Program-made: the position numbers and the translations under genes
The notes under the pieces: generated by a model
The model's input: only the letters and a program-made list of their open reading frames with translations
Told to the model about the DNA's origin: nothing
Databases searched by the model: none
Source of the DNA: Haloferax elongans ATCC BAA-1513
Lineage (GTDB): Archaea; Halobacteriota; Halobacteria; Halobacteriales; Haloferacaceae
DNA length: 64,000 bases
Reading direction: 5' to 3'
Assembly: GCF_000336755.1 (NCBI RefSeq)
Contig: NZ_AOLK01000011.1
Location: 265,440-329,439, forward strand
Shown here: one piece after another, positions 1-64,000 of the stretch
Layout: each line of letters starts with the position of its first letter
How positions within the stretch are numbered: position 1 is the first letter of the stretch

Positions 1-980
1 CCGTTCTGTTCGAGAAGCAGTTCGACGCGCTCTTCGTCCGACAGGAGTTCGAGGTCAATCTCGTCGTCTTCATCGCTTACTTCGTCCTCGTCGGCCGGCT
101 GTTCCGGGACTGGCGACGGTTCGTGTGCAGGCTCGACAGTTCCATTCTGGGGTGGCTCTTCGTCGGGCGAAGCGGCACCACCATCACCGGCAGTCGGACG
201 ACGGCGGGTGAATGCGACGACCGCGATACCGACGAGTGCGACTGCCACGAGGCCGCCAATGATGAGGTTCCACGGCAACTGGTCGGGACCTGGGCCAGCC
301 GTCGGACGATAGCTCACGCGCAACTCGTCGACCGACTCGAAGGTTCGCGGACCTTCGACGACGACGGAGTTGTTCTCCAGTGGGATGTTCGTACTGTTAA
401 CCGCGTATCGCGGCGGTGTCCGTATCGTGAGGTTCTGATTCGAGCGAATCGAGGTGAGCCACAGTTGGTCTCGCCCCGTCGAGAAGGAGTCGCCGAGGCG
501 GAGGCCGTCGTCTGTCTGCTCGAGGAAGTTCGTCCACGTGAACGAAAGGACCAACACACCCGTCTCGTTCTCGACGAACCCGCGTCTCGTCGTATTCTCA
601 ATCGACATCTGGCGTCCCGTGTGGTCCGATACGTCCGTGCTGATTCTCTCGAAGAGTGCTTCGTCGAATCCGACGTCTGTCTCTCCGCGTTCGAAGTCGC
701 CTGCGAACTGCTCGAACGCCGCCGTATCGTTGTCCGTTTCGAGCGTATACCGCATCTCGATGTGCCACTCGGCGGCACGGTCGTCGCGTAGCTCGATGAT
801 AATCTCTGTCGTCGGCGTCTGCTCTACTCCCGACTGTTGGGCAAGCACTGCCCGGTCTCCGAGCGCCGCCGCTGTACCACTCTCGTGTGGTGCTGGAGCG
901 AGCGACTGGGCTGCTGCGATTGGTGTCGCAACACCAGCGACGAGGGCGAGGAGGGCAACGATGACGGCGGCGCTCCGCAT
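1..980 (-). CDS. Membrane-anchored winged-helix regulator, 3' end cut by window edge
   Basis: This reading frame starts with ATG at base 980 on the minus strand and stays open to the window edge. The visible 326 residues begin with a signal peptide (hydrophobic stretch within about residues 4-25). An extracytoplasmic beta-rich region rich in Asn/Thr follows, then one membrane segment near residues 236-258 (LPWNLIIGGLVAVALVGIAV) and an acidic cytoplasmic linker. The last residues, ELLSDEERVELLLEQNG, look like the start of the C-terminal winged-helix domain found in haloarchaeal proteins of the DUF7345/DUF7343 type. From that architecture I infer an envelope sensor that contacts DNA directly from the membrane. 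The DNA-binding part is outside the window, so the regulator call rests on the first few residues of that domain. It is divergent from the secreted protein gene that follows. Confidence 0.6.
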   Translation of the reverse strand, partial: MRSAAVIVALLALVAGVATPIAAAQSLAPAPHESGTAAALGDRAVLAQQSGVEQTPTTEIIIELRDDRAAEWHIEMRYTLETDNDTAAFEQFAGDFERGETDVGFDEALFERISTDVSDHTGRQMSIENTTRRGFVENETGVLVLSFTWTNFLEQTDDGLRLGDSFSTGRDQLWLTSIRSNQNLTIRTPPRYAVNSTNIPLENNSVVVEGPRTFESVDELRVSYRPTAGPGPDQLPWNLIIGGLVAVALVGIAVVAFTRRRPTAGDGGAASPDEEPPQNGTVEPAHEPSPVPEQPADEDEVSDEDDEIDLELLSDEERVELLLEQN

Positions 981-1100
981 ACCTGAAACCGTTTCGTCCG
1001 GCGATGAAAACGCTTTCCATCGACGTGACCGTGTCATTCCGTAGTAACGTCGGCTCGTAAGAGGGTCATTTTAGTACCGCCGTCGTGTACCGTCACGGCG

Positions 1101-2429
1101 ATGAAGGCCCTCCCGCTCGTCCTCGCTCTTGTCTTGGTGGCCTCACCAGTTATCGGTGCGGCCGGTCCAGGTACAGGGGACCTCGCGGACACGTCCAACG
1201 GTACGACACAGGTTCAGACCTCGTCGAACGGGACGGTTCGCGTCCTCGACATCCCAGACTCGTCGGTCGTTCGGTCGACAGTCGACGCTCAACACGTTGA
1301 CCTCGGCCCCTCGATTGACTTCGCCGGACTCAGAGCGGGAAGTCAGATTCAGACGCTGTCTTCTCTGGAGCGCATCGAGTCGGCCAGCGACGAGGGTGTG
1401 CGACAGCAGCTGATTCTCGGCGAAATAAACCAAATCGAGCAGCGAGCTATCGCGCTCCAGAGTGCGCAACAAAACGCTATCGAGGCGTACAACAGCGAGG
1501 ATATCGCTGCTCGAGAGCTGCTCGTCGAACTCGCTCGCATCGACGCCGAGGCACGCGAACTCAACGAGCGTCGTGTCGAACTTCGTGAAGCCGCGGCACA
1601 GACGCCTGACTTCTCTGTCGACCCCGGGCGACTCGCCGCACTCGAACGGGAACTGGATACGTTCACTGGTCCCGTGCGAAAACACGCTGCGGCGGTTCTC
1701 ACGGGGAACGAGCCATCGATGCGTTTCTTCGTTCGGACGAGTGCAGATGGACTCGTTCTCAGCGTCATCTCGGACAATACCTACATTCGGGAGGCTTACC
1801 GGAGTGACCTGCGTGACCGGGACCAGAGCGGAGTTACGCCGACACAGGCACTCGACAAAGTCGCCGAGAACTATCCGCTCGTCTGGAACAGTCGGGCGAC
1901 ACAGAACGGTGCCGACGTGGTCGGTGCTGGAAACAGCTATCTCGTTCGCGTCAATCACGGTCGCGGACAGCTCTTCGCCTACGTCGACAGCGGGAGCGCA
2001 GAAGTGTTCAAAGAAGCCCAAATCCGACCGCTCGATACGGTCTCGAACGGGACGGTCGCAACCGAGGTCAAAGACGGGCTCAGACTGTCTGCCAATCGAA
2101 CGTACCCAGGCGGCCCGCTTCGAATCCAACTGAACGAGACTGAGACTGGTGACTCGGTCGACGCCAACGTAACGCTTGGACTGGAAGCGAGCCGCGAGAG
2201 CACGCTTCTCGGGCGGACCGGTTCGGACGGAGCAATCTGGACTGTCTCACCGGCGAGTCGGTTCACCATTACTGTCATCAGAGGCAATGCTGCAGTCGTC
2301 CTCACCGTCTCCCCGACGCCGGTTCCTCAACTGGCGACGAACGAGACACAGACGAACGAGACGACTCTGACGCCGACACAAAGGCTGCCGGCAGATAACG
2401 CGGCGACTCCAGAACAAACTCCCGCGTAA
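1101..2429 (+). CDS. Secreted haloarchaeal protein with coiled-coil region, function unknown
   Basis: A 442-residue protein starting with a Sec-type signal peptide (MKALPLVLALVLVASPVIGA). Residues about 95-175 are rich in Glu/Arg/Ala/Leu and lack helix breakers, which fits a long coiled coil. The next part looks beta-rich, and the last 35 residues are a Thr/Pro/Asn/Glu-rich tail (TNETQTNETTLTPTQ), typical of exposed haloarchaeal surface stalks with N-glycosylation sites. There is no C-terminal membrane anchor. I do not recognise a catalytic motif. It may belong to the haloarchaeal DUF7096/DUF7094 families, but that is recollection and not tested. The divergent neighbour is a membrane wHTH protein, and a pilin-like gene lies directly downstream, so a surface or envelope role is the natural inference. 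Confidence 0.6.
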   Translation: MKALPLVLALVLVASPVIGAAGPGTGDLADTSNGTTQVQTSSNGTVRVLDIPDSSVVRSTVDAQHVDLGPSIDFAGLRAGSQIQTLSSLERIESASDEGVRQQLILGEINQIEQRAIALQSAQQNAIEAYNSEDIAARELLVELARIDAEARELNERRVELREAAAQTPDFSVDPGRLAALERELDTFTGPVRKHAAAVLTGNEPSMRFFVRTSADGLVLSVISDNTYIREAYRSDLRDRDQSGVTPTQALDKVAENYPLVWNSRATQNGADVVGAGNSYLVRVNHGRGQLFAYVDSGSAEVFKEAQIRPLDTVSNGTVATEVKDGLRLSANRTYPGGPLRIQLNETETGDSVDANVTLGLEASRESTLLGRTGSDGAIWTVSPASRFTITVIRGNAAVVLTVSPTPVPQLATNETQTNETTLTPTQRLPADNAATPEQTPA

Positions 2430-2445
2430 TCACGACAATTCGGGG

Positions 2446-2500
2446 TTTTACTGGCCAGATTTTCACTGACCGAATTTTCACCGGCCGAACCTTCTTATCG
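2446..2500 (+). promoter_or_regulatory. Tandem 15-base repeats in front of a TATA-like box (pilin promoter)
   Basis: Two adjoining 15-base units at 2460-2474 (TTTTCACTGACCGAA) and 2475-2489 (TTTTCACCGGCCGAA) differ at two bases. A weaker third copy (10 of 15 identical) occupies 2445-2459. The array abuts a TATA-like CTTCTTATCG at 2491-2500, placed 24 to 33 bases before the ATG at 2524, as expected for a leaderless haloarchaeal transcript. The position upstream of TATA fits an activator or repressor binding array. No protein is identified for it. Confidence 0.45.
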
Positions 2501-2523
2501 GGTGACGCGGCCACTCCGTCTCG

Positions 2524-3006
2524 ATGTCTCGACAACTTGCTGCCGACTCCCGAGGGTCGACCGTTTTGATTGGTGGCGTCCTCATGGTTGGTATCGTCGT
2601 CGTCATCGCGGGCGTTGTCGGTGCTGCCGCGTTCGACGTGGCGGAATCGACGCCCGCTCCGAATCAACCGACGATGCTTTCGCTGTCGGTCACCGGGAAC
2701 GCGTTCGAACTGACGCACGACGCGGGAGCACCGTTACAGGTTTCGTCGCTTCGGCTCCGGATTTCGATAAATGGTGAGGAGTTACGTCACCAACCACCGG
2801 TGCCGTTCTTCTCTGCGACGGGGTTCAAACCGGGGCCGACTGGGCCGTTTAACACGGCATCGGATGGGACGTGGACCGTTGGGGAGATAGCGGGGTTCGA
2901 ACTCGCAGGGACGAATGCCCCGACAGTGACCGCTGGTGCTCGGGTCGTCGTTCGAGTCTACGAAGAAGACACTCTCGTTGCAGTCGTTCGAGCGACAGCG
3001 AGCTAA
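2524..3006 (+). CDS. Type IV pilin-like protein (archaeal pilin N-terminal domain)
   Basis: This 160-residue protein begins MSRQLAADSRGSTVLIGGVL. A short charged leader ends at RG and is followed by a strongly hydrophobic helix (about residues 14-36). This is the arrangement of archaeal type IV pilin precursors (DUF1628/pilin_N class) that are cut by the PibD peptidase. The remainder is beta-rich and globular with many Thr/Gly/Pro residues. The gene stands alone without pilus assembly ATPase or membrane platform genes nearby, so it would use the common assembly machinery or be a pseudopilin. The ATG at 2524 is chosen because it lies 24 to 33 bases after a TATA-like element, which implies leaderless expression. 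Confidence 0.75.
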   Translation: MSRQLAADSRGSTVLIGGVLMVGIVVVIAGVVGAAAFDVAESTPAPNQPTMLSLSVTGNAFELTHDAGAPLQVSSLRLRISINGEELRHQPPVPFFSATGFKPGPTGPFNTASDGTWTVGEIAGFELAGTNAPTVTAGARVVVRVYEEDTLVAVVRATAS

Positions 3007-3062
3007 GTGTGCCGAGATGGCGGACGGAGCGAAAGTCGGTGAAAGCGGTTCGAGACGGAGAC

Positions 3063-3686
3063 TTATTCTTCGGGAGCGCGCGCGATGGTGACGATAGCGC
3101 GGGGACTGCCGGGCTGTCGCTGGAGAATGTGGTGCTCGATGTCGACGAACCCTGCCGCTTCGAACATCCGGTCGGCTTCCTCTTCGTCGTAGAAGAGCAT
3201 GATTGCGTCAGCGAGTTTCTGGAAGAGGCTGTTTTTCGGGTCGTCGGGGCCGACGACGAGGACTTTGTTCCCCGGCTTGACGACGCGCCGGAACTCTTCG
3301 AGTGCGGTCACGGGATTCGGCCAGTACTCGATAGACCCGGACGACCAGATGACGTCGAAAGAGTTGTCGGCAAACGGCAATCGTTCGGCGTCGCCGCGGT
3401 AGAATCGCACCTGGTCGTTCTTTCCGAACTTTTTCCACGCCTTCTGCATCTGGTGGATACTCTGGTCGAGTCCGTGCACGTCGTCGGTATAGCGGAGCAG
3501 GCCTTCGGTACCGAAGCCGGTCCCACACCCGACGTCGAGGACGCGGTCTCCCTGTTGGATGTCGAGTAGTTCGAGTGCCTCGTCGCGCATCTCCTCGTTC
3601 CAGATGAACGGGTTCACCTGGTCGTACACCTTCGAGAGGTACTTGTAGAACAGGCGGGCCCGGGCTTTGTTTTCGAGGACTCCCAT
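3063..3686 (-). CDS. Class I SAM-dependent methyltransferase (MPBQ/MSBQ-like)
   Basis: A 207-residue methyltransferase. The SAM-binding signature VLDVGCGTGFGTEGLL lies near residues 50-65, followed by HGLDQS, a RFYRGDAERLPFADNSFDVI segment and the post-motif PVTALEEFRRVVKPG. Together these place it in the UbiE/MPBQ-MSBQ type class I family. Known members methylate quinone rings, and a menaquinone-type substrate is plausible in a haloarchaeon, but the substrate cannot be read from sequence. I chose the ATG at 3686. Longer in-frame starts would prepend about 89 residues with no domain similarity and overlap the ATP synthase promoter. It is divergent from atpH, so the two share the 156-base intergenic space. 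Confidence 0.8.
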   Translation of the reverse strand: MGVLENKARARLFYKYLSKVYDQVNPFIWNEEMRDEALELLDIQQGDRVLDVGCGTGFGTEGLLRYTDDVHGLDQSIHQMQKAWKKFGKNDQVRFYRGDAERLPFADNSFDVIWSSGSIEYWPNPVTALEEFRRVVKPGNKVLVVGPDDPKNSLFQKLADAIMLFYDEEEADRMFEAAGFVDIEHHILQRQPGSPRAIVTIARAPEE

Positions 3687-3804
3687 CGCGCCGGGATTAG
3701 GACTCACCGATGATAACGGTGCGGATTCACCGCGCAGCTCCGTGCTTTCGACGCCCGGACAGTGTCGATCTTCCGGTCGTTTCTCAGCACTGTTCCGCAA
3801 ACAC

Positions 3805-3810
3805 CTTATA
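3805..3810 (+). promoter_or_regulatory. TATA box of the ATP synthase operon
   Basis: CTTATA sits 33 bases before the atpH ATG, within ACACCTTATACAGC. Spacing predicts transcription starting about 8-10 bases upstream of the start codon, typical for haloarchaea. It is the only clear promoter-like element ahead of the first subunit gene. Confidence 0.6.
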
Positions 3811-3842
3811 CAGCGCTTGTGCAACTTTCCTGTGATACGAGT

Positions 3843-4175
3843 ATGCCGAGACAAGAGGTTCTCGAGAAAATAAAATCGGCCGAGCAGGAGGCCGACGACA
3901 TCATCGAAGAGGCCGAGGCGGAACGCGAAGATCTCGTCGCGGAGGCGCGCCACGAGGCAGACGAGATCCGCTCCGAGGCCGAGCAGGAGGCCGACGAACT
4001 CGAATCAGAGCGCTTGGCGGAGGGGCGCAAAGATATCGAGAAGGAGCGTGAACGCATCCTCGAAGAAGGCGAATCGGCGCGGGACGAACTGGTCGCCGAC
4101 GCGGAAGACCGCATCGACGAGGCGGTCGAGTACGCCGTCGGCAAATTCGAGGAGGCGGTGAATGCTCAGACCTGA
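3843..4175 (+). CDS. atpH: A-type ATP synthase subunit H (peripheral stalk)
   Basis: A 110-residue, almost entirely helical, highly charged protein (MPRQEVLEKIKSAEQEADDI onward) with Ala/Glu heptads over its whole length. It corresponds to the H subunit that pairs with subunit E to form the peripheral stalk of A-type ATP synthases. It is the first gene of the operon, and its last 14 bases overlap the start of atpI, which suggests translational coupling. The start at 3843 is preferred over upstream in-frame codons because the TATA box lies only 33 bases before it. Confidence 0.9.
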   Translation: MPRQEVLEKIKSAEQEADDIIEEAEAEREDLVAEARHEADEIRSEAEQEADELESERLAEGRKDIEKERERILEEGESARDELVADAEDRIDEAVEYAVGKFEEAVNAQT

Positions 4176-6372
4176 GCAGATGAGCAAGGTCTCGGTGACC
4201 GGTTCCAAGGGCATCATGTCCGAGGTCATCGAGACTGTCCACGACCTTCGACTGCTCCACGTCACCGAATACGACGGGTCGTGGCAGGAGGAGTTCGGTT
4301 TCGACACGGGGTCTCCCATCGAGGGAGCGGAGGACGCCTCCGACAAGCTCGTCACCGTTCGTTCGCTCAAGAGCATTCTCGGCGTCACCGAAGCTGACGC
4401 CGGTCGCCAGCGCATCGTCCCCGACGACGCGCTCGGTGAACCGCTCGAACAGATTCGCGAGCGCGTCAACGAACTCGACGACCGCCGCTCCGAACTCGAA
4501 GGGAAGCTTCGAGAGGTAGACGAAGAAATCGGCGCGATGAAGCCGTTCGTCGACCTCGGCCTCGACCTCGACTTGCTCTCGGGATACGACTCCCTGCAAG
4601 TCGCCGTTGGACAAGGGAAGGCCGAAGAAGTCGAGCGGGCACTCGTCGATGCCGACAGCATCGGCGCCTTCGAAATCTTCTCGGGCGACCGCACGCTCGC
4701 TGTCTTCGGTCGCCCCGCCGAGGGCGCGTCCGAGATGGCGATTACGGATGCACTCGTCGGTGTCGAGTTCGCGACGCTCGAAATCCCGGACGCTTCGGGA
4801 AGCCCCGAGGATTACATCCGCGACCTCAAACAGCAGAAGCGCGAAATCGAATCCAAGCTCGAAACCGTCGAGTCTGAGCTTCGTGATATCGCGGTCGAAG
4901 AAGGTGAATTCCTCCTCGCCGCCGAAGAGCGACTCGCCATCGACGTCCAGAAGACTGAAGCACCGTTGTCGTTCGCGACGACGGAGAATGCATTCGTCGC
5001 CGAAGGCTGGATTCCGACTGAGCACTACAACGAGTTCGCGAAGTCGCTGAAAGATACGGTCGGTGAACACGTCGAAGTGGAAGAACTCGAACGCGCAGAG
5101 TTCTCCCACGATGGTAACGACCACGCACGTGAGCACGTTTCCGAGAGCACCGGAACGCCCGCTGCGACTGACGGTGGGACGGTCACCATGGCGGACGACG
5201 AACCGCCTGTTGTCCAGAACAACAACGGAGTTGTCAGACCGTTCGAACTGCTGGTACAAGCAGTCAACCGTCCGAACTACTACGAGTTCGACCCGACACT
5301 TATCCTGTTCCTCACGTTCCCGGCGTTCTTCGGGTTCATGATTGGTGACTTCGGATACGGACTCATCTACACGGCAATCGGATTCTTCCTCTACTCGAAC
5401 TTCGACTCGGACGCGTTCAAAAGTATGGGTGGAATGACGATTGTCGCCGGTATCTTCACGACGATATTCGGCATTCTGTACGGTGAGATATTCGGATTCC
5501 ACCTCATCACGGAGTACTTCTGGGAAGGAATGCTCCAGATGTCTCACCCGCCGATTGAGAAGGGTCTCTCGCCGGCTACCTCCGAGTGGGCACTCGCGTG
5601 GCTCACCGTGAGCGTCGCGGTCGGTATCCTGCACCTGAACATCGGTTACATCTTCGACTTCGTCGAGAAGTCGCAACTTCACGGTGTGAAAGAGGCAATC
5701 CTCGAAACCGGTTCGTGGATACTCATGCTGAACGGGCTGTGGATTTGGGTCTTCAGCGACGCACTCGGCGGTGTCCCGCCGGAGTTCCTGTTCACGACGT
5801 TCGCCAGTGGCGGACTCATCCCGATCGGCTTCTCGGGCTTCTCGTACACTGTCGGCTGGGGAGGGATTGGACTCTACCTGTTCGGTGCGCTCCTCTTGGT
5901 GTTAGCAGAGCCGGCCGAACTCGCCGAGTTCGCCGCCCCGCTTTCGAACGTCCTGTCGTACACTCGTCTCGGCGCTGTCCTCATCGCGAAGGCGTCGATG
6001 GCGTTCGCAGTCAATCTGCTCGTCTTCGGTGTGTACGTCGACGACCACGGCGGCTGGCACTTCGGCCTCGGAGGGATGCCTGACGCCGCGGCTGTGGCGG
6101 CACTCGGACCGGGTGAAACGCTGACTTACCACGGATACGAAGTGACCAACGTCCTCTTCGGCGGGATGTTCCACTCAGGCGCTGCTGGCGTCCTCGGTGG
6201 ACTGCTCGTCCTGGTCGTTGGCCACATTGTCGTCCTTGCTCTCGGTGTCACGAGTGCAGGTCTGCAGGCCGTCCGTCTCGAATACGTCGAGTTCTTCGGC
6301 AAGTTCTTCGAAGGCGGTGGCCGCGAGTACGAACCATTCGGCTACGACCGTCAGTTCACCACCGAAGACTGA
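4162..6372 (+). CDS. atpI: A-type ATP synthase subunit I (membrane stator, a-like)
   Basis: This 736-residue protein is the archaeal counterpart of the eukaryotic V-ATPase a subunit. The N-terminal half (about 1-370) is soluble and rich in coiled coil and forms the stator arm. The C-terminal half holds about seven to eight membrane segments starting near YEFDPTLILFLTFPAFFGFM. The essential proton-path arginine is visible as Arg602 in NVLSYTRLGAVLIA. Between the stator domain and the membrane part is a low-complexity acidic segment (EHVSESTGTPAATDGG) that could be a haloarchaeal insertion. It overlaps atpH by 14 bases. A second in-frame Met at residue 7 is a possible alternative start. Confidence 0.95.
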   Translation: MLRPEQMSKVSVTGSKGIMSEVIETVHDLRLLHVTEYDGSWQEEFGFDTGSPIEGAEDASDKLVTVRSLKSILGVTEADAGRQRIVPDDALGEPLEQIRERVNELDDRRSELEGKLREVDEEIGAMKPFVDLGLDLDLLSGYDSLQVAVGQGKAEEVERALVDADSIGAFEIFSGDRTLAVFGRPAEGASEMAITDALVGVEFATLEIPDASGSPEDYIRDLKQQKREIESKLETVESELRDIAVEEGEFLLAAEERLAIDVQKTEAPLSFATTENAFVAEGWIPTEHYNEFAKSLKDTVGEHVEVEELERAEFSHDGNDHAREHVSESTGTPAATDGGTVTMADDEPPVVQNNNGVVRPFELLVQAVNRPNYYEFDPTLILFLTFPAFFGFMIGDFGYGLIYTAIGFFLYSNFDSDAFKSMGGMTIVAGIFTTIFGILYGEIFGFHLITEYFWEGMLQMSHPPIEKGLSPATSEWALAWLTVSVAVGILHLNIGYIFDFVEKSQLHGVKEAILETGSWILMLNGLWIWVFSDALGGVPPEFLFTTFASGGLIPIGFSGFSYTVGWGGIGLYLFGALLLVLAEPAELAEFAAPLSNVLSYTRLGAVLIAKASMAFAVNLLVFGVYVDDHGGWHFGLGGMPDAAAVAALGPGETLTYHGYEVTNVLFGGMFHSGAAGVLGGLLVLVVGHIVVLALGVTSAGLQAVRLEYVEFFGKFFEGGGREYEPFGYDRQFTTED

Positions 6373-6480
6373 GTGAACAGGCGGTACCTTCTTTATTGAC
6401 CGTACCAATAGCGGCTGCTCTCCCGGAATCACGCACGACAGCCGCCCGAATGCCGTATTTCAGCCGATTATTTTGGGAAC

Positions 6481-6487
6481 CTTTATG
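6481..6487 (+). promoter_or_regulatory. Possible internal promoter before atpK
   Basis: The 175-base gap between atpI and atpK is the largest inside the operon. It contains GGGAACCTTTATGAGACG with a TATA-like CTTTATG about 61 bases before the atpK start. The rotor ring needs many K copies per enzyme, so a dedicated promoter there would make sense. No other direct evidence is visible. Confidence 0.4.
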
Positions 6488-6547
6488 AGACGTCTTGCAA
6501 CACATACGAACGTTCGGAGACGACAATCCGGTACTCAGGAACATACA

Positions 6548-6805
6548 ATGATTGAAGCAATTGAACCCCTCATGACTGCACTGCAGAATGAAACCGCTTC
6601 CTCGCCTGCCATCACCGAAGGCGCTGCGGCGGCCCTTTCAGTCGGTATCGCCGCTTTCGCAGCCGGATACGCCGAGCGCGGCATCGGTTCCGCTGCGATG
6701 GGAGCCATCGCCGAGGACGAGTCTCTCTTCGTTAACGGGCTGATCCTCACGGTTCTTCCCGAAACCCTCGTCATCCTCGCACTGGTCGTTGTCTTCGCGG
6801 CCTAA
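6548..6805 (+). CDS. atpK: A-type ATP synthase subunit K (rotor proteolipid)
   Basis: This 85-residue hydrophobic protein forms the c-ring of the rotor. Two membrane helices are visible, roughly residues 25-44 and 60-84, making a single hairpin and not the duplicated form seen in some archaea. The ion-binding carboxylate is Glu72 in ILTVLPETLVILA. The Met at 6548 gives a short polar leader before helix 1, and an upstream in-frame start would add 25 Arg-rich residues not typical for the family. It follows the long stator gene after an unusually large gap and precedes atpE by 20 bases. Confidence 0.92.
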   Translation: MIEAIEPLMTALQNETASSPAITEGAAAALSVGIAAFAAGYAERGIGSAAMGAIAEDESLFVNGLILTVLPETLVILALVVVFAA

Positions 6806-6825
6806 GCACCCCTCCCTTTCCCATT

Positions 6826-7410
6826 ATGAGTTTGGATAACGTCGTTGAGGATATCCGAGACGAAGCCCGCGCACGCGCAGAGGAAATCAGGCAGAACGGC
6901 CAGGAACGAGCGGATGAAATCGTCGCTGAAGCCGAAGCAGACGCCGAAGAAATCCTCGAATCGCGCAAGGCCGAAATCGAGCAGCAACTCGAGCGAGAGC
7001 GAGAACAGTCGCTCTCCAGCGCGAAGCTCGAAGCCAAGCAGGCTCGGCTGAGCGCCCGCCGAGACGTGCTTCAGCGTGTCCGTGAGCAGGTCGAAAGCGA
7101 ACTCGCCGACCTCGAAGGCGACCGTCGCGAGGAGCTGACCCGTACGCTCCTCGATGCGGCAGCGGTCGAATTCGAAGACGAGGACGAAGTCCACGTCTAC
7201 GGTCGTGCCGACGACGCCGACATGCTCGAAGACATCCTTGCCGACTACGACGGCTACGAAGTGTCCGGTGAGCGCGACTGCCTCGGTGGCGTCGTGGTCG
7301 AAGGCACGAATTCGCGCGTTCGGGTGAACAACACCTTCGACTCGGTCCTCGATTCAGTCTGGGAGGACAACCTGAAGGAAGTGAGTGCGCGACTGTTCGA
7401 CGACCAATGA
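6826..7410 (+). CDS. atpE: A-type ATP synthase subunit E (peripheral stalk)
   Basis: A 194-residue protein with a long N-terminal coiled coil (residues 1-105, e.g. RADEIVAEAEADAEEI) and a compact alpha/beta C-terminal domain ending in the CLGGVVVEGTNSRVRVNNTF segment that is characteristic of subunit E. It partners with AtpH in the stalk holding the AB hexamer. The stop codon overlaps the atpC start by four bases (ATGA), consistent with coupled translation. Confidence 0.93.
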   Translation: MSLDNVVEDIRDEARARAEEIRQNGQERADEIVAEAEADAEEILESRKAEIEQQLEREREQSLSSAKLEAKQARLSARRDVLQRVREQVESELADLEGDRREELTRTLLDAAAVEFEDEDEVHVYGRADDADMLEDILADYDGYEVSGERDCLGGVVVEGTNSRVRVNNTFDSVLDSVWEDNLKEVSARLFDDQ

Positions 7411-8453
7411 GCACAGCTGGCGGCTCGAATCCGGAGTACGTCATCGCTCGGGTCCGAGCGAGACGAAGCGCCCTCTTCGGGGACGAAGAGTACCGCAAGC
7501 TGGTCCGCATGGGCCCGGCCGAAATCGCCCGGTTCATGGAGGAGTCGGAGTACGAGACGGAGATCAACGCGCTGGGAAGCCGATTCTCGGGCGTCGACCT
7601 CATCGAGTACGCGCTGAACGCCAACATGGCGAAGCAGTTCAACGACATCCTCGACTGGGCCGGTGGTCGGCTCTACGACCTCATCGCCCGGTACCTTCGA
7701 AAGTTCGACGCGTGGAACGTCAAGACGGTCCTGCGTGGAATCTACGCGGATTCGTCCCGCGACGAGGTCAAATCCGACCTCATCCGCGCTGGTGAGTTCG
7801 ACGATCGACTCATCGACCGACTACTCGACGCGACTGAGATCGAAGAAGTGGTCGAAATCCTCTCCGGGACGATGTTCGGAGATGGGCTCGAGGCCGCGTT
7901 CGAAGATTACGAGGAAGCTGGTGTCCTCGTGCCGTTAGAGAACGCTGTCGACCGTGCGTTCTACGAGCAACTGCTGGAGAACTTGGTCGTCGGTGAGGAA
8001 GCAGAACAGTATCGTGAGTTCCTCGAAGCGGAGATCGACTTCCGAAACGCCCGAAACGCACTCCGAATCGCTCGCAGTGGTGCCGACCTCGATCCTGCAG
8101 ACTATTTCATCGAAGGTGGCACACTGTTCCGTGCGTCGGAGATTACGGCATTAGCGACCAGTACGAGCGAACTGGTCTCGAAGATTTCGGACAGTCAGTA
8201 CGGTGACCGCCTCTCTGGTGCCATCTCGGACCTCGAGGCAGCAGACAGCCTCATTAGCTTCGAGCGCGCCCTCGATTCGGCGCTGCTCGAGTACGCTGAC
8301 ACGCTCGGTTACGTGTTCCCGCTGTCTGTTACGCCGGTCATCTCGTACATTCTCGCCAAGGAACGCGAAGTCGACAACATTCGGGCGATTGCCCGCGGCC
8401 GCGAGGCCGGGCTTGGCCCCGACGAAATCGAGGAGGAACTGGTCATCCAATGA
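7407..8453 (+). CDS. atpC: A-type ATP synthase subunit C (central stalk socket, V-type d-like)
   Basis: This 348-residue, mostly helical protein has the three-fold repeated architecture of subunit C/AC39. A recognisable start (NPEYVIARVRARRSALFGDE) is followed by helical bundles and a C-terminal VTPVISYILAKEREVDNIRAI motif. It connects the rotor ring to the central stalk. It is locked into the operon by four-base overlaps with both atpE and atpF. Confidence 0.93.
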   Translation: MSTAGGSNPEYVIARVRARRSALFGDEEYRKLVRMGPAEIARFMEESEYETEINALGSRFSGVDLIEYALNANMAKQFNDILDWAGGRLYDLIARYLRKFDAWNVKTVLRGIYADSSRDEVKSDLIRAGEFDDRLIDRLLDATEIEEVVEILSGTMFGDGLEAAFEDYEEAGVLVPLENAVDRAFYEQLLENLVVGEEAEQYREFLEAEIDFRNARNALRIARSGADLDPADYFIEGGTLFRASEITALATSTSELVSKISDSQYGDRLSGAISDLEAADSLISFERALDSALLEYADTLGYVFPLSVTPVISYILAKEREVDNIRAIARGREAGLGPDEIEEELVIQ

Positions 8454-8770
8454 GCCAGGAAATCGCAGTTATCGGCAGTCCTGACTTCACGACGGGCTTT
8501 CGGCTTGCGGGCGTCCGCAAGTTCGAGAACGTCCCGGACGAAGACAAGGACGAAGCACTCGACGAGGCCGTGACGCAAACGCTCGAGGACGAGGACGTCG
8601 GCATCATCGTGATGCACGAAGACGACCTCGATTACCTCTCGCGTAACGCACGCAAGTCGGTCGAGCAGAGTATCGAGCCAACGCTCGTGACGCTCGGCGG
8701 TTCCGGCGGCGCAAGCGGCCTCCGCGACCAGATCAAGAGAGCTATCGGTATCGATCTGATGGACGAATAA
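8450..8770 (+). CDS. atpF: A-type ATP synthase subunit F (central stalk)
   Basis: A 106-residue protein with a small Rossmann-like fold signature: an opening strand [19 protein letters not shown], then the central [13 protein letters not shown] strand and a short C-terminal helix. This matches subunit F, which sits with subunit D in the rotor shaft and modulates catalytic activity. The upstream overlap with atpC is four bases, and only five bases separate it from atpA. Confidence 0.92.
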
Positions 8771-8775
8771 CAAAC

Positions 8776-10536
8776 ATGAGTCAGGCAACACAAGATTCCG
8801 TTCGCGAGGACGGCATCATCGCAAGCGTGAGTGGTCCGGTCGTGACCGCCCGTGACCTTGACGCCCGTATGAACGACGTTGTGTACGTCGGTGACGAAGG
8901 GCTGATGGGCGAGGTTATCGAAATCGAGGGCGACCTCACGACCATTCAGGTGTACGAGGAGACTTCGGGCGTCGGTCCCGGCGAACCCGTCGAGAACACG
9001 GGCGAACCGCTGACCGTCGACCTCGGTCCCGGCATGCTGGACGCCATCTACGACGGTGTCCAGCGTCCGCTGGACGTGCTCGAGTCCAAGATGGGCTCGC
9101 CGTACCTCGACCGTGGTGTCGACGCACCCGGTATCGACCTGGAGAAGAAATGGGAGTTCGAACCGACGGTCTCCGAAGGCGACGAAGTCGCCCCCGGTGA
9201 TGTCGTCGGGACGGTACCCGAAACCGTGACCATCGAACACAAGGTCATGGTCCCGCCGGACTTCGAAGGTGGCGAAGTCGTCGCCGCCGAAGCGGGCGAG
9301 TTCTCCGTCACCGAGGCGGTCGTGGAACTCGACAACGGCGAAGAAGTGACGATGCACCAGGAGTGGCCGGTTCGGAAGGCGCGTCCCTCGCAAGAGAAGA
9401 AGACGCCCCGCGAACCGCTCGTCTCCGGGCAGCGTATCCTCGACGGTCTGTTCCCCATCGCGAAGGGTGGGACGGCAGCGATTCCGGGTCCGTTCGGGTC
9501 CGGAAAGACGGTTACGCAGCACCAGCTCGCCAAGTGGGCTGACGCGGACATCGTCGTCTACGTCGGCTGTGGTGAGCGCGGCAACGAGATGACCGAAGTT
9601 ATCGAGGACTTCCCGGAACTCGACGACCCGAAGACCGGGAACCCGCTCATGGCGCGGACGTCGCTCATCGCGAACACGTCCAACATGCCCGTGGCGGCCC
9701 GCGAGTCCTGTATCTACACGGGTATCACCATCGCGGAGTACTACCGCGACATGGGGTACGACGTGGCACTCATGGCCGACTCCACCTCGCGGTGGGCAGA
9801 GGCCATGCGCGAGATTTCCTCGCGTCTCGAAGAGATGCCCGGCGAAGAGGGGTACCCCGCGTACCTCGCAGCCCGTCTCTCCGAGTTCTACGAGCGCGCA
9901 GGATACTTCACGACCGTCAACGGCAACGAGGGTTCGGTCTCCGTCATCGGCGCAGTTTCGCCGCCGGGCGGTGACTTCTCCGAGCCGGTCACGCAGAACA
10001 CCCTGCGTATCGTGAAGACCTTCTGGGCACTCGACGCCGACCTCGCAGAGCGTCGTCACTTCCCGGCAATCAACTGGAACGAGTCCTACTCGCTCTACCA
10101 GGACCAGCTCGACCCGTGGTTCGTCGAGAACGTCGAGGACGACTGGCCAGAAGAGCGACAGTGGGCGGTCGACGTGCTCGACGAAGAGAACGAGCTTCAG
10201 GAAATCGTTCAGCTCGTCGGTAAGGACGCCCTGCCGGAGGACCAGCAGCTGACTCTCGAGGTCGCTCGCTACCTCCGCGAGGCGTACCTGCAGCAGAACG
10301 CGTTCCACCCGACGGACACGTACTGTGAGCCAGAGAAGACCTACGGTATCCTCACCGCCATCCACACGTTCAACGACGAGGCGTTCAAGGCGCTCGAAGC
10401 CGGCGTCCCCGTCGAGGAAATCCAGGCCGTCGAAGCGGTTCCGCGTCTGAACCGTATCGGTGTGCAGGAAGACTGGGAGGCGTACATCGAGGACCTCAAG
10501 GCAGAGATCACCGAGCAACTCCGCGAGCTGTACTGA
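8776..10536 (+). CDS. atpA: A-type ATP synthase catalytic subunit A
   Basis: The 586-residue catalytic subunit. The Walker A loop GPFGSGKT lies near residues 238-245, and the arginine-finger and [20 protein letters not shown] region follows. The non-homologous insertion typical of A subunits is present between about residues 110 and 200 ([17 protein letters not shown]). Length and motif order fit an intact intein-free gene, which is worth stating because archaeal atpA genes sometimes carry inteins. Start and stop spacing (5 bases from atpF, 4 bases to atpB) fit one transcript. Confidence 0.97.
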
Positions 10537-10540
10537 GATC

Positions 10541-11944
10541 ATGAAGGAATACCAGACTATCACCGAAATCAGCGGCCCGCTGGTGTTCGCCGAGGTTGAC
10601 GAGCCGATCGGTTACGACGAAATCGTCGAAATCGAGACGCCGCAAGGCGAGACCAAGCGTGGACAGGTCCTCGAATCGAGTGAGGGCCTCGTCGCGATTC
10701 AGGTGTTCGAAGGAACCACCGGTATCGACCGAAACGCGTCCGTCAAGTTCCTCGGCGAGACGCTCAAGATGCCCGTGACCGAGGACCTTCTCGGTCGCGT
10801 GCTCGACGGGTCCGGCCAGCCTATCGACGGCGGCCCGGAAATCGTCCCCGACGAGCGCCGTGACATCGTCGGCGCAGCAATCAACCCGTACTCCCGCGAG
10901 TACCCCGAGGAGTTCATCCAGACTGGCGTCTCCGCCATCGACGGCATGAACACCCTCGTCCGTGGTCAGAAGCTCCCCATCTTCTCCGCGTCGGGGCTCC
11001 CCCACAACGACCTCGCACTGCAGGTCGCCCGTCAGGCGACCGTGCTCGAAGAGGAAGGCGACGAAGACTCCGAATTCGCTGTGGTCTTCGGCGCGATGGG
11101 TATCACGCAGGAAGAGGCAAACGAGTTCATGGAGGACTTCGAGCGCACGGGTGCACTCGAGCGCTCCGTCGTCTTCACGAACCTCGCGGACGACCCCGCA
11201 GTCGAGCGGACGGTCACGCCGCGTCTCGCCCTCACCACGGCCGAGTACCTCGCGTTCGACAAGGACTACCACGTCCTCGTCATCCTGACCGACATGACCA
11301 ACTACTGTGAGGCGCTCCGTGAGATCGGTGCGGCTCGCGAAGAGGTCCCCGGTCGCCGTGGTTACCCGGGTTACATGTACACTGACCTTGCGCAGCTCTA
11401 CGAGCGCGCAGGTCGTATCGAGGGTCGCGAAGGGTCTGTCACGCAGATTCCCATCCTCACGATGCCGGGTGACGACGACACGCACCCGATTCCGGACCTG
11501 ACCGGCTACATTACGGAAGGTCAGATCTACATCGACCGCGACCTCAACTCGCAGGGCATCCGCCCGCCGATCAACCCGCTTCCGTCCCTGTCGCGTCTGA
11601 TGGACGACGGTATCGGTGAGGGCCTCACCCGCGAGGACCACGCTGACGTGTCCGACCAGATGTACGCGGCGTACGCAGAGGGTGAGGACCTCCGCGACCT
11701 CGTGAACATTGTCGGTCGCGAGGCACTCTCCGAGCGTGACAACAAGTACCTCGACTTCGCAGAGCGCTTCGAAGAGGAGTTCGTCGACCAGGGCTTCGAC
11801 ACGAACCGCACTATCGACGACACGCTCGACATCGGGTGGGACCTCCTCTCGATGCTGCCGAAGTCCGAGCTCAACCGTATCGACGAAGAGCTCATCGAGG
11901 ACTACTACCGCGAAGAAGCCGAGTCCGTCGAAGCAGACGCCTAA
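10541..11944 (+). CDS. atpB: A-type ATP synthase regulatory subunit B
   Basis: A 467-residue nucleotide-binding but non-catalytic subunit. It starts [20 protein letters not shown]. The Walker A loop of the catalytic partner is replaced by [13 protein letters not shown], as expected for B subunits, while the interface segment [20 protein letters not shown] is retained. It alternates with AtpA in the hexamer. A longer in-frame frame extends upstream into atpA, but the Met at 10541 matches the family N-terminus. It is followed by a small hairpin with a T-rich tract and then by an unrelated regulatory gene before the last ATP synthase subunit. Confidence 0.96.
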
Positions 11945-11970
11945 CTCGGCGACTTCGAGTTCTTTCTTTC
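11944..11970 (+). terminator. Weak hairpin with pyrimidine tract after atpB
   Basis: ACTCG at 11944-11948 pairs with CGAGT at 11956-11960, and TCTTTCTTTC follows at once. Archaeal termination mainly needs the T-rich run, so this could end the main ATP synthase transcript before the LOV regulator. The stem is only five base pairs. Confidence 0.35.
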
Positions 11971-12080
11971 GGACGCAGTCTCTCCCGAGAGCAGGCGCTT
12001 TCGTCGGCGTTCACCCGCGAGCACACTGTCGAAGCCTCCCGAGAGCGAGGTTCCTTGTGCCATTAGCGTGTGGATGGAGT

Positions 12081-14066
12081 ATGTCAATTACTTCGCCGCA
12101 GGCGCGTGTCTTCTCTGTCGTCGGCGACGACATCCGAGCACGAGTCGAACGCGAACTCTCGTCGTTCGACGTCGAGGCCGTCGACTCGGTCGACGCTGTC
12201 GAGCGACGACTCGCCGAAGATTCGGCGGATTGCGTCGTCATCGACACGGACTCACCAGCAACAGTGACAGCCATCAGCGAGACTGGTGTTCCGGTCGTCG
12301 TACTGGTTTCCCCGGACGCCGACCTCTCGCCGGGGGACGCACTCGATGCCGGTGCAGAAGACGTCGTCCCCGTCGTCGAGTCTAACCTCTTCGACCGATT
12401 GGGTGCCCGCGTCGCGAGCGTCGTGTCGTGGCACGATGGTCGTGACGAGGCGACGGCCAGAATCACCGAAGAGTTGAAAGAACGGGCGATGGACGAAGCG
12501 CCCGTCGGAATCACGATTTCGGACGGTTCGCTCCCCGACCACCCGCTCGTCTACGCCAACGACGCGTTCGAGTCGATGACGGGGTACACTGTCGAAGAGG
12601 CGCTGGGTCGAAACTGCCGATATCTGCAGGGAAACAAGACGAACCAAGAGCGCGTCGCCGAACTTCGCCGCGCAATCGATGCCGAGGAGTCGGCGTCTGT
12701 CGAACTGCTGAATTATCGGCGAGGCGGCTCGACCTTCTGGAATCGCGTCGATATCGCGCCGCTTCCGGGGCCGGATGGCTCTGTGACCCATTACGTCGGT
12801 TTCCAGACGGACATCACAGAGCGCGTCCGCGCCGAGCAGGCCGCAGAGCGGTACGCTGCCCGCGTCGAAGAAGAACGCGCGCGACTCCAGAATCTCGTCG
12901 ACCACATCGAAGGGCTGCTCGAAGATGTCACGAGCGCGCTCGTCCGCGCGGAGACGCGCGCGGAACTCGAAACCACGGTGTGTGAGAAAATCGCCGCGTC
13001 ACCGTCGTTCGAGGGCGCGTGGATTGGCGACGTCGACCTCTCTCCGAAAGAAATCGTGCCGAACGAGTGGGCCGGTGCGGCAACGGCCACACTCTCGGAA
13101 CTTCGAATCGACCGCGACGACGACACCGACCCAACCGCGCTCGCCGCCACGACCGGCGAGGTACAGTCAGGGACGGCTTCGGACGGCAGACTCCACGCCG
13201 ACGTGTCGCTGCCATTTACGAACGTTATCGCCGTCCCGCTCGTCCACCGTGACACGATGTACGGTGTGTTGAGCGTGTACGCGACAGAGTCGGTCGACGA
13301 GTACGTACAGGCTGTCTTCGGAACGCTCGGCAGAGCAGTTGGGGCCGCCATCGACGCGTTCGAGAGCCGACGGACGCTCATGTCCAACGAGGTTCTCGAA
13401 CTCGAACTCGAAATTACGGACTCGACACAGCCGCTCGCCACGCTCGCCACCTCGTGGGGATGTCGGCTCGAATACGAGGGGTCGGTTCCGCACGACGACG
13501 GGACGGTGAGCCTCTTCGTCTCGACGACGCCTCCAATCGCCGGTGGGGATATTGACACCGACGAAACGTCTGAATCCCGTGCTGAGGGTATCGTACGCGT
13601 CTCACAACTCCCGCGAGGAGACGGCGCCGGACTGTTCGAAATCGTTCTCGCGTTCAATTCACTTTTGCACCTCGTCGCCGACGCGAGCGGTCGGATCTCG
13701 GACCTCGAAGTCGATTCCGACGGGACCCATCTGACGGTCGTTGTCCCGGACCGTGCACTCGGTCGGTCGCTTCTCGACGACCTGAAAGCGGTCGCACAGG
13801 GAGTCGAACTCCGAGCAGTCAGGGACCGTGCGGTCCCGCCGCAGACCCAGCGAGAGTTTGCCGCGAGCGTCGGGGCAGAACTCACCGACAGACAGCGAAC
13901 CGCGCTCCAACTGGCGTATCTCGGCGGCTTCTTCGAGTGGCCTCATGGCGTGAAAGGCGACGAACTCGCCGAGGCGATGGGCGTCTCTCGACCGACGTAC
14001 CACCAGCACCTTCGCGCAGCAGAGCGAAAGCTGGTCACTCGATTTTTCGAGAGCGAGGTTCCGTAG
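12081..14066 (+). CDS. Bat-type HTH regulator with REC-like, LOV and GAF domains
   Basis: A 661-residue regulator of the bacterio-opsin activator class. Domains in order: a degenerate receiver-like domain (about 8-115, acidic residue in CVVIDTD near 55), then a PAS domain of the LOV type (about 138-250). The LOV domain has the flavin-adduct signature GRNCRYLQG with Cys179 and the usual NYRRGGSTFWN and HYVGFQTDITER motifs. A coiled linker, a GAF domain (about 290-430), a Bat N-terminal-like beta domain and a C-terminal HTH_10 (LTDRQRTALQLAYLGGFFEW ...) complete it. The family is known to activate transcription. The intact cysteine predicts blue-light sensing through FMN, which is inference. 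It sits between atpB and atpD in the same direction. The ATG at 12081 gives the full receiver-like fold. Confidence 0.88.
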   Translation: MSITSPQARVFSVVGDDIRARVERELSSFDVEAVDSVDAVERRLAEDSADCVVIDTDSPATVTAISETGVPVVVLVSPDADLSPGDALDAGAEDVVPVVESNLFDRLGARVASVVSWHDGRDEATARITEELKERAMDEAPVGITISDGSLPDHPLVYANDAFESMTGYTVEEALGRNCRYLQGNKTNQERVAELRRAIDAEESASVELLNYRRGGSTFWNRVDIAPLPGPDGSVTHYVGFQTDITERVRAEQAAERYAARVEEERARLQNLVDHIEGLLEDVTSALVRAETRAELETTVCEKIAASPSFEGAWIGDVDLSPKEIVPNEWAGAATATLSELRIDRDDDTDPTALAATTGEVQSGTASDGRLHADVSLPFTNVIAVPLVHRDTMYGVLSVYATESVDEYVQAVFGTLGRAVGAAIDAFESRRTLMSNEVLELELEITDSTQPLATLATSWGCRLEYEGSVPHDDGTVSLFVSTTPPIAGGDIDTDETSESRAEGIVRVSQLPRGDGAGLFEIVLAFNSLLHLVADASGRISDLEVDSDGTHLTVVVPDRALGRSLLDDLKAVAQGVELRAVRDRAVPPQTQREFAASVGAELTDRQRTALQLAYLGGFFEWPHGVKGDELAEAMGVSRPTYHQHLRAAERKLVTRFFESEVP

Positions 14067-14228
14067 TCGACCCCGCTCGATTCGATCCAATCCGATCCGA
14101 CTCCGGGCGAACGTGTTGGACTGCAACCACGTCGTCGCGGTCCCACCCGCCGTCTGCCCTGTTATCGCCCCGGACAGCGGGCCAGACAGTAAAAGATTAA
14201 CACCCCAGGCGAACAACCCTCGCCAAAG

Positions 14229-14909
14229 ATGGCCGAAGACGTCAAGCCGACCCGCAAGAACCTGATGGCGATCGAAGATCGCATCGAACTCTCTGAGCGG
14301 GGTCACGACACGCTCGAACAGAAGCGGGACGGCCTCATCATGGAGTTCATGGACATCCTCGACCAGGCACAGGACGTGCGGGCGAACCTGAACGCGGACT
14401 ACGAGCGCGCCCAGAACAAGATCAACATGGCTCGCGCCATGGAGGGTGACGTCACGGTTCGCGGTGCCGCCGCAGCGCTGAAAGAGTACCCCGAGATTAC
14501 GACGCAGTCGAAGAATATCATGGGCGTCGTCGTCCCGCAAATCGAATCCTCGCGCGTCAAGAAGAGCCTCGACCAGCGCGGCTACGGTCTGCTCGGTTCT
14601 TCGGCCCGCATCGACGAGGCTGCCGACGCCTACGAGGAACTGCTCGAATCCATCATCCTCGCCGCGGAAGTCGAGACGGCGATGAAGAAGATGCTCGAGG
14701 AGATCGAGACGACGAAGCGCCGTGTCAACGCGCTCGAATTCAAGCTGCTTCCCGAACTCTACGAGAACCAAGAGTACATCGAGCAGAAGCTCGAAGAGCA
14801 GGAACGCGAGGAAATCTTCCGCCTCAAGAAGATCAAAGCCAAGAAGGAAGAAGAAGAGAAGGAAGCGCGAGAGGCCGAACAGGCCGCCGAAGCTGCTACT
14901 GCGGACTAA
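14229..14909 (+). CDS. atpD: A-type ATP synthase subunit D (central shaft)
   Basis: A 226-residue rotor shaft subunit with two long antiparallel helices at the ends: an N-terminal [20 protein letters not shown] and a C-terminal [20 protein letters not shown] region. The central part is shorter and globular. The last 35 residues ([20 protein letters not shown]) form a very charged tail that exceeds the minimal family core and is common in halophiles. It is separated from the rest of the ATP synthase genes by the LOV regulator and has its own candidate promoter (AGTAAAAGATTAAC about 30 bases upstream), so its transcription may be independent of the main operon. Confidence 0.94.
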
Positions 14910-14985
14910 TCTCGTCACTTCTCTGGGATCTCTTCTCGGTCGCCCCACCGACCACTTTTCGTCACGCAACCGCGTAGATAGTGGT

Positions 14986-15372
14986 ATGGCCTGTCCCGAG
15001 TGTGGTGGTGCGACAGTCCGGTACGTCGTTCCCGAAGACCTGCGAACCTACGCTCCCGAATCGACCGATATCATCGCGCTGTGCGGCGATTGCCTGCACG
15101 TCTCCCCGGCGACCGTTGCGGGGGCACAAGCCGACGAGGCGAAGCAACTCGTCGACGTCATCCCGGACGGCGACGGCGGTGCGGCGCTCGCTGTCGCGCT
15201 TGGGTTGCTCGACTCGCTTGCGCTCAATCGCTCCGGTATCGTCGAGTGTCTCGAATACGCGGAGGAGTCGGGCGTCGACGTGCATCTGGCGCTCGACAGA
15301 CTCGCTCACGGATTCCCCGAGGCCCACGTCGACCTCGAACGACGCCGCAGTCAGCTCACGGCGTTTTTCTGA
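14986..15372 (+). CDS. DUF6276-like zinc-ribbon protein, function unknown
   Basis: A 128-residue protein that opens with a two-part zinc-binding module: CPEC at residues 3-6 and CGDC near residues 33-36, suited to a single Zn ion. The remaining two thirds are helical (GGAALAVALGLLDSLALNRS and later helices). I recall this as a haloarchaea-specific family labelled DUF6276. It has no known role. It follows atpD in the same direction after 76 bases and is convergent with the release factor gene. Confidence 0.65.
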   Translation: MACPECGGATVRYVVPEDLRTYAPESTDIIALCGDCLHVSPATVAGAQADEAKQLVDVIPDGDGGAALAVALGLLDSLALNRSGIVECLEYAEESGVDVHLALDRLAHGFPEAHVDLERRRSQLTAFF

Positions 15373-15519
15373 CGGAGCTGGGCAGTCCACCCTTTGCAGG
15401 GGAGTGCTGAGGCTACTGACTGGTGGGGTGCTGAGGCTACCTGCGGATAGGGGTGGCGCTCGCGTTGCCTATCGATTTGTCTCTCGCGCTCGCGCGCGAA
15501 GACGCCGAGGAGAAAGTGC

Positions 15520-16764
15520 TTAGACGCCCGTGGAGTACCGAAGAATTCCGGCGATACCACCGAACGCGTCGTAGAGCTGTTCGCCTTTTTCGAAGTCGGT
15601 GCTGATGAACTTCGTCTCGGTGCCGCGCTGGTCGGCGATGTCCATCAGGAACTCGATGACGTCCTCGCGGGACTCAGCTTCGATTTCGGTGCCGTCTTCA
15701 CACTCGTGAGTGGGCGTGTTGTGCCGGTGGTCGACGAGTTCGTACTCTTCGTTCCCATTGCAGTCGTAGATGACAACGTCTTGGCGGAGGTCCTCGGAGA
15801 TGAGGAGTCGGTCGACAGACCCCATGACGAGGTTCTTCCGCGTCGGCTCGAACCCGTAGGTGGACTCGTTGCCGCGGTGGAGCTTCTCGAAGAACTCCTC
15901 CATCTGCTTTTTGTCCTTGATGACCTCTTGGTCGGCCAGCACGTCCTGTCCGGCGTCGACGATGTCGTAGAGTCCGGACTCGTCGGTGTAGGCGACGTCG
16001 AACTTGCCGACAACGAGGTCCTGTAGTTCGTGGTGGAGGTAGTCTCCGTCGAGGAACTCGTCTTTCGTCGGCGAGGGGCCACCCACGAGGATGCCGTCCA
16101 TATCGTGGCGTTGGGGGACGAACAGGTCGTTCGCCATCCCGGCGACTTCCTGATAGAAGTTGTCGATAGCTTCGAGGCGCAGGCGGGCGAAACGCTGGGC
16201 GGACTGACCACCTTTGCGCTGCTTGCCCGGGACGAGCGACGAGGCGCTCTTGACCGGTTCGACGCGCTTGCCTTTCAGCCACCCGACGTTGGCCTCGCGG
16301 CGGTCGAGGACGACGAGCCCGAACAGACCCTTGTCCATGAGCATGTCCTCGAGGGGACCGGTGAGGAAGTTCGAGTCACAGTGGTACCGGAACGACTGGA
16401 TGGGTTCCGGTGGGCTTTCGAGCACCTTCGTGACCATGTTCGTCTGGCCACCGCCGGAGTCGACCGCACCAGAGAACATGACGATGCCGTTGTCTGGCGG
16501 GAAGTTACCGTAGTATCGGAGCCGGTCTTTGATGCTCGTCAGGGCGTCCTGCACGTTCGTCCGCGTCTGCTTGGACTTGATGTTGGACGCTTCGCTGTGT
16601 TCTGTGATGACGTGTTCGACCACGTCGGAAATCTGCTTGTCTTCTGGGATGTAGATGGTGACGAGCTGGGTCCCGGAGCCTTCGAATTCTCTGAGGTCCT
16701 CGATGACCTTCTTGAATTCATACTTTCGCCGGTCTTCGCTCGCCTCCTCGGCGTCGCTACTCAT
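15520..16764 (-). CDS. prf1: Peptide chain release factor aRF1
   Basis: The 414-residue archaeal class I release factor reads stop codons and triggers peptide hydrolysis at the ribosome. The stop-recognition NIKS motif is at residues 61-64. The catalytic GGQ tripeptide is at 185-187 (KQRKGGQSAQRFARLRLEA), and the C-terminal domain for the aRF3/Pelota-type partner follows. I use the ATG at 16764 in preference to the GTG codon immediately before it. The gene is monocistronic, convergent with the zinc-ribbon gene and divergent from the MinD-type ATPase. Confidence 0.95.
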   Translation of the reverse strand: MSSDAEEASEDRRKYEFKKVIEDLREFEGSGTQLVTIYIPEDKQISDVVEHVITEHSEASNIKSKQTRTNVQDALTSIKDRLRYYGNFPPDNGIVMFSGAVDSGGGQTNMVTKVLESPPEPIQSFRYHCDSNFLTGPLEDMLMDKGLFGLVVLDRREANVGWLKGKRVEPVKSASSLVPGKQRKGGQSAQRFARLRLEAIDNFYQEVAGMANDLFVPQRHDMDGILVGGPSPTKDEFLDGDYLHHELQDLVVGKFDVAYTDESGLYDIVDAGQDVLADQEVIKDKKQMEEFFEKLHRGNESTYGFEPTRKNLVMGSVDRLLISEDLRQDVVIYDCNGNEEYELVDHRHNTPTHECEDGTEIEAESREDVIEFLMDIADQRGTETKFISTDFEKGEQLYDAFGGIAGILRYSTGV

Positions 16765-16894
16765 CACTCCACATAGTCCCGCCAGCGGCTAAGTAACCTT
16801 TGACTGTCCACGCGGCGAGCTATCGTGTCACACCCCTGACGGCGCTCGGAGAACATTTATGGTGCTGTCACGGTAGGGTTTCGACGTTGGAATC

Positions 16895-19102
16895 ATGGCA
16901 CGGGTGTACGCAATTGCCAGCGCGAAAGGCGGGGTTGGAAAAACGACGACGACAGCCAACCTTGGAACCGTCCTCGCGATGGCCGGTCACGAGGTTGTCG
17001 TCATCGACGGTGACCTCGGGATGCCGAATCTCGCTGGTGCCCTCGGTGTCGACCCAGACGGGGCGACACTTCACGACGTCCTCAACGACGACGTAGACAT
17101 CAAGTCGGCTATTTACGAGGGGCCGGCGGGTCTCGACGTCGTCCCCGGGTCGAACGCGCTGGAAGCGTTCGCCCGAACTGACGCCAAAGGACTCGAAGCG
17201 GCTGTCGACCAACTCGACGACTACGACATCGTCATCGTCGACACCGGTGCGGGTCTGAGCAACGACACGTTCGTCCCTCTGAAGTTCGCCGACGACGTGG
17301 TGCTCGTCACGACGACCGAACGAGAAGCACTCGGCGACACCGAAAAGACGCGACAACTCGCCGAGCGCATCGGCGCGTCAATCGTCGGTGCCGTCCTCAC
17401 CCGTGTCGACGAGTCGAACCCGAACGCCGAGGTGGTCGCGTCGATTCTCGACGCCGGCGTTGTCGCCGTCGTCCCCGAAGACCCGGCTATTCGTGACGCC
17501 CTCGACAGTCAGGTTCCGGTCGTCCTCCGCACGCCTGACAGTATCTCGGCGGCAGGCTACCGCGCGCTCGCGGAGGCGCTCACCGGGGAGCCGGTTCCTG
17601 TTCCCGACGAGACTGGAGCAGCCACCGACGACGACCACGCGACTGAAACGACAGAACAGGACGTCAAGGAGTCAGGGTCGACGCAGGTCGTCGCGACTGA
17701 CTCCTCTTCCGCTCCCGACACCGAACCTGAAACTGACTCCGAAGCGGAACCCGCGCCGTCGTCGGACGCCGGTCGGACCACTTCTGAACCGGAGTCGATG
17801 GATGTCTCGGAATCGGAGCCAGCGACGTCGTCCGACAGTCCGTCGGAAGCCGAACCGACGCCGGTCGCCTCAGAGGACACCGTCGACACGGCCGAGTCGA
17901 CCGAGGACCCGCTTGCGCCAGACGCAGACGCGGCCGAGTTCGAAGCCGAAGATACCACTGACGAGTTCGAGGCTGCAGACACCACTGACGAATTCGAAGC
18001 CGCAGATACCACCGACGCGACGGACTCGCACGCGCAGGAAACGTCGGATGCGGACATCGACGACTCTACTGAGGACCATACTGTCGAGGACTCCCCGGCA
18101 GAAACGGGCGAGTCGTCGACGCCGACTCCTGAGGCGGCTGGCGACCCGACTCCCGAACCAGACTCGACGGATGCACCGGATGACCCGCTTGCAGCTGATG
18201 TGTCCGAGGACCCGTTGGCAGCCGAGTCGACCGAGGACCCGCTGGCGGGCGATGCACACGAAGACCCGTTAGCAGTCGATGCAGTCGATGAAGACCCACT
18301 CGCTGCCGACGCGACGGACTCGGAATCACTGGTCGAGGCGTCGAAGGCGGCGGCCGACGAGGTGCTGAACAAGAACAAGCGAGACGTTGAATCGGAGCCG
18401 ACTGCGGAGACGGAATTGGGAGCGGAGCCAGAACCGGAGCCGACTGCTGAGCCGGAGCCGACTGCAGAACCAGAACCGACTGCAGAACCAGAACCGACGA
18501 TGGAACCGGAGTCGACGACTGAGTCCTCCCCGGAACGGCAGCCGACTGACGATTCGGCCTCGGCGACTGACTCGTCGGACACGCCCGAGCCAATCGTCGA
18601 AGACGACATCATCGTCGCACCGGTCGAAGAGGAACACGTCGAAGACGAGCCCGAAGACCCGACAGACACTGGCTCGCAGGTGCCGTTCGCTGCCGGAAGT
18701 GACGGCAAGCCCGCGGTACGTGACGAGCCGACGGCGGAGCCACAGAACCCGCCGACGGAGACGCAGGACCAGACGGTACCGACCCGGGACCAGCCACGGC
18801 AGTCCGACCCCGCCGACTCCCGTGCATCTACTGACCCGACAGCATCACCCGAGCAGACTGCACCCTCTGAACCCACCGAACAGTCGGGTGAACCGCTCGT
18901 CCAGGACCCGTCGAGTGCGGGTGAGGACGAACCCCTCGTCGCAGAGGCGGAATCGGAACCGGACACCGACGACGCGGACGCGACCGGCGAGGACGAAGAA
19001 GAGGGCGTCTACACGACGACGCTCGTCGAAGAAATCGACTCGCTGGACGAAGAGGGCGACGACAAGAAGAAGAAGGGCTTCTTTAGCCGCTTCCTCGGCT
19101 AA
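16895..19102 (+). CDS. minD4: MinD4-type ParA/MinD ATPase with long acidic repeat tail
   Basis: A 735-residue protein. Residues 1 to about 235 are a complete MinD/ParA ATPase: deviant Walker A KGGVGKTTTT at 11-20, switch segment VVIDGDLGMPNL, and DYDIVIVDTGAG. The remaining ~500 residues are disordered and acidic. They contain internal repeats: three EFEAxDTTD units, about six EDPLA-type units and four EPTAEPEP-type units. The end is a basic-amphipathic patch (DDKKKKGFFSRFLG) like a membrane-targeting sequence. In Haloferax volcanii the MinD4 protein with such a tail oscillates along the cell and positions archaella and chemosensory arrays (established). Orthology here is inferred from architecture and gene context. 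A TATA-like CATTTATGG lies about 35 bases before the ATG. Confidence 0.88.
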   Translation: MARVYAIASAKGGVGKTTTTANLGTVLAMAGHEVVVIDGDLGMPNLAGALGVDPDGATLHDVLNDDVDIKSAIYEGPAGLDVVPGSNALEAFARTDAKGLEAAVDQLDDYDIVIVDTGAGLSNDTFVPLKFADDVVLVTTTEREALGDTEKTRQLAERIGASIVGAVLTRVDESNPNAEVVASILDAGVVAVVPEDPAIRDALDSQVPVVLRTPDSISAAGYRALAEALTGEPVPVPDETGAATDDDHATETTEQDVKESGSTQVVATDSSSAPDTEPETDSEAEPAPSSDAGRTTSEPESMDVSESEPATSSDSPSEAEPTPVASEDTVDTAESTEDPLAPDADAAEFEAEDTTDEFEAADTTDEFEAADTTDATDSHAQETSDADIDDSTEDHTVEDSPAETGESSTPTPEAAGDPTPEPDSTDAPDDPLAADVSEDPLAAESTEDPLAGDAHEDPLAVDAVDEDPLAADATDSESLVEASKAAADEVLNKNKRDVESEPTAETELGAEPEPEPTAEPEPTAEPEPTAEPEPTMEPESTTESSPERQPTDDSASATDSSDTPEPIVEDDIIVAPVEEEHVEDEPEDPTDTGSQVPFAAGSDGKPAVRDEPTAEPQNPPTETQDQTVPTRDQPRQSDPADSRASTDPTASPEQTAPSEPTEQSGEPLVQDPSSAGEDEPLVAEAESEPDTDDADATGEDEEEGVYTTTLVEEIDSLDEEGDDKKKKGFFSRFLG

Positions 19103-19112
19103 ACGAGAAGGC

Positions 19113-19120
19113 CTATTAAT
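19113..19120 (+). promoter_or_regulatory. TATA-like box of the 45-residue membrane protein gene
   Basis: CTATTAAT lies 22-29 bases before the ATG at 19142, which is the expected spacing for a leaderless haloarchaeal transcript. This promoter is the main reason to accept the tiny downstream gene. Confidence 0.5.
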
Positions 19121-19141
19121 CGCGTCTGCCGATGACCCGGT

Positions 19142-19279
19142 ATGACAGAATCAGAGTCCATTCCGTTCTGGTGGGTCGTGTTGTTCCTGCTTCTCGCGCT
19201 CGGTAGCGGCGCTGCAGCCGTCTTCTCGGTCGGCGGGTCGCTCGTCTCGGGGACGGTCGCACTCCCACTTCTCTTCTAA
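19142..19279 (+). CDS. Small single-span membrane protein, 45 residues
   Basis: The frame encodes MTESESIPFWWVVLFLLLAL followed by GSGAAAVFSVGGSLVSGTVALPLLF. The polar acidic N-terminus and hydrophobic remainder form one, perhaps two, membrane segments. It follows the MinD4 gene by 39 bases, and a TATA-like element at leaderless spacing precedes it. No family is recognised. Position next to minD4 makes a membrane partner or anchor conceivable, but nothing in the sequence proves this. Confidence 0.5.
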   Translation: MTESESIPFWWVVLFLLLALGSGAAAVFSVGGSLVSGTVALPLLF

Positions 19280-19309
19280 AAAATCAGAACGCGGTCGTTT
19301 CGACCGACG

Positions 19310-21076
19310 TTACATCGACTCGGGAGCCTCGACGCCGATGATATCGAGCGCGTTGGCTACCGTGTGCTTCGAGGATTCGACGAGTGCGAGGCGGGCCGCG
19401 GCGACTTCCTCGTCGTCGGCCGAGAGGACCGGACACTCGCGGTAGAACCGGTTGAACACTTCGGCGAACTGGCGGGCGAACGTCGCAATGGTGTGGGGTT
19501 CGAGGTCGTCGGCCGCCTCCTCGACGACGGCGGGGAAACGCGCGATGACGCGCAGCAGTTCGCGCTCTGCGTCTGTGTCGAGGACCGACGGGTCGACGTC
19601 GCTCGCATCGAGACCGGCGGCGGCCGCCTCGTCGGTGATGCCGCAACAGCGCGCGTGGACGTACTGGATGTACGGCGCGGACTGCGCCTCGAAGTTGAGC
19701 GCCTGGTCCCACTCGAAGGTGATGGACTTGGTGGGCTGTTTGGAGACGATGTCGTAGCGAACCGCGCCGATACCGACCTGGCGAGCGATGCGCTCGATGT
19801 CGTCTTCGTCGAGGTCGTCGTTGCGGATGCGGTCTTCCATGCGCGTTTCGACTTCCTCGCGGGCGCGGTCGATTGCCTCGTCGAGCAGGTCGTCGAGCAT
19901 GACGCCGGTCCCTTCACGGGTGGACATTCCGAGACCGCCGGGGAGGTTGACCCACGAGAAGATGACGTTCTCCAGTTTGTCTACGTCGTTGCCGAGGAGG
20001 TCGAGGGCGGCACGAAGTTGGCCAGCCTGCAGTTTGTGGTCCTCGCCGAGGACGGTCACGGCGCGGTCGTAGTTATCGAACTTCCACTCGTGGTGGGCGA
20101 GGTCACGGGTCGTGTAGAGAGAGGTGCCGTCCGAGCGGAGGAACACGAGGTTCTTTTCGATATCGTACTCGCCGAGTTCGAGTTGCCACGCGTCTTCCTC
20201 GTAGACGGCGTTATCGGTCTCTTTGAGGCGCTCTGCGAGGTCGCGGGTACGCCCGTCGAACATGAAGCGCGTCTCTTTGACGAACTCGTCGAACTCCGCG
20301 GGGAGGCGGGCGAGACACTCGCGCATACCGCCGAGCACTTGGTCGACGACGGTCTCGACGCGGGCGTAGGTCTCTTCGTCGCCTTCTTCGATACCCTGCA
20401 GAATCTCCGTAATCTCGGCTTCCGCGGCCTCGACCTCGTTGGGGTCGGCTTCTTCGAGGTAGGCGTTGCCCTTCTGGTAGTACCGCACGAGGTCGTATTC
20501 GATGCGGTCGCGGTCGGGTTCGCTGTCGAGGTCGTCCTCGTCGAACGTCTCGTAAGCCCACGTGAAGACGGCCATCTGGCGACCGGCGTCGTTCACGTAG
20601 TAGTGTCGTTCGACGTCGTTGCCAGCGAAATCCAGCAGATTGGCGACGGCGTCGCCGACGATGGGGTTGCGGGCGCGGCCGACGTGGACCGGGCCGGTCG
20701 GGTTCGCACTCGTGTGCTCGACGACGACGCTGTCGCCGGTCGAGGGGAGACGGCCGTATTCACCGTCTTCGGCCGCAGCGGTGAGCGTGTCGTCGTAATA
20801 GGCGTCGGTTACGTGGAAGTTGACGTACGGTCCCTGCGTGTCGACCGCGGCGAGGTAGTCGTAGCCGTCGACAGAGATTTCCTCGGCGATGTCGGCGGCG
20901 ACCGACGGTGGCGCAGCGCCGACGACCCCGGCCAGTCGGAACGCCACGCTGGAAGCGAGTGTCGCGGGTACGTCTTCCGGTGGCTCCTCGACCCCGAGGT
21001 CGTCGTCCGGCAGGTCGAGCGACGAAAGCGCCGCAGAGAGCGCCGCTTCGACCTCCTCACGGAACTGTCTGAACAT
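19310..21076 (-). CDS. argS: Arginyl-tRNA synthetase
   Basis: A 588-residue class I synthetase. The N-terminal Add-1 type domain is at residues about 1-110. The HIGH-type signature appears as [20 protein letters not shown], and the KMSKS-equivalent loop as [16 protein letters not shown]. The anticodon-binding DALR-type helical domain closes the protein ([17 protein letters not shown]...). The ATG at 21076 is chosen because it gives the standard N-terminus, and upstream codons lack similarity. It is convergent with the small membrane protein gene, 30 bases apart. Confidence 0.95.
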
Positions 21077-21268
21077 GCTCACGGGTTCTCGGCAGATGGC
21101 TAAAGGCCTTTCCGAACCGGTTCGGGGCGGGCCAACTGCGACCCTCGCTGGCGACTGACTGTCGCACCATCGGGACACCGTCTGAACTACCTTACTAGTT
21201 AGGTAGAACTGGTATGCTGACACCGGACGAAGGAATGAATGAGGCAGGAGAAACCTGCCACCCCAACA

Positions 21269-21421
21269 ATGAGCCGATGCAACTACTGCGACGCGTTCGT
21301 ATCGAGCAACTTCATACGTGTGTTCGGTGACGACAAAGGGCGCGTCTTCGCCTGTCCGAACTGTTCGGCGAACGCCGGCGTCTCCCAAGTGAGCGCCGAG
21401 CGAAAGGCGGCGGGTCTCTAA
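21269..21421 (+). CDS. Small DUF7563-like zinc-finger protein, 50 residues
   Basis: The protein [20 protein letters not shown] continues to [14 protein letters not shown], giving a four-cysteine CxxC...CxxC zinc knuckle. Haloarchaeal genomes carry many such one-domain zinc micro-proteins (DUF7563 type), some needed for biofilm or stress phenotypes. Which process this one serves is unknown. The ATG at 21269 starts directly before the first metal-binding pair, and ten further in-frame residues upstream look non-conserved. Confidence 0.65.
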
Positions 21422-21674
21422 GCCTCGCTTGGTCCTGCCGACCCCGGCCCTACGTGTGTCTCCACACGTCCCACACACCGTACATGCGCTGACCAACCTC
21501 CCCCGATTCCCAACCCCCACCCACCCCACTCCTCTCGTTTATCACTCCCTTCCAGCGACGCGACCACGTTCACTTCTCGCGTTGCTGGACCGACCGACGG
21601 ACTTACCACTCGGCATCCGAAAGTCAGGTTACGAGCGGTTCGGAATTCTTCTATCCCATTTCTGGAACGCATCT
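21422..21674. other. Pyrimidine-rich intergenic stretch
   Basis: I see no gene between the zinc-finger gene and the rbkR promoter. The plus strand from about 21500 to 21560 is almost purely C/T with several CCCAC steps. The T-rich parts could terminate the upstream transcript. Nothing else stands out. Confidence 0.4.
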
Positions 21675-21693
21675 CATATACGATACGCTTATG
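21675..21693 (+). promoter_or_regulatory. 19-base dyad at the rbkR promoter, candidate autoregulatory operator
   Basis: CATATACGATACGCTTATG reads as CATA-nn-CG-nnn-CG-nn-TATG, with 13 of 19 positions self-complementary. Its left half contains a TATA-like CATATA, about 40 bases before the ATG at 21718. RbkR proteins are known to repress riboflavin genes through their HTH domain, so an operator is expected near here. The link of this exact site is inference. Confidence 0.4.
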
Positions 21694-21717
21694 GGTCGAG
21701 CGTTCGAAGCCACGAGT

Positions 21718-22431
21718 ATGTCAGAATCGGCAGTCGCCAGCGAGGTCGGGTACGACGAGTTGGCAACGCTGAAACTCGTTGCCCTCGACGGCGGGCGCGC
21801 TGAACCTGTCAAGGTCTCTTGTTCTGGACTTGCAGACAGGTTAGACGTCTCTAACCAGACGGCGTCGCGTCGCTTGCAACGCCTCGAAGAAGGTGACTAC
21901 ATCGACCGAGAGGTCGTCTCGGACGGCCAGTGGATTACGATAACCGAGGCCGGCGAATCCGCACTCCGCCGAGAGTACGCCGACTATCGACGTATCTTCG
22001 AGACGCCGTCGATGGTCGTCCTCGAAGGCGAGGTGACCGGCGGCATGGGCGAAGGTCGCCACTACATCTCGCTTCCGGGATACATGGAGCAGTTCACCGA
22101 GCGACTGGGTTACGAACCCTTCCCGGGAACGCTGAACGTTCGACTCAGCGACGATGCAATTCGTGCCCGCGCCGGGATGTCCGCACTCGACGCCGTCCCA
22201 ATCGACGGCTGGGAAGACGACGAGCGGACCTTTGGTCCGGCGACTTGCTACGCCGCGGTCGTCGAAGCGGACGACGAGACGTACGACCCGGTCCACATCA
22301 TCGTCCCCGAGCGAACCCACCACGACGAGTCGCAACTGGAGATTATCGCGCCCGACAAACTCCGTGACGAACTCGGCTTAGAAGACGGCGACACCGTCAC
22401 GGTCCGCGTCGAGGAGGTCGAGACGGAATGA
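21718..22431 (+). CDS. ribK: RbkR: HTH regulator fused to CTP-dependent riboflavin kinase
   Basis: A 237-residue two-domain protein. Residues about 10-85 form a winged helix ([20 protein letters not shown]). Residues about 95-237 form the archaeal CTP-dependent riboflavin kinase with the signatures [19 protein letters not shown] and [10 protein letters not shown]. The kinase makes FMN. Proteins with this fusion are known as RbkR and also control riboflavin gene transcription. Start 21718 is preferred over the in-frame ATG 27 bases upstream because that codon lies inside the promoter dyad. It overlaps ribB by four bases, so sensing, control and synthesis are coupled. Confidence 0.93.
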
Positions 22432-23111
22432 GCCGTTCCGCGGAGACGGACCTCGACCCCACAGAGCGTGTCGTGGAGGCGTTCCGTGCGGGTGAGCCGG
22501 TCCTCGTCCACGACTTCGACGACCGCGAGGGCGAGACGGACCTCGTCTACCCCGCAGGTGCAGTCACGCCGGCCGAAGTCGCCCGCATGCGCAACGACGC
22601 CGGTGGTCTCGTCTGCGTCGCGCTGCCGGACGACGTGGCCGAAACGCTTGGGCTGCCGTTCATGGACGACGTTCTCGACCACCCGGCTGCGGCCGCCCAC
22701 GACCTCGCGTACGACTCGCGCTCGTCGTTTTCCTTCACGGTGAACCACCGAGATTCCTTTACCGGAATCACTGACCGCGACCGGGCGATGACCATCTCTC
22801 GACTCGCTCCTGTGGCCGAACTAGCCCGCGCGGGCGACTACGACGCCGACGACTTCGGCGGCGAGTTCCGTGCGCCCGGCCACGTCCACCTGCTTCGCGG
22901 CGCGCCTAACCTCCTCGACGACCGACAGGGTCACACCGAACTCGGTCTCGCACTCGCCGACCATGCCACGCTGCCGCCCGCCGTGGTCGTCTGCGAGATG
23001 CTTGACGACGAGACGGGTGCGGCCCTCTCGAAAGCCGACGCCCGCGAATACGCGGCGCGACACGACCTCGCGTTCGTCGACGGCGACCGCCTGCTTTCGG
23101 ACCTCTCCTAG
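22428..23111 (+). CDS. ribB: 3,4-dihydroxy-2-butanone-4-phosphate synthase
   Basis: A 227-residue enzyme that converts ribulose 5-phosphate to the four-carbon precursor of riboflavin. Family motifs are in order: [14 protein letters not shown] (metal and substrate acids), [29 protein letters not shown], and the [10 protein letters not shown] and [10 protein letters not shown] segments. It is a stand-alone enzyme with no GTP cyclohydrolase II fusion, as usual in archaea. The start overlaps the end of ribK (ATGA). It is convergent with the epimerase gene. Confidence 0.95.
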
Positions 23112-23124
23112 CTCCTCGCTGTTC

Positions 23125-24009
23125 TCATTCGTCTCGCCACGACCACTCTGGCTTCCACCCGAGGAGCCGCGCCGCCTTCTCGGTCGAGACGAGTGATTCG
23201 TGTCCCGAGAGGTCGCTCCGAACGTCGGCGTCCGGGTACACGTCGCGCGCAATCTCGGCAGATTCGACGGTCATCGAGGTATCCTCAGCGGCCGCCCAGA
23301 AGACTTCGTGGCCCTCGAAGTCGGCTTCGATGGCCCGGCGGACGAGCCTCGCGGCGTCGTCGCGGCCGAGGTACGCAAAGAGTGTGTTTCGCGCCGTGTG
23401 GAAGGCCCCGGAGTCGCGGAGTCCGTCGAGTGTTCGGTCCTGTTCGACGAACGTCTCTTCGGCTTCGTTCCTGCTCGGCATCCACGGGAAGCGGAGGCTG
23501 GCAATCGTGGATGGTGCGTCGGCCCTGCGGGCGAATCCCGCGGCTGTCTCTTCGGCGACGTACTTGCCGAGTCCGTACGGGTTCGAGGGCGTCGCCCGGT
23601 GTGTCTCGTCGACGGGCAGGAAGTCGATTCGTGCCGGGTCGGGCTCGAAGCTCCCGCCGATGGCGCTCATACTCGACGCGAGGGCGACGGTGTCGATGTC
23701 GAGGGCGGCCGCCGCTTCGAGAACGACGTAGGTCGATTGGACGTTGCTCTCGAAGACGCGGTGGCCGGGGTCGTGGCTCGGCGTCGAGATGGTTCCGAGG
23801 TGGACGATGGCGTCGGCATCGACGGCGGCGAGCGTCGCCGTGAGGTCGCCGGGGTCCAACGCGCTCACGCGGTAGTCGTGGTCGGCGTGGTCGGACCCGC
23901 CGCTGCGACTCACGTTGGTGACGGTGTAGCCGTGGTCACGGAGGTGGTCGATGACTGTCGGGCCGATATTGCCCGTTCCGCCGGTGACGACGACGGATTC
24001 CAGAGTCAT
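23125..24009 (-). CDS. NAD(P)-dependent epimerase/dehydratase (extended SDR)
   Basis: A 294-residue Rossmann enzyme. The nucleotide loop TGGTGNIG is at residues 9-16, the active-site pair Tyr145/Lys149 in NPYGLGKYV, and a Ser-rich strand ASSMSAIG precedes it. These put it in the extended short-chain dehydrogenase family that acts on nucleotide sugars or related carbonyl compounds. The substrate is not readable. The ATG at 24009 is chosen so that the first strand (ESVVVTGG) starts at the N-terminus. It has no sugar-metabolism neighbours and is divergent from ilvE. Confidence 0.85.
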   Translation of the reverse strand: MTLESVVVTGGTGNIGPTVIDHLRDHGYTVTNVSRSGGSDHADHDYRVSALDPGDLTATLAAVDADAIVHLGTISTPSHDPGHRVFESNVQSTYVVLEAAAALDIDTVALASSMSAIGGSFEPDPARIDFLPVDETHRATPSNPYGLGKYVAEETAAGFARRADAPSTIASLRFPWMPSRNEAEETFVEQDRTLDGLRDSGAFHTARNTLFAYLGRDDAARLVRRAIEADFEGHEVFWAAAEDTSMTVESAEIARDVYPDADVRSDLSGHESLVSTEKAARLLGWKPEWSWRDE

Positions 24010-24100
24010 ACTGCGATATGGCAGCACACAGCCAAAAACAGTCTGGGACGCTGTGGCCGGTTCGTCATGATTTTAGAGGGGGGCCACCGAAGGCCTGTAC

Positions 24101-25039
24101 ATGGGATTCGACGACATGGACGTGTCCACGATTTGGATGAACGGCGAATACGTGGACTGGGAGGACGCACAGATTCACGTCCTCACGCACGGACTTCACT
24201 ACGGCACGGGTATCTTCGAGGGCGTTCGCGCCTACGACACCGACCGCGGTCCGGCTATCTTCCGCTGGGAAGAACACCTCGAACGCCTCTACAACTCCGC
24301 GAAGCCGTATGACATGGACATCGAGTACTCGCCAGAGGAACTCACCGAGGCGACGCTGGAAGTCGTTCGGCGCAACGACCTCGACGGCTGTTACATCCGC
24401 CCGATTGCCTACTACGGCTACGACTCGCTCGGCGTCAGCCCCAAGGACAACCCGACGGACGTCGCGATTGCGGCGTGGCCGTGGGGCACCTACCTCGGCG
24501 AGGACGCGCTCGAAAACGGCGTCGACGTGATGGTCTCGTCGTGGCGCAAGCACGCCTCTAGCCAGATTCCGACGAACGCGAAGACGACTGGCCTCTACGT
24601 GAACTCCCTCCTCGCCGGTGAGGAAGCGCGCCGCAACGGCTACGTCGAAGCCATCGTCCTGAACAAGGAAGGCAACGTCGCCGAAGGCCCCGGCGAGAAC
24701 ATCTTCATGGTCCGCGACGGGAAGATTTACACCCCCGGCCTCTCCCAGAGCATCCTCGACGGTATCACCCGCGACACCGTCATCACGCTCGCCCGCGAGC
24801 GTGGCTACGAAGTCGACGACAACGCCGTCATCAGCCGCGGTGAACTCCACACCGCCGACGAACTGTTCTTCACCGGCAGCGCCGCCGAAGTCACGCCCAT
24901 CCGTAAGGTCGACAACGTCGTCATCGGCGAGGGCAGCCGCGGCCCCGTCACGGAAGAACTCCAGACGGCCTTCTTCGACCTCGTGGAGCGTCGCACCGAC
25001 GACCACGAAGAGTGGTTCACCTACGTCGAAGAGCAGTAA
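24101..25039 (+). CDS. ilvE: Branched-chain amino acid aminotransferase
   Basis: A 312-residue fold-type IV PLP enzyme that catalyses the last step of Val/Leu/Ile synthesis or the first step of their breakdown. Landmarks are HYGTGIFEGVRAY near residues 33-45, the Schiff-base Lys161 in TNAKTTGLYVNSLLA, and GNVAEGPGENIF plus GITRDTVI for phosphate binding. A TTTTAGA element lies about 26 bases ahead of the start, which supports 24101 as a leaderless start in preference to the second Met at residue 6. Confidence 0.95.
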   Translation: MGFDDMDVSTIWMNGEYVDWEDAQIHVLTHGLHYGTGIFEGVRAYDTDRGPAIFRWEEHLERLYNSAKPYDMDIEYSPEELTEATLEVVRRNDLDGCYIRPIAYYGYDSLGVSPKDNPTDVAIAAWPWGTYLGEDALENGVDVMVSSWRKHASSQIPTNAKTTGLYVNSLLAGEEARRNGYVEAIVLNKEGNVAEGPGENIFMVRDGKIYTPGLSQSILDGITRDTVITLARERGYEVDDNAVISRGELHTADELFFTGSAAEVTPIRKVDNVVIGEGSRGPVTEELQTAFFDLVERRTDDHEEWFTYVEEQ

Positions 25040-25125
25040 ATCTTCGAAAATCCATTTTTTAGAGCCTGTGCCGCCAGTCGCAACACCCTGCCAGAGGTGT
25101 CGCGCCCGGTGGGTCCAGTCGGCGG

Positions 25126-25746
25126 CTACTCGTCTTCTTCGGTCACTTCGATAGTGTACTCGTCGATGTGTTCCTGCTCTGCGAACCCGGCCGATAGGAC
25201 GCGCGTGAGGGCTTCTTCGACCTTCTCACCGGTCTCCTCGATGTCTTCAGGGTCGACTTCCATCACGAAGCCGGTGGTGATGTTCGGTGCGGTCGGCATG
25301 AAGATAATTTCCTTGCCGTCAGACGTCGTCTTCCCCGTCTTGAACGCGGTCATCCGGATACCCGGCCACGTTTCGAGACGGACTGGCTTCTGGAGGTCTT
25401 CGGTTCCGGTGAGGGCAGTTTCGACGGCGAGCTTCGAGGCGTTGTAGACGATACGAACGAGCGGGACCTTGTTCATCGAGGCGTCGAGGCCCGCTTCGAT
25501 GAGCCGACCGGCGGTGGTCCGCATGAGGTAGCCGACCGAGAGGACCAACAGGAGGAAGATGATGATGGCGATGAAGAAGCCGAACACCTCGGAGAGAAAG
25601 CTGAAACTGCCTTCGAACTGCAGTATCGTCGCAACACCCGGTATCCTGACGATACTGCTGTAGAGGATAGACAGCACGTACAGAATGACAATCAGCGGAA
25701 CGAGAACGACGAGACCGCTGGCGAAGTCGCGTCTCCACGAGGACAT
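25126..25746 (-). CDS. DUF502 family membrane protein
   Basis: A 206-residue protein with two membrane segments (about residues 9-32 and 53-76). A soluble domain follows, with the family signature VPLVRIVYNASKLAVETALTG and a second segment GKEIIFMPTAPNITTGFVMEV. DUF502 proteins are widespread in archaea, bacteria and plants (LIKE-COV). Their function remains unclear and is usually assumed to be envelope-related. The acidic C-terminus (IEVTEEDE) is typical of halophiles. It is separated from proline dehydrogenase on the same strand by 105 bases. Confidence 0.85.
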   Translation of the reverse strand: MSSWRRDFASGLVVLVPLIVILYVLSILYSSIVRIPGVATILQFEGSFSFLSEVFGFFIAIIIFLLLVLSVGYLMRTTAGRLIEAGLDASMNKVPLVRIVYNASKLAVETALTGTEDLQKPVRLETWPGIRMTAFKTGKTTSDGKEIIFMPTAPNITTGFVMEVDPEDIEETGEKVEEALTRVLSAGFAEQEHIDEYTIEVTEEDE

Positions 25747-25851
25747 TGATACGCGGTACGTGAACCTGCGGGCTTAAGGGGATTTCTAGTGCGAATGGTG
25801 ACGCAGGTGTCAGGCCAGACGCGTCGCCCGCCGCAGTGGTGGCCCTCCTAC

Positions 25852-26691
25852 TCAGATGCCGAGGACGGCCCGAACCGCGAACAGCACGTTTTCTTTGCGC
25901 TCTCGGACGCGACGGTAGAAGTACTGGAACCACTTGCCGCCGTAGGGGGCGTACTGCCAGACTTCGACGCCCTCGGAGGCGAGTTCGCGCTGGGCGTCTT
26001 CGCGCACGCCCATGAGCATCTGTATCTCGTAGTCGGTGTCGTACTCCTGGCCGAGTTCGCGAGCGTACGAAATCATCTCGGGGTCGTGGCTCCCGACCGC
26101 GACACTTCCGGTGTACTCCCGGAAGAGATACGCGAGCAGTTCTTTGTACACGTCGTCGACTTTCGATTTCTTCTTGTGGGCGATGCTCGCGGGCTCGTCG
26201 TACGCTCCTTTCACCAGTCGAATCTTTCCCGGCACGTCCGAGAGGCGTTCGAGGTCGTCGGGCGTGCGCTTCAGGTTCGCCTGCACGCACAGCCCCATCC
26301 CACCTTCGAACTCGCGAGCGAGTTCCTCGAAGGAATCCAACGTCGCGTCCGTGGTCTCGTGGTCCTCCATGTCACACCACAGGAATACGTCGTGTTCGTC
26401 CGCCGCCTCGGCGATTCGGCGGTAGTTCTCGGCGAACACGTCGTCGCCCATGTCGAGGCCGATTTGTGACGGCTTGACCGACACGCAGGCGTCGAGGTCG
26501 GTCTCAGCGATGTCCTCCACGAGTTGCACGTAGGCGTCGGCGTCCTCGTCGGCTGGTCCGCGTTCGTGATAGTGCTCGCCGAGTAGGTTGAGGATGACAG
26601 CGACGCCTTCGTCGTTCATCTGTCGCGCGTGGTCGAGTGCTTCTGCCGGCGATTCACCGGCGACGAACTTGCTCGCGATGGGAGGAATCAT
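25852..26691 (-). CDS. putA: Proline dehydrogenase (monofunctional, PutA-like)
   Basis: This 279-residue flavoenzyme has the PRODH TIM barrel of the short single-domain type found in Bacillus and archaea. Motifs include VAVILNLLGEHY, FLWCDMEDHETTDATLD, IRLVKGAYDEPASIAHKKK, and the C-terminal GVEVWQYAPYGGKWFQYFYRRVRERKEN, split here as the YRRxxER substrate-binding core. It oxidises proline to pyrroline-5-carboxylate. The P5C dehydrogenase partner is not adjacent. The ATG at 26691 is the only sensible start. Confidence 0.92.
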   Translation of the reverse strand: MIPPIASKFVAGESPAEALDHARQMNDEGVAVILNLLGEHYHERGPADEDADAYVQLVEDIAETDLDACVSVKPSQIGLDMGDDVFAENYRRIAEAADEHDVFLWCDMEDHETTDATLDSFEELAREFEGGMGLCVQANLKRTPDDLERLSDVPGKIRLVKGAYDEPASIAHKKKSKVDDVYKELLAYLFREYTGSVAVGSHDPEMISYARELGQEYDTDYEIQMLMGVREDAQRELASEGVEVWQYAPYGGKWFQYFYRRVRERKENVLFAVRAVLGI

Positions 26692-26817
26692 ACTGAAAGA
26701 TTACCAGCGTTTGGTATTCAGAGTTATCATCCGTCGGCTGTGTAATCGGGGGACGCCGCCGACACGGTTCCGAGCGAAACCGTCGGAACTTACACCCCTC
26801 CCTGCGCAGGCACTCGT

Positions 26818-27360
26818 ATGGTCGTCTCTCTCGTCGTCACTGCGTTCTGGGCGATGTTGCCCGCGTACGTCCCGAACAACGCCGCAGTCCTCGCTGGGGG
26901 CGGAAGGCCGATAGACGGCGGCCGCATGCTGGGTGACCGACGCCTCCTCGGTGATGGCAAGACGTGGCGCGGAACGGCCGCGGGAACACTCGCGGGAACG
27001 CTGCTCGCTGTCGCCCTCAACGCACTTGTCCCGTCGGCCTCGGCTGTAACCGGATTCGACCTCCCAACGTTCCCACTTACCGCCGCATTCGGTCTCGCGC
27101 TCGGTGCGATGCTCGGTGATATCGGTGCCTCCTTCCTCAAGCGACGCTCGGGTCGCGAGCGCGGTGCCGCGTTCCCCGGCCTCGACCAACTCGACTTCGT
27201 CGTCGGCGCGCTCGTCTTGGCCTTCGTCGCCGCTCCCGGATGGTTCTCGGTGACGTTCACGCTTCCCGTGCTCGCCGTTGTCCTCGTGATGACGCCGATT
27301 CTCCACGTCGTCACCAACGTCGGCGCGTACCTGCTGGGCCTGAAGAACGAACCCTGGTAA
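26818..27360 (+). CDS. carS: CDP-archaeol synthase CarS
   Basis: A 180-residue integral membrane enzyme that transfers CMP from CTP to unsaturated archaetidic acid, giving CDP-2,3-bis-geranylgeranylglycerol for archaeal polar lipids. Family hallmarks visible: [21 protein letters not shown], the [18 protein letters not shown] segment, and the [15 protein letters not shown] motif with conserved acids near a membrane border. Five membrane helices can be drawn. It is followed by pyrE after about 100 bases. Confidence 0.93.
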
Positions 27361-27462
27361 CCCACTTTTGCTGCGTCGGGGCCGCTTCCGGCAACCCGCT
27401 CGTTGACGCTGCCGCTCCGAACCAACCCGCTTAAGCGCCTCTGTGAACCCTCTCGAAACAAG

Positions 27463-27993
27463 ATGGCGAACACAGAACTCATCGCGGCGCTTCGTGACGC
27501 CGACGCGGTCCAGTTCGGCGAGTTCGAACTCTCCCACGGCGGCACGTCCGACTACTACGTCGACAAGTACCTCTTCGAGACCGACCCCCGGTGTCTGAAG
27601 CTCATCGCCGAGGCATTCGCGGACCTCGTCGCGGACGACGAAAAGCTCGCGGGCGTCGCACTTGGTGCCGTCCCGCTCGTCGCCGCGACGGCTGTCGAGA
27701 CGGAGAAACCCTACGTCATCGCCCGAAAGAAGGCCAAGGAGTACGGTACGGCCAAGCGAATCGAAGGCGCGCTGGAGGAAGGCGAAGAAGTCGTCGTCCT
27801 CGAAGACATCGCGACGACCGGCCAGAGTGCCGTCGATGCCGTCGAAGCACTCCGCGACGCTGGCGCAGTCGTCGACCGCGTCATCGTCGTCGTCGACCGC
27901 CAGGAGGGTGCGGACGAACTGCTCGCCGAACACGACATCGAACTCCAGTCGCTTCTCACCGCCGAGGACCTGCTCGCCGACGCCGACCGCTGA
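27463..27993 (+). CDS. pyrE: Orotate phosphoribosyltransferase
   Basis: A 176-residue type I phosphoribosyltransferase for the UMP pathway. The PRPP-binding loop is [21 protein letters not shown], and the substrate hood contains [18 protein letters not shown] with [12 protein letters not shown] as the flexible catalytic loop. It is the true OPRTase (the pyrE2 type used as a selection marker in Haloferax), in contrast to the HTH-fused homologue downstream. Start at 27463 lies 26-34 bases after a GCTTAAGCG element, and in-frame codons further upstream would lie inside that promoter. Confidence 0.93.
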
Positions 27994-28016
27994 GACACGA
28001 TACACGCATGTGAGTA

Positions 28017-28044
28017 ATTCGCGTGCGAATAGCAATCGAAATAT
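28017..28044 (+). promoter_or_regulatory. Palindrome and TATA-like box of the HTH-PRTase gene
   Basis: ATTCGC-GT-GCGAAT at 28017-28030 is a perfect 6+6 palindrome with a two-base centre. A TATA-like GAAATATTC at about 28037-28045 follows, 30 bases before the ATG at 28075. A protein bound to the palindrome would touch the BRE/TATA region, which suits autoregulation of the downstream HTH protein. Confidence 0.45.
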
Positions 28045-28074
28045 TCATTTTTGTGCAAATACGAGGGCGAAGGC

Positions 28075-28788
28075 ATGAACAGAGCAGAGAAGGCCGCACT
28101 CCAGTTACAGGCGGTGTCGGTGCTCCGGATGCTCAAAGAGACCCGGACCTACGACGAACTCGCCGAGTTGACTGGACTGCCGGCCGGCGACCTTAACCGC
28201 TACGTCAACGGGCACGTCTTGCCCGGTGTCGAGCGCGCCCGTGAGGTCGTCGAAGGTGTCGGACGCGACGCGCTCGCCGACGAACTCGAAGCACGCGTCC
28301 GCTTCGACGACGAGGGCTACGTCGACAACTCCGACGTTGTCTTCGACCAGTCGTTCCTCGACCTCGTCGCGCCAGTTGCAGCGAACACACTCGGATTCGA
28401 GCGCCCGGACGTGGTCTTGACGGCCGCGACCGACGGCATCACCCTCGGTGCCGCCATGGCGAGTTACTTCGGCGCGCGCCTCGCGTACGCGAAGAAATCA
28501 AAAGAGACCGCTGTCGAGGACTTCATCGAGTCCCGACAGCGCCTCGCCTCCGGTATCGAACTGACCTATTATCTCCCCGCGAGCGCCATCGACGCGGGCG
28601 AACGTGTCCTCGTCGTGGACGACCTCATCCGCTCCGGCGAGACGCAGGAACTCCTCTTGGATATCGCCCTGCAAGCTGACGCTGACATCGCAGGTGTCTT
28701 CGCTCTCATCGCCGTCGGCGACGAGGGCACCTCCCGTGCGGCCGAACTCACTGACGCACCAATCGGCGCACTCAGCGTCTTCGAGTGA
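28075..28788 (+). CDS. GfcR/PyrE1-like HTH-phosphoribosyltransferase regulator
   Basis: A 237-residue protein: an N-terminal helix-turn-helix (about 1-60, TYDELAELTGLPAGDLNRYV) joined to a phosphoribosyltransferase-fold domain. A PRPP-type loop is present (ERVLVVDDLIRSGETQELL). Proteins of this architecture include the Haloferax regulator GfcR, once labelled pyrE1, and are thought to sense phosphorylated ligands and not to catalyse orotate transfer. Immediately downstream is a purine-type permease with palindromes in its promoter, so control of nucleobase uptake in response to PRPP or a nucleotide is the natural inference. It may be a GfcR paralogue and not GfcR itself, so I leave the symbol open. 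Confidence 0.75.
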   Translation: MNRAEKAALQLQAVSVLRMLKETRTYDELAELTGLPAGDLNRYVNGHVLPGVERAREVVEGVGRDALADELEARVRFDDEGYVDNSDVVFDQSFLDLVAPVAANTLGFERPDVVLTAATDGITLGAAMASYFGARLAYAKKSKETAVEDFIESRQRLASGIELTYYLPASAIDAGERVLVVDDLIRSGETQELLLDIALQADADIAGVFALIAVGDEGTSRAAELTDAPIGALSVFE

Positions 28789-28942
28789 ACTTCCGGCGCT
28801 GCTTCGTTGGGAACACGTCCTGAGGCGCGGGGCGCCGTGCTGACGCGACAAACGGTTCTTATCTCACCCTCAGTTTGACAACTGAATAACACCACTGGAT
28901 TAAATTCTCATAGTCTCAACTCGAAAATAGTCATACTCGTGC

Positions 28943-28966
28943 TGGTGTGTTTCACCAAACACACCA
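28943..28966 (+). promoter_or_regulatory. 10+10 inverted repeat upstream of the purine permease
   Basis: TGGTGTGTTT and AAACACACCA flank CACC, a perfect ten-base inverted repeat about 85 to 107 bases before the permease ATG. It is too far upstream to be a terminator of the permease gene. It could bind the adjacent HTH-PRTase regulator or fold in RNA read through from upstream. Confidence 0.5.
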
Positions 28967-28976
28967 TTTGATGCAC

Positions 28977-28990
28977 GTGTGTGCACACAC
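28977..28990 (+). promoter_or_regulatory. 14-base perfect palindrome near the permease TATA box
   Basis: GTGTGTGCACACAC is a perfect palindrome about 20 bases before a TATA-like GCTTATGTG (29011-29019). It shares the GTGTG/CACAC core with the inverted repeat 11 bases upstream, so both may be sites for one regulator. Confidence 0.5.
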
Positions 28991-29049
28991 TCGGCGCTAT
29001 CGATGGTAATGCTTATGTGTGGAATCGCGGGTATGCTTACTCGTGCATT

Positions 29050-30462
29050 ATGGGGCTCACTGAATCCCTCGCAGATTACTTCGACGTGCATAAACACGGG
29101 TCCTCAGTCGGGACCGAGATTATCGCGGGGATAACGACGTTCCTGACGATGTCGTACATCGTCGTCGTCAACCCGTCGATTCTCGCAGAAAACCCGGATA
29201 TCCCTGGCCTCGATGGCATCGCCATCACGGGCTACACCTTCGGTGAGGTACAGTCGATGCTCGCCGTGGTGACTATCGTTGCGGCGGCTATCGCGACGCT
29301 CGTCATGGCGTTCTACGCCAACCGGCCTTTCGCGCAAGCGCCCGGACTCGGGTTGAACGCGTTCTTCGCGTTCACCGTCGTCGGCGCGCTGGGTATCCCG
29401 TGGCAGACGGCACTCGCCGCCGTCTTCGTCGAGGGACTGCTCTTCATCGCGCTCACCGCTGTGGGCGCGCGTGAAGCCATCATCAAGATATTCCCCCAAC
29501 CGGTCAAGATGGCCGTCGGAACCGGTATCGGTCTGTTCTTGACTATTATCGGACTGCAAGCGATGGGTATCGTCGTCGACGACACTGCGACGCTCATCAC
29601 GCTCGGCAACCTCGCCTCGAATCCGGTCGCCGTCGTCTCTATCGTCGGTCTGTTCGTCACGTTCGCTCTCTACGCGGCGGACATCCCCGGGTCGATTATC
29701 CTCGGTATCGTCTTCACCACCGCTCTTGGGTGGGGACTCACTACCTTTGGCTTCGTTTCCCCCGAGGCTGAACTCGTCGCCGGTTCGTCGCCCGCGACCT
29801 ACGACGTGACTCCGCTCGTCGGCGCGTTCGTCTCCGGGTTCGGAAACGTCGAAGCATTCAGCTTCGCCCTCATCGTCTTCACGTTCTTCTTCGTGGACTT
29901 CTTCGACACTGCCGGGACGCTCGTCGGCGTCGGACAGGTCGCAGGCTTCCTCGACGAGAACGGTGACCTCCCGGACATCGACAAGCCGCTCATGGCTGAC
30001 GCAGTCGGTACCACTGCTGGCGCGATGATTGGAACCTCGACCGTCACGACGTACATCGAATCCGCAACTGGCGTCGAAGAGGGTGGCCGCACGGGTCTCA
30101 CCGCGCTCGTCGTCGCACTTCTCTTCCTCGCCTCGCTCGCGCTCGTCCCCCTCGCGACGGCTGTTCCCCTCTACGCCTCACACATCGCGCTCGTCGTCAT
30201 CGGCGTCGTGATGCTCCAGAACGTCGTCGACATCGACTGGGACGACATCACCAACACGATTCCGGCCGGGATGACCATCCTCGTCATGCCCTTCACGTAC
30301 TCTATCGCCTACGGCATCGCCGCGGGCATCATCTCGTACCCGCTCGTGAAGGTCGCCGCCGGTGACTACGACGACATCAGCGCGGGCCAGTGGGTCCTCG
30401 CCTTCCTGTTCGTCGTCTACTTCGTCGTCCGAACGTCCGGGATGCTTCAGGCGCAGGTCTGA
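29050..30462 (+). CDS. NCS2/AzgA-type purine permease
   Basis: A 470-residue transporter with about 12-14 membrane helices. The N-terminus has the AzgA signature TEIIAGITTFLTMSYIVVVN, followed by FAQAPGLGLNAFFAFT and the second motif FVDFFDTAGTLVGVGQ, and near the end SATGVEEGGRTGLTALV. Members move adenine, guanine or hypoxanthine with protons. Which base is moved here cannot be read. The ATG at 29050 follows a GCTTATGTG element by about 30 bases. A GTG at 28981 in frame is rejected because it lies inside the promoter palindrome. Confidence 0.9.
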   Translation: MGLTESLADYFDVHKHGSSVGTEIIAGITTFLTMSYIVVVNPSILAENPDIPGLDGIAITGYTFGEVQSMLAVVTIVAAAIATLVMAFYANRPFAQAPGLGLNAFFAFTVVGALGIPWQTALAAVFVEGLLFIALTAVGAREAIIKIFPQPVKMAVGTGIGLFLTIIGLQAMGIVVDDTATLITLGNLASNPVAVVSIVGLFVTFALYAADIPGSIILGIVFTTALGWGLTTFGFVSPEAELVAGSSPATYDVTPLVGAFVSGFGNVEAFSFALIVFTFFFVDFFDTAGTLVGVGQVAGFLDENGDLPDIDKPLMADAVGTTAGAMIGTSTVTTYIESATGVEEGGRTGLTALVVALLFLASLALVPLATAVPLYASHIALVVIGVVMLQNVVDIDWDDITNTIPAGMTILVMPFTYSIAYGIAAGIISYPLVKVAAGDYDDISAGQWVLAFLFVVYFVVRTSGMLQAQV

Positions 30463-30592
30463 GGCCGCTTCTCGGACGTTCGTCTCGTCTCGCTCTCGCT
30501 TCCCATCCTACGTTCTGTCTTTTTTGTGCTGGTTGCATCGGCGACACACAGCTCCGCCGCGCTTTTTATATCGGACTCCATAGCAGGCGATG

Positions 30593-30847
30593 ATGTCAAA
30601 CCTCACGCTCTACGAACTCCCTGGCTGTCCGTACTGTGACAAGGTCAAGAACAAACTCTCCGACCTCGACCTGGAGTACGATTCGGTAGAAGTTCCCCGC
30701 GCACACCCAGAACGAACCGAAGTGAAAGAGATTAGCGGCCAGACTGGTGTCCCCGTGCTCGTCGACGAGAAACACGACATCGAGGGGATGCCGGAGTCGA
30801 GCGATATCGTCGAATACCTCGACGAGACCTACGGCTCGGCGTCGTAA
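30593..30847 (+). CDS. Glutaredoxin-like thiol-disulfide protein
   Basis: An 84-residue thioredoxin-fold protein with the redox pair CPYC at residues 12-15 and the cis-proline TGVPVLVDE near residue 52. It fits a glutaredoxin or NrdH-type protein that would be reduced by haloarchaeal gamma-glutamylcysteine or thioredoxin reductase. TTTTTATATC lies about 25 bases upstream, which predicts a leaderless start at one of two adjacent ATG codons (30590 or 30593). I chose the second by spacing. Confidence 0.88.
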   Translation: MSNLTLYELPGCPYCDKVKNKLSDLDLEYDSVEVPRAHPERTEVKEISGQTGVPVLVDEKHDIEGMPESSDIVEYLDETYGSAS

Positions 30848-30892
30848 GCAGACGATTCAGGTCGAATCGTCGCTCTCGACCCGCCTTCGTTC

Positions 30893-31249
30893 TCACTTCG
30901 ATTTTCGGTCCCGCGCAGCCTCGTAGCTCGCCCGAAGCGCATCTTCGAGGTCGCGGACGTGACTCGATTCGACGTGGACAGTTGCCCACGACCCGACGAG
31001 ACGGCCGTTCGCCTCGAAGGGCACGACCTGATGGTGCGACGCCAGTTTTGACCGCTCGTCTTGTGGCAACGACGTGAGCGACACCCCTTGCTCCGACACG
31101 ACGGCGAAGAGCGTCTCGTTGGCTCGGAACGACGGACACCCGAACATCGTCGTCTGCTCGACGTCGGGCCACGAACTCACCACCACCCCCACCGCCGCCG
31201 TAAGCGACGCGACCCGCTCGCGCGCCGCTGTCTCGTCCGACTTCGACAT
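30893..31249 (-). CDS. TfoX-N/YjbR-like small protein
   Basis: A 118-residue protein whose core, TTMFGCPSFRANETLFAVVS followed by EQGVSLTSLPQDER, resembles the TfoX N-terminal or MmcQ/YjbR fold (small alpha/beta domains, often DNA-binding-like, function mostly unknown). It has no adjoining competence genes. The C-terminal helix is basic and amphipathic. It is convergent with the glutaredoxin gene. The family call is by overall pattern and should be considered tentative. Confidence 0.55.
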   Translation of the reverse strand: MSKSDETAARERVASLTAAVGVVVSSWPDVEQTTMFGCPSFRANETLFAVVSEQGVSLTSLPQDERSKLASHHQVVPFEANGRLVGSWATVHVESSHVRDLEDALRASYEAARDRKSK

Positions 31250-31316
31250 ACCCGCGGGTACGCTGGCAGTTACGATAATACCGGAGGTAGCACCCCAGCG
31301 ACGAGATGTCCCGCCG

Positions 31317-32291
31317 TCAGATTTCGGCGGGGTCGCGGGCGCGCTCGCGAATCAGGTCGCGAATCTTGTCGGGGTCGTCGATGGCGGCCAGTTCGTCGCA
31401 ACTGACGATGCCGGTTCCATCGACCGATTCGCGCTTCTGTTTCTCCTTGACGAAGTACACAGAGCGCGTGCGCGTCACCTCGCCGAGAGAGGACATGATT
31501 TGTGCGCGTTTCTCGGCGCTCCGCGTGAACGACGAGTGGCCGGTGAGGACGTTCGTGTGCTTGCGCCGGCCGGAGTCCTCGCTCACTGCCTTGAACGGTG
31601 CGCGCGAGGTTGGGTGGACGGTAAAGCCCGCCTGCGTGAGGATGGAGACGACGTGTTCGTCGTCGGGGTCTGCTGCCGGGTCGTCCGGCGTGGGCTCTGC
31701 GTCGCGAACTTCCTCTGCGCCCGTGAGCACGTCGACCGGGTTCGAAAACGGCCGGTCGAACAGCTCTTCGAGTTGAATGGCCACTTCGATGCTCGCGTTC
31801 ATCCCGTCTTCGTACTTCGAGACGGTGCGGCGCGAGACGCCGAGTTCCTTCGCGAGACGGCCGAGACTCCAGCCGCGTTCCTGTCGTTCTTCGGAGAGGA
31901 TGTCGCCGTCGATGCTCACATAGAGGCCGCCGGGTGCGGCGTAGATGAGTGGCGGGACTCCCTCGACGAACAGGTCCATCGCGGTGTCGGGGTTCAACAC
32001 CGGGACGCCGTGGCGGAAGTAGACGACGCCTGGTTTCAGGTCTTCGTCGCGGGTGCGTAGCCCGACGACCACGGGTGTCGCATCAAGGTACGACCCCAGG
32101 CGTCGCATCTCGGAACCGGTGACGCCGTCGAAGGCGTCGATGTTCCCGAGTATTTTGAGGAGCAACAGGTCCTCACCTCTGCGTGCGGCGAGGTCGAAGC
32201 TCTTGGGCCGGATGGCAATCCGGTCGCTCACGACGAACCCCGCATCTTGGAGCATCGCGGCGATGTTGCCAACCAGCGCTGACCGGGACAT
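31317..32291 (-). CDS. Archaeal HTH (XRE) regulatory protein with nuclease-like N-terminus
   Basis: A 324-residue protein. The N-terminal ~120 residues contain a strand-helix pattern with [19 protein letters not shown], similar to restriction-endonuclease-like folds but without a clear active site. The middle has a cro/XRE HTH ([23 protein letters not shown]) near residues 140-165. The remainder is an acidic linker and an alpha/beta domain. This matches a conserved archaeal family annotated as putative HTH-type transcriptional regulatory protein. The minus-strand promoter CTTTATGGG at about 32312-32320 sits 21-29 bases before 32291, which supports the ATG there over a TTG nine bases upstream. 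Confidence 0.75.
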
Positions 32292-32311
32292 AGGGGGCAA
32301 TAAGCGATTCG

Positions 32312-32383
32312 GCCCATAAAGCGTTTTCCCCGTGCGTGGCCCCGATGTCCCCGATTCTCCTGTTCTGCGACGACATTTATATA
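32312..32383. promoter_or_regulatory. Divergent promoters for the HTH regulator and tiaS
   Basis: On the minus strand CTTTATGGG precedes the HTH gene at leaderless spacing. On the plus strand TTTATATA (32376-32383) lies about 51 bases before the tiaS ATG. The two start regions are 60 bases apart and could be coregulated. Confidence 0.5.
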
Positions 32384-32433
32384 GTCGAGTCGGACCCGAA
32401 AGGCGTTACTGCGTTCTTCGGCTAGCTTCGACA

Positions 32434-33702
32434 ATGACCGTCATCGGCCTCGACGACACCGACTCCCGGACGCTCGGGATGTGTACGACGTACCTCGCGA
32501 CGCTCGTCGCCGAGGCCATCGAACAGGAAGGCGGCTCGGTCGAGCGCCTGCTTCTCGTCCGGCTCAACCCCGCGGTCGAACACAAGACGCGCGGAAACGC
32601 CGCGTTAGCCATCCATACCGACGTGCCCGCCGGGACCGCCTTCGACGTTGCGCGGGCCGAACTCGAACGCTGGGCGGTCGTTGACGACGACCGAACGAGT
32701 CCGGGCCTCGTCGTTGCACCGGGGTCGCCCGATACTGTCTCGACTGCCGTCGAGAAGTTCGCCCGCGACGCCGTCCGCGACTTCCACGACACCGACCGCG
32801 CCGTCGAACTCGCGACCGAATCCGGCTTCCTGAGCCAAGGGTGGCACGGTGGTCGCGGACGAATCGGTGCTCTCGCCGCCGTCGGCGCGTGGGCCGCGTT
32901 CGACGAGTGGACGTACGAACACATCTCCTACCGCGAATTCCACCGTTGCGGGACGCCTCGCGAGGTCGACTTCGATTCGGTGTTCGAGGCCGCAGAAGCC
33001 GGCTATCCGAACGCGTGGGATACGGTCGACCGTGTCGAAGGCGAGGCCGTCTGCGTCCCGAACGCACCGGGACCGATTCTCCACGGTATCCGCGGCGACG
33101 ACTCCGAGACAGTTCGGTCGGTCGCCGCCGACATCGCCTCGGAACCCGTGGACCGCTCGGCGACGTTCCTCACCAATCAGGGGACTGATTCCCACCTCCG
33201 AGATGGGGCGCTGTCGGACCTCCAAGACGGGCGGGCGTATCGCGTCACGGGCACCGTCGCTTCTGAACCGGAGACGCGAACCGGCGGTCACGTCTTTTTC
33301 GACCTCTCCGAGGACGATGCGACGATTACCGTGGCCGCGTTCGAACCGACGAAGCGTTTCCGTGACCACGTTCGCTCGCTCCGCGTTGGCGACCGCCTCA
33401 CCGTCTGCGGAGAGGTGACAGACGGGACGCTCAAACTCGAAAAGTTCGCCGTGCGCGACCTCGTTCGCATGGACCTTGCGACGCCGACATGTCAAGGCTG
33501 TGGACGGACGATGAAAAGCGCCGGGCGCAATCAGGGCTATCGCTGCCGCGACTGCGGGACCGATGCACCTGGAAAAGTCGAGACGCCACTCGACAGAGCA
33601 CTCGAAGCGGGGTGGTACGAGGTGCCGCCGTGTGCCCGCCGCCACATTGCGAAACCGCTCGTCCGAGGTGGATTCGACGCACCGACACACCCCGAGCGGT
33701 AA
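32434..33702 (+). CDS. tiaS: tRNA(Ile2) 2-agmatinylcytidine synthetase
   Basis: This 422-residue enzyme attaches agmatine to C34 of tRNA-Ile(CAU) so that it reads AUA, an archaeal-only modification. The opening MTVIGLDDTDSRTLGMCTTY matches the family's kinase-like first domain. HGGRGRIGALAAVGAW and REFHRCGTPREVD follow. An OB-fold comes next (TGTVASEPETRTGGHVFFDL), and then the C-terminal zinc ribbon CQGC...CRDC. Start 32434 is supported by the catalytic N-terminus, since any longer form adds Arg-rich residues over the promoter. Confidence 0.95.
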   Translation: MTVIGLDDTDSRTLGMCTTYLATLVAEAIEQEGGSVERLLLVRLNPAVEHKTRGNAALAIHTDVPAGTAFDVARAELERWAVVDDDRTSPGLVVAPGSPDTVSTAVEKFARDAVRDFHDTDRAVELATESGFLSQGWHGGRGRIGALAAVGAWAAFDEWTYEHISYREFHRCGTPREVDFDSVFEAAEAGYPNAWDTVDRVEGEAVCVPNAPGPILHGIRGDDSETVRSVAADIASEPVDRSATFLTNQGTDSHLRDGALSDLQDGRAYRVTGTVASEPETRTGGHVFFDLSEDDATITVAAFEPTKRFRDHVRSLRVGDRLTVCGEVTDGTLKLEKFAVRDLVRMDLATPTCQGCGRTMKSAGRNQGYRCRDCGTDAPGKVETPLDRALEAGWYEVPPCARRHIAKPLVRGGFDAPTHPER

Positions 33703-33809
33703 CACTGTCCCAACCCGTTCTAACGGGAGACAACGTTATCCCGTGACACGCCTACCGTTTTACCGAGGCGTGATTCGAACGAACGGTCCCACGAGACACC
33801 CCAACTCCT

Positions 33810-35765
33810 ATGTCGCGAGATAGTTCATCCATTCGCGAACGTATCTACGCAACGTTCGCAGACGAGTCGCTCGACTTCGAAGCGTCCGTACAGACGGCAC
33901 TCGAGTTCACTGCCGACTATCTCGGTGTCGAGTACGGCTTTCTGACCCGAATCGAAGACGGACAACAGCGAATACTGCAGGCGGTCGGCTCCCACGAACT
34001 CCTCCAACCCGGTGAGTCGTGTCCACTGGAGCAGGCCTACTGTCGGCGCACGATACAAATCTCGGGGACGCTAAGCGTCCAGGACGCCGCGGTGTCGCCG
34101 GAGGTCTCCACGACAGCCTTCGAAACGTTCGAGCTCGGGTGTTACATCGGCACGAAAGTGGTCGTCGACGGCGAGGTGTACGGCACTGTCTGCTTCGGCG
34201 ACTCGAACTCACGTGGCGAGTCGTTTTCCGAATCCGAGGGCATGCTGGTCGAACTCGTCGGGCAACTGGTCTCTCAGGTACTCGAACGGCGAGCCTATCA
34301 GCAGACGCTCGCAGACCAGAACCGACAGCTCGAAACCGAACGACAGACGTTCGAGGAAATCGCCGAGACGACGTTCGACGTGATTTACCGAATCGACCGC
34401 GGCGGCGTGTTCACCTACGCCTCTTCTTCGGTCGAACGCATCATCGGTTACTCACCCGAGGAACTGGTCGGAACGCCGTTTGCTGAGCATATCTGTGAGT
34501 CGTCGCTTCCGAGAACTGTCGATGCATTCGACCAGCTGCTCGATGGCGAGTCGGTCGAACATCTCGAAATCGAGTTTGAGCGAAAGGGCGGAGAGACGGT
34601 CATCCTCGAAGTCAACGCTCGACCCATCTACAACGGCGGTGACGTCGAACTGATTCAGGGCGTCGCCCGTGACATCACCAATCGCGTCGAACGGGAGCGC
34701 GAACTCCGACTCCAACATCGTGCCCTCGAGGATACGAACGTCGGCATCACCATCGCCGAAGCCGCCGAACCGGAGTTCGTCATCACCTACGCCAACGAGG
34801 CGTTCGAAGCACTGAGCGGCTATTCTCGCGACGAAATTATGGGCCGTCCGTATCGAGACTTCTTCGTCGAGGATGCCGGTCCCGAGGAGGCGGCCGATAT
34901 CCGGGAGGCGCTGGTGTCGGGTGACTCCAGTGTGTTCGACCTACTCGTCACTCGGCAGGACGACACACCTCTCTGGTGTCGGACGTCTATCAGCCCGGTC
35001 ACCGGCGATTTCGACGAAGTGACACACTACGTCGGATTCCACGAAAACGTCACCGAGGAAAAGCGAACTGTCCGCTTGGTGGAACTTCTCAACAGAGTTC
35101 TCAGACACAACTTGCGAAACAGTATGAACGTCATCCTCGGGAACATCGAGTTGTTGAACGACCCGGAGATGTCGTCCATAGCTGTCGGCCGTATCCGTGA
35201 ACGCGGACAGGACTTGGTTCGATTGAGTGAACGCGCTCAGGAACTGAAGCGGTACGCACATCGGGAACGCGACCCCCAACGTCTCGACCCGAAAGAACTC
35301 GTCGCTCGTATCGTCGAGCAACACGAGGAGTCGAACCCACAAGCCACAATCACCGTCGACGTGCAGTCCGACCGCGGTATCTGCGCCGGGAGCGAACTCA
35401 GTCGCGCGCTTTCGGAACTCGTGGCGAACGCGATTTCGCACCACCCAACCGAGTCGGCCCACGTGTCGATATCGGTCGCCGACGCTGGAGACCAGATACG
35501 AATCGAAGTCGTCGACGACGGTGAGGGAGTCTCACCAAGTGAGACCTCGTTCGTTCAGATGGGGCGCGAGACAGATTTAGAGCACGGGAGCAGTATGGGT
35601 CTGTGGCTGGTCAACTGGATTGTCACTCGATACGGCGGGTCGTTCCAAATCGGTCCGGCCGACGAGGACAACCGGGGGACGCGTGCGACGATTCTCGTCC
35701 CGTCTATCGACCCTGAGACCAGTGTCGAAGCGGCAGCGAAGCCATCGACGGCACTCTTCTGGTAA
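33810..35765 (+). CDS. GAF-PAS-PAS sensor histidine kinase
   Basis: A 651-residue cytosolic kinase. GAF (about 20-165, with a Cys-containing GESCPLEQAYCRRTI segment) is followed by a linker coiled coil, PAS1 (about 185-300) and PAS2 (about 305-425). The dimerisation helix with phosphoacceptor His is VLRHNLRNSMNVILG, and the HATPase domain has VDDGEGVSPSE and HGSSMGLWLVNWIVTRYGG. The N box reads ELVANAISHH, a variation on the usual NAxEH. PAS2 has LOV-like flanking motifs (WCRTSISPVTG, HYVGFHENVTEE), but the adduct motif is GRPYRDFFV without cysteine, so it should not be photoactive by the LOV mechanism. No response regulator is adjacent. Confidence 0.9.
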   Translation: MSRDSSSIRERIYATFADESLDFEASVQTALEFTADYLGVEYGFLTRIEDGQQRILQAVGSHELLQPGESCPLEQAYCRRTIQISGTLSVQDAAVSPEVSTTAFETFELGCYIGTKVVVDGEVYGTVCFGDSNSRGESFSESEGMLVELVGQLVSQVLERRAYQQTLADQNRQLETERQTFEEIAETTFDVIYRIDRGGVFTYASSSVERIIGYSPEELVGTPFAEHICESSLPRTVDAFDQLLDGESVEHLEIEFERKGGETVILEVNARPIYNGGDVELIQGVARDITNRVERERELRLQHRALEDTNVGITIAEAAEPEFVITYANEAFEALSGYSRDEIMGRPYRDFFVEDAGPEEAADIREALVSGDSSVFDLLVTRQDDTPLWCRTSISPVTGDFDEVTHYVGFHENVTEEKRTVRLVELLNRVLRHNLRNSMNVILGNIELLNDPEMSSIAVGRIRERGQDLVRLSERAQELKRYAHRERDPQRLDPKELVARIVEQHEESNPQATITVDVQSDRGICAGSELSRALSELVANAISHHPTESAHVSISVADAGDQIRIEVVDDGEGVSPSETSFVQMGRETDLEHGSSMGLWLVNWIVTRYGGSFQIGPADEDNRGTRATILVPSIDPETSVEAAAKPSTALFW

Positions 35766-35801
35766 CGCCCACTCGGTGGCGTGTTCTCGTAGCTTCCCGT
35801 G

Positions 35802-36245
35802 TCACTTCCTGACGACGAGAATCGCCGTGTTCTCGCGACGGTCCACGAACGAACTCCCGGCAGGTGGTTTCACGTCGACGACGAGCGTGCCGTCCTCTCT
35901 GTTTGCGCTGAGTTCGGCTTTGACTGTCGCTGTCGCCGTTCCGTCACCGCCCGTCTTCTCAGCCACGACGTCGTCGAGTTCGGCAGTTCCGGATTTCACG
36001 ACAACCGTCGCTCCTTCGACTGGGTCTCCCTCGTGGTCGACGACGGTGAACGTGATGTCGTGAGTGCCCGGTTCGACGACATCGGGACTCGGCTTGACGT
36101 TGAGTTCCGACGTGGCGAGTCCCTGCACTCCCGAGAGCATATTGAGCATGACGCTCATGCTGGCGACGCCGACGACGAGTGCGACGACGAGACGAACTGG
36201 GAGTCCTTCGATAGCGCGCGTGTCTGACCGGAATGCTTCGAGCAT
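35802..36245 (-). CDS. Membrane-anchored Ig-like domain protein
   Basis: A 147-residue protein: a short cytosolic leader with IEGLPVRLVVALVVGVASMSV as a membrane helix (about 13-33), then a single beta-sandwich domain of the carboxypeptidase-regulatory or bacterial Ig-like type (HDITFTVVDHEGDPVEGATV). The leader plus helix resembles an archaeal pilin-like or N-anchored surface protein. Function unknown. A TTTATATA box on the minus strand at about 36268-36275 is at leaderless spacing from the ATG at 36245. Confidence 0.65.
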   Translation of the reverse strand: MLEAFRSDTRAIEGLPVRLVVALVVGVASMSVMLNMLSGVQGLATSELNVKPSPDVVEPGTHDITFTVVDHEGDPVEGATVVVKSGTAELDDVVAEKTGGDGTATATVKAELSANREDGTLVVDVKPPAGSSFVDRRENTAILVVRK

Positions 36246-36267
36246 GGGCTGTCTGGCCGCGATTTCG

Positions 36268-36276
36268 TATATAAAT
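36268..36276. promoter_or_regulatory. Shared TATA element between two divergent genes
   Basis: TATATAAAT serves as TTTATATA on the minus strand, about 25 bases before the Ig-like protein start. On the plus strand it lies 45-53 bases before the HerA-like gene. One box read in both directions is possible because TATA symmetry is high, and direction would then depend on flanking BRE sequences. Confidence 0.45.
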
Positions 36277-36320
36277 CCTCGTCCGGGGGTTCAAGTCGGA
36301 AGCCGGGACCACGACACCCC

Positions 36321-37400
36321 ATGCACGTTATCGGCCGCGACGCAGACACAGGCGGGCCAGTCTGCAACCTCGGAACGTACCGCGCCCGCGACGGGAGCAC
36401 TGGCGCACCTGTCGGCCTCGACGTAAACCACCCTCACGCGGCGGTCGTCGTCGGCAAACGCGGGAGCGGGAAGTCGCACACGCTCGGCGTCGTCGCCGAA
36501 GGATTGGCCCGCGCCGAGGGTGTTGCACCAATCGTCGTGGACCCGATGGGTGTGTTTTCGGGACTCGAAGCTGCCCCAATCGACGGAACGGTCCATCACG
36601 ACCCGACAGTCCGCGCAAGCTCTCTCCCACCCAGTGCGTGGCCCGACCTCCTTGGACTCGACCCGACTGGCCCGGTTGGGTCGCTCATCTGGCGAGTCGC
36701 TGCCGAGGCTGACTCACTCGCCGAGATGCAGTCGGAAGTCGCCGATGCAGACTCGACGGCCGCCACACGACGGGCTGCCACGAATCACCTCGCACTCGCC
36801 GACTCGTGGGACGTGTTCGGCCAGGATGGGATAGCTGTCTCCGACCTCTGCGGGCCGACACCAGACATACTCGGCCTCTCCGGGATGGACGAGCGTCCTG
36901 CGAGCGCCGTCGTTCGCGTCGTCGCCCGGGGGGTGTACGAGGCACGCATCGAAAGCACGGTGGACCACCTCCCGTGGCTCCTCGTCGACGAGGCGCACGC
37001 GTTCGTCGGGGGTGTCGCCGAACCGGCGCTTCGAACGATTCTCACGCGTGGGCGCGCACCCGGTGTTGGACTCGTTCTCGCAACGCAACGCCCTTCGGCT
37101 CTCCCCGATGTCGCCGTCTCGCAGGCAGACCTCCGAATCGTCCACCGACTCACCGCCGGACCGGACGTGTCAGCGATGGCCGCCGCCGACCCGACGTATC
37201 TCGATTCGAATCTCGCCTCCCGGCTTCCTCGAAAACTGGGCTGTGCGCTCGTCATCGACGACACGACCGAATCAGTTCACGACGTACGCGTCCGCGAGCG
37301 CGACACACCAGACGGCGGAGCGACACCCGTCGCGGTCCCGGAGCACGGCGCGCCACCTGCGTCCGCCCCGACCCACGACGCTTCCGAAACCATGGAGTAG
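36321..37400 (+). CDS. HerA/FtsK-like P-loop ATPase
   Basis: A 359-residue ATPase with Walker A GKRGSGKSHTL, Walker B WLLVDEAHAF and a sensor-type motif LATQRPSALPDVAV. These are the hallmarks of HerA-type helicase/translocase ATPases. The HerA HAS barrel is reduced to a short N-terminus (MHVIGRDADTGGPVCNLGTY), and no NurA nuclease gene is nearby, which differs from the standard herA-nurA repair locus. A paralogue acting on DNA or on secreted substrates is possible. The 3' end is a Pro/Ala/Thr tail. The fluoride exporter genes follow after 21 bases. Confidence 0.8.
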   Translation: MHVIGRDADTGGPVCNLGTYRARDGSTGAPVGLDVNHPHAAVVVGKRGSGKSHTLGVVAEGLARAEGVAPIVVDPMGVFSGLEAAPIDGTVHHDPTVRASSLPPSAWPDLLGLDPTGPVGSLIWRVAAEADSLAEMQSEVADADSTAATRRAATNHLALADSWDVFGQDGIAVSDLCGPTPDILGLSGMDERPASAVVRVVARGVYEARIESTVDHLPWLLVDEAHAFVGGVAEPALRTILTRGRAPGVGLVLATQRPSALPDVAVSQADLRIVHRLTAGPDVSAMAAADPTYLDSNLASRLPRKLGCALVIDDTTESVHDVRVRERDTPDGGATPVAVPEHGAPPASAPTHDASETME

Positions 37401-37421
37401 TCTCTCCGGGTCAGGGTTGGT

Positions 37422-37757
37422 ATGGACCGCTCGGAACTCGCATTGGTCGCCGTCGGTGGCTTTCTCGGTGCGACGCTCCGCTATCTTGTCGGCGTCGCCA
37501 TCCCCGGAACCGGCGGGACGCTCGCGGTGAACGTCCTCGGGAGCTTCGTCCTCGGGGCGTTCATCACCACCGTCTCGTCGCGGCGAGCCCAGTGGCTCTT
37601 CGGGTCGGGAGTCCTCTCCTCGTTTACGACCTACAGCACGTTCGCCGTCCAAACGGCCGGGCTTTCGATGACCGCTGGCGCGCTCAACATCGGCGCGAAC
37701 TACGTCCTCGGCTTCGTCGCTGCCGGGGCTGGTATCGCCCTCGGGAGGCGACGATGA
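37422..37757 (+). CDS. crcB1: Fluoride channel subunit CrcB/Fluc, first copy
   Basis: A 111-residue, four-helix membrane protein of the Fluc family. It has the signature GGFLGATLRYLVG at the first helix and NVLGSFVLGAFIT and FTTYSTFAVQT around the fluoride pore (Asn, Phe-box and Na-site Thr/Ser). It overlaps the second copy by four bases, which supports a heterodimeric channel made from two gene products. Confidence 0.93.
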   Translation: MDRSELALVAVGGFLGATLRYLVGVAIPGTGGTLAVNVLGSFVLGAFITTVSSRRAQWLFGSGVLSSFTTYSTFAVQTAGLSMTAGALNIGANYVLGFVAAGAGIALGRRR

Positions 37758-38110
37758 GCCTCTCGCTCACTTCGGCGTTGCTCGTCGGCCTCGGCGGAAT
37801 GGCTGGGGCGACCTCACGGCACGTCGTAGACCAGCAACTCGTCGGCAAGTGGAGTACCTTCACCGTCAACGTCCTCGGGAGCATCGCACTGGGATTCATC
37901 GTCACTGCGCCCGTGGGCGACGCAGCCGCGACGCTCGCCGGAACAGGGTTCTGCGGTGCGTTCACGACCTTTTCGTCCTTCGCGGTCGGTGTCGCCGAAC
38001 TCGTAGACGGAGGCGACTACCAGACGGCCGCCCGGTACGCCTTCGGGACGTTGCTGGCGGCGTTGGTCGGGGTTGCGATTGGGGCGGCAGTTGGTGGGAT
38101 TGTTGGGTAG
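37754..38110 (+). CDS. crcB2: Fluoride channel subunit CrcB/Fluc, second copy
   Basis: A 118-residue partner with the same fold: GGMAGATSRHVVDQ, NVLGSIALGFIV and FCGAFTTFSSFAVGVAEL. Compared with the first copy, the first helix reads TSRHVVDQ and not TLRYLVGV, the usual divergence between members of a heterodimer. The last 20 residues are a Gly/Ala/Val-rich helix. The start is fixed by the four-base overlap with crcB1. Confidence 0.93.
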   Translation: MSLSLTSALLVGLGGMAGATSRHVVDQQLVGKWSTFTVNVLGSIALGFIVTAPVGDAAATLAGTGFCGAFTTFSSFAVGVAELVDGGDYQTAARYAFGTLLAALVGVAIGAAVGGIVG

Positions 38111-38191
38111 GGCGTCGTTATGATTTAGAAGCGGAGTATCGTTGACGCACGGCGACGAGACGCCTCGCTGGACGAGTTGAAATTAGAGAAG

Positions 38192-38264
38192 CGCCCGAGG
38201 CGGGATTTGAACCCGCGTCACGACCGTGACAGGGTCGTATGATGGGCCACTACACCACCCGGGC
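38192..38264 (-). tRNA. tRNA-Asp (GTC), copy 1
   Basis: Read on the minus strand, GCCCGGGTGGTGTAGTGGCC opens the gene and CCTCGGGCG closes it with a seven-pair acceptor stem (one G-T). The anticodon loop is CTGTCAC with GTC, and the T arm is GCGGGTTCAAATCCCGC. No CCA is encoded. The gene is 73 bases and identical to the next copy. Confidence 0.95.
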
Positions 38265-38293
38265 TTACTGAAGTGAGTTTGCGGTACGGAGAG

Positions 38294-38366
38294 CGCCCGA
38301 GGCGGGATTTGAACCCGCGTCACGACCGTGACAGGGTCGTATGATGGGCCACTACACCACCCGGGC
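38294..38366 (-). tRNA. tRNA-Asp (GTC), copy 2
   Basis: Base for base identical to the neighbouring tRNA-Asp, 29 bases away. It lies upstream in transcription order, so both may be cotranscribed. The spacer between them is not conserved with the outer flanks, which points to an old duplication kept identical by gene conversion, or to a recent duplication limited to the gene. Confidence 0.95.
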
Positions 38367-38462
38367 CCTCCGTCTGCAATCATTCGTAACCGAGGTTTAT
38401 AGATAAGACTTACCATCTGAAACGGCCTTGGCCTGCGGTACCGCGATTCCTGCCCCGAAAAC

Positions 38463-38482
38463 CTTTATATTGGGATTTCCCA
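38463..38482 (+). promoter_or_regulatory. rpoH promoter: TATA box abutted by an inverted repeat
   Basis: CTTTATAT at 38463-38470 is followed at once by TGGGA-TT-TCCCA (38471-38482). Transcription is predicted near 38495, leaving a leader of about 140 bases before the rpoH ATG, long for a haloarchaeon. The repeat sits between TATA and the start site, a common repressor position. Confidence 0.5.
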
Positions 38483-38551
38483 TGCCAATACGTGACGATT
38501 CGCGCATCTCCGGTGCGTGACCTCCGGTAGCTCAGCCTTTCTTCGACAAAG

Positions 38552-38580
38552 TTGGGAAGTGTTAAATGGGTGGCTCCCAA
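38552..38580 (+). promoter_or_regulatory. Inverted repeat in the rpoH leader
   Basis: TTGGGA at 38552-38557 pairs with TCCCAA at 38575-38580 across 17 bases. The arms repeat the TGGGA/TCCCA of the promoter dyad. In the RNA this would be a stem with a large loop. It may be an operator pair or a leader structure. Confidence 0.35.
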
Positions 38581-38633
38581 AATCTGCCGTAGTATCCCGT
38601 GACAGCTTCTTCCAGCACCCAGCAGCACCATAC

Positions 38634-38861
38634 ATGGTAGACGTAAGCCAACACAAACTGGTTCCGGAGCACACGGTTCTCGACGACGAGGAAGTCGAGA
38701 GCGTGTTGCAGGAGTACAACGTCGAGAAGACGAACCTGCCGAAGATCAAGCGCAAGGACCCGGCGCTCCCTGACGACGCGGAGCCCGGCGATGTCATCAA
38801 GATCGTTCGGAATTCGCGAACGACCGACAAGGCGGTCGTATATCGATTGGTGATCGAATGA
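38634..38861 (+). CDS. rpoH: RNA polymerase subunit H (Rpo5)
   Basis: A 75-residue subunit matching the C-terminal domain of eukaryotic Rpb5: [20 protein letters not shown] and [20 protein letters not shown] with RLVIE at the end. It forms the lower jaw and helps open promoters. The family starts at this ATG, and a GTG-initiated extension 39 residues longer is not conserved. The gene overlaps rpoB2 by four bases and starts the RNA polymerase operon. Confidence 0.96.
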
Positions 38862-40423
38862 ACCGACAAGCGCGACGCGAGGTTTCTCGCAAGTACTTCT
38901 CTGAAGAACGGCTCGCTGAACATCACTTCCGCTCGTTTAACGCGTTCCTCGAACGCGGCATGTCGGATGTCGTCGAGGAGAAGGCGACCATCGAGACGGA
39001 CATCGGTGACAAGGAGGGCGAAGAGCCGGTCTACGTCGAACTCGGTGGCGTCCGCGTCGAGACCCCACGAGTCCGCGAGGCCGACGGCTCTGAAGAACTT
39101 CTCTTCCCGCAGGAAGCGCGCCTGCGTAACATCACCTACTCCGCCCCCGTATTCATGGAGATGTCCATCGTCCGCGGCGGCGAAGAAGAAGAGGAAGTCG
39201 TCGTCGACACCGCCGAGACGAAGGTGGGCCGGATGCCCATCATGGTCGGCTCCTCGAAGTGTAACATCGCCGAACTCTCCGACGCGGACCTCGTCGAAAT
39301 CGGCGAAGACCCCGTCGACCCCGGCGGCTACTTCATCGTCAACGGTTCCGAGCGCGTCCTCATGACCTCCGAGGACCTGGCTCCGAACAAGATTCTCGCC
39401 GAGTACGACACGAAGTACGGCGACGAGATTCAGGTCGCAAAGACGTTCAGTCAGCGCCGCGGTTACCGCGCGCTCGTTCTCTGTGAGCGCAACCGTGAGG
39501 GCCTGCTCGAAGTGTCGTTCCCGTCTGTCTCCGGGAGCGTCAACTTCGTCACGCTCGTCCGTGCGCTCGGTCTCGAATCCGACGAGGAAATCGTCCATCG
39601 CGTCTCCGAGGACCCGGAGATTGTGAAGTTCATGCTCGAGAACCTCGAAGAGGCCGACGTCCAGACCCAAGAGCAGGCCATCGAGGCACTCGGCAAGCGC
39701 GTCGCTGGTGGGCAGGGGAAGAACTACCAGCTCAAGCGCGCCAACTACGTCATCGACCGCTACCTCCTGCCGCACCTCCACGAGGAGGGCGCAGAAGAAG
39801 AGGAAGTGCGCATGAACAAGGCGTACTACCTCTGCCGGATGGCCGAGGCGTGTTTCGAACTCGCACTCGGTCGTCGCGACTCCGACGACAAGGACCACTA
39901 CGCCAACAAGCGCCTCAAGGTCTCCGGCGACCTGATGAAGGACCTCTTCCGCACGGCGCTCAACAAGCTGGCACGCGACGTGAAGTACCAGCTCGAGCGC
40001 GCTAACATGCGTAACCGCAACCTCACGGTGAACACCGTCGTCCGTTCCGACGTGCTCACCGAGCGTCTCGAACACCCGATTGCGACCGGGAACTGGGTGG
40101 GCGGACGCTCTGGCGTCTCCCAGCTCGTCGACCGGACCGACTACATGGGTGTGCTGTCTCACCTGCGTCGCCTCCGCAGTCCGCTGTCGCGGTCACAGCC
40201 CCACTTCGAGGCACGCGACCTGCACGCGACCCAGTGGGGTCGCATCTGTCCCTCCGAGACCCCCGAGGGACCGAACTGTGGGCTGGTGAAGAACTTCGCG
40301 CAGGCGATGGAACTCTCCCAGAACGTCGAAGACGAACAGGCACTGAAGCGAGAACTTGCGTCGATGGGTGTCGAGGGTATCCCCGGCATCGATAGCGTCG
40401 ACGCCACACCCGCAGACGACTAA
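38858..40423 (+). CDS. rpoB2: RNA polymerase subunit B'' (Rpo2 N-terminal half)
   Basis: A 521-residue protein covering the lobe and protrusion of the beta-like subunit. The N-terminal signature ([20 protein letters not shown]), the lobe motif [18 protein letters not shown] and the end [20 protein letters not shown] plus [19 protein letters not shown] show where the eukaryotic Rpb2 chain is split. It is followed by rpoB1 after one base, so the two halves are made together. Confidence 0.97.
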
Positions 40424-40424
40424 C

Positions 40425-42254
40425 ATGGCTCAGGCACAGCGAGAAGCGAAAGTATACGTCAACGGTAGTCTCGTCGGGACGCACCCCGACCCCGAACAGC
40501 TCGCGGCGCAGATTCGCGAGGCACGTCGCCGCGGCGACGTCAGCCAGATGGTGAACGTCTCCGTCAAGGAGCGCACCCGCGAAGTCATCATCAACGCCGA
40601 CGCCGGCCGCGCCCGCCGCCCGCTCATCGTCGTCGAAGACGGTGAGCCGCTCCTCGGCGACGAACACGTCGAGGCGCTCGAAAACAACGAACTCGACTTC
40701 GACGACATGGTCGAACGCGGTCTCGTCGAGTTCATCGACGCCGAAGAGGAAGAAGACATCTACGTTGGCGTCGACGAAGACGAACTGACCGAGGACCACA
40801 CGCACCTCGAAATCGACCCACAGCTCATCTTCGGTATCGGTGCCGGGATGATTCCGTACCCGGAACACAACGCCTCGCCGCGTATTACGATGGGTGCAGG
40901 GATGATGAAGCAGTCGCTGGGGCTTCCGGCGGCAAACTACCGAATCCGTCCCGACACCCGACAACACCTCCTTCACTACCCGCAGCTCTCGATGGTCAAG
41001 ACCCAGACCACAGAGCAGATTGGGTTCGACGAGCGACCGGCGGCACAGAACTTCGTCGTCGCCGTGATGTCCTACGAGGGCTTCAACATCGAGGACGCGC
41101 TCGTCATGAACAAGGGCTCTGTCGAACGTGCCCTTTCGCGTTCGCACTTCTTCCGTACCTACGAAGGCGAAGAGCGCCGGTACCCCGGCGGACAGGAAGA
41201 CCGCTTCGAGATTCCGTCGCAGGACGTGCGCGGTGCGCGCGGTGAAGACGCCTACTCGCACCTCGACGAAGACGGCCTCGTCAACCCCGAGACGGTTGTC
41301 GACGAGAACTCCGTCCTCCTCGGCAAGACGTCGCCGCCGCGGTTCCTCGAAGAACCCGACGACATGGCCGGGCTCTCGCCGCAGAAGCGCCGCGAGACCT
41401 CCGTCACGATGCGCTCGGGCGAATCCGGTGTCGTCGACACCGTCACCCTGATGGAGGGTGAAGACGGCTCGAAACTCGCCAAGGTCTCCGTTCGCGACCA
41501 GCGCGTCCCGGAACTCGGCGACAAGTTCGCATCCCGTCACGGTCAGAAGGGTGTCGTGGGCCACTTGGCTCCGCAGGAAGACATGCCCTTCACCGCCGAC
41601 GGCGTCGTGCCGGACCTCATCATCAACCCGCACGCGCTGCCGTCGCGGATGACGGTCGGTCACGTGCTGGAGATGCTCGGTGGCAAGGTCGGTGCGCTCG
41701 AAGGTCGGCGCGTCGACGGGACTGCCTTCCAGGGCGAGTCCGAGGACGAACTTCGGTCTGCGCTGGAAGAACGCGGCTACATGTCCTCCGGGAAGGAGGT
41801 CATGTACTCCGGCGTCACCGGCGAGAAGGTCGAAGCCGAGATTTTCGTCGGCATCATCTTCTACCACAAGCTGTACCACATGGTGAGCAACAAGCTGCAC
41901 GCCCGCTCGCGCGGTCCCGTGCAGGTTCTCACCCGCCAGCCCACCGAGGGTCGCGCCCGCGAAGGTGGGCTTCGTCTCGGTGAGATGGAGCGTGACACCG
42001 TCATCGGGCACGGCGCGGCGATGGTGCTGCAGGAGCGCCTGCTCGACTCCTCCGACAAGGAGAGCGTCTACATCTCCGCGGACACCGGCATGGTCGCCGT
42101 CGAGGACCGCGACCAGCGCCGCATCTACGACCCGGTCACGGGTGACGAGGACAACATCCACGAAATCGACATCAGCTACGCGTTCAAGCTGCTGCTCGAC
42201 GAGATGGTCGCACTCGGCGTGCGCCCGCGAATCGAACTGAAGGACGCGGTCTAA
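40425..42254 (+). CDS. rpoB1: RNA polymerase subunit B' (Rpo2 C-terminal half)
   Basis: A 609-residue protein carrying the hybrid-binding, wall and clamp parts of the beta-like subunit. The active-site region is represented by [20 protein letters not shown]-type residues and [24 protein letters not shown]. The zinc-binding CxxC pair common in other archaea near the C-terminus is not evident, as seen in some halophiles. The ATG at 40425 is chosen immediately after the rpoB2 stop. Confidence 0.96.
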
Positions 42255-42260
42255 CTACAC

Positions 42261-45182
42261 ATGTCAATACAGACACCCAAAGAAATCGGAAGTATCCAGT
42301 TCGGGTTGATGGACCCGGAGACGTACCGAGACATGTCCGCGACGAAGGTCATCACCGCGGACACCTACGACGACGACGGTTACCCCATCGACATGGGTCT
42401 CATGGACCCGCGTCTGGGCGTCATCGACCCCGGTCTGCAGTGCCGCACCTGCGGCCAGCACTCGGGGTCGTGTAACGGGCACTTCGGCCACATCGAACTG
42501 GCCGCGCCCGTCATCCACGTCGGTTTCACGAAGCTCATCCGTCGCCTGCTCCGTTCGACCTGCCGCGAGTGCGGTCGCCTCGCGCTCACGCAGGAAGAAG
42601 CAGACGACTACCGCGACAAACTCGGTCGCACGAAGGAACTCGGCGACGACTGGAGCGACGTGATGAAGTCGGCAGTCCGGCAGGCCCGCAAGGCCCACCG
42701 CTGTCCGCACTGTAGCTCCCCCCAGCACGACATCAAACACGAGAAGCCGACGACCTACTACGAGGTCCAGAACGTGCTCGCCGGGGACTTCTCCGAGCGC
42801 ATCGCCGAAGCGATGCAGCCGGACCCCGACGACGAGGACGACGAAGGCATCTCGCCGGTCGACCTCGCCGAGAAGGCTGACCTCCCCGCAGAGCGCGTCA
42901 ACCAAGTGCTCGCCGGTGAGTTCCGCCCCGTCGGCGACGACCGGAAGGCGCTGGAGAAGGCACTCGGTATCGACCTGACCGAAGAGGACATGAACAAGCT
43001 GATGCCCTCGGACATCCGCGACTGGTTCGAGGACATCCCGGACGAGGACCTCATCACGCTCGGTATCGACCCCGAACGGTCGCGCCCCGAGTGGATGATT
43101 CTGACCGTCCTCCCCGTCCCGCCGGTCACCGCTCGACCGTCAATCACGCTGGACAACGGTCAGCGCTCCGAGGACGACCTGACCCACAAGCTCGTCGACA
43201 TCATCCGCATCAACCAGCGGTTCATGGAGAACCGCGAGGCCGGTGCGCCGCAACTGATTATCGAGGACCTGTGGGAACTGCTCCAGTACCACGTCACCAC
43301 GTTCATCGACAACGAGATTTCGGGCACGCCGCCGGCACGCCACCGCTCCGGCCGCCCGCTCAAGACGCTCAGCCAGCGTCTGAAGGGCAAGGAAGGTCGC
43401 TTCCGTGGCTCGCTGTCCGGTAAGCGTGTCAACTTCTCCGCGCGTACCGTCATCTCGCCGGACCCGACGCTCTCGCTCAACGAGGTCGGTGTCCCGGACC
43501 GTGTCGCCACCGAGATGACCCAGACGATGAACGTCACCGACCGCAACATCGGCGAGGCTCGACAGTACGTCCGTAACGGACCTGAGAGCCACCCCGGTGC
43601 GAACTACGTCCGTCGTCCCGACGGCCGTCGCCTGAAGGTGACAGAGAAGAACTGCGAGGAACTCGCAGAGAAGGTCGAAGTCAGCTGGGAGGTCAACCGC
43701 CACCTCGTCGACGGTGACATCGTCATCTTCAACCGACAGCCATCGCTGCACCGGATGTCCATCATGGCGCACGAAGTCGTCGTGATGCCGTACAAGACGT
43801 TCCGCCTGAACACTGTCGTCTGTCCGCCGTACAACGCAGACTTCGACGGCGACGAGATGAACATGCACGCCCTCCAGAACGAGGAGGCCCGTGCCGAGGC
43901 GCGCGTCCTCATGCGTGTCCAAGAGCAGATTCTCTCGCCGCGCTTCGGTGAGAACATCATCGGGGCCATTCAGGACCACATTTCGGGAACGTACCTGCTC
44001 ACCCACGACAACCCGCACTTCGTCGAGACGCAGGCGCTCGACCTGCTCCGCGCGACGCGCGTGGACACGCTTCCCGAACCCGCTGGCGAAGACGACGATG
44101 GTACCCCGTACTGGACGGGCCAGCAGATTTTCTCCGAACTCCTGCCCGACGACCTGAACATGGAGTTCACGTCGAAGGTCGGCGACACCGTCGTCATCGA
44201 AGACGGCCAACTCCTCGAGGGAACCATCGACGAGGACGCAGTCGGTGCCTTCGGTGGCGAGATTGTCGACGTGCTCGCGAAGGACTACTCGAAGACGCGC
44301 TCGCGCATCTTCATCAACGAGATTGCCTCGTTGGCGATGCGCGCAATCATGCACTTCGGGCTGTCTATCGGTATCGACGACGAGTCGATTCCGGACGAAG
44401 CGACCGCACAGGTCGACGAGGCCATCGACGCCGCCTACGACAAGATTCAGGAACTCATCGAGATTTACGAGGCGGGCGAACTCGAATCGCTGCCGGGTCG
44501 CTCGGTCGACGAGACGCTCGAAATGAAGATTATGCAGCGTCTCGGCAAGGCGCGTGACTCTGCTGGTGAAATCGCAGAGGACCACTTCGACGAGGACAAC
44601 CCGGCAGTGGTGATGTCCAAGTCCGGTGCGCGTGCATCCATGCTCAACCTGACGCAGATGGCTGGCTGTGTCGGCCAGCAGGCAGTTCGTGGCGAGCGTA
44701 TCAACCGCGGGTACGAAGAGCGTACCCTGAGCCACTACCAGAAAGGCGACCTCTCGGCAGAGGCCCACGGCTTCGTCGAGAACTCCTACTGTGCCGGTCT
44801 CACCCCGCGTGAGTTCTTCTTCCACGCGATGGGTGGCCGTGAGGGGCTCGTCGACACTGCAGTCCGTACCTCGAAGTCCGGGTACCTGCAGCGTCGTCTC
44901 ATCAACGCCCTGTCCGAACTCGAAGCGCAGTACGACGGCTCCGTCCGAGACACCTCGGGCACCATCGTCCAGTTCGAATTCGGCGAAGACGGCACGAGCC
45001 CGGTGAAGGTCTCGTCGGGCGACGACAAGCCAATCGACGTCGACGCCATCGCGGACCGTGTCGTCGATGCGGAGTTCAGCTCCGACGAAGAGAAAGAACG
45101 GTTCCTCGGCGAGCGCGCGCCGAAGACGAACCTCTCCGAGCACGGCGTCTCGGCCCGTGCAGAGGTGGAATCCGATGACTGA
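42261..45182 (+). CDS. rpoA1: RNA polymerase subunit A' (Rpo1 N-terminal half)
   Basis: The 973-residue beta'-like N-terminal part. It contains the clamp zinc sites [17 protein letters not shown] and CRECGRLA plus CPHC. The catalytic metal-binding [12 protein letters not shown] is in its normal place, followed by the trigger-region residues. The C-terminus ([15 protein letters not shown]) overlaps rpoA2 by eight bases. No intein is present. Acidic insertions ([20 protein letters not shown]) near residue 195 are halophile-specific. Confidence 0.97.
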
Positions 45183-46434
45183 ACACGAACCCGAATCCGA
45201 CTACGAACACGTCGACGCCGACGCCGTCGACGTCGTCGAGGCGGCCGACGTCCCTCGACGCCTGAAAGAGGAGATTTACCAGACTATCGACGACCGCGAG
45301 GGCGTCACGAGCCAGCAGGCGGCTGAAATCGCGAAGGCCGTCGAGACGCGCTACCGCGACACTCGCGTTGACGCGCTCGACCCCGTCGGCACGGTGTCTG
45401 CACAGTCTATCGGTGAGCCGGGGACGCAGATGACGATGAACACGTTCCACTTCGCGGGCGTCGCGGAGATTGACGTGACACAGGGGCTTCCCCGCCTCAT
45501 CGAACTGGTGGACGCCCGGAAGACTCCGGACACGCCGATGATGACGGTCCACCTCGAAGACGAGTACGCGAAGGACCGCGACCTCGCTCATCAGGTCGTC
45601 TGGGACATCGAATCGACGAAGATTCTTGCCCTCGGTGACATCTCGACGAACGTCGCCGACATGGTCGTTCAAATCAACCTGAACGACGACACGCTCCAAG
45701 AGCGCTGGCCGACCTACGACGACGTGGGCGTCATCGCCAGCGAAATCGCCGACACCATCGAAGATGCCCTCGGCGTCAAGACGCGTCGGCAGGGGACCAT
45801 CATCGAGTTCGGTCCCGAGAGCCCGAGCTACCGTCGGCTCCTACAACTCGTCGAGGAACTCCGCGACATCGTCTTCAAGGGTATCGAAGAGGTCTCGCGC
45901 GTCGTCATCCGCAAGGAACAGAACGACGACACCGACGAGGAAGAGTTCGTCCTCTACACCGAAGGGTCGGCCTTCGGCGACGTGCTCTCTATCGAGGGCG
46001 TCGACGCCTCTCGCACCACGTCGAACAACATCCACGAGGTGCACAAGCAACTCGGTATCGAGGCGGCTCGCGAGGCTATCATCGACGAGACGATGAACAC
46101 GCTCAAAGAGCAGGGTCTCGACGACGTGAACATCCGTCACCTGATGTTGGTCGCGGACATCATGACCAACAACGGCGAAATCGAGTCCATCGGCCGCCAC
46201 GGCATCTCCGGGTCGAAGGAGTCCGTTCTCGCGCGTGCAGCGTTCGAGGTTACGGTCAACCACCTGCTCGACGCCGCCATCCACGGCGAAGAAGACGACC
46301 TCGACGGTGTCATCGAGAACGTCATCGTCGGCAAGCCAATCGCCATCGGGACTGGCGACGTGGACCTCCGCATGGGGTCGCTCGACGTCGACGACGCCGA
46401 CGCGGGCGCAGCACCCGAACCGTCTGACGACTGA
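45175..46434 (+). CDS. rpoA2: RNA polymerase subunit A'' (Rpo1 C-terminal half)
   Basis: A 419-residue protein with the bridge-helix/trigger-loop continuation: [20 protein letters not shown] and [21 protein letters not shown], then the jaw and [21 protein letters not shown]-like cleft residues ([20 protein letters not shown]). The start is a plain ATG inside rpoA1, which ensures stoichiometric synthesis with the N-terminal half. The gene is followed after two bases by nusA. Confidence 0.97.
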
Positions 46435-46436
46435 CG

Positions 46437-46856
46437 ATGAAAGTCACGCTGTCGGATGCGGCACGCCGGTTCGTCGTCCTCTTCGAGGACGAGACCGGAG
46501 CGACGGCGCACGACTGTCTCGTCTTCGACGACCGGGTCGTCTTCCTCGTCGCCGCGGGCGACATGGCGACGGCAATCGGCCCCGGTGGTCGAACGGTGCA
46601 GGCGGTCGAGCGCCAAATCGGACGCACGGTCGAACTGGTCGAAGACGCCGACACGCCTGAGGCGTTCGTCGCGAGCGCCCTCGCGCCGGCCGCAGTCAGA
46701 CACGTGACGATTTCGCGGCAGAACGACACTGTGGCGTACGTCGAAGTCGAAGAAGACGACCGCGGTGTCGCCATCGGCTCCGGCGGGAAGACCATCGATA
46801 CCGCCCGGACACTGGCGCGACGACACTACGACATCGACGACATCCAGTTGACGTAG
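46437..46856 (+). CDS. nusA: Archaeal NusA (KH-domain transcription factor)
   Basis: A 139-residue protein made of two KH domains only, lacking the N-terminal RNAP-binding domain and the S1 domain of bacterial NusA. KH loops read IGPGGRTVQAVERQIG and IGSGGKTIDTARTLAR. It is always located between rpoA2 and rps12 in archaea and is thought to bind nascent RNA during termination or rRNA work. It is separated from rpoA2 by two bases. Confidence 0.95.
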   Translation: MKVTLSDAARRFVVLFEDETGATAHDCLVFDDRVVFLVAAGDMATAIGPGGRTVQAVERQIGRTVELVEDADTPEAFVASALAPAAVRHVTISRQNDTVAYVEVEEDDRGVAIGSGGKTIDTARTLARRHYDIDDIQLT

Positions 46857-46935
46857 GCCGTCGCGTCGGCCGCCGCACCCGGATTGTTCTCGCTGCGGCC
46901 ACACGTTTTTGCTGTCCGCGCTCGCCTGAGTAGGC

Positions 46936-47850
46936 ATGGCTGCGAGTGCAACGAGCGCCACGAGCACTGGTTCTTTCTCTGTACCGAGCGTTGGCTCTGT
47001 TCCGGCACAGATTGACTTCGGCCTTTTCCGCGGGTACGAGGGCGTTGCGGGCGCAGCCCTCGGGTTCGTCGTCGGAACGGTCGTCGTCTACGCCGTCGGA
47101 CGTCTCCTTTTCGTCCCGGCAGTCGCGAGCGTCGTCAGTTCGCGGAATCAGAACAACCCGACGCTGGAGACGGCGACACAGACGTACGCGCACGTCTTCG
47201 TCGTACTCCTCGCAGCGTTGGCGGGAGTCGTCGGTGCCGGATACGGCGAAACACTGACCGATGGCGCGCTCATCATCGCCGCGTTGACTCTGGTTGTCGG
47301 TGTCGCCGGTCAGGAGGTCATCGGGGCGCTCATCAGTGGCCTCTTTCTCGTCGCCGACCCCGACTTCAACGTCGGTGATTGGATTTCGTGGCCTGGCGGT
47401 GAGGGTGTCATCGAGGCCGTGGATTTCCGGGTCACGCGCGTACGAACCATCAATAACGAGACGGTCACCGTTCCCAACACCGAACTCACGACGAACTCGC
47501 TTCTCAGGCCGTACGGGCGAGAACGGTACCGGATTACGGAACGCGTCGATATCGCCTACAGCGACGACGCGGAACTGGCACTGCGCGAACTCGTCGAAAT
47601 CGCCCGCGAAGACGACCGAATCGTCGAGACGCCCGCGCCCAACTCTCGAATCATCGAGTTCGCGGGGAGCAGCGTCGGCCTCCGTGCAGAGTTCTGGGTG
47701 GAATCGCCGATGGACGTCGACCTCGTGGACGTGCGCTCGAAGTTCCGACGACGAGTCAAACTTCGATTCGATTCGGAGGGGCTGACGCTCGGCCCGGCGT
47801 CCGGCCGTGAGGTGAGCGGTCACCTCGACGTCGACCTCGTCGAGGGGTGA
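46936..47850 (+). CDS. MscS-family mechanosensitive channel
   Basis: A 304-residue channel with three to four membrane helices. The pore-lining helix and start of the beta domain are GVAGQEVIGALISGLFLVAD, followed by DFNVGDWISWPGGEGVIEAV, VRTINNETVTVPNTELTTN and a soluble C-terminal alpha/beta domain. It would release solutes when turgor rises. The Ala/Ser/Thr-rich first 30 residues are not conserved. Its placement inside the RNA polymerase/str cluster is unusual. Confidence 0.9.
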   Translation: MAASATSATSTGSFSVPSVGSVPAQIDFGLFRGYEGVAGAALGFVVGTVVVYAVGRLLFVPAVASVVSSRNQNNPTLETATQTYAHVFVVLLAALAGVVGAGYGETLTDGALIIAALTLVVGVAGQEVIGALISGLFLVADPDFNVGDWISWPGGEGVIEAVDFRVTRVRTINNETVTVPNTELTTNSLLRPYGRERYRITERVDIAYSDDAELALRELVEIAREDDRIVETPAPNSRIIEFAGSSVGLRAEFWVESPMDVDLVDVRSKFRRRVKLRFDSEGLTLGPASGREVSGHLDVDLVEG

Positions 47851-47999
47851 CACGACAGCCCCAACGACAACTTCTCCGGTCACTTCAGTCCCTCTTCGCC
47901 AGCGTGCGCCCGTCTTTTGATTCCGTGAAACGCCCTCAGATTCGTCCTTAGGGGTCGCTAACCGGAGCTGAATCCGTCTCGCCGGATTCGAAAAGGGAG

Positions 48000-48009
48000 G
48001 CTTAAGTAG
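48000..48009 (+). promoter_or_regulatory. TATA-like box of the rps12 operon
   Basis: GGCTTAAGTA lies about 25-35 bases before the rps12 ATG, matching leaderless or near-leaderless transcription. It indicates that rps12-rps7 have their own promoter and do not rely on read-through past the MscS gene. Confidence 0.5.
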
Positions 48010-48033
48010 CTCCATCTGGAAATCACGTCCACT

Positions 48034-48462
48034 ATGGCAAACGGCAAATACGCCGCGCGGAAGCTCAAGAAGGACCGGCAGAAACGCCGCTGGTCCGACT
48101 CGGGCTACGCACGACGCGAGCGTGGACTCGGCAAGAAGTCTGACCCCCTCGAAGGTGCCCCGCAGGGCCGCGGTATCGTCCTCGAGAAGGTCGGCATCGA
48201 AGCAAAGCAGCCGAACTCGGCAATCCGAAAGTGTGTCCGTGTGCAGCTCATCAAGAACGGAAAGCAGGTCACTGCCTTCTGTCCTGGTGACGGCGCAATC
48301 TCGTTCATCGACGAGCACGACGAAGTTACCATCGCCGGTATCGGTGGTGCGAAGGGTCGTGCGATGGGTGACCTTTCCGGTGTCAACTACAAGGTCGAGA
48401 AGGTCAACGGTGTCTCGATGATCGAACTCGTCCGCGGAAACGCAGAAAAGCCGGTGCGATAA
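48034..48462 (+). CDS. rps12: 30S ribosomal protein uS12
   Basis: A 142-residue decoding-centre protein with the universal [11 protein letters not shown] and [13 protein letters not shown] motifs and the archaeal N-terminus [20 protein letters not shown]. It has a highly basic start and more acidic end than bacterial S12. It is followed by rps7 after one base. Confidence 0.97.
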
Positions 48463-48463
48463 T

Positions 48464-49078
48464 ATGTCTGAAAGCGACGCCCCCGAACCCGAGTCCCCCG
48501 CCAGCAGCGACGAAGCAAAGCAGAACGCGCTTCTGTTCGGCGAGTGGGATGTCTCCGAGATCGAGTACAGCGCCCCGGGCATGAGCCGCTACATCAAGGC
48601 GACGCCGATTGCCCACACGATGGGCCGTCACGCCTCGAAGCAGTTCAAGAAGTCCGAAATCAGCATCGTCGAGCGCCTCGTCAACCGTCTGATGCAGACG
48701 GAAGACAACACGGGTCACAAGCAGAAGACGATGAAAATCGTCCGCGATGCGTTCGACATCGTCGCCGAGGAGACCGACGAGAACCCGGTTCAGATTCTCG
48801 TCACCGCCGTCGAGAACGCCGGTCCCCGCGAGGAGACCGTCCGCCTCAAGTACGGTGGCATCTCGGTCCCGCAGGCCGTCGACGTCGCACCCCAGCGCCG
48901 TGTCGACCAGGCCCTGAAGTTCATCGCACAGGGTACCCTCAGCGGCTCGTACAAGTCTAAGACCAGCGCCGCCGAAGCGCTCGCACAGCAGCTCATCGGT
49001 GCCGCCGACTACGACGTGCAGGCGTACGCCATCTCGCAGAAAGAAGAGAAAGAGCGCGTCGCAGAAGCGGCCCGGTAA
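48464..49078 (+). CDS. rps7: 30S ribosomal protein uS7
   Basis: A 204-residue head protein that nucleates 16S 3' domain assembly. The acidic N-terminal extension (ESDAPEPESPASSDEAKQ) is typical of halophilic S7. The family core includes GRHASKQFKKSEISIVERLV, NPVQILVTAVENAGPREETV and RRVDQALKFIAQG. A T-rich run (TCGTTTTCTTCTC) about 20 bases after the stop may terminate the transcript. Confidence 0.96.
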   Translation: MSESDAPEPESPASSDEAKQNALLFGEWDVSEIEYSAPGMSRYIKATPIAHTMGRHASKQFKKSEISIVERLVNRLMQTEDNTGHKQKTMKIVRDAFDIVAEETDENPVQILVTAVENAGPREETVRLKYGGISVPQAVDVAPQRRVDQALKFIAQGTLSGSYKSKTSAAEALAQQLIGAADYDVQAYAISQKEEKERVAEAAR

Positions 49079-49230
49079 TCTCTCAGTTCTCTCTTCGTTT
49101 TCTTCTCGGCGAGCGGCTGTGCTATCGAACGCTCGTACCCACTCTCGCTCTCACTTCACTCTCACTCCAGTGACTGTCCCCACCTTGGCACCGCCACGAA
49201 ACTTATGATTTCTACGTAATATCTATCTGT

Positions 49231-50640
49231 ATGTCTCGACTGTTCTCACGTCGCTCGTTGCTCGCCACTCTCGGTATCGGGTCTCTCGCCGGCTGTCTTC
49301 GTGGTGATTCTTCCACCGGGTCGACTACCGACACACCAACACCGACGACCGAGCAGACGACAGCGACGACGACCGCAACTGCGACTCCCGTGCCGCCAGT
49401 CACAGAACGGTACGACCTGTCTGTCGACCACGAATCGGCGGCGAGCGAGACCGCATGGGAACCGCCATCCTCACCTCCGCCGACGAAACTCAACGTCGAG
49501 CCAGTCGTCGAAAATATCGCGATTCCGTGGGAAGTCACCTTCGCGCCCAACGGCGACCTATTCGTCTCCGAGCGTCCGGGTCGCATTCTCCGGTACAACG
49601 CTGGTGCGCTGGAGGCGTCGTTCGAAGCTAAAGACGTGGTCGACGCCAGCGCAGTCGCCCACGGAGAAGAAGGTGGCTGGTGGGCTGCGGGCGGTGAGGG
49701 TGGGTTGATGGGGCTGGCAGTCCACCCACGGTATCCCACAGTACCTGTCGTCTACGCTGTCTACACCTACGATGCTGAGGGTGGTCCCCGAAACCGGCTG
49801 GTGTGTTTCGACGTCACTGCAGACGACCCCGCGAAGACGGAAACAGTGCTCATCGACGGTATTCCTGGTGCGAACGTCCACAACGGAAGTCGCATCGCGT
49901 TCGGCCCAGCGAACTACCTCTGGATGACGACTGGCGATGCCGCCGAGGTCGCGAACGCCGCGGACCCCACGAACCTCGCGGGGGCGGTCCTTCGCCTCGA
50001 ACCGGACGGAACCGCACCGTCCGGGAACTCTGACTTCGGTTCAGACTCTGACCCTCGGCTCTACACTATCGGCCACCGCAACCCACAGGGGCTCACGTGG
50101 CTCCCCGACGGAACGCCGCTCGTTACCGAACACGGCCCCGGCGGAAAAGACGAGATAAACCGCCTCATCGCCGGTGGCAACTACGGGTGGGGAACGATGG
50201 AGCCGACGAACCGCAACGCAAAGGGGTACACCGACTCGTCGTTCGCGCGCCCGGTCGTCAACACCGGTTCGAAGACGTGGGCACCGCCGGGATGTGCGTT
50301 CTACACCGGGTCGTTCGATGGCTTTCAGAATCGTCTCGTCGTCGGCGGATTGCGGTCACAACGCCTCAACGTCGTTACGCTCGTTCCGTCGGGCGACGAC
50401 CTTCCCGGTGCGGATTCGGGCACGGTGTTCGACGCGCCGTGGATGGACGCCGAGTACGACGCCGTTGCGCACGCGCGACTCGAAAACGAAGTCGGGCGCA
50501 TCCGCGACGTCACGCAGGCTCCTGACGGGTCGCTCTTAATTTCGACGTCGAACCGCGACGGTCGCACACGGAGCGACGAGGTAGACTATCCGCGCCCGAA
50601 CGACGACCGAATCCTGCGGGTCGTTCCGGCGTCTGAGTGA
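49231..50640 (+). CDS. PQQ-dependent aldose sugar dehydrogenase-like lipoprotein
   Basis: A 469-residue exported protein. The leader LFSRRSLLATLGIGSLAGC combines a twin-arginine motif (SRRSLLA) with a lipobox (SLAGC), so the mature Cys would be lipid-anchored outside the cell. A Thr-rich linker follows, then a six-bladed propeller with the GSH/HHIPL-type motifs LFVSERPGRILRY, GLMGLAVHPRYPTVPVVYAV, GHRNPQGLTWLPDGTPLVTEHGP split along the chain, and EHGPGGKDEINRLIAGGNYG. Family members oxidise aldoses with PQQ and calcium. The organism may not make PQQ, so the cofactor is uncertain. Confidence 0.85.
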   Translation: MSRLFSRRSLLATLGIGSLAGCLRGDSSTGSTTDTPTPTTEQTTATTTATATPVPPVTERYDLSVDHESAASETAWEPPSSPPPTKLNVEPVVENIAIPWEVTFAPNGDLFVSERPGRILRYNAGALEASFEAKDVVDASAVAHGEEGGWWAAGGEGGLMGLAVHPRYPTVPVVYAVYTYDAEGGPRNRLVCFDVTADDPAKTETVLIDGIPGANVHNGSRIAFGPANYLWMTTGDAAEVANAADPTNLAGAVLRLEPDGTAPSGNSDFGSDSDPRLYTIGHRNPQGLTWLPDGTPLVTEHGPGGKDEINRLIAGGNYGWGTMEPTNRNAKGYTDSSFARPVVNTGSKTWAPPGCAFYTGSFDGFQNRLVVGGLRSQRLNVVTLVPSGDDLPGADSGTVFDAPWMDAEYDAVAHARLENEVGRIRDVTQAPDGSLLISTSNRDGRTRSDEVDYPRPNDDRILRVVPASE

Positions 50641-50662
50641 CAGGGTCTGAAGCGGCGGCGTC

Positions 50663-51418
50663 TCAGTCGGCCGCCATGTTCGACCCGACGACGTAGTTTT
50701 TCACAACGTCGACGAGCGTCCGGCGGTACTCACTTTCCGAGGGGTCGGTTGCGAGCGTTCGGAAGTGCTCTTTGAACGTCGGAAGCGAGATGTCCGGTGC
50801 GTCGTCTGCTGCCGCGTGCGCGAGGTCGTACAGCCGATGGTCAGACGAGATGAGGTCGTGGCGTTCGACGAGTGCGAGCGCGAACGCGGCGTTCACCGCA
50901 GTAATATCCGGGTCCGACCCGCCGCTGACGAGTTGTGTGCCGGGGCGCTCTGTGGCCCTCGGGCGGTCGGCGACCGCAGTTGCTAACTGCGATTCGAGGA
51001 ACTGCACGAGCTTTTCGGCGGGCGCGACGCTGAGCGTCAAGTCGTCCGCGTAGATGTCCTTGCAGTGGTTCGCAATCTGGTAGCAGTGGGCGAGCTTTCG
51101 ACGTTCGACTGCGCGCCCTGCGAGCGCGAGAAACACCGCTTCCCGAGTCGATTGGTAGTGCGAGGCGTGGCCCGCCTCGTTGAGGGCCATGTGGGAGAGT
51201 TCGTGGAGGGCGAACTCTCGGGCCATTGCACTCGTCGCAGCTTTCCGCGAGATGTTGAGGTCGTGTCGGTCTGTATAGTGGGCGGCCCACGTCCGGGAAT
51301 CTGGGTCGTCGTGCACGCGCACGAAGACTGGGTAGTCGAGGTGGAATTCGGTTTCGAACAGGTCGGCGGCGCTCAAGAACGGGTCTGCCGGTGCGCCTCC
51401 GAGTACACGGAGGTCCAT
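50663..51418 (-). CDS. DUF5781-like protein with an HExxH zinc-protease motif
   Basis: A 251-residue protein with HELSH at residues 72-76 and another His at 84 (MALNEAGH), a possible third ligand. It resembles single-domain zincin proteases. A long helical part follows ([20 protein letters not shown] and others). I recall a haloarchaeal family DUF5781 here, but without function. There is no signal peptide, so action would be cytosolic. The ATG at 51418 is chosen because 39 further in-frame residues upstream overlap the fusA upstream region and look non-coding. Confidence 0.65.
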
Positions 51419-51597
51419 TCGTACTGTGTGTAATGGTACCACTGGACAAGACTCTTGCGCTGACCCACCAATCCGTCGGACCGCGTGACTATCGTGACAA
51501 AAATGCTCATACCCCGGCAGTAGGATACCTGACAACGCCGAATCCGCTCGGACAAAACACTACTCTTTTGACCCTCCTTCCGGTAGACCTCTGTATA

Positions 51598-53781
51598 ATG
51601 GGCCGACGAAAGAAAATCGTCCAAGAATGTGAGAAACTGATGGACAAGCCGGAGCAGATCCGGAACATTGCCATCGCAGCTCACGTCGACCACGGGAAGA
51701 CGACCCTTTCGGACAACCTCCTCGCGGGCGCAGGCATGATCTCTGACGAGACTGCCGGCCAGCAGCTCGCGATGGACACGAAAGAGGACGAACAGGAACG
51801 CGGTATCACGATTGACGCCGCAAACGTCTCGATGACGCACGAATGGGAGGGTGAGAACCACCTTATCAACCTCATCGACACGCCGGGCCACGTCGACTTC
51901 GGTGGCGACGTGACGCGTGCGATGCGCGCCGTCGACGGTGCGCTTGTCGTTGTCGACGCCGTCGAGGGTGCCATGCCGCAGACCGAGACGGTGCTGCGCC
52001 AGGCACTCCGCGAGGGTGTCAAGCCGGCCCTGTTCATCAACAAGGTCGACCGCCTCATCAACGAGCTGCAGGAAGGTCCCGAGGAGATGCAGCAGCGTCT
52101 CGTCGACGTCATCTCCGACGTCAACGAACTCATCCGGGGCATGACCAAAGAGAAGGACTACGATTGGACGGTCTCCGTCGAAGACGGTACCGTCGCCTTC
52201 GGGTCCGCCCTCTACAAGTGGGGTGTCTCGATGCCGTCGATGGAAGAGACGGGCATCTCCTTCGGCGACATCATCGACCTCGAACGTGGTGGCGACCGTC
52301 AGGAACTCCACGAGCGTACGCCGCTTTCGGACGTCGTGCTCGACATGGTTGCGGAGCACTTCCCCAACCCGCTCGACGCCCAGCCCCGTCGTATCCCGAC
52401 GGTCTGGCGTGGTGACTCCGAATCCGAGCTCGCGCGCCAGATGCGCGAAGTCGACGACGAAGGCGAAGTCGTCTTCATGGCGACGGACATCTCGATGGAC
52501 CCCCACGCGGGCGAAATCGCGACGGGCCGCCTCTTCTCCGGTACCATCCGCAAGGGTCAGGAGCTCTACGTCTCCGGTACCGCGGGCAAGAACCGCGTCC
52601 AGTCCGTCGGTGTCTTCATGGGTGGCGAGCGCGAGGAACTCGACCGCGGCGTCCCTGCAGGGAACATCGCGGCCGTCACGGGTCTCCGTGACGCAATCGC
52701 TGGTTCCACCGTCTCCTCGGTCGAGATGACGCCGTTCGAGTCCATCGAACACATCTCCGAGCCTGTCATCACGAAGTCCGTGGAGGCAGAGCGCATGGAC
52801 GACCTGCCGAAGCTCATCGAGACGCTCCAGCAGGTCGCAAAGGAAGACCCGACCATCCGCATCGAGATTAACGAGGACACTGGCGAGCACCTGATCTCCG
52901 GTCAGGGTGAACTCCACCTCGAAGTCATCACGCAGCGTATCCGCGACAACCAGGGCATCCCGGTCCGCACCGGTGAGCCGATTGTCGTCTACCGCGAGCA
53001 GGTCCAGGGCTCCTCTCACGAGGTCGAGGGTGTCTCCCCGAACCGCCACAACAAGTTCTACATCACGGCGGAACCCCTCTCGCAGGACATCGTCGACTCC
53101 ATCAAGCTCGGCGAAATCTCGATGGACATGCCCGAACTGGAGCGCCGTGAGGCACTGCAGGAAGCCGGCATGGACAAGGACACGTCCCAGAACGTCGAAC
53201 ACATCCACGGGACGAACATCCTCATCGACGACACGAAGGGTATCCAGCACCTCAACGAGACGATGGAACTCGTCATCGAGGGTCTCGAAGAGGCGCTCGA
53301 CGACGGTCCGCTCGCCGCGGAACCCGTTCAGGGTACGCTCCTCCGTCTCCACGACGCGAAGCTCCACGAGGACACCATCCACCGCGGTCCCGCACAGGTC
53401 ATCCCTGCGACGCGTGACGCGGTTCACCGCTCGCTCATCGCGGGTCAGGTGAAGCTCCTCGAACCCATCCAGAACGTCCGCATCGACGTTCCCTCGGACT
53501 ACATGGGCTCGGCCTCCGGCGAGATTCAGGGTCGCCGTGGCCGCGTCGACGACATGTACCAGGAAGGTGACCTCATGGTCATCGAGGGTATCGCACCCGT
53601 CGAAGAGATGATTGGCTTCTCGTCTGACGTCCGCTCCGCGACGGAAGGCCGCGCCTCCTGGAACACGGAGAACGCTGGCTTCCGCGTGCTCTCGGACAAC
53701 CTCCAGCGCGAGAAGATTATGGAGATTCGCGAGCGTAAGGGCATGAAGCTCGAGCTCTCGCAGGCTATCGACTACATCTAA
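51598..53781 (+). CDS. fusA: Elongation factor aEF-2
   Basis: A 727-residue translocase. GTP-binding motifs are [26 protein letters not shown] and NKVDR. The diphthamide loop is [18 protein letters not shown], where the His before RGPAQ is the modified residue. The start [20 protein letters not shown] is the archaeal consensus, and longer reading through the upstream promoter is rejected. The gene is monocistronic, between the DUF5781-like gene (divergent) and a strong hairpin terminator. Confidence 0.97.
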
Positions 53782-53806
53782 AAGCGCACGACTGCGCTTT
53801 CTTTTT
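53781..53806 (+). terminator. Hairpin terminator after fusA
   Basis: AAAGCGCA and TGCGCTTT form an eight-pair stem around CGAC, followed by CTTTTT. The stem begins inside the stop codon. This is the cleanest intrinsic-terminator-like structure in the window. Confidence 0.75.
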
Positions 53807-53968
53807 GCGTACTGACCCAGCAGCGACGGCGCTGCACTCGTCGGCCCCCTTCGGGCACGCTCGCCAGCGCTGTTCGACGTGGTTCCAGTACAGTCGTGTC
53901 TCACCGGTGTAGAATCGTGTGAAATGCCACCACGGTAGTAACATCGGCAAACCGTGACGGCTACGAAG

Positions 53969-53977
53969 GCTTATACC
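53969..53977 (+). promoter_or_regulatory. TATA box ahead of the ACT-hom operon
   Basis: GCTTATACC is centred 28 bases before the ATG at 54001 and 132 bases before the ACT gene start. Standard spacing predicts transcription beginning at about 54000, on the small reading frame and not near the ACT gene. Confidence 0.5.
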
Positions 53978-54000
53978 TCGTGGCCGAATCACGAACACAT

Positions 54001-54108
54001 ATGCGTACGGGCACGTACCCCGACTCCTGGCGCGTTGACGCGAAACCACGGCTGAGCCTCGCGTCGCCGACAACACTGTCGGGGCGGCCCATGGAGGTGG
54101 GACGATGA
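54001..54108 (+). CDS. Candidate 35-residue leader peptide coupled to the ACT-hom operon
   Basis: MRTGTYPDSWRVDAKPRLSL begins where transcription is predicted to start, and the frame ends in a TGA that overlaps the ATG of the ACT gene (ATGA), giving the same four-base coupling used between real genes here. Third codon positions are mostly G or C, as in coding DNA. The frame contains an internal stem-loop at 54067-54082. Four threonines occur in 35 residues, including one Thr-Thr pair. It could be an attenuator-like leader for threonine or homoserine metabolism, a functional micro-protein, or chance. No family is known to me. Confidence 0.4.
   Translation: MRTGTYPDSWRVDAKPRLSLASPTTLSGRPMEVGR
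54067..54082 (+). promoter_or_regulatory. Stem-loop inside the leader frame of the ACT-hom operon
   Basis: CCGACA-ACAC-TGTCGG is a perfect six-pair hairpin with a four-base loop, about 22 bases before the ACT start codon. It could hold or release the ribosome-binding region of the next gene depending on translation of the leader frame. Confidence 0.45.
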
Positions 54109-54674
54109 GTACACAGGACATCGAATCCGAGAGCGACACCGAAACCGACGGGAGCGGCGAACTCCCACAGCCGCACACGATTCGGCTCGAACTCGTCGAC
54201 GAGCCCGGGCAACTCCTTTCGGCACTCCAGCCCATCGCCGAAAACGGCGGCAACTTGTTGTCCATCTTCCACGAACGCGGCAATCTGACGCCGCGAGGGC
54301 ACATCCCAGTCGAAGTCGACCTCGAATGTCCGCCGGACCGGTTCGATATCATCGTCGATGCGCTCCGTGACGCCGGCATCAACGTCATCCGCGCCGGTGC
54401 GGAGCACTTCGGTGAGACGGTGTCGCTCATCCTCGTCGGCGACCTCGTGGACACGGACCTCTCTCATACGCTCCACAGCATCGAAGACGGCGCGGAAGCG
54501 ACTGTGACGGACGTGTCGCTGTCTGCGCCCTCCGGGACGCAGGAGCCGTCCAGTGCTCGCCTCCGACTCGCGACGCGATCCGGGAAGACCGACGAGGCGC
54601 TTGCGGTCGTTCGCGACATCGCGGCCGAGAAGGACTTACATGTCGTCGAGCCGCTCACGGAGGGGTCAGCATGA
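54105..54674 (+). CDS. ACT-domain regulatory protein
   Basis: A 189-residue protein: an acidic N-terminal 24 residues, then an ACT domain (HTIRLELVDEPGQLLSALQP with IAENGGNLLSIFHERG) and a second ligand-binding-like alpha/beta half (ARLRLATRSGKTDEALAVVR). ACT domains bind amino acids. It overlaps homoserine dehydrogenase by four bases, which itself lacks an ACT domain, so this protein probably supplies in trans the feedback control that other organisms encode in the enzyme's C-terminus. Confidence 0.85.
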   Translation: MSTQDIESESDTETDGSGELPQPHTIRLELVDEPGQLLSALQPIAENGGNLLSIFHERGNLTPRGHIPVEVDLECPPDRFDIIVDALRDAGINVIRAGAEHFGETVSLILVGDLVDTDLSHTLHSIEDGAEATVTDVSLSAPSGTQEPSSARLRLATRSGKTDEALAVVRDIAAEKDLHVVEPLTEGSA

Positions 54675-55624
54675 GCCTCAAACTCGCTATCCTCGGTGCG
54701 GGCGCAGTCGGCGGGTCCGTTCTCGACCTCGCGGACGATTACGGTCACGACGTCGTCGCCTTCGCGGACTCGTCGTCGTCTGTCTCCGACCCGGCGGGTC
54801 TCGACCCCGGATCCGTACACGCACGGAAAGAACGCGATGGCGTCGTCGGCGACGACGACCCTCACGCCGTGTTCGACACCGACTACGAAGTGCTAATCGA
54901 GGCTACGCCGACGACGCTCGGCGACGCGGAGCCGGGCTTCTCGCACGTCAAGCGCGCGCTCGCGGACGACCGACACGTCGTCTTGGCGAACAAAGGGCCG
55001 GTCGCAGAACGCTACGGCGACCTTCGCGCGCTCGAAGCAGAGAGTGCGGGAACCGTCCAGTTCGAAGCCGCCGTCGGCGGGGCGATTCCGGTCCTCTCGA
55101 CCATCTCCGACCTCGGCCCGAGCCACGTCACTGCCGCGCGCGGCGTCCTCAACGGGACGGCCAACTTCATCCTCTCGCGGATGGCCGCCGAGGGACTCGA
55201 CTACGAGCACGTCCTCGCGGAAGCACAGGACCTCGGTGTCGCCGAGACCGACCCCTCGTTCGACGTCGACGGTATCGACGCCGCACTGAAGTTCGTCATC
55301 CTCGCCAACGTCCTGAGTGACGGTGACGCTGAGTACCGACTCGACGATGCCGACGTCGAGGGTATCCGAAACGTTCCGGGGTCGGCGCTCGACCTCGCCG
55401 CCGAAGACGGTCGGACGGTCCGACTCATCGGCGAGGCAACCTCGTCTGGCGTGCGCGTGGCACCGCGCTTGGTGCCGCAAGGCTCCGCGCTTTCGGTCAC
55501 TGGCACGCAGAACATCGTTCAGTTGGAGACGACCCACGCCGGCCAGTTGAACATCAGCGGCCGTGGCGCGGGCGGTCCAGAGACGGCAACCGCCGTTTTG
55601 TCGGACGTTTCGCGTCTGGAGTAA
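54671..55624 (+). CDS. hom: Homoserine dehydrogenase
   Basis: A 317-residue NAD(P) enzyme of the Met/Thr/Ile branch. The nucleotide loop is AILGAGAVGGSVLDLADDYG. The catalytic region has GGAIPVLSTISDLG, RGVLNGTANFILSRM, and AETDPSFDVDGIDAALKFVI, with the lysine just after ALK as proton donor. It ends right after the catalytic domain with no ACT extension. The partner ACT gene is upstream and overlapping, so the operon couples a sensor with its enzyme. Confidence 0.94.
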   Translation: MSLKLAILGAGAVGGSVLDLADDYGHDVVAFADSSSSVSDPAGLDPGSVHARKERDGVVGDDDPHAVFDTDYEVLIEATPTTLGDAEPGFSHVKRALADDRHVVLANKGPVAERYGDLRALEAESAGTVQFEAAVGGAIPVLSTISDLGPSHVTAARGVLNGTANFILSRMAAEGLDYEHVLAEAQDLGVAETDPSFDVDGIDAALKFVILANVLSDGDAEYRLDDADVEGIRNVPGSALDLAAEDGRTVRLIGEATSSGVRVAPRLVPQGSALSVTGTQNIVQLETTHAGQLNISGRGAGGPETATAVLSDVSRLE

Positions 55625-55813
55625 CCGCGTTTCTGGCCTGTACGGGCCATCTTATTGCCGTTCGACCGGTGAGCGGTTCGGCTGTCTCCCTCCATGGTAT
55701 GGTTCCGCAAATCGCAGTACGCCGGTTAGACGGCCCGTAGAGCGTATCGAAATCGTTTTAGGGGTTTCAGCGAAAACACTCCCCACAGAGCGCCTTAGCG
55801 CGTGAATATATCA

Positions 55814-57079
55814 ATGAGCGACAAACCCCACCAGAACCTGGCCATCATTGGCCACGTCGACCACGGTAAGAGTACGCTCGTCGGCCGACTCCTGTTCGAG
55901 ACCGGTTCCGTTCCGGAACACGTCATCGAGCAGCACCGCGAAGAGGCCGAGGAGAAGGGCAAGGGCGGATTCGAATTCGCCTACGTCATGGACAACCTCG
56001 CAGAAGAGCGCGAGCGCGGTGTCACCATCGACATCGCCCACCAGGAATTCGACACGGATGAATACTACTTCACCATCGTCGACTGTCCTGGCCACCGCGA
56101 CTTCGTCAAGAACATGATCACCGGTGCCTCGCAGGCTGACAACGCGGTCCTCGTCGTCGCCGCTGACGACGGTGTCGCACCTCAGACCCGCGAGCACGTC
56201 TTCCTCGCCCGCACCCTCGGTATCGGCGAACTCATCATCGCGGTCAACAAGATGGACGTCGTCGACTACAGCGAAGACACCTACAACGAGGTCAAGGAGC
56301 AGGTCAACAAGCTCCTCAAGCAGGTCCGCTTCAACTCCGACGACGCGACCTACGTGCCGATCTCGGCCTTCGAGGGCGACAACATCGCCGAGCGCTCCGA
56401 CAACACGTCGTGGTACGACGGCGACATCCTCCTCGAAGCACTCAACGCCCTGCCGGCACCGCAGCCGCCGACGGACGCGCCGCTGCGCCTGCCCATCCAG
56501 GACGTCTACACCATCTCCGGCATCGGTACCGTCCCTGTCGGACGTATCGAGACGGGTACCCTCAACCCCGGCGACAACGTGAGCTTCCAGCCATCTGACG
56601 TCGGCGGCGAGGTCAAGACCGTCGAGATGCACCACGAGGAAGTCGACAGCGCGGGCCCCGGCGACAACGTCGGATTCAACGTCCGTGGCGTCGGCAAGGA
56701 CGACATCCGCCGCGGCGACGTCTGTGGCCCGGCTGACGACCCGCCGAAGGTCGCCGAGACCTTCCAGGCTCAGGTCGTCGTCATGCAGCACCCCTCGGTC
56801 ATCACAGCTGGTTACACGCCGGTCTTCCACGCCCACACGGCGCAGGTCGCGTGTACCATCGAGTCCATCGACCAGAAGCTCGACCCCGCGTCGGGTGAGG
56901 TCGCTGAGGAGAACCCGGACTTCATCAAGTCCGGCGACGCTGCTATCGTGACCGTCCGTCCGCAGAAGCCGCTCAGCATCGAGCCGTCCTCCGAGATTCC
57001 GGAACTCGGCAGCTTCGCTGTCCGTGACATGGGTCAGACCATCGCGGCCGGCAAGGTGCTCGAGGTCAACGAGCGGTAA
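55814..57079 (+). CDS. tef1a: Elongation factor aEF-1 alpha
   Basis: A 421-residue GTPase that delivers aminoacyl-tRNA. G motifs are [25 protein letters not shown] and VNKMD, and the three-domain layout is complete. The ATG at 55814 gives the family N-terminus ([13 protein letters not shown]). A GTG twelve bases upstream would add MNIS and is not favoured. A TTTTAGGGG element lies about 55-60 bases upstream. It is followed after two bases by rps10, the classic archaeal pair. Confidence 0.97.
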
Positions 57080-57081
57080 CG

Positions 57082-57390
57082 ATGCAACAGGCACGCGTTC
57101 GGCTCGCCGGCACGAGTCCGGAAGACCTCGACGACATCTGCGACGACGTCCGCGAGATCGCGAACAAGACGGGCGTCAACCTCAGCGGGCCGATCCCGCT
57201 GCCGACGAAGACGCTCGAAGTCCCCGCCCGCAAATCGCCTGACGGCGAAGGGACTGCGACGTGGGAACACTGGGAAATGCGCGTTCACAAGCGTCTCATC
57301 GATCTCGACGCTGACGAACGTGCGCTGCGCCAACTGATGCGCGTCCAGGTTCCGAATGACGTCAGCATCGAGATCGTCCTCGAAGACTGA
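57082..57390 (+). CDS. rps10: 30S ribosomal protein uS10
   Basis: A 102-residue protein with [20 protein letters not shown] at the start, [20 protein letters not shown] in the loop and [20 protein letters not shown] near the middle, all family marks. It is the last gene of the housekeeping cluster before the tRNA-Ala. Confidence 0.97.
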
Positions 57391-57700
57391 ACACGGTCTG
57401 TCCATTCGGACACACCATCCGTGACGTGACGGCTCGTCCGTCACATTCGCGGCTGTCGAGGCGCGCGTCCGGGGGACTCTGCCTCCGAGCTGGTTCACAG
57501 CGCTAAGGCGCGTGTCACCGCACTTCCGCTTCGACACGCCGACACCACAGACGAGAGCGTGGCGTCGGCGCGTCGCCCGAAGTGAGTGACCGTACTCGTC
57601 GGAAGCCGTACGACTGAATCGCCCGACGGAACGGCATGCAATCGCACGCCTGACCGGGAAACAGAGGGTATAAGTGTATCCCACGACTCCGTGGGAGTGA
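57391..57700. other. Gene-free gap between rps10 and tRNA-Ala with a hairpin
   Basis: I find no convincing frame in these 310 bases. GTGACGG-CTCGT-CCGTCAC at 57426-57444 forms a perfect seven-pair hairpin about 36 bases past the rps10 stop, a possible end of the tef1a-rps10 transcript though no T-run follows. GGGTATAAG about 35 bases before the tRNA is a likely tRNA promoter element. Confidence 0.5.
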
Positions 57701-57772
57701 GGGCTCGTAGATCAGTGGCAGATCGCTTCCTTCGCAAGGAAGAGGCCCGGGGTTCAAATCCCCGCGAGTCCA
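57701..57772 (+). tRNA. tRNA-Ala (CGC)
   Basis: GGGCTCG pairs with CGAGTCC (one G-T) and is followed by discriminator A. The anticodon loop is TTCGCAA with CGC, and the T arm is CCGGGGTTCAAATCCCCG. It is 72 bases with no encoded CCA. The gene is complete, and the order changes character right after it, as expected if it is an integration site with the 3' end regenerated by the incoming element. Confidence 0.93.
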
Positions 57773-57797
57773 TCCGAATTTTACGGAAGAATCGAAG

Positions 57798-57823
57798 GAC
57801 CGAGAGACGACTGTCTCGCGGTC
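57798..57823 (+). terminator. Hairpin immediately after tRNA-Ala
   Basis: GACCGAGAGAC and GTCTCGCGGTC surround GACT, ten of eleven pairs matching. It ends 51 bases beyond the tRNA and is followed by TTGCTGTAACG, so it could be a tRNA transcript end or a site at the element's left edge. Confidence 0.45.
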
Positions 57824-57940
57824 TCTTGCTGTAACGTTCGTACTCACGAGTGCGAAACAAACGGCCGCGAAATCGCGAATTACCGAACGAAATCAGTCCG
57901 GGTCGCTCCCGGCTGTCGATTTCGGGGAGGGATTTGCGGC

Positions 57941-58081
57941 ATGAAGTACCTCCCGAAGTGCCGTGACTGCGACGCCGAGATGCCGGAGCCGGTTGGCTCC
58001 AAGCAGTCGGCACAGAACCTCGCCAAGTTCCATGCTCAGAGCGCGGGCCACGACGCCTACGTGGTGGAGGTGGACCAATGA
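57941..58081 (+). CDS. Small zinc-knuckle protein, 46 residues
   Basis: MKYLPKCRDCDAEMPEPVG carries one CxxC, followed by FHAQSAGH whose two histidines complete a C2H2-type finger. It overlaps the next gene by four bases (ATGA). Such one-finger proteins are common in haloarchaeal viruses and plasmids, with functions mostly unknown. Confidence 0.55.
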   Translation: MKYLPKCRDCDAEMPEPVGSKQSAQNLAKFHAQSAGHDAYVVEVDQ

Positions 58082-58263
58082 GCCTCCCCGAGAAGCGGAA
58101 CGCGACGTGCCTCCGCTGTGGCTGGCACGTCCGGGCGCACGACTGGATTGCCGCCGACCTCGTCGCCGCGGACCACACCGAGGAGACGGGTCACGAGACG
58201 ACCATCGTCTCCGATGCGGAACTTGAGTTCTCGAAAGCTACCGAGGTAGGTGGTTCGGCATGA
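58078..58263 (+). CDS. Small zinc-finger protein, 61 residues
   Basis: MSLPEKRNATCLRCGWHVRA has a CxxC pair, and HTEETGH later supplies two histidines in the same spacing as the preceding protein. The two proteins appear related by duplication of the fold. It overlaps both neighbours by four bases, so the three genes form one translation unit. Confidence 0.6.
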   Translation: MSLPEKRNATCLRCGWHVRAHDWIAADLVAADHTEETGHETTIVSDAELEFSKATEVGGSA

Positions 58264-58925
58264 GTACGGACGAACGCGCGGCAGGTCAGCCCACAGGTCC
58301 GTCTCTCGACCACCTCGAAGTGGTCGCCTTCAGAAAGCTCCTGAACACGCTCGCAATCCCTGACGACGAGGAGCGGATGAACACGGACCTCGGCCCAATC
58401 GACGCGGCGAATCGGATTGTGGACCGACTGGACCGCCTCGAACAGGAGTTAGAACGCGAGCGCGAAGCGCGGAAGCGCGCCGAAGAACTCGCCGAGGACG
58501 CGCTGGCGATGAGCAAGCAAATCGACGACGGACGCCGCCCGGACGGTGGCCCATCGAAGAAAGAAGTCGCCATGCGCATCTCCCGAGACGAGGTTATCGT
58601 CCGCACTGCCGAAGGGAAGAACGCAGGCGCACGCAACGCGGCAGGCAAGCGCGCCGACCGCATCGGGTCGGTGTCGAACTCGGAAGTGCAGTCGATGGCT
58701 CGCCCGCAGCACGACCTCTACTGGCAGTCTGTCGATGACGCGTGGAACGAACTCGTCTCGTCGTTCGACGCCTTCTACATCGACGACTCGGGCGAGGAAA
58801 AGCGCCTGACGGTAAACCCGGAACTGCTCGACGGGTCGCTGGTTCGGACGGTCGAACGGTCTGTTGGCCGGTCCGACCTCGCCAAGCGACTTGTTGGCGA
58901 CGCCGAGACTGACGGGGGTCGATAA
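58260..58925 (+). CDS. Coiled-coil protein of mobile-element type, unknown function
   Basis: A 221-residue protein. Residues about 55-95 form a strongly charged coiled coil (DRLEQELEREREARKRAEEL). A segment (SKKEVAMRISRDEVIVRTAE plus GKNAGARNAAGKRADRIGSV) with alternating basic residues follows and could contact DNA, perhaps as a small winged helix. No catalytic motif is seen. It is the third gene of the rightward cassette and probably ends it. The mixed coiled-coil/basic layout suggests a DNA-binding dimer, but this is inference. Confidence 0.55.
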   Translation: MSTDERAAGQPTGPSLDHLEVVAFRKLLNTLAIPDDEERMNTDLGPIDAANRIVDRLDRLEQELEREREARKRAEELAEDALAMSKQIDDGRRPDGGPSKKEVAMRISRDEVIVRTAEGKNAGARNAAGKRADRIGSVSNSEVQSMARPQHDLYWQSVDDAWNELVSSFDAFYIDDSGEEKRLTVNPELLDGSLVRTVERSVGRSDLAKRLVGDAETDGGR

Positions 58926-59121
58926 CCGATGAATCTCGACTCGGACCGGCCACCACCGATTCAATAACTAAGATTCCAGTCGCACAGTCTCTCGTAAGCA
59001 ACTATTCGTTAGCTGTCGGTACGTCGGTCGGAGCGTCGTCGGAGCGTCGTCGGGACGGGTTTTCTGGGGGCTTGGTTGCTCCGAGGCCGCCAACAAGTCA
59101 CTTGGTGAGCGTCTTCATAGA
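58926..59121. other. Gene-free junction with two 11-base tandem copies
   Basis: Only a 12-residue frame starts here. TCGGAGCGTCG occurs twice back to back at 59028-59049, followed by a degraded third start (TCGGGACGGG). No function is evident, and it separates the rightward and leftward gene blocks. Confidence 0.4.
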
Positions 59122-59138
59122 CCCACGTTGAACGTGGG
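59122..59138. repeat. CCCACGTT-G-AACGTGGG palindrome, terminator or IS remnant
   Basis: This perfect 8+8 palindrome lies 9 bases beyond the stop of the AT-rich gene on the minus strand. It may end that transcript. From memory, similar CCCACGTT/AACGTGGGAG hairpins occur near the right ends of haloarchaeal IS200/IS605 elements, so it could be what remains of one. I cannot compare sequences here. Confidence 0.4.
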
Positions 59139-59147
59139 AGAGGGAAC

Positions 59148-60107
59148 TTATGAATAGAGCATTTGAAGTAATTCACCAAGGTCTTCTCTCACTCTTTTGA
59201 CGTCTTTGAATCTAGTTGGTCCCTCCTTATGATGGGCCATCCAGCGTCTTTCAGCACTGTTGATTTTTTCCAATCTCGAAATTGACTTCTGATCGATTGG
59301 AGAGTTACTGGTTAGAGTGCCGAGTAAATCGCTGAAGTAGTAGGGATTTCCATTTTCCTTCTCCTTTTGGATAATGTCAATATTTTTCTCAGACTCCAAG
59401 TAAGAGATAATTGACCATTCTATTGCATGAACATATGAACTCAACGCGGGAATGTACATGTCTAAGGTAAAACATTTGTCACCCTCTTTGAGATGAGTGA
59501 TTACCTCCTTACCGTATTTTGAAGAAGACATCTTATCTAATTGATTGTCATCAAACAAAACCGGCAGTTCTTCCGCGTAAGTTTCTAACTCGTAGTATGT
59601 GATGAATTTTTCAAGTAATTTGTAAAGATTTTTTATATTGTGGTTGTTTTGTTCTTTACTGTTCCTTTTTTCAGTTGATACTGGTATATAGGCGGAGATG
59701 TGGCTAGAACTCTGGAGTCGTAGTTCGATTCTATCTGACTCAACCTCGACAACCAAAGAATCCTGGTTAGAATTCAGTTCTTTTCTATGCGGTTCGCATA
59801 TTCGATTTGAGAAAATACCTGATGCCCCTGGAAGAACCCTTTGAATGCTTGTCTCAGGGTCGGTAGCAAGCCATCTGTTGATTGTTTCAGATAGAATTTG
59901 AATCTGATTAATGTCTTTGAAAGCCAGACAGAGTTTGCGGTCGGATATTATCTTCCATCCGTCTGGATTTGTTAGTTTATCAACTAGTGAATGTATCTCA
60001 AGATGTACTTGATCATCCAACGTATGAATCTCCACTGTTGACCGGTCAATTCTAAATTTTTTATCCTCAAAATATGTCTCTTCAGAAAATATCCGGCTTA
60101 ACTTCAT
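59148..60107 (-). CDS. AT-rich solitary gene with HEPN-like R-x4-H motif
   Basis: A 319-residue protein whose DNA is far poorer in G+C than its surroundings (three sampled 60-base lines count 14, 22 and 28 GC). Residues about 1-140 look beta-rich, followed by a helical linker and a C-terminal helical region. That region contains RRWMAHH at 287-293, which fits R-x4-H and resembles the active-site motif of HEPN ribonucleases, preceded by a long helix (YVHAIEWSIISYLESEK). HEPN proteins act in toxin-antitoxin, abortive-infection and other defence systems. The assignment is pattern-based and weak. A GTATAC element on the minus strand 22-27 bases ahead predicts a leaderless transcript. The solitary position and composition point to recent transfer as cargo. 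Confidence 0.6.
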   Translation of the reverse strand: MKLSRIFSEETYFEDKKFRIDRSTVEIHTLDDQVHLEIHSLVDKLTNPDGWKIISDRKLCLAFKDINQIQILSETINRWLATDPETSIQRVLPGASGIFSNRICEPHRKELNSNQDSLVVEVESDRIELRLQSSSHISAYIPVSTEKRNSKEQNNHNIKNLYKLLEKFITYYELETYAEELPVLFDDNQLDKMSSSKYGKEVITHLKEGDKCFTLDMYIPALSSYVHAIEWSIISYLESEKNIDIIQKEKENGNPYYFSDLLGTLTSNSPIDQKSISRLEKINSAERRWMAHHKEGPTRFKDVKRVREDLGELLQMLYS

Positions 60108-60205
60108 AAGTGTGTTACTCCAGGTTGAGTATACGATATGTTTGTTGGTAAATATTCTTAGAAGAGACTGTGAATGTAAACTAATCTGATGTCTGCCTCA
60201 ACGCC

Positions 60206-60397
60206 TCAATCCTCGTCTACGACCTCACCCCCATCCGGGATATACACATCCTCCAATCGCCCAATCCGCGACCGAACCGCGTCGATATCGTCGTGGAGGG
60301 TAGCCTTCACGTCTCGAACATACATCCCCAACCCGACCAGCATGAGCGCCACGACCGGGTCGGTCGTCTGCAACAGCAGGTCGGTTAGTTCACTCAT
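60206..60397 (-). CDS. Small membrane protein with coiled-coil tail, 63 residues
   Basis: MSELTDLLLQTTDPVVALML starts a single membrane helix (about 12-30), followed by a charged helix (DDIDAVRSRIGRLEDVYIP). The layout resembles small holin-like or virion membrane proteins, but no family is identified. The ATG at 60397 overlaps the preceding gene by eight bases, and a GTG nine bases upstream is an alternative. It is the last gene of the leftward cassette. Confidence 0.55.
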   Translation of the reverse strand: MSELTDLLLQTTDPVVALMLVGLGMYVRDVKATLHDDIDAVRSRIGRLEDVYIPDGGEVVDED

Positions 60398-60833
60398 CGT
60401 CACCACCGACGACCGTCAACCCGAGTTGCACCAACGGAGCGACGAGATAGAGAACGACCAGTGACCCAACGACGACGAGCAGCAGTTTCGTCTTCGTCTC
60501 CGCAGCGCCGTGCGTCTCGCCCTCTCGTTCGACTACGACATCAACGACACTCCCCTCGGAACCCCAGAGGCTCGGGCCGAAGACATCGACTGAATCCTCA
60601 CGCCCGTTCAGGGTGCCGTCGTAATCCATCATCGTGTCGTAGACCGTCCGGACGAACTCACCCCGGAGGTAGCGATTGTGGTAGGTGTCTGTCTCGGGGT
60701 CGTTCGTCTCGCCCGTCCGTCCCATATCGGCGAAGCCGCCGCCGGGTTCGTCATCGAACTGGCGAGCGATGGATTCGTCTACTGACCCGGCAAGGTGGTC
60801 GAGGCCGCCGGTGACGGTGTCGATGACGTTCAA
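60390..60833 (-). CDS. Element membrane protein with C-terminal anchor, TTG start
   Basis: A 147-residue protein. About 115 acidic, mostly soluble residues are followed by a hydrophobic segment (KLLLVVVGSLVVLYLVAPLV) near the C-terminus. No ATG exists near the expected start. The frame opens with TTG whose last two bases belong to the TGA stop of the upstream gene (TTGA), a coupled arrangement that makes the rare start credible. Function unknown, possibly a virion or envelope component. Confidence 0.55.
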   Translation of the reverse strand: MNVIDTVTGGLDHLAGSVDESIARQFDDEPGGGFADMGRTGETNDPETDTYHNRYLRGEFVRTVYDTMMDYDGTLNGREDSVDVFGPSLWGSEGSVVDVVVEREGETHGAAETKTKLLLVVVGSLVVLYLVAPLVQLGLTVVGGDDE

Positions 60834-61402
60834 CGCGAGTCACCACCACCGAGGATACCGAGCAGGGCGAGAACGGAGGCCATGACGATGGCCGCAACCC
60901 CAAGGGTTCCGGCGTTGAAATCGCCCTCCGAACCGGGTTGTATCTCTCCCATTCCGGCTATCTCCTCTCGAATGTCGCGGATGGATTCACGGACGGTTCC
61001 GAGTTCGTCCACCGAAGGCGATGGGTCGCTGTCACCGACCAAATTCGAGACGTTGTCTCGAATCTCGTCGAGAGTTCGGTCCGTTCGGTCAAGGTCAACC
61101 GAGGCGGTCCCGTCGGGATTGATTATCACCTCGTCGCCGTCGGTGTTCTCGTTTGGGTCGGGACTGACGATGTCGTTGGTCGGCGTCCCCGCGCCCGGCA
61201 TCCCTGATTCGGAGTTGTTCAGTTCGTCCTCCGGGATGAGGTCGGAGTAGCCGCCGGTACTCGGCGAATCATCGTCGTCGTCATCGTCGTCATCACCCCC
61301 GCCGCCAATCTGGTTGGCGAGTCGCTGGCCGGGAGTGAGTTCTTCGCGTGGGTCGTACGTCTCGCCAGCACTCGGCGAGTCATCTGCTGTGATGTAGACC
61401 AT
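60830..61402 (-). CDS. Acidic low-complexity protein with C-terminal membrane anchor
   Basis: A 190-residue protein. The middle has an uninterrupted run of nine Asp residues after four Gly, then Pro/Thr/Asn/Asp-rich linker and a helical stretch (LGTVRESIRDIREEIAGMGE). It ends in a single membrane helix (VAAIVMASVLALLGILGGG). Such flexible extracellular stalk plus tail anchor designs are common in haloarchaeal virus membrane proteins. Its position in the cassette, two bases after the 78-residue gene, supports a structural role. Confidence 0.6.
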   Translation of the reverse strand: MVYITADDSPSAGETYDPREELTPGQRLANQIGGGGDDDDDDDDDSPSTGGYSDLIPEDELNNSESGMPGAGTPTNDIVSPDPNENTDGDEVIINPDGTASVDLDRTDRTLDEIRDNVSNLVGDSDPSPSVDELGTVRESIRDIREEIAGMGEIQPGSEGDFNAGTLGVAAIVMASVLALLGILGGGDSR

Positions 61403-61404
61403 GA

Positions 61405-61641
61405 TTAGGCACCTCCGCTCGTGGACGCAATTTCCTCTTCTAGCAGCTCTTGGTATCTCGTTCGGACGGACTCGGCTTCCGCGTCAGAGAGTTCGACGGG
61501 ATAGGTGGTTGCGCCGACAACCTCAGTTATCGACTGCTTTGCGAGTTCGTCGGCTCGGCTCTGCGAGACATCGCTCCCGCTCGGCGCAATCGGATGCCAC
61601 GAAAGCTCGACGCCCTCGACGTACCGGACGTAGAGGGTCAT
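61405..61641 (-). CDS. Small soluble protein of the element, 78 residues
   Basis: MTLYVRYVEGVELSWHPIAP starts a short beta hairpin region, and the rest is helical and acidic (SRADELAKQSITEVVGATTY, EAESVRTRYQELLEEEIAS). No family is recognised. It overlaps the upstream gene by four bases and so belongs to the same translation unit. Confidence 0.55.
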   Translation of the reverse strand: MTLYVRYVEGVELSWHPIAPSGSDVSQSRADELAKQSITEVVGATTYPVELSDAEAESVRTRYQELLEEEIASTSGGA

Positions 61642-61949
61642 AGCCTCCACCCCCGGATGAGCATGATTCCCGGATTCGACCCCTCCGTGAGCTTGTCGCC
61701 CTCGTACAGCCACGACCCTTCGAGTTCGGGGACTGAATCGAGGTTACGCGACGACGTCGCCGAGACTGATGTCCCGTTGATGGTCATGTTCGTCTCGTAG
61801 TTCGTCGTCTGGGCGAACAGACAGGAGGTGATGTACCACTTCTCGCCGGTCGGAACCGTGACCGACTCGCCTGCGGCGGTGTCAATCTGTAGCCGTTCGC
61901 CGTCGGTGTAGATTGCACCACCCGAGGACTGTGGGCTCACGACCGTCAT
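61638..61949 (-). CDS. Beta-rich small protein of the element, 103 residues
   Basis: Alternating short hydrophobic strands with Ser/Thr/Gly turns (GAIYTDGERLQIDTAAGESV, TVPTGEKWYITSCLFAQ) and almost no helix suggest a beta sandwich. No signal or membrane helix is seen. The ATG at 61949 overlaps the upstream stop (ATGA), and a GTG twelve bases earlier is possible. A minor capsid or spike-like component is conceivable. Confidence 0.55.
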   Translation of the reverse strand: MTVVSPQSSGGAIYTDGERLQIDTAAGESVTVPTGEKWYITSCLFAQTTNYETNMTINGTSVSATSSRNLDSVPELEGSWLYEGDKLTEGSNPGIMLIRGWRL

Positions 61950-62290
61950 TCGCCAGCCCACCCCCCGGCGATTGGACTCGCGGTACCACTCGGGTCACGG
62001 AACGTCACGATGTCCATCTCCCACTTGTCGAACGCACCGACGTTGCCCGCAAGTGGGACGGTGAACGTGTCACCCCCAGTGGTCGTGACCTCCATGTCGA
62101 TGTTCCCGGACTTCGTCAAGACGAGTTCCTGAATCGTCGCTGCCGGATTCAGCGTGTAGGGGTAGGCGGTCCCGTCGAAGTCGAAGCCATCCCCGTGGGC
62201 GTAGTTGTCCGTCTCGACGGTCCCTTGCGTACTCGTTGCGAGGATACCGCCCGACCCACGGACTTCCTGACTGAATTGCTCAACGCCCAT
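61946..62290 (-). CDS. Beta-rich small protein of the element, 114 residues
   Basis: The sequence has repeated strand-turn pattern (GILATSTQGTVETDNYAHGD, KSGNIDMEVTTTGGDTFTVP) resembling the neighbouring 103-residue protein in composition and probable fold. It begins one base into the stop of the upstream gene. Likely a soluble structural protein. Confidence 0.55.
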   Translation of the reverse strand: MGVEQFSQEVRGSGGILATSTQGTVETDNYAHGDGFDFDGTAYPYTLNPAATIQELVLTKSGNIDMEVTTTGGDTFTVPLAGNVGAFDKWEMDIVTFRDPSGTASPIAGGWAGE

Positions 62291-62715
62291 CAGAACACCC
62301 TCCGTAATCGGCTGAGAAAGGATTCGACCGGACGCGCCATACCGCCCGCGCGGTCGATAACCATGTCTACCGCGTAGTCGTAGGTGTTCGACCCATCGAC
62401 GTTGCGCACCTCGACCCCGAGGACTTCGCCCTCTCGAACGGCTTCGCTCGTCGGGAAAATCCAGTAGTCGTTGTCGCCGTCGACGTAGTCTTTCCCGCGA
62501 AGCTCGACCAAGGGAACTCGCTCGCGGTATCCCGGCTCGCCGCGTTCGAGGAACGGTACGACACGAAGGTCAAGGCGCGGGCCTTGGTAGATTCGCACCG
62601 CAACCTCCTCGACCGTCGCATCCTGCTGTGCGGTGTACGTCTCGGTTTCAACGTCGTCGGGGCCGACGTTCCCGGCGAAGCGGAGGCTACTCTTGCGGTC
62701 TGAATTGGAAGACAT
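62290..62715 (-). CDS. Beta-rich protein of the element, 141 residues
   Basis: Strong strand pattern throughout (VETETYTAQQDATVEEVAVR, VPLVELRGKDYVDGDNDYW, LGVEVRNVDGSNTYDYAVDM) with a basic C-terminal helix (ESFLSRLRRVF). This is compatible with a single jelly-roll virion protein having a membrane- or nucleic-acid-facing tail. No homologue is recognised by eye. Confidence 0.55.
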   Translation of the reverse strand: MSSNSDRKSSLRFAGNVGPDDVETETYTAQQDATVEEVAVRIYQGPRLDLRVVPFLERGEPGYRERVPLVELRGKDYVDGDNDYWIFPTSEAVREGEVLGVEVRNVDGSNTYDYAVDMVIDRAGGMARPVESFLSRLRRVF

Positions 62716-62733
62716 GAAAGGGAGCCTCCGGGG

Positions 62734-63243
62734 TTAGTTGAGCTTCCCGTAGAAGATACGGGCGCTGGATGCACTCGGGTCAACCTCTACGCCGTCGGAT
62801 TCGGGGTCCGCGATGACGCGAAGCTGAATCCGCTGGTCCTCACGCGCGATGGGCGCGAGGGCGGGCATGATGGGTCGCTCGGTTCGCGGGTCGCTCGCGG
62901 CGTCGGCGAGAGTTTCGAGGTCGCCAACGTTGTAGCGGTGATGGACATCGCGCCCTTCGGAGTCGGTGATGACCGCGACGAGGTCGCCCTTGATGGCGTC
63001 GCCTGCGCTGCCAGCACCGTTGCCAGTCGCTTTCAGTTGAGCGTAGATGTGCGAGGCGTTGCCCGCCTGCTTGTTCTGGTGGCCGAAGCCCCAGAACAGG
63101 TACTTGTCGGCGGGGCAGGTCTGCTCGTAGACGACGATTTCGTTTCCTGCTCGGAGCGTCGTCTGTTCGAGCATTGACCCCTTGACCGGCTTCGAGTTGC
63201 CGACGTTGGCGAGGTTCGTGTTGTAGACGAGTGGCGTCGCCAT
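62734..63243 (-). CDS. Candidate major structural protein of the element, 169 residues
   Basis: The largest beta-rich protein of the cassette: MATPLVYNTNLANVGNSKPV, strands around EIVVYEQTCPADKYLFWGFG and GDLVAVITDSEGRDVHHRYN, and a final RIQLRVIADPESDGVEVD segment. Size, lack of membrane helices, position second in the operon and strong beta content fit a single-beta-barrel capsid protein of tailless haloarchaeal viruses. This is an inference from shape. ATG 63243 is chosen over a GTG two codons earlier because it follows the upstream stop by two bases. Confidence 0.5.
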   Translation of the reverse strand: MATPLVYNTNLANVGNSKPVKGSMLEQTTLRAGNEIVVYEQTCPADKYLFWGFGHQNKQAGNASHIYAQLKATGNGAGSAGDAIKGDLVAVITDSEGRDVHHRYNVGDLETLADAASDPRTERPIMPALAPIAREDQRIQLRVIADPESDGVEVDPSASSARIFYGKLN

Positions 63244-63245
63244 GT

Positions 63246-63446
63246 TCACTCACCTGCCACCGGGATGCCAGTGCCCTGTTCGACACCAGCGGTCTCTTTC
63301 GCCTTGTTGTACAGCCACGTCCCCGCGCCCATGACCGCGAGGAAGAGCATCACCCCGACCGTTGCGAGGCCGAGGTTCTGCGCCGATTCTCCGGGTTGGT
63401 CCGTATCTACCTCTGTATCGAGGAACGGAACTCCTACTTTTGGCAT
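63246..63446 (-). CDS. Single-span membrane protein, first gene of leftward cassette
   Basis: A 66-residue protein with a polar start (MPKVGVPFLDTEVDTDQPGE), one membrane helix (LATVGVMLFLAVMGAGTWLY) and a short hydrophilic end. It starts about 35-45 bases after a minus-strand TATA-like GCATATTC. It is the promoter-proximal gene, followed after two bases by the candidate capsid protein. Confidence 0.6.
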   Translation of the reverse strand: MPKVGVPFLDTEVDTDQPGESAQNLGLATVGVMLFLAVMGAGTWLYNKAKETAGVEQGTGIPVAGE

Positions 63447-63481
63447 TGCATCCGACCCGATGTGCGATTGTTCAAAAGCCG

Positions 63482-63548
63482 AATATGCAGTGTAGAACAC
63501 TCAACGCTCAATAATTGAGTGTCGAGACTGGTAGATAGTTCATATACC
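63482..63548. promoter_or_regulatory. Divergent promoter with nested inverted repeats
   Basis: ACACTCAA (63497-63504) and TTGAGTGT (63515-63522) form an 8+8 inverted repeat. Nested inside is CTCAAT-A-ATTGAG (63507-63519). A minus-strand TATA-like element lies at 63482-63489, and a plus-strand CATATACC at about 63541-63548, 21-28 bases before the rightward ATG. The repeats lie between both promoters, the layout of a phage-type switch operator. Confidence 0.55.
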
Positions 63549-63568
63549 GACGACGAGACGAGAGCTAC

Positions 63569-63778
63569 ATGCCCGTCTTTGGCTACCCGACACTCGTACT
63601 GGGTGCCCTGCTCGCCCATCTTCGGGCCTCAGAGGCTACCCGTCCGTTCGTGAAGAACGCCTTTCTCCTCGGCATCGCAGGCGAGTGTGGCGCACTCAGC
63701 GGTATCGTCCACCTCACTGGTGCAGCAGGGTCTACTCTCGCCTCAGCACTGAATTTCGTCGTGGGGGCTGTCGCATGA
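63569..63778 (+). CDS. Small membrane protein, 69 residues, rightward cassette
   Basis: MPVFGYPTLVLGALLAHLRA has a first hydrophobic helix, and NAFLLGIAGECGALSGIVHL and STLASALNFVVGAVA give two more. The start follows the CATATACC element at leaderless spacing. It overlaps the next gene by four bases. Function unknown. Confidence 0.55.
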   Translation: MPVFGYPTLVLGALLAHLRASEATRPFVKNAFLLGIAGECGALSGIVHLTGAAGSTLASALNFVVGAVA

Positions 63779-64000
63779 GTGGCGGCACCTACGAACCGCA
63801 ATCGGCGACAGACCAGCAGTGTAGCCACTGTGGCCTGTACTTCCGGGCGCAGGGAATCCACAATCATGAGTCCTCGTGCTACCTCCAAGACCACGACACG
63901 ATGATTCAGCCGCTCGATGACCCGGTTTCAGTCCGAGAGGCTGAGTCCCCGACACAGGACGACCCGGAAGGCGTCGAAGTGGCTGACACTCAGCCCACTG
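63775..64000 (+). CDS. Zinc-finger protein, cut by window edge
   Basis: The visible 75 residues contain CSHCGLYFRAQGIHNHESSC, a CxxC-HxH-C arrangement that would bind one zinc ion. An acidic, unstructured part follows, and the frame is open at the window end. It overlaps the membrane protein by four bases. Similar fingers recur in the first cassette of this element, which suggests these small regulators share a function. Confidence 0.6.
   Translation, partial: MSGGTYEPQSATDQQCSHCGLYFRAQGIHNHESSCYLQDHDTMIQPLDDPVSVREAESPTQDDPEGVEVADTQPT

Follow-up and report, generated by a model that had tools for sequence, protein, structure and literature searches.

A LOV-Bat gene between atpB and atpD

In the window of Haloferax elongans (the whole stretch of DNA analysed here, 64,000 nt), an open reading frame on the plus strand (12081-14066), which translates into a protein of 661 amino acids denoted LOV-Bat, is located between the ATP synthase genes atpB and atpD. 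An earlier note on this sequence had placed the gene between atpB and atpD in the same direction, which is indeed the arrangement, with all three genes on the plus strand. The features of the locus and of the encoded protein are the following.

10541..11944, plus strand: atpB, upstream flank
11943..11971, plus strand: possible terminator 3' of atpB, a stem and T-rich tract; weak, with one found against 1.9 expected in shuffles
12046..12059, plus strand: putative LOV-Bat promoter element, about 22-35 nt upstream of the ATG, read from the sequence; AACTTCCTTACG in congeners
12081..14066, plus strand: LOV-Bat regulator, 661 aa, with receiver-like, LOV, GAF, BAT and HTH_10 domains
12081..12440, plus strand: probable receiver-like N-terminal domain, residues 1-120 (AlphaFold2 model and alignment A1)
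12471..12830, plus strand: LOV domain, residues 131-250 (Pfam, PDB matches, alignment A1)
12615..12617, plus strand: codon of the adduct-position Cys179 (translation; Cys in 35 of 35 atp-locus orthologues)
12816..12947, plus strand: long coupling helix 3' of LOV, residues 246-289, at the signalling-helix position (AlphaFold2 model)
12954..13355, plus strand: GAF domain, residues 292-425 (Pfam)
13389..13862, plus strand: BAT domain (PF15915), residues 437-594 (Pfam)
13881..14039, plus strand: HTH_10 DNA-binding domain, residues 601-653 (Pfam; dN/dS near 0 in most close pairs)
14187..14204, plus strand: atpD promoter element CAGTAAAAGATTAACACC (aCAGTAAAAGgTTAAC), near-identical between genera whether the insert is present or absent
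14229..14909, plus strand: atpD, downstream flank

The motifs singled out in the earlier note, GRNCRYLQG with Cys179 (residues 176-184), FWN (219-221) and HYVGFQTDIT (237-246), are all present in the translation, and the LOV, GAF and HTH_10 domains that it listed were recovered, but the receiver-like N-terminal domain and the BAT domain had been overlooked. The Pfam matches are PAS_9 at residues 142-247 (2e-22), BAT at 437-594 (2e-30), HTH_10 at 601-653 (1.5e-20) and a marginal GAF_2 at 292-425 (2e-6; 28.5 bits against a cut-off of 28.6 bits), in the GAF, BAT, HTH_10 order of the Bat family, with GAF_2 just short of its cut-off. For residues 1-120, which have no Pfam match, AlphaFold2 predicts alternating strands and helices, and we read this domain, from the model and the sequence, as probably receiver-like.

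The LOV fold is recovered both by phmmer, in which LOV domains are the top PDB matches of the stretch from residue 131 to 267 (E 3e-34), and by Foldseek comparison of the AlphaFold2 model, which has low confidence around residues 132-181, with LOV domains (TMt up to 0.88 among the matches listed). The NCBIfam models for YtvA (1.6e-43) and LOV-histidine kinase (6.5e-39) also match this stretch, under their full-length cut-offs. The sequence GRNCRYLQ, which occurs once in all six frames of the window, agrees with the LOV-photoreceptor motif GXNCR(F/Y)LQ, including the cysteine at the adduct position. In alignment A1, N178, R180, Q183, N211, N221 and Q242 are invariant among 16 aligned sequences; from knowledge of LOV structures, we take these to be the flavin-contact positions. 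Thus, profiles, structure matches, flavin-contact residues and the relatives described below support the assignment of LOV-Bat as a LOV sensor joined to a Bat-type activator, as the earlier note had proposed. The top structural and sequence matches, the LOV-histidine kinase of Brucella and YtvA/YF1, share the LOV core but have a kinase or STAS output, in contrast to the HTH_10 output of LOV-Bat. Another gene in the window (33810-35765) encodes a GAF/PAS/PAS histidine kinase the PAS domains of which are weakly LOV-like, without the adduct motif.

The adduct-position cysteine and selection on LOV-Bat

The cysteine at the adduct position is present in all 35 atp-locus LOV-Bat copies examined; the loss of this residue in close orthologues, which the earlier note had named as evidence against its reading, was not seen. 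The classic Bat copies beside other rhodopsin genes carry Pro, His or Ala at this position and branch apart from the Cys-type atp-locus copies in the tree, and LOV-Bat, with Cys179, falls outside this Cys-less Bat-LOV* subgroup. Judged by sequence, haloarchaeal Bat proteins divide into putative Cys-type and Pro/His-type sensors. BAT-LOV* of Halorubrum hochstenium, likewise a bacterio-opsin activator with receiver, LOV-like, GAF and HTH regions, has been shown to bind flavin, but it is a Pro-type protein that responds to flavin reduction (PMC4682037), whereas the atp-locus copies have Cys and form a separate branch. The P188C replacement in this Pro-type protein gave no 390-nm adduct (PMC4682037), and therefore the presence of a cysteine is not in itself proof of adduct chemistry. 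However, the six contact positions are invariant as well. The canonical archaeal LOV domain ALovD-1 is also a haloarchaeal Cys-LOV, with Tyr in GXNCRxLQ and a demonstrated photocycle, but it is part of a PAS/histidine-kinase protein rather than a DNA-binding regulator (PMC12202551).

In eight close Haloferax pairs, dN/dS is 0.11-0.46 for the whole gene, 0-0.11 for the LOV domain and 0-0.07 for HTH_10 in seven of the eight (0.32 in the remaining pair, which has few changes), with looser values for the N-terminal domain and the GAF/BAT parts than for LOV and HTH_10. Purifying selection thus acts on LOV-Bat, most strongly on its LOV and HTH domains, and the reading of the gene as a pseudogene was rejected on these values. 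It is conceivable that LOV-Bat senses flavin redox or oxygen, or something else via GAF, leaving Cys179 unused for light, given that related Pro-type BAT-LOV* proteins respond to flavin reduction (PMC4682037) and that the classic Bat copies in this comparison have Pro, His or Ala. We consider this unlikely: the cysteine and the contact residues are kept in every atp-locus copy, the LOV domain is under the constraint just described, and photoactivity is established for a canonical archaeal LOV domain that has Tyr in this motif (PMC12202551). Blue-light sensing through Cys179 is accordingly the preferred reading.

The phototrophy cassette and its remnant in Haloferax

Synteny was surveyed in 148 genomes of the family, including 15 of Haloferax. 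LOV-Bat is located 114-204 nt 3' of atpB in all 15 Haloferax genomes and directly after atpB also in members of six other genera, in which the gap contains, in this order, LOV-Bat, bop (bacteriorhodopsin, PF01036), crtY (lycopene cyclase) and often brp/blh (beta-carotene dioxygenase, PF15461), followed by atpD. In seven sister-clade genomes, bop is next after LOV-Bat, and crtY is present too in six of the seven stretches fetched. In the tree of 45 LOV-Bat proteins, the Haloferax copies (100/99) lie inside a 100/100 clade with three cassette-keeping genera, one of which is Salinigranum. LOV-Bat alone remains between atpB and atpD in Haloferax, and a search of the 15 genomes for rhodopsin found none in 14, including that of the window; the exception is H. 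mucosum, with a rhodopsin at a different locus. The cassette in sister genera, the tree position and the missing rhodopsin together support the conclusion that Haloferax lost the pump genes bop, crtY and brp from this locus and kept the regulator. Because LOV-Bat is linked to bop in the sister genera and this genome has no rhodopsin to regulate, LOV-Bat would be a homologue of Bat whose target today is a different one.

The location of bop between atpB and atpD has been published previously (PMC7755889; PMC1885257), and a lone bat at the identical insertion point in the bop-less Haloferax strain pws11 is described in PMC7755889, where its role is called unknown. As far as the accessible text of these two reports extends, the LOV cysteine, selection, sites and candidate targets are examined here rather than there. 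PMC7755889 also cites a bacteriorhodopsin in H. larsenii RG3D.1; the genome of H. larsenii JCM 13917, the nearest named relative (95% identity), shows none. In one genus (L094), bop is directly upstream of atpD and atpB is on a separate contig, so the bop-atpD linkage outlasts a split of the atp cluster.

LOV-Bat appears, from the sequence upstream of its ATG, to have its own promoter; a sigma-70 promoter scan is not meaningful for archaea. The T/C-rich tract 3' of atpB is present in congeners too, and in many relatives the atpB-atpD gap, about 150-300 nt, is empty. The junction resembles a boundary of transcription that could take up a cassette without harm; polar effects on atpD may occur.

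A candidate LOV-Bat site at the bop and zinc-finger promoters

A palindrome, CCnAACTAGTTnGG, is found at -54 to -66 (about 57 nt) of the bop start, with 0-2 mismatches, in 22 LOV-Bat cassettes. Its ACTAG core appears to resemble the known bop upstream activator sequence (UAS) of Halobacterium. In the stretches preceding LOV-Bat, crtY, brp and atpD, the palindrome is at background, mostly with 4-6 mismatches, and was rejected as an element of these promoters. Genome-wide, the exact palindrome occurs in 11 places in the seven sister-clade genomes, namely six at bop, four at a zinc-finger gene and one at a DUF7835 gene (genome G064); the bop site of the seventh genome (G076) has one mismatch. The four zinc-finger sites, each before a DUF7563 gene, represent all four Salinigranum genomes. 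An exact search with the reversed pattern gave no match in the seven sister genomes, and the exact palindrome was also missing from 15 genomes without LOV-Bat. As bop and LOV-Bat often disappear jointly, the latter control is weaker; the zinc-finger site in bop-less Haloferax is free of that problem. The rhodopsin locus of H. mucosum (L078) has neither LOV-Bat nor the palindrome (five mismatches upstream of bop), and LOV-Bat control of this rhodopsin was rejected.

The orthologous zinc-finger gene is preceded by TACCTTACyAGTwAGGTA or a close form in each of the 15 Haloferax genomes, with a TATA-like element at constant spacing 3' of it. The stringent Haloferax pattern matches one locus per genome (14 of 14), which is always the zinc-finger promoter. 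In the window, this promoter region is organized as follows.

21190..21203, no strand assigned: candidate LOV-Bat site CCTTACTAGTTAGG; in its stringent form, the sole match in the genome
21211..21216, plus strand: TATA-like GGTATG, 8 nt 3' of the palindrome; spacing conserved
21269..21421, plus strand: DUF7563 zinc-finger gene, 50 aa, predicted target (orthology; HVO_0325 by gene order)

The Haloferax form is CCTTACyAGTwAGG and the sister form is CCCAACTAGTTGGG; since the two differ, the identity of the site is inferred from promoter orthology. Single-mismatch genome matches to the sister form number three, near the two obtained with the reversed-pattern control, so that the cross-genome pattern is relied on instead. 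The patterns had been taken from the same data in which they were later counted, having been chosen after the first examples; the sites in other families were found afterwards. In L192 and L193, which belong to another family, LOV-Bat sits immediately beside the palindrome and a DUF7563 gene. The proposed link between regulator and site draws on co-occurrence, promoter orthology and the negative controls.

The zinc-finger gene is located between the divergent argS and rbkR-ribB. In H. volcanii, rbkR and ribB are HVO_0326 and HVO_0327 (PMC8305020), which makes the zinc-finger gene HVO_0325 by gene order; an HVO_0325 deletion strain had no phenotype under the conditions tested (PMC6562870). A literature search on HVO_0318 found nothing. 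Small zinc-finger proteins, Brz and others, accompany Bat proteins in Halobacterium (PMC2253796), and the combination of a Bat-type regulator with a small zinc-finger partner, as in Bat/Brz/Brb of Halobacterium salinarum (PMC2253796, PMC3184054), is therefore a known theme. However, Brz carries a single CPxCG and a single CxxxH motif; the protein here belongs to DUF7563, has two CxxC motifs and is itself the predicted target, and the bop cluster of Halobacterium salinarum is located elsewhere, unlike the atpB-atpD cassette. Directly 3' of the predicted target, rbkR, for a riboflavin kinase/regulator that makes FMN, the LOV cofactor, and ribB (21718-23111) are found in 15 of 15 Haloferax genomes; in Salinigranum, no such linkage is apparent within 1.5 kb. 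The leader of the zinc-finger gene (21230-21268) contains an inverted repeat just 5' of the ATG (GGCAGG..CCTGCC; GCGG..CCGC in others; AGCAG..CTGCT in L128) that is perhaps a conserved hairpin; RNAalifold called no consensus hairpin in this 5' leader. A forward open reading frame of 579 aa at 19364-21103 was discarded as antisense to argS.

The zinc-finger palindrome could belong to another regulator, such as RbkR (21718-22431), the gene for which follows the zinc-finger gene with ribB throughout Haloferax, or to another HTH_10 protein, given that the genome encodes several GAF/HTH_10 proteins. This appears quite unlikely, as the Salinigranum zinc-finger gene keeps the palindrome although rbkR is not found within 1.5 kb of it, bop is preceded by the same palindrome, genomes without LOV-Bat lack it, and the stringent Haloferax form is present at one locus only. 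The suggestion of the earlier note that light could tune ATP synthase is not supported. The same-strand order atpB-LOV-Bat-atpD in all 15 Haloferax genomes would be expected of a regulator placed in the operon to tune atp genes, but atpD is served by a promoter of its own that is conserved whether or not the insert is present, the gap is empty in many relatives, there is no candidate palindrome upstream of atpD or LOV-Bat, and the single stringent site of the genome lies before the zinc-finger gene, 7 kb away, which makes such tuning very improbable. LOV-Bat is positioned between atpB and atpD by descent, since this gap houses the LOV-Bat/bop/crtY/brp cassette in relatives. Nor does LOV-Bat resemble a decaying, functionless leftover of that cassette, as the missing bop, crtY and brp and the lack of a known phenotype could imply: it is intact in 15 of 15 genomes, dN/dS is below 1 in all eight pairs with LOV and HTH most constrained, and the predicted target site is conserved in 15 of 15, so that we regard simple decay as extremely improbable.

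We propose, with a probability of roughly 0.6, that LOV-Bat is the surviving regulator of a lost phototrophy cassette, which in response to blue light acts through a LOV adduct on the zinc-finger gene. The proposal builds on the observed architecture, cassette ancestry, Cys conservation, purifying selection and palindrome distribution; the flavin adduct, DNA binding by LOV-Bat and light-driven activation of transcription are its predicted steps. Blue light would drive formation of an FMN-Cys179 adduct in the LOV domain, the signal would travel via the linking helix and the GAF/BAT region to HTH_10, and a LOV-Bat dimer would bind the palindrome immediately 5' of the TATA box in the target promoter. 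The main target in relatives would be bop, with the DUF7563 zinc-finger gene added in Salinigranum; in Haloferax, that gene would be the sole recognisable target left. Whether this amounts to a one-promoter blue-light circuit, in which LOV-Bat controls a single DUF7563 gene acting on further functions and a photoregulon has outlived its proton pump, we judge to be evenly balanced. The Cys-type split, the selection pattern and the one-site regulon seem to be new. If the proposal holds, it would provide a clear example of a regulator retained after the loss of its main target, and it possibly answers the question, raised in PMC7755889, of why bat is retained without bop. Light sensing in H. volcanii, a leading archaeal model, becomes cheaply testable, with one regulator, one predicted target, for which (as HVO_0325, by gene order) a deletion strain already exists, and one DNA site.

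Several further gene contexts were observed. In L187 and L188, a perfect CCCGACTAGTCGGG palindrome and a gene for a secreted-looking DUF4397 protein come after a Cys-type LOV-Bat. In other haloarchaeal families (L189, L191, L196 and L197), a Cys-type LOV-Bat is directly upstream of phytoene synthase, which suggests light control of carotenoids; a desaturase-like gene is also adjacent in L191, L196 and L197, and L189 also has the palindrome. Finally, the window encodes, at 16895-19102, a MinD-type ATPase that ends in a very long C-terminal tail, which is acidic and contains repeats such as EFEAADTTD.

Follow-up and report, generated by a model that had tools for sequence, protein, structure and literature searches.

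The window, that is, the whole stretch of 64,000 nucleotides of Haloferax elongans DNA that was analysed, carries near its right end a tRNA-Ala gene with an integrated element, and within this element a single AT-rich gene whose product has a C-terminal HEPN domain (Table 1). The 3′ end of the tRNA gene, CCCCGCGAGTCCA, recurs just past a tyrosine integrase gene, outside the window; attR is located about 12.14 kb downstream of attL and the element has a size of about 12.1 kb. The earlier note, made from the sequence alone, had placed an element at this tRNA gene, and the integrase together with the repeats of the tRNA 3′ end about 12.1 kb away confirm this. Besides the integrase, the element encodes a P-loop ATPase similar to packaging enzymes, and it has a block of small genes putatively for virion proteins. 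Those of the proteins that were compared with phage records and viral contigs had no match there, and for the putative capsid proteins a match was also lacking among solved structures. Because the putative capsid proteins match nothing, the element is called a provirus by its gene content and the virus family is left unnamed; possibly, the group represents an undescribed virus family. Integration at tRNA-Ala is also described for a 39-kb virus/plasmid element with an integrase in the haloarchaeon 'Hmc. mukohataei' (PMC3622292).

Table 1. Features of the tRNA-Ala provirus and its cargo gene, with positions in the window.
Feature	Position	Strand	Basis or remark
tRNA-Ala(CGC), integration target	57701..57772	plus	3′ end (57760-57772) is the attL core CCCCGCGAGTCCA
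Conserved provirus gene left of the slot, 221 aa	58260..58925	plus	Also in sister L069, which has no HEPN gene
Hairpin, perfect, 8-bp arms, just 3′ of the cargo gene	59122..59138		Terminator-like or acquisition relic
Variable cargo segment	59109..60189		Ends of homology with L069 and L070, from blastn and alignment of the junctions
HEPN-family cargo gene, 319 aa	59148..60107	minus	ORF list and haloarchaeal relatives; start codon 60105-60107
C-terminal HEPN domain, aa 187-319	59151..59549	minus	AlphaFold2 models and structural matches
R287-RWMA-H292-H293, Rx4-6H RNase motif	59229..59249	minus	R287, W289, H292 and H293 invariant
N-terminal domain, aa 1-186, beta-rich, subfamily N1, putative sensor	59550..60107	minus	Weakly common to L004, L010 and L056 only
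Conserved provirus gene right of the slot, 66 aa	60206..60406	minus	Beside the slot in L069 and L070; adjoins the putative virion block
Putative virion genes	60390..63500	minus	Include conserved 171-aa and 141-aa proteins and an 84-aa membrane protein

At the right end there are two copies of CCCCGCGAGTCCA about 83 bp apart, an inner one at position 12759 and an outer one at 12842 of locus L015. In a sister genome (L071; G076, contig 11) a full provirus at tRNA-Ala is followed in tandem by a partial element with its own cargo gene. Since this second element begins directly after the outer att copy, the outer copy is likely attR, and the repeat at 12759 was set aside as a candidate. Every provirus of the group (L015, L069, L070, L071, L072) has two such copies, about 81-83 bp apart, at its right end, and the conservation of the inner one suggests a regulatory or an alternative crossover site.

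The GC content of the cargo gene is 0.379, compared to a mean of 0.624 in the other 960-bp stretches of the whole window. These have a standard deviation of only 0.022 and a minimum of 0.557, which puts the cargo gene about 11 standard deviations below the mean. The strong drop against both sides that had been noted earlier is thus real. Codon usage agrees with it: the GC3 of 0.39 is below that of core genes of the provirus (0.63-0.81) and of two host genes (0.80-0.85). The gene stands alone, and its AT-rich leader with a GGAG upstream of the ATG makes a promoter of its own plausible, as far as sequence features can tell. The palindrome reported at the end of the gene was also found; it is the hairpin CCCACGTTGAACGTGGG, about 10 nt past the stop codon, and folds only modestly better than shuffled sequences (z −2). 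It occurs once in the genome, and a search of 13 further genomes of the same genus gave no other copy. For this reason, the idea that it is the end of a repeated transposable element of the IS200/IS605 or PATE type was dropped.

Sister proviruses were found via the provirus ATPase, which has good matches in five other genomes of the genus; in four of the five the provirus is located at the same tRNA-Ala. In the closest sisters, L069 and L070, the ATPase is 92% identical. Homology to both ends at position 59108 of the window and picks up again at 60190. Between these points L069 carries an AT-rich gene for 150 aa, with a hydrophobic segment in the N-terminal part of the product; in L070 the corresponding stretch measures about 370 bp and contains no convincing gene. 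In the first element of L071 the gap between the flanking genes holds no gene, the second, partial element carries a 235-aa AT-rich gene in the slot, and L072 has a 135-aa AT-rich gene there. Altogether, the six proviruses or partial copies have four different slot genes, one remnant and one empty slot. Because the sisters keep both flanks but swap or lack the content, the segment in between is an exchangeable cargo, and the suspicion that the gene was acquired is borne out by two close sisters that share the flanks and have other content between them.

This comparison also bears on the possibility that the HEPN protein regulates its own provirus, cleaving provirus or host RNA and thereby controlling lysogeny or replication. 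The gene does adjoin the putative structural genes on the same strand, but the sisters manage without it and have unrelated genes in the slot, and relatives of the gene are found on plasmids and in the core chromosome without this provirus; a regulatory role therefore appears quite unlikely. The arrangement recalls the antiviral hotspots of P2-like phages and P4-like satellites, in which a fixed site between conserved viral genes likewise holds varying, foreign-looking genes (PMC9122126). It differs from these in that the provirus is small and haloarchaeal, the putative virion genes are unrelated and no function is assigned to the other cargo genes. The slot of this provirus family is a defined place to seek further archaeal antiviral genes.

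The C-terminal half of the protein almost certainly has the HEPN fold, as judged from structural models. In the first AlphaFold2 model the pLDDT is about 75-93 for the greater part of residues 181-280, dips around the motif loop and reaches 86-88 at the end. A second model agrees with it on the HEPN domain; over most of aa 187-319 the models have values of about 80-93. With both models VIA-align 2 placed 2hsb first (Z 12.9 and 13.9), followed by other HEPN structures, MntA-HepT complexes, Csm6 and RnlA. The top 25 entries or so are HEPN or HEPN-like, mostly with 110-120 residues aligned. Helical bundles easily reach high scores, but unrelated structures are well below these entries (Z about 4-7). 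Foldseek gave weak E-values (best 0.02) and a probability of 1.00 for the top HEPN entries.

The sequence RRWMAHH in the helical C terminus, which had led to the HEPN reading in the first place, begins at residue 287. In the model E230 lies within helix 218-241, and R287 and H292 are located where helix 273-292 ends. This is the arrangement of active HEPN RNases, in which the motif is at the end of helix 3 and a conserved acidic residue is in helix 2 (PMC3710099). R287, H292 and H293 are invariant in all 15 aligned members of the family, with the consensus [EQ]R-x-W-x-[AG]HH-[KR]-x-G, and in an alignment of 12 members G199, D210, A221, Y225, E230, W231, D244, W289 and G296 are invariant as well. 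Fold and invariant R-x4-HH together uphold the HEPN reading; a motif that varies among homologues, which would have spoken against it, was not observed. From sequence and model, the domain is predicted to be a metal-independent RNase that uses R287 and H292/H293 and that probably works as a homodimer. A HEPN domain may also lack RNase activity and bind nucleotides or protein partners instead, as is the case for some nucleotidyltransferase-linked HEPN domains. Activity is indeed unprovable from sequence, and the position after R287, at which HEPN RNases typically, if not obligatorily, have a polar residue, is R or H in most members but V or I in three (L013, L014, L029). In HEPN domains that are fused to nucleotidyltransferases and bind the substrate, on the other hand, the motif is partly or entirely lost (PMC3710099). 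Here, the arginine, both histidines and the acidic residue of helix 2 are invariant among highly divergent members, so that a non-catalytic domain has little probability. None of the HEPN models of Pfam, NCBIfam and PADLOC matches the family. Weak matches (E about 0.001 at best) to phrog_2039, a PHROG family without assigned function, were obtained with four of 12 members, and members of phrog_2039 were not found in a genome.

The N-terminal half is a different matter. The N termini of the family are of four unrelated types and are not conserved across members. Type N1 comprises the window protein and three others (L004, L010, L056), which are 27-31% identical to it over the full length and only weakly similar in the N-terminal half. 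N2 is found in eight members, N3 is a DUF2321 zinc ribbon (E 2.6e-13) present in two members and one interrupted gene, and N4, with 290 aa, is found in L006 and L053. In a tree of the HEPN domains the N2 members group together and so do the N3 members, with most forks weakly supported. The models of the N-terminal half of the window protein are poor, with a pLDDT of about 40 in the first and of 50-70 in parts of the second. Whirly (Z 5.0) and a cupin-like protein (Z 5.9) came up as fold candidates and are not claimed, since the matches are scattered and the Z values low. The suggestion of a new two-domain effector hence stands in that the HEPN part has no family model and the N-terminal half is swappable. 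That the N-terminal module is a sensor is a guess; the exchange of N termini in front of a conserved effector suggests an RNase that responds to different triggers. At one further locus (L054 and L055; G636, contig 5, 103331-104807) a DUF2321-HEPN gene is split by an insert of about 1 kb.

Among 391 genomes sampled from the class, 12 have the C-terminal domain; more relatives came from family-wide searches, and two were found on haloarchaeal plasmids. All clear members are haloarchaeal, and searches of phage records and of viral contigs gave no relative. Beyond the class there are only weak profile matches; two of these (L035, L052) are to HepT-like genes that have an MNT-like gene beside them. 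A short ORF elsewhere in the phylum (L030, 1492-1662) has QKT and LRRFGNHHKTG features as in the HEPN family and is perhaps a remnant of it outside the haloarchaea. In one contig (L057 and L058; G659, contig 4) the end of the HEPN domain has two matches of equal score, about 104 kb apart and each within a 100-aa open frame with one TAG.

Most relatives are single AT-rich orphan genes (GC 0.42-0.50), many of them amid clearly GC-richer DNA, and two are within 550 bp of a tRNA gene (L040, tRNA-Arg; L046, tRNA-Thr). Several stand alone in the core genome with no defence gene seen nearby. Near others PADLOC recognized Dsr1 (L044 and L001; E 2e-24 and 1.9e-36), DndH/SspH (L048; 3.9e-81), PifA (L039; 1.3e-124) and IetA (L042; 7.7e-36); the flanking proteins had been picked by eye and size, and these matches are supporting and not decisive. 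At the locus on the Halapricum plasmid an annotated HEPN protein, an HNH endonuclease and a death-on-curing toxin are near the relative. A role in defence or superinfection exclusion, as proposed in the earlier note, is consistent with these neighbourhoods.

Among HEPN genes, those of HEPN-MNT toxin-antitoxin pairs form a major class, and HepT toxins are among the closest solved structures. Could the HEPN protein be an addiction toxin whose antitoxin is encoded by a neighbouring provirus gene, so that the pair stabilises the provirus? The product of the neighbouring 221-aa gene has a weak match to an antitoxin family (E 0.048), but this gene is kept in sister L069, which is without the HEPN gene, and as cognate antitoxin it was dropped for this reason. 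No recurring partner gene was seen across the relatives. An MNT-like signature was absent beside the cargo gene and its relatives in a pattern search that also missed the MNT-like gene of L035; the only good match in the locus of a relative (L043) is about 4.7 kb from the HEPN gene. The lack of a recurring partner and the persistence of the 221-aa neighbour make the toxin-antitoxin reading less likely, and we consider it improbable. With HepT toxins the protein shares the fold and R-x4-H, and there are weak profile matches to HepT-like genes of other archaea. Unlike them, the family bears an extra N-terminal module of 100-290 aa, and no adjoining MNT antitoxin gene was seen in the same pattern search. 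A long N-terminal part followed by a C-terminal HEPN domain is also seen in RnlA (RNase LS), which is among the structural matches (Z about 8). RnlA has a TBP-like or viroplasmin/RNase H N-terminal domain and RnlB as partner. The window protein matches RnlA with a sensible rmsd over the HEPN part only, an RnlB gene was not recognized and there is no match to the family model.

The closest experimentally studied analogue is Tha from Staphylococcus prophages, a protein of 301 aa with an N terminus without recognised domain and a C-terminal HEPN domain with R265NSIMH270; it is activated by tail proteins, and the exchange H270A abolishes protection (PMC11087260). By analogy, the window protein may work alike. 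Both are encoded by single prophage genes for about 300 aa, both have an unrecognised N-terminal part with low AlphaFold confidence and a C-terminal R-x4-H HEPN domain, and the HEPN regions resemble the same HepT and Csm6 structures. The differences are an archaeal host and a provirus without recognised tail genes. Membership in Tha was rejected, since BLASTP and profile comparison gave no similarity to Tha-1 and Tha is phrog_13276, a family that the window protein does not match. In a search for an antisense inhibitor gene like ith, no plus-strand ORF of at least 60 aa was found within the cargo gene.

We favour, with some reserve, a single-protein abortive-infection RNase borne by the provirus, with an N-terminal sensor and a HEPN effector, that works like Tha. 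The N-terminal module would keep the RNase inactive and would sense either the virus that enters or what this virus does to the cell. Upon infection of the lysogen by a competing virus, the HEPN domain would cleave RNA, growth would stop and the infection would be aborted, by which provirus and sister cells would be protected. We infer the antiviral role, as well as sensing, from the features described above. Provirus-borne HEPN defence is known from bacteria; a literature search found none described for archaeal viruses. It is tempting, if still tentative, to speculate that the relatives form a haloarchaeal family, not yet described, of mobile single-protein immune RNases, with one conserved HEPN effector and at least four interchangeable sensor modules, carried as AT-rich orphans on chromosomes, on plasmids and in a dedicated slot of a tRNA-Ala provirus family that exchanges such cargo. 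What goes beyond the first reading of the sequence is that the motif is invariant throughout a haloarchaeal family for which Pfam, NCBIfam and PADLOC have no model, together with the swapped N termini and the direct demonstration of the cargo slot.

The packaging-like ATPase of the provirus group is located at L015 7546-8187. A second AT-rich island of the same provirus lies beside the integrase (L015 8880-11470), about 1.9-4.6 kb beyond the end of the window. It encodes two putative membrane proteins (198 and 240 aa) with a GC3 of 0.40-0.41, matching that of the cargo gene, and its content varies among the sisters; in L070 a HATPase-domain protein is encoded there beside a 110-aa protein. Elsewhere in the window, two tRNA-Asp(GTC) genes are located 28 bp apart on the minus strand (38191-38366).
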